From a virus, in the IMG/VR virus record IMGVR_UViG_3300040801_002102, positions 1 through 29,028 of that record: a DNA stretch of 29,028 bases; one strand, given 5' to 3'. Below the pieces are notes generated by a model. The model was not told the DNA's origin and made no database searches. It saw only the letters and a list, made by a program, of their open reading frames with translations. A program made the translations under genes and the position numbers. Positions within the stretch are counted from its first letter, which is position 1; each line of letters opens with the position of its first letter. Shown in pieces: positions 1 to 29,028 of the stretch.

Positions 1-101
1 CGCCGACCCGCCGGCCACGTCGACCCGCCGGCCACGCCGACCCGCCGGCCAGGTCGACCCGCCGGCCAGCCAGCCAGCCAGCCACGTCGACCCGCCGGCC
101 A
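1..101. repeat. 17-bp tandem repeat array at left edge
   Basis: Five copies of a 17-bp unit of the form CGYCGACCCGCCGGCCA lie at 1-17, 18-34, 35-51, 52-68 and 85-101. They differ only at the second and third positions. A run of the tetranucleotide GCCA (65-84) separates the fourth and fifth copies. The unit length is not a multiple of three and no gene covers it, so it is non-coding. In transcription order this is downstream of the last genes, where T7 carries short tandem repeats next to its terminal repeat. That parallel is inference only. It may also simply be where an assembly stopped. Confidence 0.9.
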
Positions 102-711
102 GCCGGTCGAGGGGTCGAAAACGCCTCCGAGGTAGAGACCCCGCCGCCGCGCGCCGGCCGCGCCCGCCCGGCGGGCCCACCGAGCGACCGACCCCCCGAC
201 CCACCACGGCCGACCAGCACGACCGGGCGGTCCGGTCCCGGACACCCCCCGACCGGAGCTCGAGTTACGGCCGCCAGTCCCCGCACGGCCCCCCGACCCC
301 ACGTCCAAGGGACCAGATCGGAGGTAGGACCCCCGAAAAATCGCCCGCTTTGCCTACCGTTCTGCGTAGCTGGTCGACCTCGAGTACGAGCGGTTCCTGG
401 TCGTTGGGGTCTATCGACGAGCTTCGCTCGACGGAGCTTTCGGTCTTCTCGCCTCGTGCCACGCTTCGCGGGCCCTCGGCTCGTAGGAGCGCCGCTCGCT
501 GGCCCTGCGTGCTGCCCGACTGTCGGGCCGTCGCGCACACGCGCAAGGGCACAGCGGGCCTCCTGCGCAGCGAGGGCGCTACCTCTCGGCCCGTCGTCCT
601 CTCCACCGCCTCGATCTCTGGGGGTAGGGGGGTAGAGGTAGCGCCAGCGACATACGTATCCCCCGCCGTCAGACCTGCGGATCTCGCAGACCGACTACTC
701 GACCGATCCGC
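102..711. other. Left-end stretch with no supported gene
   Basis: About 610 bases with no gene I can defend. It is GC-rich and of low complexity at 140-260. A GGGGTC...GACCCC inverted repeat spans 111-142, and a short CTGCG/CGCAG hairpin lies at about 675-689, some 23 nt beyond the stop of the last small gene. A minus-strand frame at 265-606 and a plus-strand frame at 350-976 are open, but both are arginine- and serine-rich and have no good ribosome binding site. The hairpin near 680 could help end transcription, but no T-run follows it. Confidence 0.5.
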
Positions 712-921
712 CTACCGATCGGCCTGCTCTCGAAGGCCTCGAGCAGTCGCTCGACCGGGGCCCCCTTCGGGCGTCGGGTCGGCCTGCCGGCGTTCCTGGA
801 GCTCGAGCAGGGCCTTGAGGAGGCCCGGACCGACGTCGGAGTCGAACGTCCACCCCGACCCGGGGCTCGAGACGATGTTTCGGACGACGATCAGTAGGTC
901 GTCGAGGTCTGCCGAGCTCAC
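712..921 (-). CDS. Small protein of unknown function (69 aa)
   Basis: A 69-aa acidic-to-basic protein that I do not recognise. It starts with GTG, whose GTGA overlaps the TGA stop of the gene before it, the same coupling seen throughout this gene array. The N-terminal part (SSADLDDLLIVVRNIV) looks like an amphipathic helix, followed by a Gly/Ser/Pro turn and a second helix (GLLKALLELQERRQ). The C-terminus is rich in R, G and P. It is the last gene in the transcription direction. The overlap and sensible composition argue that it is real; no function can be given. Confidence 0.6.
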   Translation of the reverse strand: MSSADLDDLLIVVRNIVSSPGSGWTFDSDVGPGLLKALLELQERRQADPTPEGGPGRATARGLREQADR

Positions 922-1142
922 CAGACGTCCTCTAGCCGGTCGTGGAGGACGGGCCGGCCGCCGGCTCGAACGATGAAGAGCGGCCGCTGGCCGGGGGTAT
1001 CGACCAGGCGGTCGTAGACGTAGCCGCCCTTGTGGAGGCGCAGGACGCCGGCGGGAACGCGGTCGACCTGGCCGTCGTACGGGCCGCCGAGCAGCTCGAC
1101 GTCGTAGGCCTCGAGGTTCGGAAGGAAGGGCTGGTCAGGCAT
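918..1142 (-). CDS. Small GGPYDG-motif protein (74 aa)
   Basis: A 74-aa protein with an N-terminal VELLGGPYDGQ motif followed by a VPAGVLRL strand and a tyrosine-containing GGYVYDRL segment. Short proteins that open with a (V)ELxGGPxDG motif and continue with a few beta strands are common as hypothetical genes in phages and bacteria, and I place this one there by resemblance. No biochemical role is known to me. Its ATG lies inside the end of the previous gene (8-bp overlap), and its own stop overlaps the next GTG by 4 bp, so it is embedded in a coupled array. Confidence 0.7.
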   Translation of the reverse strand: MPDQPFLPNLEAYDVELLGGPYDGQVDRVPAGVLRLHKGGYVYDRLVDTPGQRPLFIVRAGGRPVLHDRLEDVW

Positions 1143-1440
1143 CGGAGTCGTCGGGAAGGGGGCCTGGGGCTTCGTGGCAGGCGCGCTGAGCCCGCTCGGC
1201 CTTCGAGAGGAGGTCGTAGCCGGTCTGGAGGGCCGCGTAGATCCTGGGATGCGTCAGGGAGTCCTGGGGCCGACCAGCCTTGGCGGCCGATCGGAGCTGG
1301 CGTTCGTACCGGCCGAGAACGGACGCCGTGTCCGCTAGAAGCCGGCGATCGGCGATCGAGACGTAGGTCTGGTCGGCGTGGCCGAGGCATCGAGCGCGCA
1401 CGAACGACAGGTGGTCGAGAAGGTTGGTCGAGTCGATCAT
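1135..1440 (-). CDS. Helical protein of unknown function (101 aa)
   Basis: A 101-aa, mostly helical, soluble-looking protein without recognisable catalytic motifs. The central part (YVSIADRRLLADTASVLGRYERQL) reads as two helices, and a second helical block covers residues 65-90. There is no signal peptide or membrane segment. The ATG start forms an ATGA overlap with the TGA of the upstream gene, which supports both the start and the reality of the gene. It sits in the string of small genes after large terminase. Function unknown. Confidence 0.7.
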   Translation of the reverse strand: MIDSTNLLDHLSFVRARCLGHADQTYVSIADRRLLADTASVLGRYERQLRSAAKAGRPQDSLTHPRIYAALQTGYDLLSKAERAQRACHEAPGPLPDDSDA

Positions 1441-1877
1441 CGGAGCTCGTCGGGCCAGTGGTCGCTTGGGATGCCGTGGCGCTCGTAGGCCCGCCGACGA
1501 GCTCGGAGGCTGATCTCCTCGAGCTCCTGGTGGAGCGCCTGGAGCTCGGACCGTCGGTGGTCGAGCCCCCGAACGGTGTCGGCGAGGTCGATCTCCGCTT
1601 GAAGGTAGTCCGCTCGCTGCAACAGCTCCGGGATCGCCTTGTTCATGTCGGGCGTCAGGAGCCCGTTGTTGAAGTCCCCGTACCGACGGATCCGGTCGAG
1701 CTCGACACGGACAGACCGGAGCTCGGCGAACAACGTGTGGCGACGCTCGTCCTTGCGGACCTTCTCGTCCCGAATAGCGATGAGCCTGTGGCCGATGTCC
1801 GCGACGCGCTGCTGCTCGTCGGGCGTCAGGTCGATCTCGAGCTTGCTCGGGACGTCGGGGTCGGCCTGCTCGCTCAC
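1437..1877 (-). CDS. Coiled-coil protein of unknown function (146 aa)
   Basis: A 146-aa protein dominated by charged helices with heptad-like hydrophobic spacing, roughly residues 15-70 and 85-130, with an interruption at YGDFNNGLLTPDMNKAIPEL. This suggests two antiparallel coiled-coil arms. No enzymatic motif, signal peptide or membrane segment is visible. It starts with GTG in a GTGA overlap with the upstream stop and ends in an ATGA overlap with the next gene. A structural or regulatory role is possible but not shown. Confidence 0.7.
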   Translation of the reverse strand: MSEQADPDVPSKLEIDLTPDEQQRVADIGHRLIAIRDEKVRKDERRHTLFAELRSVRVELDRIRRYGDFNNGLLTPDMNKAIPELLQRADYLQAEIDLADTVRGLDHRRSELQALHQELEEISLRARRRAYERHGIPSDHWPDELR

Positions 1878-2128
1878 GCCTCGTCGCTCGACTGCTCGGC
1901 GACCGCGTCAGCCATCAGCTTGTCTCGGTAGGCCTGGATCTCCGCGACGGCCTTCTGGACGAAGGCCTGGAACTCGTCCGTCGTCGAGCACTGGCAGACC
2001 TGGCCGATCGCCGCGTGCGCTCCGGCGTAGAAGGTCGACCGGACGGTCTGCGAAGAGCCGGCGTCGAGGTCCGCGAAGATGGTCTGCTCGAACGGGGCGA
2101 AGAGGTCGGCGATCGGGGTCTCGGACAT
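1874..2128 (-). CDS. Small STFYAGAHAA-type protein (84 aa)
   Basis: An 84-aa helical protein with the sequence STFYAGAHAAIGQV in its middle, a pattern (xFYAGAxA) that I recall from many small hypothetical phage proteins. The frame could begin at a GTG three bases earlier, but I chose the ATG at 2128. It forms a TGATG overlap with the upstream stop and sits seven bases from a clear AAGGAG ribosome binding site. The C-terminus is acidic. No function is known. Confidence 0.75.
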   Translation of the reverse strand: MSETPIADLFAPFEQTIFADLDAGSSQTVRSTFYAGAHAAIGQVCQCSTTDEFQAFVQKAVAEIQAYRDKLMADAVAEQSSDEA

Positions 2129-2409
2129 CACTCGTCTCCTTGGACGACGGCGTAGCGGAAGGGGGCCCAGGCGTGCACGGCCGCCTCGTCGAGCAAGGCG
2201 AGGTAGACGTCCTGGGACGACGGGGTCAGACGACGACGGGGGACCTCAGCGATCCATCCGGCGGCGTCGTGGTTCCAGCGGGCAGTGACGACACGACGGT
2301 CGCCGGCCTCCGACTCGACGACGAGCAACACGAAGCGCTCCTCGATCCGGTACTCGCTCGGCATCGCGCCGTAGGGCTCGAAGGCGAACGGGACAGGGCT
2401 GGACTGCAT
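2128..2409 (-). CDS. Small beta-rich protein of unknown function (93 aa)
   Basis: A 93-aa protein with alternating strands (RFVLLVVESEAGDRRVVTARWNH) followed by a helix (SSQDVYLALLDEAAVHAW) and a final strand. No known motif is recognised. It follows a gap of about 155 bases, so it may be the first gene of a new coupled group running to position 712. The ribosome binding site ahead of the first ATG is weak. An internal ATG at codon 16 is an alternative start, so the N-terminus is uncertain. Confidence 0.65.
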   Translation of the reverse strand: MQSSPVPFAFEPYGAMPSEYRIEERFVLLVVESEAGDRRVVTARWNHDAAGWIAEVPRRRLTPSSQDVYLALLDEAAVHAWAPFRYAVVQGDE

Positions 2410-2426
2410 GGCATTCAGCGGTAGGT

Positions 2427-2458
2427 GGTGGAGTCCTGGTCGTTAGAGCCGCTCCACC
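2427..2458. promoter_or_regulatory. Inverted repeat in gap before the 93-aa gene
   Basis: A perfect 7-bp inverted repeat, GGTGGAG (2427-2433) and CTCCACC (2452-2458), separated by 18 bases. It lies 18 bases upstream of the start of the downstream gene in one of the few real gaps (2410-2565). No T-run follows, so an intrinsic terminator is unlikely. An RNA hairpin or protein site is possible. I saw no convincing sigma70 or T7-like promoter in this gap. Confidence 0.3.
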
Positions 2459-2565
2459 GGGCGACCCGGAGACGACTACCCGTGCGCGTCAGCCCTAGAC
2501 GCTACGTGTCCGCACCCACGACCAGGGCAGATGGGATCGGACCGCTCAACACGCGACACGATGCT

Positions 2566-2655
2566 CTATCGCTCGTCTTCCGACGAGCTGGTCCACAGCA
2601 AACCGACGACGACGGCCGGCAAGGCGTAGACCATGAACTCGATGAACAAGGCCAT
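2566..2655 (-). CDS. 29-aa single-pass membrane microprotein
   Basis: A very short frame whose ATG overlaps the TGA of the preceding gene as TGATG, the same coupling used by its neighbours. The product begins MALFIEFMVYALPAVVVGLL and ends in a polar, acidic tail (SSSEDER). Residues 3-21 form one hydrophobic segment, enough for a membrane helix. Proteins this small could be lysis helpers or holin-type peptides, toxins, or modulators of host membrane proteins; nothing in the sequence decides between these. Evidence that it is real: the overlap, the coherent membrane segment and polar tail, and the gap that follows its stop. Confidence 0.55.
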   Translation of the reverse strand: MALFIEFMVYALPAVVVGLLWTSSSEDER

Positions 2656-2954
2656 CAGTTGTCGGCCGGCGGGCCTTCGGCCGGCGGGGACCCAGCGGCC
2701 ACGGCCTCGTGGTAGTCCGCGCAGAGGACTTCGTAGAACTTGAACACGGCCTCGAGGACCCACTCCGGACCTTGCACCGCGAGAACGGCCGTCCCGTAGC
2801 CCTCCTCCTCGGAGTAGTCCACTCCCAGACCTGCGGGGATGAGCTGAACACCCTCGGCCGCCGCCTGCGGGAAGAGAGCTCGGGCGAGCAACTCGCCGAC
2901 CTGCATGTCGAGCAAGCTGCCCGACATGTCCTCGTACCGCGTCTTCATCGACAT
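2655..2954 (-). CDS. Small protein of unknown function (99 aa)
   Basis: A 99-aa protein. The N-terminal half is helical (MSGSLLDMQVGELLARALFPQ), the centre has short strands (GYGTAVLAVQG), a further helix runs through WVLEAVFKFYEVLCADYHEAV, and the tail is Pro/Gly-rich. I do not recognise a family. I chose the ATG at 2954 because a GAGGG ribosome binding site stands 6-7 bases before it. A second ATG at 2948 would make an ATGA overlap with the upstream stop and is also possible. It is coupled by TGATG to the downstream 29-aa membrane peptide. Confidence 0.7.
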   Translation of the reverse strand: MSMKTRYEDMSGSLLDMQVGELLARALFPQAAAEGVQLIPAGLGVDYSEEEGYGTAVLAVQGPEWVLEAVFKFYEVLCADYHEAVAAGSPPAEGPPADN

Positions 2955-3172
2955 CGTCGTCCCTCGAACATCCACTCGACCCACGATCGAGGCGTGCTGA
3001 CTCCAGTCGTCGCCGACCGGGACACGTCAACACGCTCCCACTCGACCGCATGGTGCGGGTGGACCTTCACGACACGACGACGCTGCCCGGCCAGGTTCGT
3101 GTAGACCCGCCCGGAACGGACCAACTTCCGCCAGCCGGCGGCGAAGTCCGAGAACGTCTGCTCGCGTCGCAT
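2945..3172 (-). CDS. Small basic protein of unknown function (75 aa)
   Basis: A 75-aa protein with many Arg and His residues. Helical N-terminus (SDFAAGWRKLVRSG), then a strand pair around RVYTNLAGQRRRVVKVHPHHAVEW, then a Trp-containing end. The positive charge and strand pair would fit a nucleic-acid-binding fold, but that is only an impression from composition. The ATG follows a weak ribosome binding site and a 7-bp hairpin (3187-3206) directly upstream. The gene overlaps the next one by 10 bases. Confidence 0.7.
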   Translation of the reverse strand: MRREQTFSDFAAGWRKLVRSGRVYTNLAGQRRRVVKVHPHHAVEWERVDVSRSATTGVSTPRSWVEWMFEGRRCR

Positions 3173-3186
3173 GACCCGAGCCTAGC

Positions 3187-3206
3187 AGATCATCCGCGAA
3201 TGATCT
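3187..3206. promoter_or_regulatory. Perfect 7-bp hairpin between small genes
   Basis: AGATCAT (3187-3193) and ATGATCT (3200-3206) are exact inverted repeats around a 6-base loop, in the 40-base gap between the stop of the 111-aa membrane protein gene and the ATG of the 75-aa gene. It is much more AT-rich than its surroundings. It could be an operator, an RNA processing hairpin, or a weak terminator; no T-run follows on the minus strand. Confidence 0.4.
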
Positions 3207-3212
3207 ACCCGT

Positions 3213-3548
3213 CTACCGAACTTCCGACGTGTCCGGCAGGAACATCCACCGGTCCGGATCGTGCGCAGCGCCCTCTTCGCCAAGCTCCTGGTGCATCCGC
3301 CGGAGCTCGCGGTTCGACAGGTCGATCCATCGCTGCATGTCGGACTCGAACCAGATCTCGTCCTCCCAGGTCTCCAGAAGCAGACGGACCTCCGTCACGT
3401 CTGCCTGCACGGCGTCCTGACCTAGGCTGATCTTGGTAGCCCACACGGTCCCCCCGACGAGCGCGCCAGCAGCGGCGATCACGAGCGACAGCTCGATCAC
3501 CGAAGTCTGCCGGATCGTGCTCTCGAGGTCTTCCCGACTGGCGGTCAC
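3213..3548 (-). CDS. Small membrane protein with N-terminal TM and helical tail (111 aa)
   Basis: A 111-aa protein with a short polar N-terminus, one hydrophobic segment at about residues 18-38 (IELSLVIAAAGALVGGTVWA), and a charged helical region at about 48-90. A single N-terminal anchor followed by a coiled-coil-like domain is the layout of inner-membrane spanins (Rz-like), but many unrelated phage membrane proteins share it, so I do not assign that function. It lies six bases after the 67-aa gene in a short operon downstream of large terminase. No lipobox or lysin motif is present. Confidence 0.7.
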   Translation of the reverse strand: MTASREDLESTIRQTSVIELSLVIAAAGALVGGTVWATKISLGQDAVQADVTEVRLLLETWEDEIWFESDMQRWIDLSNRELRRMHQELGEEGAAHDPDRWMFLPDTSEVR

Positions 3549-3554
3549 GGCCCG

Positions 3555-3758
3555 TCAGCTCGACAGGTCGGTCTCGAGCTTCGCGTACAACGCGTCGAGC
3601 GCGTCGAACACTCCGAGCACGCTCGCCGGCGCACCCGCTCGAGCGGCCTTGGCCTTCGACCGGGACAGCACTTGGCGCTCGGCCTGCACGGCCGACTCCA
3701 GAGCCTCATCGGTCAGCGGTACCTGGATCGGAGTCGTCGAGACGGGATAGCGGGACAT
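3555..3758 (-). CDS. Small helical protein of unknown function (67 aa)
   Basis: A 67-aa protein, helical from about residue 16 to the end (EALESAVQAERQVLSRSKAK, then FDALDALYAKLETDL), with no known motif. Its ribosome binding site is one of the strongest in the window: AAGGAGGAG ends a few bases before the ATG. Together with the roughly 290-base gap upstream, this makes it the likely first gene of a new transcription or translation unit after large terminase. Function unknown. Confidence 0.7.
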   Translation of the reverse strand: MSRYPVSTTPIQVPLTDEALESAVQAERQVLSRSKAKAARAGAPASVLGVFDALDALYAKLETDLSS

Positions 3759-4048
3759 GGCTCCTCCTTCGGTCGGTCGAACGGTCGAACGGTCAGTAGA
3801 TCGTACGACCAGACTACCAGTCGATCGAACAGATCCAGAGTCGACCTAGATCAAGATGATGTCGAGCATCATCGACTCCATGCTGTCCCGTCGATCGACT
3901 CGACCCCGGCCGAAGACCTGGGGGTCCTTCTGCCTACTCGTCGACCGGTCGAAGCCTCTGACCAGCTAGACCGAAGGCCGACCGACCGTAGGTCCTCCCA
4001 GGGTACAGAGGGTCGTCAAGAACAATCCAGCAGAAACCTCGATTCCTG
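3759..4048. promoter_or_regulatory. Gap after large terminase with hairpin and repeats
   Basis: 290 bases between the terminase stop and the start of the next gene, with no plausible coding frame. It holds a perfect 7-bp inverted repeat, GATGATG (3855-3861) and CATCATC (3867-3873), around a TCGAG loop. It also holds two adjacent copies of CGGTCGAA just upstream of the next ribosome binding site (about 3775-3791) and an unusual density of TCGA tetramers. This is the best place in the window for a late promoter or terminator, but I could not recognise a consensus of either kind. Confidence 0.4.
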
Positions 4049-5875
4049 CTACATCGGCCCCGAGTAGAACGGTCCGCGCCGTCGACGTCCCCTTCCGGGG
4101 ACCCCCTGGCCCCGGTTCCAGTGGCGTTCGACCCGACCCACCGTCGTCTGCCGCTTCTCGATCCCCAACCCCAGCCGGCACCGCCGCTGCCACTCTAGGA
4201 ACTCGTCCCGCTCCGCCTCCGGGCCGCCGACGTCCGGTAGGACATGCCGCTCGAGAGCCTTCACGCCCAGCGCCAAGGCCTCCAGACGGTCGTCGTGGAC
4301 CAGGCCACCCGTCCGGTCGACCCGGGTCAGCCGAGAGAACTGGTAGGCCATGCGGTAGGCCATCCGCTTGTCCTCCTGGACGCCCATCGGGACTCGGCGG
4401 AAGTCCCTCCGAATCGCCTCGGCGTGCCAGATCATCCGGTGCGACCGAACCAGCGGCACCAGGGCCTCGAGGATCCGGTTGACCTTCTGCCCCCGGGCCT
4501 TCTCCCCGTCGACCCGGATCGGCTTCGTCACGTGCTTCCGCAGGGCACCCTCGAGCAGCGTCCCGTAGATCCCGTCCCCGAAGTTGTCCTCGACGATCAC
4601 CCGGTCGACCGAGAAGTCCTCGGCCCGCTCCGACAACGCCCGAAGCGTCTCCGGGCCCTGCCCGTCGATGAATCCCCCCGTGTCGAGCAGGTGCACGTAC
4701 CCGTTCAGCACGCCCAGCACGACGTACCCCGTCTCGTCCCTGCCCGAACCGCTCGGGTCGACCGCCATCACGATCTCGTCGTACGGCACGACCTCCCCCG
4801 CTACGTGCATCGGACGGTGGTAGCGGTCCTTGTGGAGCCCGACGCACGGGACCTCCTCGTCCCACCACAAGTCCGGATCGCCCGCCCAGACGTACCGCTC
4901 GTTCGCGTGCGTCGGAGACCCCTCGATCACCACGAGGTCCCGCAGTCGCAGCGGACGCAGGTCCTCGTCGAGCATCCGACTGTCCAGAAGGTACTGCTGC
5001 TTGAAGTACCCCGGGTCCGTCGTCGCCTCGATCTCCGCGACCATGTGGTCCGGGAACCGGTCCGGATCGACCGCTCGACCCTCGAGCGTCGGGTCCGCAG
5101 CCAACTCCGCTCGGATCACAGGGTTCAGCCGGTCGCCGTAGTATTCGAGGAGCTGCGGGTCCGGATACCGGATGGGAAGCAGGGTCATCTTCCCGCCCCG
5201 CTCCTGCACGATCCGGTCGTACATCGTCTCCTCGGCCTGTGGCGTGCCCAGGATCAGCTTCTTCCGCATCCCTTCCGGTCGGAGCAGGGCGTTCAGCTCG
5301 CCGTACCGGCGCCACAGCCGCTCCCGCATGTGGACCGTCTCGGCAGTATTCGGGACCTCGATGTCGTCAGGGACGATCAGGTCCGCACGACCCCCGACGA
5401 CCGTGCCCATGATCGAGGCGATGCGGAGCGACTTCGACTGGTCGACCGGCGCACCAGCCACGTCGAAGCCCTCGACCCGGTCACGACGGCCCCGAGACGG
5501 ACGCAGGTGGTTCAGCACAGGCACCTGGTCGAGCAGCTGGCGAACGAAGAAGGCCAGCTCGGCCGCCTTCGTCTCCGTACCCGACAGGACCAGCACCTTC
5601 TGCCGCACGTCCCACAACCACACCCAGCAGATCGTCAGGCCCAGGTCGGCCGACTTGCCGAGTCCACGCCAGCCTTCGACGACCATGTCGATTCCGCCGG
5701 CCGGGTCCGTCAACTGCCGCTGGATGTCGTCCGCAAGCAGCAGCTGCCCCCGGCTCGGAGGGTCCCAGCCGATCGCCGGCCAGGCGACCTGCATCAGGTT
5801 CCGGAGGTCCAGGAACTCCTCGGGCGGCTCGACGAGCCGCAGCCCATCGCGCGGGTCCCAGACCTTCCGCTCCAT
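4049..5875 (-). CDS. Terminase large subunit (T7 gp19-like)
   Basis: A 608-aa DNA packaging motor: an N-terminal ATPase that pumps DNA into the prohead and a C-terminal nuclease that cuts concatemers. Visible motifs are a Walker A-like loop GWRGLGKS at 68-75, Walker B LIVPDDIE at 166-173 inside the GGRADLIVPDD context typical of T7 gp19, and LILGTPQ at about 207-213 as the coupling motif. The RNase H-fold nuclease shows AVDPSGSG (Asp373), VIVEDNFGDG (Glu429/Asp430) and HDDRLEAL (Asp528/529). All key acidic residues are present. Length is close to T7 gp19 (586 aa). The ATG makes a TGATG overlap with the coiled-coil gene upstream and has a GGAG site 8 bases ahead. It is the last recognised morphogenesis gene. 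Confidence 0.96.
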   Translation of the reverse strand: MERKVWDPRDGLRLVEPPEEFLDLRNLMQVAWPAIGWDPPSRGQLLLADDIQRQLTDPAGGIDMVVEGWRGLGKSADLGLTICWVWLWDVRQKVLVLSGTETKAAELAFFVRQLLDQVPVLNHLRPSRGRRDRVEGFDVAGAPVDQSKSLRIASIMGTVVGGRADLIVPDDIEVPNTAETVHMRERLWRRYGELNALLRPEGMRKKLILGTPQAEETMYDRIVQERGGKMTLLPIRYPDPQLLEYYGDRLNPVIRAELAADPTLEGRAVDPDRFPDHMVAEIEATTDPGYFKQQYLLDSRMLDEDLRPLRLRDLVVIEGSPTHANERYVWAGDPDLWWDEEVPCVGLHKDRYHRPMHVAGEVVPYDEIVMAVDPSGSGRDETGYVVLGVLNGYVHLLDTGGFIDGQGPETLRALSERAEDFSVDRVIVEDNFGDGIYGTLLEGALRKHVTKPIRVDGEKARGQKVNRILEALVPLVRSHRMIWHAEAIRRDFRRVPMGVQEDKRMAYRMAYQFSRLTRVDRTGGLVHDDRLEALALGVKALERHVLPDVGGPEAERDEFLEWQRRCRLGLGIEKRQTTVGRVERHWNRGQGVPGRGRRRRGPFYSGPM

Positions 5876-6039
5876 CAGGGGCGCTCCTGGGCGGACTGGG
5901 GAGCCCGCTTACGGCCCTTCCGGTCCATCGCCCCCATCCGGTCGTGGAGACGCTTGAGCTGCGCCTCGAGCTCCACAACTCGCTTCTCGAGCTCGTCGAT
6001 ACGGTTCCGGTTGACCTGGATGTTGTGACGGTCGATCAC
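5875..6039 (-). CDS. Small coiled-coil protein before terminase (54 aa)
   Basis: A 54-aa protein with a clear heptad run at residues 12-40 (RIDELEKRVVELEAQLKRLH), followed by a basic tail. The start is a GTG at 6039: it forms a GTGA overlap with the upstream stop, and GGAGGG stands exactly six bases ahead, while the longer open frame upstream is only a shadow of the neighbouring gene. It sits between the probable small terminase and large terminase, a place where T7 carries lysis genes 18.5/18.7, but it has no membrane anchor or lipobox. It may help packaging or assembly; unknown. Confidence 0.75.
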   Translation of the reverse strand: MIDRHNIQVNRNRIDELEKRVVELEAQLKRLHDRMGAMDRKGRKRAPQSAQERP

Positions 6040-6431
6040 TCGTGTCCCTCCGTCGGGCGTTGCGACAGGTGCGTCGGCTCGAATCGCTGGCGAAGCTGGC
6101 CCTCGATCTTCAAGCGAACCGAACGCCTCCGATCTTCGATCGGGATGTTCTGCTCCTGATACCGGCGGATCACCGCCAGCACGTCTCGCTCGAGCCGGAT
6201 CCCTGCGGACCCAAGCTCGAGGTGTTCGTCGACCCAAGCCTCGACCGCCTCGTGGAGCTGGTCGAACGCCTCGAGCCGAGGGTCGTTGGGCGGCGGCTCC
6301 GGCATGTTCGCCAGGTACCGCCGCCCCTCCTCCACGACCGCCGAGCGGGGCCAGTCTCCGTTCTCGTCACGCTGGACCGCATGGGCCAGCGTCTCGAGGA
6401 GCTGGTCGTTCCTCCGTCGGCGGTCGCTCAT
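6036..6431 (-). CDS. Probable terminase small subunit (T7 gp18 position)
   Basis: A 131-aa helical protein directly upstream of the terminase pair, matching the place of T7 gp18, the subunit that recognises phage DNA and guides large terminase. The N-terminal part is basic with helices around NDQLLETLAHAV and SAVVEEGRRYLA, followed by a Pro-rich break (MPEPPPNDP) and further helices. Small terminases diverge quickly and no motif is diagnostic, so the call rests mainly on position, size and helical content. I start it at the ATG at 6431 (TGATG overlap with the upstream stop); a GTG one codon earlier is also in frame. Confidence 0.5.
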   Translation of the reverse strand: MSDRRRRNDQLLETLAHAVQRDENGDWPRSAVVEEGRRYLANMPEPPPNDPRLEAFDQLHEAVEAWVDEHLELGSAGIRLERDVLAVIRRYQEQNIPIEDRRRSVRLKIEGQLRQRFEPTHLSQRPTEGHE

Positions 6432-8161
6432 CACGGACCGGCGAGCGCCGGGACTTCCGAGTGGCCGCGCAGAGCGACCGTCACGCGCGGCTCACGGCGC
6501 TCCGTCGTGCGGACCAGACCCGAGACGCGGAACTGCTCCTCGAAGAACGACAGGGCGTCCTCGACCGTCGCCTTCAGGGTGTTGTTCCTGCGCGTCACGA
6601 GCTTCTTGTTCTCGTCGGTCAGGTTGTTGTAGGCCGCGTCGCGCATGTTCAGCTCGCACCGGCCCTTGATGCCGGTCCGCTGGTACATCCGCTCGAACAG
6701 GTCCTTGAGCAGCAGGGCGTGCCAGACCGGGTGCGACGAGTCGAACAGGTGGTTGTCCTCGCCCGGACCGCCCGTCTCGATCACCGGGAACTCCACGCCG
6801 TCGCCGAACCAGACGCGCTTCGCGTTGGCCTCCGCCGGCGTGATGTTCTCCGTTCCGCTCGACAGGTAGATCGGTAGAGCCAGCGCGCGCCGCTTCCCGA
6901 ACTCGTAGTTGGTTGCCGCGAGGTCGAGGTAGTCGAGCAGGCCGAGCGTCTGGTCCGAGGCCGCCTGGATGAAGTAGATCGGCGAGCAGGCGATCCGCTC
7001 GGCGAAGGCCGCCGCTGCGATCGACGCGTTCACCGCGCCCGTGCCGGACGCCAGGTTGCCCACGGGGTTCGCCAGGTCGCCCGCGATCGTGTAGCCCTCG
7101 AAGAACGGCAGGTTCATCGCGTCGTCGTAGGCCACCCAGTAGGAGACGACGTTGTGGAAGAACACGCCGTTCGGACGGCTCGACTCGTGGAGCATCGGGT
7201 CCTCCGACGTCAGGTCGCGCCGATCGAACATGAAGGCCGACGCCATCGCCGCCAGGCCTCCGCCACTCGGGCCCGCCACGACGATTTGGTCGCCGTTCAG
7301 CCCGTAGTCCGGGGCGAAATGGTGCCGGATCGCCTGGATGGCGAACTGGAGGTCGCGCACCGCCTTGTGGTTGTTGGTCTGCGCTCCCGTGATGTTGGCG
7401 AACCTCGGGTCGTACTCGGCACGCCAGACCCCGATGTCGTTCGACCCAAGGCCCGTGGTGTTCGTGCCGGTCAGGCCGACACGCACGACCGCCCAGCCGG
7501 CGCGGATCGCAGCGTGCCGCATCCACTGCGTGCCGTTCTCGTTCCCGGCCACGGCGGCCAGCGGCGAGTCGTTGTCGAAGTCCCCTCCGGCCGCCGGGAA
7601 CTGCTGGCCGCCCTGGTTCTGGCTGAACAACCAGACCGGCCAGCCGCCCTTGGGCGGCAGACCCGGCGGCAGGTCGATCGCCACCTCGAAGTAGTCCCGC
7701 GTGGCCTGCGTGCCCGGGTGGTAGTAGCCCCCGTCGGAGCCGGTGCCTTCCGGCAGGTAGATCCGGCGGGTGAAGCTCTCGGCCGCCTGCGGAGCGAGGC
7801 TCGAGATGCGGACCCGCACGAACTCCGTCGGGCGGATCTCCGAACCAGCCGACAGGGCCGGGTCGCCGTTGCCGCCCATCTCGTAGTAGGTCGCCCCGGC
7901 CGGGAACTGCACGCCAGCCGACGACGTCCGGACCGGGATCCCGAGGTTCGACCACGGGCCGGACGGGTGCGCCGAGCCCTGGAGCTGGATGTTCCACTCG
8001 GTCGGAGCCTGGTGGAGCCAGATCGGCATCGAGAGGTACCGCACGGCCGACGTGTCGACCTTGACGACCTCGGAGAAGTCGGGACGGTGGATCGCCGCAC
8101 CCTGGTTCTTCGTGAAGTTGCGGAACAGGTAGACGGAACTGTTGTCCGACAGGGTTCTCAT
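6431..8161 (-). CDS. Tail protein with alpha/beta-hydrolase (esterase-like) domain
   Basis: A 576-aa protein in the position of the T7 tail fibre (after gp16, before terminase). Residues 1 to about 150 look beta-rich, like a phage attachment or carbohydrate-binding domain. From about 150 to 500 the order fits a serine hydrolase of the alpha/beta-hydrolase fold: IVVAGPSGGG with the candidate nucleophile Ser299 in a G-x-S-x-G elbow, candidate acid Asp403 in AASDQTLGL, and candidate His471 in EDNHLFD (His477 is an alternative). The last ~75 residues are helical. The ATG overlaps the gp16-like stop as ATGA. The likely role is removal of ester groups from surface polysaccharide during adsorption; substrate unknown. 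The N-terminus lacks the typical T7 gp17 anchor that I would recognise. The hydrolase call is motif-based. Confidence 0.75.
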   Translation of the reverse strand: MRTLSDNSSVYLFRNFTKNQGAAIHRPDFSEVVKVDTSAVRYLSMPIWLHQAPTEWNIQLQGSAHPSGPWSNLGIPVRTSSAGVQFPAGATYYEMGGNGDPALSAGSEIRPTEFVRVRISSLAPQAAESFTRRIYLPEGTGSDGGYYHPGTQATRDYFEVAIDLPPGLPPKGGWPVWLFSQNQGGQQFPAAGGDFDNDSPLAAVAGNENGTQWMRHAAIRAGWAVVRVGLTGTNTTGLGSNDIGVWRAEYDPRFANITGAQTNNHKAVRDLQFAIQAIRHHFAPDYGLNGDQIVVAGPSGGGLAAMASAFMFDRRDLTSEDPMLHESSRPNGVFFHNVVSYWVAYDDAMNLPFFEGYTIAGDLANPVGNLASGTGAVNASIAAAAFAERIACSPIYFIQAASDQTLGLLDYLDLAATNYEFGKRRALALPIYLSSGTENITPAEANAKRVWFGDGVEFPVIETGGPGEDNHLFDSSHPVWHALLLKDLFERMYQRTGIKGRCELNMRDAAYNNLTDENKKLVTRRNNTLKATVEDALSFFEEQFRVSGLVRTTERREPRVTVALRGHSEVPALAGP

Positions 8162-11100
8162 CGCAGGAGCTCCTGGAGTGTGCCGCGCCGCAGGGCGGCC
8201 CGACGGTCGCGTTGTTGACGGTCGAGTGCTTCGAGCTCCGGCGCTTCGCGCATCAGTTGGTCGAAGGCTCGTTGCCGGTAGCGCGAGATGATCCCCCGAA
8301 GCTGCCGGACCCGGGGCGACTCCCCGAGCTCCGCCGGCACTTCGTAGGGGATGCGCTGGTACCGCGCCGAGTCGATCTCGGCCCGGAGAGCTTCCTCGAG
8401 CGTGCGTCCGCCGATCCGAACTTCGCCGTGGAGGATCATCCACCGCTCGTAGGCGTTCACCCCGTTCACCCGGTAGTCCCGCAAGTCGTAGCCCGTACGG
8501 ATCGGCTTCGGGGGCGAGAAGCCGTGGTTCAGGCGCTCGAACTCCTGGAAGATCCGGTTGTCGGAGACGGTCGAGTACGTGACCGGGCTGAACAGGCCGA
8601 GAATGTTCGACTGCTCCGAGCCGAGCGAGCGGAGGCGGTAGACGGGCTCGCCGAGCACGTTGCGCTGCGTCGGCAGTTCGGTCGACAGGCCCGGGACCCG
8701 GGACCGCATCGAGTCCCACATCGTCCGGACTTCACGCATGACCGGGTCGCCATCGAACGCCGGCTCGAGGCCGGGACCGACCGCCTGCCCCATCAGGTTC
8801 GGAACAATCGAACCCGCGTATCGGCGCATCACGCCCGGCAGGCTGACCTGGGGATCGTCGATCGCGCCCACCAGGTTCGAGATGCCCTGCATGTACGATC
8901 GGTTGGTCAACTGGTTCACCAGGGCGATGTGGAAACCCATGACCGCGTCGAGGTACGTCGCCGTGTCGAACGACACGTCGTCCGAGTAGCGCACGAACTC
9001 CATCGCGTCGGCCATCACCGCGAACGGCAAGCTGATCTGCTCGAGTCGGATGAAGCTGACGTACCGCTCGCCCGGTTTCGGGTTGTACGGGTCCTCGCCC
9101 TGGAAGAACGAGTAGGGCTGCCACCCGATCGCCTGCATCGCCTGCCGGAGCTCGGGGTCCGCCGGACCTCGGCCGGTGATCCGGCCCTCGGCGGCGTAGC
9201 TGAATCCCATGTACGTCACCATCGCACCGAGCGCGAGCTGGCCGGCGACGTCCGCCTGCTCTCGAGGGTCGCCCGTAGCGAGCTTCTGCACGAGCCTCGA
9301 GCGGCTGCGCGCGAGCTCCGGCATGAGGCTCGGGTCGAGCTTCATGCGGGCGTACTGCGCCGCCACGTAGGCCGCGTTCAGGGGCGTACGGCCCATCCCG
9401 AAGGAGAGTAGGTTGATCGGCGTCCGGACGAACGGGAGGAAGGCGCGCAGGAGCGGGTGCTTGATAACGGCCTGTTGGACCGTCGCGCTGAAAGAGTCCG
9501 GGTGGAGGTCCTGCGTGAACGTCCGCTCACGCGCCTCCTGGAGAGCCCGGTCGTGGACTCGACCCAGGAGCTGCATCTCCGGCTTCTTCTCCTCGAGCCA
9601 CTGCTCGACGAACTTGTCGACCTCGGCCGGCTCCTCGAGACCCGCCGCTCGAGCGGCGTTCATCGCGTCGAACTCGTACTGCTCTCGACGGAAGGCCTCG
9701 CCCTCCCGGACCATCTTGGTCATCTGCTCGTCGATCCAGCTGACCCGTTGGGCCGCCGGAATGTTGAGCGTCTTCGCCTCGCGCAGAAGCGCCGTCCGAG
9801 CGACCGCCCGGTAGCTGATCTGCTTGAAGAACTCGTCGGTCCCTTGGAGGGCACGTCCCGGGATGCGCACGATGCCTCCGAGGCGGTCCATGCCAGCGCC
9901 GAGCATCGACGTCAGACGGTCGTTTCGACCGTCCATTCCTAGCATCTGGAGAGCCGCACGTCCTGAAATAGCGACCCGCGTGTCGACCGTGTCGAACACG
10001 CGGTTCTCGATGTCGAGGAAGTTGCGCTCGTCCTTGAAGGCCTTGCGGGCGTACTGGAACGCCTCGCGGAGGTCCATGCGGAGCGCGGCGAGCTCGGCAA
10101 GCGCGTCCTGCGCCACGTCGAAGCCCTGGCCCGACAAGCCTCGCATCGCACCGCCGAACAGAATCTCCGCCGGCCGCCAGACCGCCGTGATGGCGTTCGA
10201 CGTCAGGTTGACCGTGAACGTCTTGAGGCCCGAGAGGATGCTGTTCATCCAATACTCGAGGGCCATCGAGCCCATGTGCTGCAATCGACCTACGCGCAGC
10301 ACTTCGCCGACCGCACCCGAGCCGCCGGCATCGAGCGCCGCCTTCACCCGACGGGCCTGCTCGATCACCGCGTCCTTCCCTCCGGCCTCGGACAAGAGCT
10401 TCCGGACCATCAGCTCCCGAGACCGGCCGGTGGCCGTCCGGACCTTCCCGTCGAAGGCCTTGAGGGCCCGGCCGAACTCTGCCCGGCCGCCGAGGAACAT
10501 CTCGACCAGGTCCGCGTGGGCATCCATCTGAGCCGCCAGGCGGAGCGCGTCCTCGTCCGAGAGCTGCGTGAGCGGCCGCCCGTCCAGGAAGGGCTGGAAC
10601 TGCCTGAGCGTCACGCCGAGCTCCTGGGCGCTGTTGTAGACGACCACGCGGACCGCCTGCGTCAGGTCCGACAGGGCACGCACAGACGTCCCCAGGTCCC
10701 CGCTCTTGCTGGCCTCCCGGACCATGCGCTGCACGGTCGCCATGATCGTTGCCCCGTCCGCCTCGTTCCCGGTCAGGATCCTCGAAAGTTGGACGGACCC
10801 GCGAGCCCGGATCTCCTCCATCGAGAGGCGGCTGAACGCGTCCGTCTCCTCGGCCCAGGAGTCCCGGTACTTCTCGGCCACGGAGGCCAGGTAGCGAGCG
10901 GCCGGCATCTGCCGGCGGTGGAGCACGTCGAGGCGCAGGTCCTTCCGGTGGGCGGCCCACTTCTCGAGCCCGGCCTCGCTGAGGTCCCGGGGGTTGTACC
11001 GGGGCATCTTGGCCTTCGATCGGTCGAAGGTGTCCCGGACCGTCCGCTCGACCTCGTCCCGAGCGCGCGCGACCTCTTCGGGTCCGTTCCGGAACGCCGG

Positions 11101-13488
11101 CGGCGGCTCGTCCTCGAAGAAGTCCCGGTAGACCTCTCGGCCAGCGACTCGACGGGTCGCGTCGGCCACGTCGTCCGATAGCTGCGCCAGGCTGCCCCGG
11201 AACGACCGGGCCGCCCGAGCGTTCGTGCCAGCGGCCATCTCGGCCAGGCGCTCGAGCTCCCGCTTGACCGACGCTCGCACCGGCTCCTTCCCAAGGGCCC
11301 GCTGGATCGAGCCCAGGAACGTCTGCCACAGTTCGCGGACGATTCGGCGAACCTCCTTGAGGAGCGGACCGCGCGGCGCGGACTGCTTGGCCCGGTTGAG
11401 CGACCACGAGGCGAAGAACTCGGCGGCGAACTCGGCCGGGCTCGACTTCGCGTAGTTGTGGCCGTGCTCGGTCTTCGCCCCGATCACTTCGCGGAGGAAC
11501 TGGTCGAGCTCGCCCGACGTCTCGAGCCGACTCATGAGGCCGTCGATCTGCTTGAGCATGGCGGGATCCGCCATCGACAGGGTCAGGTGCCCGACCTCGT
11601 GCAAGTAGACCCACGCGGCCTTGTTCGCGGGCGTGCCGGCGGCGCTCGGGAAGATGTCCCGGGTCATGCGGATCAGGCGCTCGGGGCCCGCACCCGACTC
11701 TTGGACCGACAGTTTCAGCTCGGCCTGCTCGGTCGCATCGCCAACGACTTCGACCACATCGCGCTCCTGCGCGACTCCGAGAGCCGTCCTCGGGACGCCT
11801 TGGCGCGACCACTCGCGGGAGCTCAAGGTGGCGAAGTCGATCTCGTTGAACCGCCGAACGTCGGTCCCCTGGACCGCCAGCGCCAAGATCCGGGCCTGCG
11901 GCTCCTGGATCAGACCCGCCCCGTAGAGCTCGGCCAGGTGGTTCCGGAAGCCCGTGGCCTCGGGAGGTAGGGCGGCGACCTCCGGAAGCTCCTCGAGCGG
12001 GCGGCCCCGAGCGCGTTCGAAGTCGAACAGGGCCGAGGCGTCGTTCAGGGCAGTGCCGACCGGGTCGAACTCCCCGGGACCACGTCCGGAGTACCATTCG
12101 GCCCGCGCCGCCTGGATCGACGGCATCCGGGCCGTCATGTTCCTCGTGTCGAGCGCCGAGTCGAGGCCGAACGACATCACGTCCCAGACGTCCTCACCGA
12201 GCGTGGACATTCGGTCGACCATCTCATCCACTACGGCCGTCGGTCGACCGTCGACGATGTTGAAGCCGTCGAACGTGAAGTCGATGTCGGCCAGGAGCTC
12301 CGCCTTCGCTTCGGGACTACGGCTCGCACGCACGACGGCCGTCAGGGCATCGTCGGTCGACATCTCGAAGGCATTGGCGAGGTCGTCGATCGCCACTCGG
12401 TAGTCCCGGTTCCTTTCCCGGTACAGGCCCGCGAGGTCAGTCATCGTGCGCTCGAACGAGACGCGCCGGTCGGTCATGGCCGGCAAGATCGCGTCGTCGT
12501 GGAGCACCTGTGCGATCTCGGTACCGAAGTCGGTCAGTTCGTCTTCGGTCAGGTCCGCGCCGAAGCGTTCTCGGTTCCGCTGAGCGATGTCGAGAACGAT
12601 CGTGTGGTAGTAGGTCCGGTTGAACGGGGCGATCGACAGGTACCCCGGATCCCCGGCCGCCTCGATCGCAGGCGTTCGCCGACCCCACAGAGGCTTGAAG
12701 ATCGGGTCGTCGAGGATGTCGATTCCCTGCTCGACCTGCCTGCGCGCGCGAACGATGAGCGGTGGACGGTCCTCCGACAGCTCCCGGCCGGCGTACTTGT
12801 CGATCGGCGGGTTCTCGAAGAACGCCATCGCTTCCGACAAGTCGCGCTCCTGGAGCTCCGACAGGGCTTCCGACAGGGCCCGACGGTCGTTCTTGGCTGC
12901 CGCCGCCGCCGCGCGCTTCTGGCTCGACAGGACCTTTCCGATCGCGCCGAGCGCGAAGTCGATCCCAAGGCCTTCGCCGACGTTCTTCAAGCGTCCGATC
13001 AGTTCGGCGTCGTCCTCGTCCGACGCGAAGAACTCGGCGACGGGGTTCGCCAGACCAGGGATCGACTGGACGAAGTCGGCCAGCCGCTCCTCGTGCCCGT
13101 CGAACACGGCGAAGTCGGCCGCCACACCGGCAGCGATCGCTCGCCTCGAGGCCGTCCGCGTGACCGCCAGGGCTCGCCCCGCCGATCCGAGCTTCGACAG
13201 GCCGCCGAGCACGGGGCCGAAGCCCGACAACCACTGTACGGCACCTTGGGCGAAGGACCCGAGGCCGGTGTCGGCCCGCCCGAGCGGGTTGGCGGACACG
13301 TCCGGGAGTAGGTCGCCGGTCAGCGTGTCGGCGAGACCGTACAGGCCCGAAGCCGCATCTGCGATGCCTCGCGGCACGGCCAGTAGCAAGTCTCGTCCGA
13401 GGCTCGGCTCGGGAGCGTACGGGCCCATGCGAGCCTGGTCTCGGCCGGCCGAGGCGAGGAGCTCGGATGTCGTGCGGAACTCAACCAT
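8158..13488 (-). CDS. Internal virion protein D-like ejection protein with zinc-peptidase motif (gp16-like)
   Basis: A 1776-aa protein in the exact place of T7 gp16 (1318 aa), the largest core protein, which is ejected to form a channel across the envelope. Residues about 140-185 (SDEDDAELIGRLKNVGEG) and the PFVRTPINLLSFG segment near residue 1350 are patterns shared by large phage internal proteins. I see no lytic transglycosylase motif. Instead residues 626-634 read YLHEVGH-type (His630-Glu631-x-x-His634), followed by SSPAEFAAEFF with Glu686 and Glu690, which gives a plausible third metal ligand. The spacing resembles gluzincins such as anthrax lethal factor. Long helical stretches fill the rest. 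The ATG overlaps the gp15-like gene by 8 bases and has a GGGAG site. Core-protein identity is strong; peptidase activity is inferred. Confidence 0.88.
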   Translation of the reverse strand: MVEFRTTSELLASAGRDQARMGPYAPEPSLGRDLLLAVPRGIADAASGLYGLADTLTGDLLPDVSANPLGRADTGLGSFAQGAVQWLSGFGPVLGGLSKLGSAGRALAVTRTASRRAIAAGVAADFAVFDGHEERLADFVQSIPGLANPVAEFFASDEDDAELIGRLKNVGEGLGIDFALGAIGKVLSSQKRAAAAAAKNDRRALSEALSELQERDLSEAMAFFENPPIDKYAGRELSEDRPPLIVRARRQVEQGIDILDDPIFKPLWGRRTPAIEAAGDPGYLSIAPFNRTYYHTIVLDIAQRNRERFGADLTEDELTDFGTEIAQVLHDDAILPAMTDRRVSFERTMTDLAGLYRERNRDYRVAIDDLANAFEMSTDDALTAVVRASRSPEAKAELLADIDFTFDGFNIVDGRPTAVVDEMVDRMSTLGEDVWDVMSFGLDSALDTRNMTARMPSIQAARAEWYSGRGPGEFDPVGTALNDASALFDFERARGRPLEELPEVAALPPEATGFRNHLAELYGAGLIQEPQARILALAVQGTDVRRFNEIDFATLSSREWSRQGVPRTALGVAQERDVVEVVGDATEQAELKLSVQESGAGPERLIRMTRDIFPSAAGTPANKAAWVYLHEVGHLTLSMADPAMLKQIDGLMSRLETSGELDQFLREVIGAKTEHGHNYAKSSPAEFAAEFFASWSLNRAKQSAPRGPLLKEVRRIVRELWQTFLGSIQRALGKEPVRASVKRELERLAEMAAGTNARAARSFRGSLAQLSDDVADATRRVAGREVYRDFFEDEPPPAFRNGPEEVARARDEVERTVRDTFDRSKAKMPRYNPRDLSEAGLEKWAAHRKDLRLDVLHRRQMPAARYLASVAEKYRDSWAEETDAFSRLSMEEIRARGSVQLSRILTGNEADGATIMATVQRMVREASKSGDLGTSVRALSDLTQAVRVVVYNSAQELGVTLRQFQPFLDGRPLTQLSDEDALRLAAQMDAHADLVEMFLGGRAEFGRALKAFDGKVRTATGRSRELMVRKLLSEAGGKDAVIEQARRVKAALDAGGSGAVGEVLRVGRLQHMGSMALEYWMNSILSGLKTFTVNLTSNAITAVWRPAEILFGGAMRGLSGQGFDVAQDALAELAALRMDLREAFQYARKAFKDERNFLDIENRVFDTVDTRVAISGRAALQMLGMDGRNDRLTSMLGAGMDRLGGIVRIPGRALQGTDEFFKQISYRAVARTALLREAKTLNIPAAQRVSWIDEQMTKMVREGEAFRREQYEFDAMNAARAAGLEEPAEVDKFVEQWLEEKKPEMQLLGRVHDRALQEARERTFTQDLHPDSFSATVQQAVIKHPLLRAFLPFVRTPINLLSFGMGRTPLNAAYVAAQYARMKLDPSLMPELARSRSRLVQKLATGDPREQADVAGQLALGAMVTYMGFSYAAEGRITGRGPADPELRQAMQAIGWQPYSFFQGEDPYNPKPGERYVSFIRLEQISLPFAVMADAMEFVRYSDDVSFDTATYLDAVMGFHIALVNQLTNRSYMQGISNLVGAIDDPQVSLPGVMRRYAGSIVPNLMGQAVGPGLEPAFDGDPVMREVRTMWDSMRSRVPGLSTELPTQRNVLGEPVYRLRSLGSEQSNILGLFSPVTYSTVSDNRIFQEFERLNHGFSPPKPIRTGYDLRDYRVNGVNAYERWMILHGEVRIGGRTLEEALRAEIDSARYQRIPYEVPAELGESPRVRQLRGIISRYRQRAFDQLMREAPELEALDRQQRDRRAALRRGTLQELLR

Positions 13489-16303
13489 CTTGGGTCTCCC
13501 GGAGCAGTCGCTCCTTCTCGAGCGTCGTAACCAGGCGGCCCTGGGCGTCGTAGACCATCTGCCGGTTCGCCGCCGTGTTGGGCAGGCCGAGCCTCTGCAT
13601 GAGCTGGGCTCCGTCCGGACCGTGCTCGTTCTGCTCGAACCACCGGTCGAGCTGAGTCTTGCTCCGGAACAGGGGCATGACGCCCCACGGGATGTCCAGG
13701 CCGTCCAGGTCGATCACGATGGCGGACTTGTCGTCGCGGGAGTCGAACTGCGCTCCGCCACGGGCCGCTTTCAGCGGCATGACGTAGTCGAAGGCGGCGC
13801 TGAGACGCGATCCTGGGCGCGTGTAGTCGATCGCCACCCGCCCGGACACGACGTCTTCGACGTCCACCCGGCCGAAGCCATAGGCGTAGAATGCCTGCTG
13901 GTACAGGCTTCGAAGCTGGTCCGAGATGGCTCCTTCCGCAGCGCCCTCTTCGCCCCGCTGGACGACCAGGTCGCGGATCTGCGTAGCGATGCGCTCGGCC
14001 GGGTTGCTCCGGAACACGAGCCCTCGAGCCGGAACTACCTCGTCGTCGGGTCGGACAGCGATCTCGCTCGCCGGCAGGACGGAATCCTCGGGCCAGAACC
14101 GCTGGATGGTCTGCTGGTAGACCTCGCGGACCGGGGCGCGGGTGTCCGTCAGCAAGGCGCTCAACTGGGTCGTCGCGTACTGGCTACCGTCTTGCCCCAG
14201 GTCGGCCTGGAGGCGCATCCCGGGATCCATGCTGTCCCGCACCTGTGACTCGAGGACGTTCAGGGCGATGTCGTCCAGGCGGACCTGGAGCTCGGCCACG
14301 GTGGGAGGCACGCCGCGCGCCGCGAGCCCTTCGCGGATCTGGAGAACGATGTCCGGCTGATCGCGGGCCGTCTCGAGCATCTGGACCAGGGGCTCGAACT
14401 CGCCGTACTTGCCTTGTACGAGGGTCGAGACCGTGCGGTTGACGGCCTCCCGGACTTCCTTCTCGACGGTGTTCTTCCGCTCGTTCAGCTTGGCAGCCAC
14501 TTGGGCCTTGGCCCCCGGGAAGAACTTGCCGTGCTGCTCGAGCGCCCGCTGGATCCGGTCTTCGTCGAGGGTCGTCAGGGCAGCCTCGAACTCGGCGCGG
14601 TGTTCCGTCGCGTCCTGGCGCAGCTGCTCCGCCCGCGCGATCAGGTCGAGAACGGGCTTTCGCGCTTCGAACAAGGCCTGGTCGATCCGGCTCGGCAACG
14701 TAGGATCGAGCGGGTCGCTCGATTGGTAGACCGACAGGGCGATGCCTCGGGCTTCGGCTTCGAGCCTCGAGAGCTCGTCTCCAAGCTGCCGTTCGACCTC
14801 GAGCGCGGCGCTAGGCGAGACGTTCAGGTCCGTGAAGTCGATCGCCTCCTTCGCTCGAGGGATCAGCCCCTTGTAGGTCGACGAGGCCCGCATCAGCCCC
14901 TCGGCCTGCGTCCAGGCGCTCGAGGCCTGGGACAGACGGGCGCGGTCGGCCGAGGACAGGCCCGGCCAGTTACGCACCATCTCGGTTGTCGCTCGACCTT
15001 GCTCGACCAGCGACTCGATCTCGGACAGGCGGTCCGGGTCGCTCACGCGCTGCTGCGTCACGCGCGAGCGGGCCTGGTCGAGCATCGTGTTCAGGGCGGC
15101 CGAGGCGGCCGACTTGTCGGTGAAGTCTTCGAGCGACGGCAGACGCTCCCCATCCGGCGTTTCTAGCCGGGCTCCTCCGTTGCGGATGTCGTTGGCCAGC
15201 GCCCGGGCAGCCGACAGGCCTCCCTGCTCGATGGCCTGATCGAAACGCCACCCGTAGGTCCGGTTGAACTCCTCGGTGGTCTGCTCCCGCTCGAGCCGCA
15301 GGCGCTCGTACTCGAGCGTCGGGATCTCCTCGGCGGCGGCCTGGACCGCGTTCCGGGTCTGCATGAAGGTCGCTTGCGTCTCGGCCGACGTGGCGAGCGT
15401 TCCACCGCCGGGCAAGGTCCACTCCTCGGCCAAGTCGAGGAGCCGCTGGGCCTCCTCGATCTGCTCCTGGTTGACCTTGTTCATCACGGCCGTTGACCAG
15501 GACTGGGCCATGAATGGCCGGGGGCGCAGGCCCGCTTGGTCCGCTTGCTGGTACTTCTCGGCCAAGGCCTGCTCGGCCTGCTTCCGTCCGTTGTCGCCGA
15601 TGTCGCTCCGGGGCGTGTCCGCGTGGAACTCGAACAGGCCCGTAGCCAGGCCCGAGACCATCGTGTCGACGACCTCTTTCCGCGTGTCCCGCCGGATCTG
15701 GCCGACGAGCTGCTTCACCCGAGCGTCCATCGCCGGAAGCACCCGGCGGAGCTCCGTCCCGACTAGCCCGTTCTGGGCGTAGGGCCGGGCCATGATCTCG
15801 GCCTTCGTGTCCGACCAGGCCTGGAGGGCGAGGTCGTCGGTCGCCAGAACGTCCGGGCCCTGCTGCTCCGCTGCGGCCTTGAGGGCCGGCTTGAGGTCGG
15901 AGAGCATGTCGTTCGCCGCGACCTCGAGCTCCGCCTTCGCCCGCTCCGTCTGGAGCTCGTAGTAGAGCTTCCCGAGCGACGGGAAGGCCGACCGGGGGAC
16001 GCCGGCGTTGCGCGCCGCCGCCATCATCCGCCTCTCGGCTTCGTCGACCGAGAGGTCGCCCGTACGGACCTGCTCGTCCAGGCCGTCCAGGAGCTCCTGG
16101 CTGTTGTTGAAGAACTCCTGGGCCTCCTGGGGGGCCTTGGCCCGTGCGAACGCTACAGCGGCGCGTCCGAGGTTCGTCAAGCCGCTGAGGTCTGCCGCCG
16201 TGACCCGGGCCGCGCGAGTGTTCGCGGTCCGGACCGGACCGGAGTCCAGACGGACCTGGCCGACTGACGAGCCGAGGCGGAGGGGGTCGGGGGTGATCGC
16301 CAT
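13481..16303 (-). CDS. Internal virion protein C (gp15-like)
   Basis: A 940-aa, largely alpha-helical protein between the gp14-like and gp16-like genes. In T7, gp15 (747 aa) forms part of the internal core and later the periplasmic tube through which DNA passes. The sequence is rich in Ala, Glu, Gln and Arg, with long amphipathic helices, and has a globular C-terminus containing an IDYTRPGSRLSAAF segment and an IDLDGLDIPWGVMPLF segment. No enzyme motif, signal peptide or membrane helix was found. The start ATG shares a TAATG overlap with the upstream stop. Assignment rests on gene order, size and composition more than on sequence motifs. Confidence 0.85.
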   Translation of the reverse strand: MAITPDPLRLGSSVGQVRLDSGPVRTANTRAARVTAADLSGLTNLGRAAVAFARAKAPQEAQEFFNNSQELLDGLDEQVRTGDLSVDEAERRMMAAARNAGVPRSAFPSLGKLYYELQTERAKAELEVAANDMLSDLKPALKAAAEQQGPDVLATDDLALQAWSDTKAEIMARPYAQNGLVGTELRRVLPAMDARVKQLVGQIRRDTRKEVVDTMVSGLATGLFEFHADTPRSDIGDNGRKQAEQALAEKYQQADQAGLRPRPFMAQSWSTAVMNKVNQEQIEEAQRLLDLAEEWTLPGGGTLATSAETQATFMQTRNAVQAAAEEIPTLEYERLRLEREQTTEEFNRTYGWRFDQAIEQGGLSAARALANDIRNGGARLETPDGERLPSLEDFTDKSAASAALNTMLDQARSRVTQQRVSDPDRLSEIESLVEQGRATTEMVRNWPGLSSADRARLSQASSAWTQAEGLMRASSTYKGLIPRAKEAIDFTDLNVSPSAALEVERQLGDELSRLEAEARGIALSVYQSSDPLDPTLPSRIDQALFEARKPVLDLIARAEQLRQDATEHRAEFEAALTTLDEDRIQRALEQHGKFFPGAKAQVAAKLNERKNTVEKEVREAVNRTVSTLVQGKYGEFEPLVQMLETARDQPDIVLQIREGLAARGVPPTVAELQVRLDDIALNVLESQVRDSMDPGMRLQADLGQDGSQYATTQLSALLTDTRAPVREVYQQTIQRFWPEDSVLPASEIAVRPDDEVVPARGLVFRSNPAERIATQIRDLVVQRGEEGAAEGAISDQLRSLYQQAFYAYGFGRVDVEDVVSGRVAIDYTRPGSRLSAAFDYVMPLKAARGGAQFDSRDDKSAIVIDLDGLDIPWGVMPLFRSKTQLDRWFEQNEHGPDGAQLMQRLGLPNTAANRQMVYDAQGRLVTTLEKERLLRETQDG

Positions 16304-16848
16304 TAGCTACCCGAGGGTCCGTAGAGAGACGCGGCGGACATGGCGGCCGAGCCTCCGATCCCAAGCAGGGACCCGAGGAAGGACGGCTCCGCCTGGAGCT
16401 GGGGACGGGCCTGGAGAAGCGCCTGCTGGGCCTCGAGCACGATGGCCGACACGGACGCCACCGCCGCTGCGTCACGCATCTCGGCCGTCCGCTCTACCCC
16501 TGCACGGAACGCCCCGGCCTGCCGGCGAAGGTCGCCCTGGGCCTCCCGGACCGTCGTGCCTTCGAGGTTCGAGGCGGCGGCCCGGACCTGGGCCGTCGAC
16601 AGGCCGGCAGCCAGGTCTTCCTGGAGCCGGGTCAGCGACTCGACCTCCGAAAGCCGCTCGGTCTGCCGTTGGACTGCGACCCGTAGAGCGTTGAACTTGA
16701 CCTGCTCGTAGGTCTGCTCCGTGGCGATCCGGTAGAGCTCGAGCGCCTGGGCGTTGTACTGCTTCGCGGCCTCTTTGGCCCCGAAGTAGCCGAACAGGCC
16801 CGCGCCGGCCTGGAGGCCGATCCCTACGGGTCCAAAAGGGAAGCTCAT
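16303..16848 (-). CDS. Internal virion protein B (gp14-like)
   Basis: A 181-aa protein in the gp14 position (T7 gp14 is 196 aa). It begins with a small-residue hydrophobic stretch (VGIGLQAGAGLFGYFGAKEA, residues about 8-27), continues as long Ala/Gln/Arg/Glu helices, and ends with another hydrophobic Gly/Ala/Ser segment (FLGSLLGIGGSAAMSAASLYG). T7 gp14 is ejected and inserts in the outer membrane to form the first pore, which fits two hydrophobic ends around a helical middle. The ATG makes an ATGA overlap with the gp13-like stop. Confidence 0.85.
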   Translation of the reverse strand: MSFPFGPVGIGLQAGAGLFGYFGAKEAAKQYNAQALELYRIATEQTYEQVKFNALRVAVQRQTERLSEVESLTRLQEDLAAGLSTAQVRAAASNLEGTTVREAQGDLRRQAGAFRAGVERTAEMRDAAAVASVSAIVLEAQQALLQARPQLQAEPSFLGSLLGIGGSAAMSAASLYGPSGS

Positions 16849-17306
16849 CTGCGGTACCTGAACACGGGCCGGCCTGCCTCGTCTGAGCGCAACTCGTCCA
16901 GCCGAAACCCGAGTCTACGGATCCAGACCTCCGACTTCCGATACCCGAGGGTCGGGAACGTGTAGACGACCGGGTGCATGGACGCGGCGTTCTCCAGGAC
17001 GTCACGAACCGCGTCGATCTCCGCCGGGGTCAGCCGCACGTCCCGGCCAGCGAACCCCCAGCCGATCGGGCGGTCCGATCGGCAGCCGAACAGGCAGACC
17101 CCGCCCCGCTCCGACCGGATCACCACGTTCGCCGGCGACCGCAGTAGGAGGCCCTGTACCCGCATCAAGGCGACCATCTCGGGGTGACGGATGTCCGTCG
17201 CTCGGCCCGATAGCTCGCGCAGGTGCTCTGGAGCGACGGTCTTCACGAGCTCCACGAGCAGCGGCATCAGCTGCCCGAGCGACATCTGGTCCCACGGCTG
17301 GATCAT
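16845..17306 (-). CDS. gp13-like internal virion protein, acetyltransferase-like fold
   Basis: A 153-aa protein between tail tubular protein B and the gp14-like gene, the place of T7 gp13 (138 aa). The C-terminal half follows the T7 gp13 pattern: a helix (TPAEIDAVRDVLENAA), a strand (VVYTFPTLGY), then SEVWIRRLGFRLDEL, which resembles the final GNAT-type helix and strand (T7 has SHIRFLKTIGAVF at the same place). T7 gp13 is needed for infectivity and is thought to act in core assembly, not as an active enzyme. The start ATG forms an ATGA overlap with the upstream stop; the longer open frame extending upstream is a shadow of the tail gene. Confidence 0.75.
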   Translation of the reverse strand: MIQPWDQMSLGQLMPLLVELVKTVAPEHLRELSGRATDIRHPEMVALMRVQGLLLRSPANVVIRSERGGVCLFGCRSDRPIGWGFAGRDVRLTPAEIDAVRDVLENAASMHPVVYTFPTLGYRKSEVWIRRLGFRLDELRSDEAGRPVFRYRR

Positions 17307-20300
17307 CGACGGCTCGCTTGGCACAGCCACTCGGCGGACGTCAGGGAGAACGGCAGGGTGCTCGACGACTCGATCGACGCGCGGATCGTCTCCGAGCGGC
17401 CCATCGCGCTCGTCTGGATCTTGTCGGTAAGCAGACCTACGTGTCCTGAGACCACGGCGTTCGAGGCGAAGGTCGTCCGGTACTCTGGACGCTTCTCGGG
17501 AGCGATCACGATGTCGAAGCCTCCGGCCCGGTCGTACTCGAGCGTGAGGCGCTTGCACTGGAGGAAGCCGCTCGACCGGGGTTGTAGGCCATCGGTCAGG
17601 GACTGGATCAGGTCCGAGGGCCGCTGGAGCTCGATCCGGCTCGTGACCCGCCTGCCGACGCTGAAATGGTCCCGTCGGTCGGACCAGTCTCCCCGAAGCG
17701 TCAGGACCCGGGTGTCGGGGTTCCACGAGACGATGTCCCCGGACAAGGGGGTCGTTGTGAGCTCGGTTCCGACGGGCTCTGGAGCCGCCCGCTCGTACAC
17801 CGCCACGATGTCGTCGACCGTCTCGCCGATCGACACCGGCAGCTCGAACTGCGACAAGACCCCGTCGGTCGTGAACAGGACCGACGCATCGGAGCCGAGG
17901 AGACGGCAGTCGAGGATCGGCTGGTAGGGGTACGAACGCAGACGGTCGAGGTCGAGCTCCATGCGCTCGAGCCACGTCTTCTCGTACCCCTCGAACACCA
18001 GGAACAGCTGGTCGTCGAAGGCCGCCAGGTGGACGGTCCGGTACTTGCTCGGGAACCGCCAGCGGTGCCAGGCGTTCTGGAGCAGCCGAGGACCGCGCCA
18101 GCGGTAGTTGCGGCAGTAGATCGTGTTGAACCGGTCGGAGGGCAGCCCTTCGTAGTTGCCCATCCGGTAGAACTGCATCTCCCCGGTCGAGCTCGTCTCG
18201 ATCTGGAGGACCCGACCAAGCATGTAGGCCTGCGCTTGCTCGGTCACGGGGTAGGGCTCGAACGGCCGGTCGACGTCCACCTGGACGATCTCCATGATGT
18301 TCGAGAACCGGCCCTGCACGTAGGGCACGACGATGGAACGCTCCGTGCGCCCAGGCTCGGTGTCCGAGTCGACGTCGAGCTGGAACAGGGTACGCGCCCG
18401 GATCGTCTGCGGAGCGAAGGCCCCTGCGGCGTCCAGGACGAAATGGCTCTTGTCCCCGAACAGGAGGACCTGCTGCTGCGTGACCGCGTTGTTCTTGATC
18501 GTGCTCGCGGTACGCTCGCCGATGTCTACGTCGATCCGGTCGCCCGCCTTCAACGTCCGAGCGGTCGTCCGGAAGAAGTTGGTCAGGTCTCCTACTTCGC
18601 TCGTGATGATCGAGTTGGACGACGTGAAGCCGAGACGGCCGTCGACCAGGAACATCGACTGGATCGTTTCGGGAACGGAGTCGTCGTCCTGAGCGATGAA
18701 CGAGGGCAGGGCATTCGTGTCGTCCGAGCCGACCAGCCGTTCCTTCCACGTCTCAGGACCCCAGGCGAAGTAGCGACCGAACGGCGTTCCCGTCACGGTA
18801 CCGACCGCGTCGTCTTGCCGGCGCTCGAGGACGTGGGGCATCGTCTGCCCGTCGATCTCGACCAGGATGTCCGGGGCCGTACGCTCCACCCACTCGCCTG
18901 CCACGATCTCGCCCGTCTGAACGAGCGGCGGGAACGGCGGAGGGTCGTCCGGCCCAAGGTCCAGCACCACGTTGGCCACGAACTCGGCGTACCAATCGTC
19001 CTCGTCCAGGGCTTCGTCGCCGTCGATCTTGATGAACCACTGGTGCGGGGCGATCTCCGGAAGGTCCGCGATCAGCTTGACCTTCTTGTAGACGAGGCCC
19101 GTGACCTGCCCCCCGACGGAGTCGGTGAAGGTCATTTCGCTGACCTCTTGAGGATCCGCGATCATGATTCGGACGATGCCCGAATCGGCGACGACCGTGC
19201 CTGCGATGCCCTCGGCTAAGAAGGCCGCCTCGATGTCCGTCGCAAGCTGCTCCGCGATCAGCCCGGACTTCGGCTCGACGACACCGCCGGTCCCGCCGGC
19301 GTTGTTGGTCTCGACTACCACGTTGACGGACTCGCCCGACACGAGCGTGAGCTTGAAGATGTACTCCGTCTGGAACGAACCCTGCTTGACCCACAGGATC
19401 GCGCTCTCTTCCGGGAAAGTCAGGAAGTTGTAGCCCGAAGACGTCTTCGACGTCATACGAGGGACTACACCCTGGTTCAGGACGTACATCCTGTTTCCGG
19501 CCTGGATCGTCCGGAGGTTCGTCAGGACGAAGTAGGGGACGAACGACGCTTGGCCGGAGAGCACGTGCGCACCCCAGACCAGCATCTCGGCTCGTCCCGT
19601 GTCGCCCGCACCGTCTTTCAGGACGACCCCCATACGGACGCCGCTGCCCGAGGCTCCGGGGAGCTTGTCGACGTAGCTGCTGGAGTCCAGCACGAGCCAC
19701 GGCCGGAACCACCCGTCGGGACCTTCTTCGACCCCGAAGTCCAGCACCATAGCTTGTGCTTCGGCGTCCGTAATGACCGACGTGTCGTTCGACTTGATCG
19801 ACGCGGCGGCGAGGTCGAAACCTAGTCCAGGCAGGGTCGGGTCCGTGTCGGTCCGTGGGATCGAGACCCCGACCACTCCGCTCGAGCTGCCTAGCAGGCC
19901 GAAGCCGCAGACCAAGGTCCCAGGGTTGCGGTCGTTCGACGACTCCTCGCTCTTACGGAGCCACACGGCCCCGAACAGGACCTCCTGGGCCCCGTAGGTA
20001 CTGGCTCCGGTCGCGGAGAACCAGCCGCTTGCGTTGGTCTCGATCGCGGAGATAGCAGCGAAGCCCGAGCTTGCTTGGTCCGGAAGGCTCGAAGCCGTCA
20101 GCGTCGAGAAGTCGACGACCTGGGCCGTTTCCGCTAGTGGGCCCGTAGCCCAGTTGTTCGCCGAACTGTTCGGAGGAATGGTGTAGGGCGGCGTCCCGAA
20201 CGACTTGAACTCGGGGTTGCTGTTCTCGTTGTTCGTTCGCGCCGACAGGTAGGTCAGGTCGATGGTCGACGTGTCGTCGAGCCCGTAGACGGGGATCGGC

Positions 20301-20575
20301 AGCCCGTTCGTGTCGAATACCTGGATGTCCGCCGCTGAGAGGCGGATCAAGTACCGGTCGCCGTCTCCACGATCGAAGGACGTCCACTTGGCCTGCGTGT
20401 TGGGCGACAGCTCGAGGTCCGCTACGAAGCTGGTGCCCGGCCGGCGGGTCGCTCCGTAGAGCAAGGACGGGACCATGTTGTCCATCGCCCGGACAGTTCC
20501 GGGCTGGGCCTTGGCCGGGCTCTGCTGGCTGACTCCGAGCTCGAAGCCCGGAACCGACACGGTACGGACGGTCAA
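17303..20575 (-). CDS. Tail tubular protein B / nozzle (gp12-like)
   Basis: A 1090-aa protein forming the tail nozzle below the adaptor ring. The N-terminus (ELGVSQQSPAKAQPG, then ATRRPGTSF) matches the GGISQQP...RPxxF start of T7 gp12, a strong family sign. The rest is beta-rich with typical tail segments such as DRIDVDIGERTA, LLFGDKSHFVLDA and RGPRLLQNAWHRWRF. It is about 300 residues longer than T7 gp12 (794 aa), so it probably carries an insertion in the first 450 residues. I start it at TTG 20575: it forms a TTGA overlap with the gp11-like stop, and GGAGGGG lies six bases ahead. A much longer open frame upstream reads through the capsid region out of frame and is not coding. Confidence 0.92.
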   Translation of the reverse strand: MTVRTVSVPGFELGVSQQSPAKAQPGTVRAMDNMVPSLLYGATRRPGTSFVADLELSPNTQAKWTSFDRGDGDRYLIRLSAADIQVFDTNGLPIPVYGLDDTSTIDLTYLSARTNNENSNPEFKSFGTPPYTIPPNSSANNWATGPLAETAQVVDFSTLTASSLPDQASSGFAAISAIETNASGWFSATGASTYGAQEVLFGAVWLRKSEESSNDRNPGTLVCGFGLLGSSSGVVGVSIPRTDTDPTLPGLGFDLAAASIKSNDTSVITDAEAQAMVLDFGVEEGPDGWFRPWLVLDSSSYVDKLPGASGSGVRMGVVLKDGAGDTGRAEMLVWGAHVLSGQASFVPYFVLTNLRTIQAGNRMYVLNQGVVPRMTSKTSSGYNFLTFPEESAILWVKQGSFQTEYIFKLTLVSGESVNVVVETNNAGGTGGVVEPKSGLIAEQLATDIEAAFLAEGIAGTVVADSGIVRIMIADPQEVSEMTFTDSVGGQVTGLVYKKVKLIADLPEIAPHQWFIKIDGDEALDEDDWYAEFVANVVLDLGPDDPPPFPPLVQTGEIVAGEWVERTAPDILVEIDGQTMPHVLERRQDDAVGTVTGTPFGRYFAWGPETWKERLVGSDDTNALPSFIAQDDDSVPETIQSMFLVDGRLGFTSSNSIITSEVGDLTNFFRTTARTLKAGDRIDVDIGERTASTIKNNAVTQQQVLLFGDKSHFVLDAAGAFAPQTIRARTLFQLDVDSDTEPGRTERSIVVPYVQGRFSNIMEIVQVDVDRPFEPYPVTEQAQAYMLGRVLQIETSSTGEMQFYRMGNYEGLPSDRFNTIYCRNYRWRGPRLLQNAWHRWRFPSKYRTVHLAAFDDQLFLVFEGYEKTWLERMELDLDRLRSYPYQPILDCRLLGSDASVLFTTDGVLSQFELPVSIGETVDDIVAVYERAAPEPVGTELTTTPLSGDIVSWNPDTRVLTLRGDWSDRRDHFSVGRRVTSRIELQRPSDLIQSLTDGLQPRSSGFLQCKRLTLEYDRAGGFDIVIAPEKRPEYRTTFASNAVVSGHVGLLTDKIQTSAMGRSETIRASIESSSTLPFSLTSAEWLCQASRR

Positions 20576-21177
20576 CGGTAGCCCCTCCACCAGGCAGGCT
20601 GCCCGTAGCTGCGCCTCGACTGGAGCGTGTTCAGCATCGTTCGACGCTCGTACCGCACGTGTTCGGCCTGGAGCGTCGCCATCGACTCGCGCATCCGCTC
20701 GATGAGGAACTGGACCAGCGTGTCCGTGCCGAAGCCTGCTTTCTGCACCTCGGTCGCTGCTCGAGCGACCACGTAGTCTCGGTGCGCCTGGGGCGTCGAG
20801 TCCCACGGGAGCAGCCGGACGACGTCGAGCTTGACGGCCGACTTGAACACGTCGGTCGCCTGGTCCTTCGGAGAGTAGAGCTTGTTGCCCCGAAGGTGGA
20901 CCCCCTCCGACAGGAGGATGGGGTCGTTGACCCGCACCGAAAGGGCATCGTCCCCGAGAACGATCTCGTCGCCCACGGGGTCGATGCTTTCGGCGCGGGT
21001 TCTGTTGTACCACCAGCCCCTCGACTGCGTTTGCCGGTCGGCCTCGTCGATCGCAGTGACGACGGTCTCCACGATCTGAGGCACGTCGCCGGACGTCGAA
21101 GCGACCGGACTCTCTCCGAGCATGTTGAGGACCGCGTTGACGGCCTCGAGTTCGGTCGACTTGGTCGTGAAGGGCAT
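20572..21177 (-). CDS. Tail tubular protein A / adaptor (gp11-like)
   Basis: A 201-aa protein forming the ring that joins portal to nozzle. The family pattern is clear: EAVNAVLNMLGESPV near the N-terminus (T7: SAVNDILASIGEPPV), then helices leading to the invariant QSRGWWYN (T7: QSRGWTFN), and later VVRLLPWDSTPQAHRDYVVA (T7: [20 protein letters not shown]). Length equals that of T7 gp11 (196 aa). It begins 12 bases after the capsid stop and overlaps the next gene in TTGA. There is no sign of a terminator between capsid and this gene, unlike T7. Confidence 0.95.
   Translation of the reverse strand: MPFTTKSTELEAVNAVLNMLGESPVASTSGDVPQIVETVVTAIDEADRQTQSRGWWYNRTRAESIDPVGDEIVLGDDALSVRVNDPILLSEGVHLRGNKLYSPKDQATDVFKSAVKLDVVRLLPWDSTPQAHRDYVVARAATEVQKAGFGTDTLVQFLIERMRESMATLQAEHVRYERRTMLNTLQSRRSYGQPAWWRGYR
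20582..20588 (-). promoter_or_regulatory. Ribosome binding site deciding a TTG start
   Basis: GGAGGGG on the minus strand, six bases before the TTG at 20575. It supports TTG as the start of tail tubular protein B. The next candidate, GTG at 20560, is too far away (about 21 bases), and no ATG is nearby. Confidence 0.7.
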
Positions 21178-21189
21178 GGTGGCATCCGA

Positions 21190-22245
21190 TCAGGCGTTGT
21201 CGTACAGCACGCCGCAGGCCTCGGGCCGGAGGGTCTGGATGCCCGCCGTCCACGCCGCGACGTTGATGTCCGCCCGGTACAGGCGCTCGTAGGCCGAGTC
21301 GAACGAGATGCCGGTCTCGCCGATGGTCGCCGTTCCGAGCGCGGTCGAGTGCGCGAACACGGCGCGCAGGCCGGTGAAGTTGCCCGTGTAGTCGTTCTCC
21401 GACACGACCCCACCCGCGCCCTGGTAGAGCTCGGCCGAGATGTTCGTCGTCGGGATGTTGGTCGACTCGAGCATGATCCAGCCGGCGTACATCTTCGCCA
21501 TCCCGGCCGACAGGCTGCCGTTCGGCTGGAGAGCGTGCAGGTCGACGTCCAGGAGCAGACGGGCCGAGCTCTCGTCGGTCATGACCGACTCGAGCAGCTC
21601 GGGGTCCATGATCCAGTAGCGCGACCCCATCGTCGCCGGCACGTGCTTCCGCTGGAACTTCGTCCGCATCTGCCACGCCGCCGTGAGGATGTCCTTGCCG
21701 GTCGGCGCCGCCCCGAGCTCGATGCCCGACCCCGTACCGGTGTCGGTCAGGTTGCCCGGGTTCTCGGTGAACGCCGTGCCGTTCCAGGTGCCCGCCCCCT
21801 GGGCGATCTTGATGAACCGCTGCCAGTCGGCGGCCCGGGCGAGCTCGGCCACGTGCTCGGCGATGATCGCCGGGCGGTAGTCGACCTGCTCCATGAGCTG
21901 ATCGAGCAGGTCGTGCGTCGAGGTCGACAGGATGGGCCGGTCGATCTTGACGATCACCTCGGTCCGGGGGATCTGCTGGTTGTACGTGTTCGCGTTGCCC
22001 AGCTGGGTCGCCTGGAGGGCGATGTTGTCCCCTGCGGCGTGACGGACGGCCGACGTGCGCCCCATGACGGGGAACTGCGCGGCCTTGGCTCCGGGCACGG
22101 CGGCCCGGGTCATGAACAGGCCCTCGGTCACGGTGTCCCGATCGAACGCGCGGATGAGCTCCGCCGCCACGGTCAGGAACAGGTCGAGGGTGTCGCTTGC
22201 GCCGCCACCATCGGGCAGGCCCAAGCGATCGAGAAGCGTGGCCAT
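21190..22245 (-). CDS. Major capsid protein (gp10-like)
   Basis: A 351-aa HK97-fold capsid protein (T7 gp10A is 344 aa). Recognisable parts are AFDRDTVTEGLFMTRAAVPGAKAAQFPVMGRT near residues 33-65 (T7: F...S.....H..R.I..GKSAQFPVLGRT), TEVIVKIDRPILSTSTHDLLDQLM with the conserved turn into the spine helix, and a C-terminal WTAGIQTLRPEACGVL. It has the strongest translational setting in the structural block: AAAGGAG nine bases ahead of the ATG and a 155-base non-coding leader, consistent with high expression. It lies between the lipoprotein gene and tail tubular protein A. No slippery sequence for a 10B-type frameshift was noticed. Confidence 0.95.
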   Translation of the reverse strand: MATLLDRLGLPDGGGASDTLDLFLTVAAELIRAFDRDTVTEGLFMTRAAVPGAKAAQFPVMGRTSAVRHAAGDNIALQATQLGNANTYNQQIPRTEVIVKIDRPILSTSTHDLLDQLMEQVDYRPAIIAEHVAELARAADWQRFIKIAQGAGTWNGTAFTENPGNLTDTGTGSGIELGAAPTGKDILTAAWQMRTKFQRKHVPATMGSRYWIMDPELLESVMTDESSARLLLDVDLHALQPNGSLSAGMAKMYAGWIMLESTNIPTTNISAELYQGAGGVVSENDYTGNFTGLRAVFAHSTALGTATIGETGISFDSAYERLYRADINVAAWTAGIQTLRPEACGVLYDNA

Positions 22246-22400
22246 GTTGGACCACTCCTTTCGGTCGGTAGGTCAGTCCCGAGTACGGCCTGCTACCGAT
22301 CGCCCGTCCGGTCGCTCGCGCGACAGGTCCGTTCGTCTGTAGTGCCGGGTTTCCCAGGCTCGCCCACCAGACCCCATGCCGGGCGGGCGGATCTCGGCCG
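22246..22400 (-). promoter_or_regulatory. Capsid gene leader with inverted repeats
   Basis: 155 non-coding bases between the lipoprotein gene stop and the capsid ATG, in a block where genes otherwise overlap. On the minus strand it contains a GTCGC-GCGA-GCGAC hairpin with a GNRA-type tetraloop (22311-22324) and a perfect TCGGTAG/CTACCGA inverted repeat (22265-22271 and 22293-22299), followed by the AAAGGAG ribosome binding site. It is the natural place for a promoter or mRNA-stabilising leader that raises capsid output. I could not identify a promoter consensus. Confidence 0.4.
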
Positions 22401-22802
22401 TCAGGCCGGGGTGTTCTTCTGGCGAGCGACCTCCGCAGCGGCGACCTTCCGGCCCGTCCGCGCGGCGACCCCTGCGCCGGCCGCTCCGCCGCCCAGAAGG
22501 GCGCTCGCGGCCAGGGCGATCCAGTCCTCGAGGACCATCGACTGATCCCGTTCGGCGGCGTCCTTGATCGAGGTGACGGCACGCCGGAGCTCGGCGGCGG
22601 TCAGGTCGAGCGTGTCGAGCAACAGCTCCTCGTAGTCCTCGGCCGTCAGGTGCCCCTCCTGGTAGGCCCGGGAGAGCTCGGCGATCGCCGACCGCTGCTG
22701 GTCGAGAGCTTCCGCCGTCGACCGAAGCGAGTCCGTGATCGCGGCGTACGTCGCGCAGCCCGTCAGGACGAGGAGCGAGAGAAGGGCGAGCACGCGTCCC
22801 AT
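22401..22802 (-). CDS. Lipoprotein with C-terminal membrane helix; candidate unimolecular spanin
   Basis: A 133-aa protein starting at the ATG at 22802, in a TAATG overlap with the scaffold stop. Residues 1-16 form a lipoprotein signal (GRVLALLSLLVLTGC, lipobox 13-16, Cys16; Ala at +2 favours outer-membrane sorting). Residues 22-90 are charged helix. Residues 94-114 are a hydrophobic, glycine-zipper-like segment (IALAASALLGGGAAGAGVAA), followed by a basic tail. An N-terminal lipid anchor plus a C-terminal inner-membrane helix is the defining layout of u-spanins such as T1 gp11 (131 aa), which fuse the membranes in the last step of lysis. The location between scaffold and capsid is odd for a lysis gene. 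Alternatives: a superinfection-exclusion lipoprotein, or an envelope protein with two anchors. Confidence 0.7.
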   Translation of the reverse strand: MGRVLALLSLLVLTGCATYAAITDSLRSTAEALDQQRSAIAELSRAYQEGHLTAEDYEELLLDTLDLTAAELRRAVTSIKDAAERDQSMVLEDWIALAASALLGGGAAGAGVAARTGRKVAAAEVARQKNTPA

Positions 22803-23428
22803 TAGAACGCCCCGTGCTTGCGGTACGAATCGAGCATCCGGGCGTTCACGTCCCGCTGGTAGCGGTCGTCCGTGTCGTAGCGGTCCGACCGGAGCAGCGC
22901 CCGGGTCCCCCGCACCTTCGACTGCGCCATCGTCGGCTCGGACGGCTGGCCCGTGGCCGTACCGCGACCGCCCCCGACTTCCCGGCCCTCGCCGGCCGCC
23001 GCGTCGTAGGCCTGGGCGAGCTCGCGCATCGCCAGGAGCTTCACGGCCTTGTCGCCCGTCTGGACTAGGCGGCCAAGGTCGGCCTTCCGGGCCGCCGACA
23101 GGACCGACTCGGGGGCGTTGCGGGCCCACTCGAAGATCGTCTTCGCCCGCTCCTGCCCGCCGACCTCCTGGTAGACGGCGCGCAGCTCCTCGCTCCGCTT
23201 GTACTTCAGGGCGTCGAGGGCCATCCGCACCTTCGCCGGCGAGTCCCCGTGGCGCTGGGCGATCTCGCTGATCGCCTGGTCCGGCAGGTCGCCCCGCTGG
23301 GCGAACTGGTCGAAGTAGCCTCCGAGGTACGCCTCGGGGTCCGTCTCGGGCCCTGCGGGTTTGGGCTCGACGCTCGAGCTGGTCGTCACCGGGGCCGGGA
23401 TGTCGTCGGTCTCGTCGTGTTCGTTCAT
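22802..23428 (-). CDS. Scaffold / capsid assembly protein (gp9-like)
   Basis: A 208-aa protein between portal and capsid, the place of T7 gp9. The N-terminal third is acidic and low-complexity (EHDETDDIPAP, PKPAGPETDPEA), the middle is helical, and the C-terminus is basic. This charge polarity is typical of scaffolding proteins, whose C-terminus binds capsid. The C-terminal pattern ALLRSDRYDTDDRYQRDV followed by ARMLDSY matches the 'RY..D..YR..V..R' ending of the T7-like family. It is shorter than T7 gp9 (307 aa). It starts eight bases after the portal stop, with only a weak ribosome binding site, so coupling to portal translation is likely. Confidence 0.88.
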   Translation of the reverse strand: MNEHDETDDIPAPVTTSSSVEPKPAGPETDPEAYLGGYFDQFAQRGDLPDQAISEIAQRHGDSPAKVRMALDALKYKRSEELRAVYQEVGGQERAKTIFEWARNAPESVLSAARKADLGRLVQTGDKAVKLLAMRELAQAYDAAAGEGREVGGGRGTATGQPSEPTMAQSKVRGTRALLRSDRYDTDDRYQRDVNARMLDSYRKHGAF

Positions 23429-23436
23429 GGTCTAGT

Positions 23437-25035
23437 TCACTGCTGGGCCCGTGCTTGGATCTGGGCCCGGGCTGCCTCGGGAAGGATCTCGCGCCGCATC
23501 TGAGCCTGCTCGGCCTGCTGGCGCATCTCCTGGATCTCGCGCTCGGACCGGACGAGAGTCGTCTCGTCGATCCCGTGCGCACGGAAGACTTCGACCGCGA
23601 TGTTGCGCAGCTGGAGGATCGGGAGCAGCTGAGGCATCAGCCCGAGCTCCGCGAACGTCCCGATCGCTGAGCGCAGCCGCTGGGCCGACTGCGACCCGGA
23701 CAGCGCATCCATCCCCGTGATGATCTCGAGCTTGACCGTTTCGCGGTCGACCAGCCGCTCCGGGAACCGACCCTCCTTCACCAGGGCCCGCACCGCGTAC
23801 TCCGCGATGTCCCGCTGCGTGTCGCTCAATCCCGCGTACAGGCTCGACTGGGCCCGGTCGAGGGCCTGGGCGAGCTCCAGGATCTCGGTCGCCGTGACGC
23901 GCTCGCCGGCCCGACGCAGGGCGAAGTCGGACAGGAAGAACCGCTCGAGCCGTTGCTCCGCCTGGGCCAACACTCCGCCGGCGAACGACAGGTCAGGCAG
24001 GTGCTCCCGGGCCGAGAACACGAAGAGGTCGTCCGGGTCGCCGACGAAGAAGCCACCGAGGGGCGTCTCCTCGAGGTCTTCGATCCGCGTCCGACTGCCC
24101 GGCCGGACGCCGAACCGCGTCTCGGCGGCGATCCCGCTCGCGGCGACGACGTCCTCGGTCAGGCCCGAGACAGTCTTCAAGTCCCCCAGGATCAGCTCGG
24201 CCGGGGCTCGGCCGTAGAGCTCGTCCTCGATGTCTTCGACCGTGACGGGAATGAGCGGGAAGGGGTCGTTGCCGTCGTAGACGGTCCGCGACTTGGGGAT
24301 CACTTCCGACTCGGTCCGAGGCTCGTCCCAGTAGGTCATGTCGACCTGGTCCGAACTGCCGATCGGAGCGAGATGCTGGTCGATCTCCCACTCGCCGTCG
24401 CCCTGGTAGCGGGCCCAGTGGAACAGGTGGAGACGGACCGGGTCGTAATCGTCCGTCTTCGACTGGCACAGCTTGTCGGCCAGCCGTTTCGCTGCCGGCG
24501 ACTTGAGCGTCCGGCGGTCGACCAGGTCGACCGTGATGAACTCGAGGTACTGCCGCCTGGCGTCCCGGTCCCAGACGAAACTCGACAGGCCCCGCACGCG
24601 CGGCTTGTCGCCCATCCAGTCGATCAGCGCCGAGCCGGCGACCGCCACGTGCTGAACCAGCGTCGGGAACGACCGCCGGATGTTCGCCCGCTCGATGAAC
24701 TCCTGGATCTCGAGCTCGGCGTCCTTGAGGGCCAGGAGCAGCTGAGCCCGGACCCTCTCGTCGTCCTGGGCCTCCGCCGGCAGGACGATCGACAGCTGAT
24801 GGAAGGGCTGCCCGGCCGGCAGGATCCCCGCCGTCACCTTGCCGCTCATCTCGACCAGGCCCCGCGCGCCCGTACTGTTCCAGTCGCCCGTCAGGACGCG
24901 CTCGGAAGTCGTCCCCGGCTCGGGGTACAGGTACGGCAGGGTGAGCCGGCTGATCTTCCGCGCGGTGTCGAGGTACTGCCGACGAGGCCGTGCGAGCTCG
25001 TGCATCCTCGCCGCGCACGTCTGCTCGGGGGTCAT
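23437..25035 (-). CDS. Portal / head-tail connector (gp8-like)
   Basis: A 532-aa dodecameric ring protein at the capsid vertex through which DNA enters and leaves (T7 gp8 is 536 aa). Family signs: an N-terminal LTLPYLYPEP segment followed by STGARGLVEMSGKVTAGILP (T7: VGARGLNNLASKLMLALFP), a central YGRAPAELILGDLKTVSGL (T7: YGRSYIEEYLGDLRSL), and the strongly conserved RRAGERVTATEI (T7: QRTGERVTAEEI) near residue 385. The C-terminus is Gln-rich and helical. The ATG forms an ATGA overlap with the stop of the 126-aa gene. Complete, with no sign of damage. Confidence 0.96.
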   Translation of the reverse strand: MTPEQTCAARMHELARPRRQYLDTARKISRLTLPYLYPEPGTTSERVLTGDWNSTGARGLVEMSGKVTAGILPAGQPFHQLSIVLPAEAQDDERVRAQLLLALKDAELEIQEFIERANIRRSFPTLVQHVAVAGSALIDWMGDKPRVRGLSSFVWDRDARRQYLEFITVDLVDRRTLKSPAAKRLADKLCQSKTDDYDPVRLHLFHWARYQGDGEWEIDQHLAPIGSSDQVDMTYWDEPRTESEVIPKSRTVYDGNDPFPLIPVTVEDIEDELYGRAPAELILGDLKTVSGLTEDVVAASGIAAETRFGVRPGSRTRIEDLEETPLGGFFVGDPDDLFVFSAREHLPDLSFAGGVLAQAEQRLERFFLSDFALRRAGERVTATEILELAQALDRAQSSLYAGLSDTQRDIAEYAVRALVKEGRFPERLVDRETVKLEIITGMDALSGSQSAQRLRSAIGTFAELGLMPQLLPILQLRNIAVEVFRAHGIDETTLVRSEREIQEMRQQAEQAQMRREILPEAARAQIQARAQQ

Positions 25036-25412
25036 AGGCTGAGGTTCAACGGTTCGACGAGCGGGTCGAGAAGATCACCGACCGACATCGACGACTTCTT
25101 CCGGATCCGAGGATCGGCGGCATAGCGGGACAGGACACGGTCCGCAGAACCTGCGCCGAAACCTTCCGCACCGGGGTCGAACACCGAAGGGACCGGAGCC
25201 TCTTTCGGCTTGTCGCCGAACAGCATCGCCGTCTCGGTGGCGGCGTCCTCGAAGGGGTCGAACGGGTCGTCCTGGAAGGTCATCAGGTTGAAGGCCACCT
25301 CGAACGGGGCCTGGACCCAGTCGTCCAGCGGACCCAAGGCATCGTCGAGCGGTTCGAGGACGTAGTCCTGGAACGCATCGCCCACGTCCTCGAAGAAGTC
25401 GTCGACGCACAT
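25032..25412 (-). CDS. Small protein upstream of portal, possible gp7.3-like
   Basis: A 126-aa protein directly upstream of portal, the position of T7 gene 7.3 (a 99-aa virion protein used in tail assembly and host range). It is acidic, with a helical N-terminus (CVDDFFEDVGDAFQDYVLEP), Phe- and Asp-rich turns, and a distinctive end (DPRIRKKSSMSVGDLLDP...LNLSL). T7 gp7.3 ends with a similar KKSLSV...INI pattern. That short likeness and the position are the only basis for the suggestion. I chose the ATG at 25412, which has an AAGGGGG site 6-7 bases ahead and lies two bases after the previous stop; the longer frame upstream is a shadow. It overlaps portal by ATGA. Confidence 0.7.
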   Translation of the reverse strand: MCVDDFFEDVGDAFQDYVLEPLDDALGPLDDWVQAPFEVAFNLMTFQDDPFDPFEDAATETAMLFGDKPKEAPVPSVFDPGAEGFGAGSADRVLSRYAADPRIRKKSSMSVGDLLDPLVEPLNLSL

Positions 25413-25414
25413 CG

Positions 25415-25627
25415 TCAGCCCCCCTTCCGGGCCGGCAGCCCATCTTCGATCCAGCGGCGGATGAGCTCGATCAGCTCGAGTCGAGCCGCTTGCACGTACG
25501 CCGCTCGGTCGACCGCCGTGGGACCGCCGATCTGGTGGAGCTGGGCCAGTGTCGGCGCGCTCGCCGACACGTGCTCCTCGAGCGCGTCGAGCAACGGCAC
25601 GAGCTCCGGCCGGGCCGTTCGGGCCAA
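25415..25627 (-). CDS. Small helical protein of unknown function (about 70 aa)
   Basis: A short helical protein between the exonuclease and the 126-aa gene. The clearly protein-like part runs from ARPELVPLLDALEEHV through AYVQAARLELIELIRRWI to PARKGG, two or three amphipathic helices. No ATG is available. I place the start at TTG 25627; GTG 25600 is the main alternative, and the frame is also open further upstream inside the exonuclease gene. Translation is probably coupled to the exonuclease, whose stop is at 25650. Its own stop is two bases from the next ATG. Real gene likely, start uncertain, function unknown. Confidence 0.55.
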   Translation of the reverse strand: MARTARPELVPLLDALEEHVSASAPTLAQLHQIGGPTAVDRAAYVQAARLELIELIRRWIEDGLPARKGG

Positions 25628-25647
25628 CGGCCGGTGGTCCGCGTGCG

Positions 25648-26457
25648 TCAGGCGGAGGGCGCGGCCGTGGGGACCGTCTCCGCGTTGGACTCGGGATCGT
25701 GAAGATCGTTCGGCGGCTGCCACAGGTGTACCGAAGCTCCTTCGGGGTCGTACTCCCCTGGCCGAAGGATACGCGCCAGCCGGGCCTGCACAAGGGCGTC
25801 CTCTTCCGTCAAGCCCTGCTTGCGGTACAGGAGCACGATCCGCTCCCACCCAGGACGTCCAGTCCCAAACTTGGACACCTCCTTCTCGGCCCCCGTAGCT
25901 CCCACCCTGGGGCAGCCGGGGTACCCATCGGTCGAGTCACCCGCGAGGATCTGCCGGTAGAAGGCCTCGTCCGCCGCCGCCTCCGACACGTTCAGGAGCA
26001 CGTCGTTCCGGAGGAGCCAGCCCGGGACGGTCAGCAGGTCCTTGTCCTTCGAGACCCGTACCTGGCGTTCGAGCGGGAAGTCCGGCACGCCGAGGCCGAG
26101 CACGTCGTCGGCCTCGAGCCCCGGCAGCTCCCGGGTCCAGTACAGCATCCGGAGGTAGTCCCGCACGTGGTGGAAGCCCGCAGGTTTGCGGTCCCGTCGG
26201 TTGGCCTTGTACCCCGGGAACAAGGTCCGCCGGTACCCCTCGTCGGAGGGGCACGAGAACGCCAGGCACGCCCGGTCGGCACCCGCCAGGTCCAGGATGC
26301 GGTGGATCTCCTCCACGATCTGCCCGACGACCTCCCGGACAGGGGTATGTAGGAAGACCTGCCCGTCGTGCTCCAGGTCGGCCTGGCAGCCGGCGGTGTA
26401 GGTGTGCACGAGCTCGTCAGCCTCGATCAGGGCGACGTCGAACCTCCGGTTCCGCAT
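25648..26457 (-). CDS. 5'-3' exonuclease (T7 gp6-like, FEN/PIN family)
   Basis: A 269-aa nuclease that in T7 removes RNA primers and degrades host DNA during replication and recombination. The match to gp6 runs the whole length: FPGYKANRRDRKPAG (T7: PNYKANRKAVKKPVG), LEADDVLG (T7: LEGDDVMG), VSKDKDLLTVPG (T7: SCDKDFKTIPN), LAGDSTDGYPG (T7: KGDITDGYSG), and an end QARLARILRPGEYD...LWQPP (T7: GQMARILRFNEYN...YLWRP). The acidic metal ligands are present, although the first N-terminal acid reads Glu in IEAD where T7 has Asp in MDGD. I start at the ATG that overlaps the polymerase stop as TAATG; a GTG six codons earlier is also open. Confidence 0.95.
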   Translation of the reverse strand: MRNRRFDVALIEADELVHTYTAGCQADLEHDGQVFLHTPVREVVGQIVEEIHRILDLAGADRACLAFSCPSDEGYRRTLFPGYKANRRDRKPAGFHHVRDYLRMLYWTRELPGLEADDVLGLGVPDFPLERQVRVSKDKDLLTVPGWLLRNDVLLNVSEAAADEAFYRQILAGDSTDGYPGCPRVGATGAEKEVSKFGTGRPGWERIVLLYRKQGLTEEDALVQARLARILRPGEYDPEGASVHLWQPPNDLHDPESNAETVPTAAPSA

Positions 26458-28472
26458 TAGTGAGTCTCGCTCCACGAGGTCCCGACCTTGACCTCGCCGT
26501 TCAGGTGAACCGGCAGACGGAGCAGACGCTCCGCGCGCCGTAGGGCGACGAAGAACGAAGTCTCGAGCGTAGGTACGTGGTCGGGGTCGACCTCGCTCTG
26601 AGCCTCGTCGTGCGTGTGGAGCACCAGGTCCCAGTCTCGTCCGCGCAGGCTACCCCGCCGCTCCGCCTCGGCCACGAAGAACACCGTGATCGCCTTCACG
26701 ACGATCGCCCCCCACGACTGGTTCTTCGTGTTCAGGGCCGCGTTGTCCTTCCGGATCCGCACGGGCCGGCCGTCGACTGCCGTCAGGTAGCCTCGCATCG
26801 CCTCCTGCTTGAGGTGGGCGATCAGGTTGGCGACGCCCGGGATGCCCTTCTCGAGCCGCTGGCGGAAGACCTCGCCACGCAGGCCGTAGCATCCCCAGTA
26901 CCACGGGGCCTCGACCGTCCGGCCCTTCTTCCGGAACCGCTCGACGTAGGCCCTCTGGTGGGCCCGGTACTTCCGAAACTCCTTCCGTGCGATCGAAAGG
27001 CACGCGTCCTTTGGCGGGAGCGGCACGTGCGATCCGAGCGTGGCATCGCCACACCCGTACAGCCAGGCGTAGACCATCGTCTTCGCAGTGTCGCGGACGA
27101 GCTTCTTGGCCTCGCTCTCGGCGACCCCTGAACGGAGGAGCGACGGTAGCCACCAGTCGACCAGCCCGAGCGCCGTGGCCGTCAGCCAGTGGAGGTCGTG
27201 GTCGGAGTAGGTCTCCCCCTCGTTCTGGACGAGCTCGAGGAACCGGCCGTCATCGTACGGCTGGAGTAGGCAGCCGAGGCCGACCAGCTCCAGGCGCGCG
27301 ATGTCCCAGCCGAGCAGCTGCCACCCGGGCTTCGACACGAACCCCTGACGGATCTGTCGACCACGCTCCCCCCGACGCCAAATGTTCCCGACGTTCGGCG
27401 TGTAGTGCGAGCAGCGGTGCGTGACCGTACCGTTGTGGTCGATCGTCGACCGCAACCGCCCGTCCGGACTCACGACATCCAGGTAGCCTTGGCCGGAGTG
27501 GGAGTGTAGGTACGCGACTGCCTTGCTGACCTCGCGGTAGTTGGCGAACTCCGACGCCTCGGGCCACGGCAGGCCGCGTAGCACCCGGGCTTCGGTCAGA
27601 GGGTTGCCCGCATCCGTGAACTCGACGGGCTTCCATTCGTACTTCTTGGTCAGGTAGTCGACGATGTGGTTCGCGCTGTTCGGGTTGAACTCGACCTTCT
27701 CGACCTCGAAGGGTCCGGGCTTCAACAGGCCTCGTTCGGCCCGGGGCGCCCGCCCCTTCGTGGGGTAGCGGTGCCCGTACGGCCCGGTCCAGTAGGCCCG
27801 CTTGCTCGTCTGCCGCTCGAACGGCGGTACCCCCCGAGTCAGCTTGTCGTACAGGCCTGCCTGCTCAGCCTCGAGCTCGATCAACAGCTTCTCGAGGTAT
27901 GGCACGTCGAGCTGGACGCCGATCCGGTTCCGCCGCTCGAGGATCTGAGCGAACCGCGACTCGAGGCCTCGAGCGAGCGGGTTGTTGGCGATGCCCGGAG
28001 CGTGCTGCTGGAGCCAGCGCCACACCTCTCGAAGGGTCCGCGTGTCCTGCTCGCAGTAGTCGAGCATCGCGGGGTCCCAACGAGTCCAGTCGGTCGGTTG
28101 GAGCTCTAGGGCCTTCTCGGCCCCGACCCGCACGCCCCAGGCGGCCAGGCTATGCCGCTCGTGACGGACCTTGTCGGGGTAGTGGACCTCGACCTTCGGA
28201 GCATCGGGCCATGCGGCCTTGCACAGCACGCGCACGTCGACCGCGCCTCCCGCCCGGTAGTCCGGGTCCTTCGACGCGAGCACCCGCTCGTCGTAGGCGA
28301 AGCCGTTGAAGGCGGCCCGAGGCTTCCCCCGGACCGCCGCGTAGAACGCCTCGAGCTCGTGGGACCGGTAGCGAACGACCTCGTCGGTAGTCAGGTCGAT
28401 CGTGACGGCACACCAGACGCGCATGTCCGGGCGCACGTCGAGTCCGTCGGCCTCGAGGTCGTACAAGATCAT
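26457..28472 (-). CDS. DNA polymerase, family A (T7 gp5-like)
   Basis: A 671-aa replicative polymerase with a proofreading domain. The exonuclease has ExoI YDLEADG (Asp5, Glu7, same numbers as T7), ExoII FNGFAYD (Asp61) and ExoIII YCEQD (Asp143), all intact. Polymerase motifs are A, GWDIARLEL (Asp390); B, RDTAKTMVYAWLYG (Lys464, Tyr468, Tyr472), with the T7-type Tyr at the Tyr526 position; and C, THDEAQ (Asp622, Glu623). The C-terminus ends GTSWSETH, like GPNWAICH in T7, whose final His contacts the helicase system. The thumb region before FNPNSANHI is about 25 residues shorter than the T7 segment that binds thioredoxin. The ATG overlaps the upstream stop as ATGA, with no clear ribosome binding site. 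Confidence 0.97.
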   Translation of the reverse strand: MILYDLEADGLDVRPDMRVWCAVTIDLTTDEVVRYRSHELEAFYAAVRGKPRAAFNGFAYDERVLASKDPDYRAGGAVDVRVLCKAAWPDAPKVEVHYPDKVRHERHSLAAWGVRVGAEKALELQPTDWTRWDPAMLDYCEQDTRTLREVWRWLQQHAPGIANNPLARGLESRFAQILERRNRIGVQLDVPYLEKLLIELEAEQAGLYDKLTRGVPPFERQTSKRAYWTGPYGHRYPTKGRAPRAERGLLKPGPFEVEKVEFNPNSANHIVDYLTKKYEWKPVEFTDAGNPLTEARVLRGLPWPEASEFANYREVSKAVAYLHSHSGQGYLDVVSPDGRLRSTIDHNGTVTHRCSHYTPNVGNIWRRGERGRQIRQGFVSKPGWQLLGWDIARLELVGLGCLLQPYDDGRFLELVQNEGETYSDHDLHWLTATALGLVDWWLPSLLRSGVAESEAKKLVRDTAKTMVYAWLYGCGDATLGSHVPLPPKDACLSIARKEFRKYRAHQRAYVERFRKKGRTVEAPWYWGCYGLRGEVFRQRLEKGIPGVANLIAHLKQEAMRGYLTAVDGRPVRIRKDNAALNTKNQSWGAIVVKAITVFFVAEAERRGSLRGRDWDLVLHTHDEAQSEVDPDHVPTLETSFFVALRRAERLLRLPVHLNGEVKVGTSWSETH

Positions 28473-29028
28473 CGGTTGTCGCCGAGCCGGATGAATCCGA
28501 AATGCGTGTTCGTACCCACCGAGTAGGCCGCCCCCGAGGCTGACGCGTGTCGGAGGGTCGAGGCCTCGAACTCATCGTTGAGGGCGCACTCGATCACCCG
28601 GATGAACCGGCTCGACGAGATGGGGGCCAGGCCGCCCGCGACCAGCGACTCCGCGCCGCCCAGGTAGGCCACGGCCGGCGTGGGCACGACCTTCGAGATA
28701 CGCAGGGACAGGCCCACGTAGGGGTCGAGCGACTGGTAGCTGAGACCCCCGTGAATCAAGTACGTGCCGGCCCGATCGCACCTGAACCGCCCGGACCCGA
28801 GCAGCGTGAACGTGTTTGTGTCCTGGTGCGACGTGATCGTGAACGGCATGACCGTCGGGTTGGTCGCGTTGATGTTCGGACCGGGCGCCACCCGGAACAA
28901 GGCGTACGGGTTGGCCTTCTGGAGCTCCGCGATGTCCGACTGGATCGACAGCACGTCGGACTGGAGCGTCGACACGTCGGACTGGAGCGTCGACACGTCG
29001 GACTGGAGCGTCGACACGTCGGACTGGA
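28469..29028 (-). CDS. C1q-like trimeric fibre protein, N-terminus beyond the window
   Basis: At least 185 codons, open to the window edge. The visible N-terminal part is a coiled coil of identical heptads (VSTLQSD) that decays into VLSIQSDIAELQ and leads to a C-terminal domain of about 145 residues. That domain (FTITSHQDTNTFTLLGSGRF, CDRAGTYLIHGGLSY, then LSLRISK and a closing GFIRLG) resembles the C1q/TNF-like jelly roll found in phage head or tail fibres, where trimers bind surfaces. A GTG at 29017 is only an internal heptad codon, not a convincing start, because the repeat continues to the last base. It overlaps the polymerase ATG by ATGA, an unusual neighbour for a fibre gene. Probably a fibre or head decoration tip. 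Confidence 0.75.
   Translation of the reverse strand, partial: QSDVSTLQSDVSTLQSDVSTLQSDVLSIQSDIAELQKANPYALFRVAPGPNINATNPTVMPFTITSHQDTNTFTLLGSGRFRCDRAGTYLIHGGLSYQSLDPYVGLSLRISKVVPTPAVAYLGGAESLVAGGLAPISSSRFIRVIECALNDEFEASTLRHASASGAAYSVGTNTHFGFIRLGDNR
28953..29028. repeat. Perfect 21-bp tandem repeat at right edge
   Basis: Three identical 21-bp units (28953-28973, 28974-28994, 28995-29015) and 13 bases of a fourth (29016-29028), without a single difference. Each unit encodes one heptad, VSTLQSD, of the coiled coil of the fibre protein. The sequence ends within the array, so the true copy number is unknown. Exact repeats like this can vary in number by slippage and also stop short-read assembly. 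Confidence 0.95.

Follow-up and report, generated by a model that had tools for sequence, protein, structure and literature searches.

A gene between the scaffold and capsid genes of a T7-like phage probably encodes a single-chain, u-spanin-like lysis protein, a function that we infer from the topology of the 133-residue product and from its genomic context. The window, by which we mean the whole stretch of DNA analysed (29,028 bases, ~68% GC), carries its genes in T7 order on the minus strand: DNA polymerase, exonuclease, portal, scaffold, the candidate, capsid, tail tubes A and B, internal proteins, a protein in the tail-fibre position and terminase. No RNA polymerase gene is seen in the window, and the RNA-polymerase side of the genome is missing from the contig. 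Neither holin nor endolysin was recognised beside the candidate or anywhere else in this incomplete contig. The capsid, portal and terminase have distant relatives (~28–38% identity, mostly Autographiviridae), and a polymerase-based scan returned relatives at ~30% identity or less, while single-protein scans from the capsid or from the terminase gave no result.

The candidate gene occupies 22401..22802, as an earlier note on this DNA had it, and the open reading frame is real; it is read on the minus strand (22802→22401), and the plus-strand frame over the same bases is not the candidate protein. Its ATG overlaps the stop codon of the scaffold gene (TAATG; scaffold at 22802..23428, minus strand, phrog_1052, E 4e-8), which follows the portal gene (23437..25035, minus strand, phrog_449, E 5e-81), and the start of the major capsid protein gene (21190..22245, minus strand, phrog_267, E 2e-33) lies 155 bases beyond its end. 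Scaffold and capsid, its two neighbours, are both devoid of a membrane segment. The GC content by codon position (0.74/0.52/0.90) follows the pattern of the neighbouring genes, so that the frame looks coding.

Two further features of the window were observed. The 574-residue protein in the tail-fibre position (6431-8155, minus strand) contains a GPSGG motif and gives a weak match to an alpha/beta-hydrolase (PF20434, E 0.0095, below cut-off); it is possibly a tailspike esterase. At the contig end (28800-29028), 21-base direct repeats encode STLQSDV in a protein whose gene lies upstream of that for DNA polymerase.

Predicted topology of the candidate

Residues 1-16 (MGRVLALLSLLVLTGC; 22755..22802, minus strand) form a short, strongly hydrophobic lipoprotein signal with Arg3, an h-region of KD8 3.0 and, at residues 13-16, the lipobox LTGC reported in the earlier note, which conforms to the consensus [LVI][ASTVI][GAS]C (PMC6139136). 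Cys16, predicted to be lipidated and followed by Ala at +2, is the sole cysteine of the protein, leaving none in the periplasmic part. When the window was searched in six frames with any start codon, the candidate was the only open reading frame to pass a strict lipoprotein filter; a relaxed filter added two weak matches, one in an antisense frame and one inside the exonuclease. Shuffling the residues of the candidate reproduced a lipobox signal in 44 of 200,000 trials and a lipobox together with a C-terminal transmembrane segment (TM) in 1 of 200,000, placing the topology far from chance.

The predicted periplasmic domain (residues 17-93; 22524..22754, minus strand) is acidic, with 17 D/E and 7 K/R (net -10), and contains a single Gly and neither Pro nor Cys. 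It comprises 77 residues, where the earlier note proposed ~70 residues of charged helix. The AlphaFold2 model, made from the single sequence without an alignment (mean pLDDT 72, ~97 in the middle), is helical throughout, with helices at 2–48, 54–104 and 109–129 and a loop at residues 49-53. Weak Pfam matches to SHOCT/DUF1707 (E 0.004-0.01, below cut-off) cover the helix-turn-helix only and were left out of the function assignment. A Foldseek search of the model against BFVD returned nothing better than E 0.1, as is expected because the model is a helical hairpin.

The C-terminal Gly/Ala-rich membrane segment (WIALAASALLGGGAAGAGVAART; 22455..22523, minus strand) had been placed at residues 94-114. 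A hydrophobic stretch is indeed present, extending over 94-116, but it is weak (KD19 1.67, approximate dGapp +1.1 kcal/mol). On the same approximate scale, whose constants follow a published predictor and serve for ranking only, it is weaker than the segments of both KP34 gp54 (-1.6) and T1 gp11 (-4.2). Among the genes of the window, only three segments score a dGapp below 2, two of them in the candidate and the third in a 111-residue protein. The segment is followed by a basic tail (residues 117-133; 22404..22454, minus strand) with 5 K/R against 1 D/E, predicted to be cytoplasmic, which fits the C-in orientation expected of a membrane anchor. Taken together, lipobox, charged helical middle, C-terminal hydrophobic segment and basic tail uphold the u-spanin topology proposed in the earlier note, and the weakness of the membrane segment is a main doubt on that reading.

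Comparison with known spanins

By topology the candidate looks like a u-spanin outside the T1 gp11 family. It matches T1 gp11 exactly in length (133 residues each) and shares with T1 gp11 and KP34 gp54 a lipobox, a single chain of 133-134 residues, a C-terminal TM (putative in the candidate), a basic tail and a periplasmic part without cysteine. The likeness to T1 gp11 does not extend to kinship, since there is no significant sequence match and the periplasmic domain is predicted to be helical rather than beta-rich. Membership of the T1 gp11 family was rejected on two-sequence blastp values of E 0.2 (T1 gp11) and 0.011 (KP34 gp54), the two established proteins matching each other at 4e-24. Both of these are beta-rich by published analysis (PMC6139136), and the fraction of helix-forming residues is 0.61 in the candidate compared with 0.32 and 0.31 in T1 gp11 and KP34 gp54. 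The candidate further differs from them in its acidic character, its weaker TM and its position outside a holin-endolysin cassette (the KP34 gp54 gene sits after terminase), and its periplasmic part of 77 residues compares with 83-100 in the T1 family. What sets it apart is its predicted helical middle and its place in the genome.

No homologue of the candidate was found in viral contigs, genome contigs or INPHARED (tblastn, E up to 1), and hence none in these collections to show conservation of Cys16 and the TM; matches to PHROGs spanins are confined to the signal peptide (E 0.21-0.25). An orphan family is unsurprising because the 13 u-spanin families of the published survey include six singletons, and all 58 catalogued u-spanins likewise are without a periplasmic cysteine (PMC6139136). 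With lambda Rz/Rz1 and T7 18.5/18.7 the candidate would share the presumed disruption of the outer membrane, and a helical periplasmic part as in Rz, but it is one protein and not two. The terminase genes of the window have no recognisable Rz/Rz1 pair near them, in agreement with the earlier note.

The portal–capsid interval in other T7-like phages

No sequence relative of the candidate was found and the capsid, portal and terminase of the window have only distant ones; we therefore surveyed the same gene position in other T7-like phages. Scanning with profiles built from alignments of the portal and of the capsid yielded 123 T7-like loci with both genes on one strand, in which the portal–capsid interval, scaffold included, amounts to 178 kb (11% of the sequence) and the remainder to 1.38 Mb. 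The interval holds 16 sense-strand lipoprotein-like open reading frames, the window's included, where 0.5 would be expected at the outside rate, and 8 of these have a later C-terminal TM; the loci are not independent, and by inspection the 16 represent at least six unrelated kinds. The other 1.38 Mb contains four, none with a TM, so that 16 of 20 sense-strand matches and all eight with a C-terminal TM fall between portal and capsid. Antisense matches (16 in all) give the noise of the filter, 0.010 per kb compared with 0.090 in the slot.

One kind is a family in seven contigs (L206, L215, L221, L245, L170, L172, L209) of 138–149 residues with a conserved Cys and a C-terminal TM. It resembles the candidate in its slot, its lipoprotein character with Cys and C-terminal TM (putative in the candidate) and its basic tail, but is unrelated in sequence and Gly-rich in its N-terminal part; its AlphaFold2 model is too poor to read (pLDDT 47). 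The L170 member is the sole sense-strand lipoprotein match in its 42.3-kb record. Downstream of the slot lipoprotein, L170 and L172 encode a basic protein of 57-58 residues with a C-terminal TM, possibly a holin or a partner. L134 carries a 160-residue lipoprotein whose start overlaps the scaffold stop, as in the window, and which likewise combines a lipobox with a later TM; its sequence is unrelated, its TM is strong and its cytoplasmic tail is long.

Other occupants of the slot include two-component-like sets and holins. In L169, L173, L216 and L244, small proteins with 1–2 TMs precede a lipoprotein of 80–88 residues. In three contigs (L181:2228-2693, L191:9400-9865, L243:4648-5116), a 154-155-residue, 3TM-like gene contains, in its +1 frame, an embedded gene for a Ser/Pro-rich lipoprotein, that of L243 standing behind AAAGGAGG; by analogy with the Rz/Rz1 arrangement, these are likely unannotated Rz1-like genes. 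The slot proteins of L128 and L146 match GTA_holin_3TM (PF11351 / phrog_3427; Pfam 9e-10 and 3e-27, PHROG 'holin'). These occupy the same scaffold-capsid slot as the candidate and are holins, not lipoproteins. A protein of Limnohabitans phage YIMV22061 (L254:4977-5411; PQ492660.1 34522-34956) shares 44% identity with the L146 holin. The protein is annotated as hypothetical, and its gene overlaps a scaffold-like gene and lies directly before the capsid gene, far from the endolysin gene, which is early as in T7. YIMV22061, an isolate of the window's virus family that carries a lysis gene at this position, infects Limnohabitans, which is Gram-negative.

The earlier note regarded the location as unusual. 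It is not, because the slot recurrently carries lipoproteins, proteins of u-spanin topology and holins in related T7-like phages: the scaffold–capsid position is one where related environmental phages repeatedly place genes for cell lysis. Its content is not always lytic, many marine members carrying small basic proteins there. In the literature, the titles and abstracts retrieved mention no spanin and no lysis gene placed between the scaffold and capsid genes of T7-like phages.

Three other explanations of the candidate bear on these results. The slot lipoproteins of L117, L216 and L244 are without a C-terminal TM, and, like the weak segment of the candidate and the lack of an adjacent lysis gene in its contig, they would suit a lipoprotein of the envelope that serves some other purpose (superinfection exclusion or receptor masking, for instance) and whose Gly/Ala-rich segment is no true inner-membrane anchor. 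We consider this unlikely, since the basic tail behind the segment is in keeping with a C-in anchor, other T7-like phages carry recognised holins and embedded Rz1-like genes in the same slot, and the gene has a late position, whereas exclusion lipoproteins are usually expressed early.

The two-component-like sets found in the slot also raise the possibility that the candidate is the o-spanin of a pair whose inner-membrane partner lies elsewhere, for example the 111-residue protein with one N-terminal TM encoded after the terminase genes (3213-3548, minus strand), apart from the candidate the sole membrane protein predicted from the genes scored. This arrangement is very unlikely: the partner would be 19 kb away, compared with a largest reported separation of ~1 kb, the cysteines common in two-component spanins are missing from the periplasmic part (PMC6139136), and an o-spanin needs neither C-terminal TM nor basic tail. 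No i-spanin gene was found embedded in, overlapping or within ~1 kb of the candidate, the neighbours being scaffold and capsid. The 111-residue protein is possibly a holin or a type II membrane protein. That the candidate instead serves in head assembly or in the virion, as a companion of the scaffold whose hydrophobic start arose by chance, is suggested by where its gene lies and by the translational coupling with scaffold but is hardly credible given the strong signal peptide with lipobox, the rarity of lipobox plus TM among the shuffles, and the different kind of small scaffold-linked gene, devoid of membrane signals, in other phages.

Proposed mechanism and significance

The best reading of the candidate is that it is a helical, u-spanin-like protein that arose independently and sits in a slot for lysis genes. 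For a u-spanin speak the non-chance topology, the status as sole strict lipoprotein frame, the enrichment of such frames in the slot, the holins and embedded Rz1-like genes found there, the lack of a periplasmic cysteine and the helical model. More tentatively, the protein may represent a helical class of u-spanin, a lipidated chain folding as a two-helix hairpin (class I fusogen- or SNARE-like) with an independent origin in the head-block lysis slot of T7-like phages, a proposal that we hold as possible but still doubtful.

As a u-spanin, the protein would be produced late, along with those of the head. After export it would undergo cleavage and lipidation at Cys16, and the Ala at +2 would direct it to the outer membrane, while the C-terminal segment would remain anchored in the inner membrane, its basic tail facing the cytoplasm. 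Peptidoglycan would keep the tethers apart until degraded by an endolysin, whose gene probably lies in the early region absent from this contig, where T7 and YIMV22061 also carry theirs. The helices could then collapse to a hairpin that brings lipid end and TM end together, so that the membranes are drawn close and the outer membrane breaks. As one helix, 77 residues span ~11.5 nm and the usual periplasm is ~20 nm; because the helix is the shorter, the chain before collapse would need to be partly extended or unfolded.

If the u-spanin reading is true, it implies a host with an outer membrane. Among surveyed phages of Gram-negative hosts, 13% are without a recognisable spanin, including the T7-like cyanophages P-SSP7, P60 and Syn5 (PMC6139136), and the recurring scaffold–capsid lysis slot is where to look for spanins in T7-like phages. 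The candidate hints that helical structure, too, can serve a single-protein spanin, and would test the proposal that u-spanins act via beta structure.
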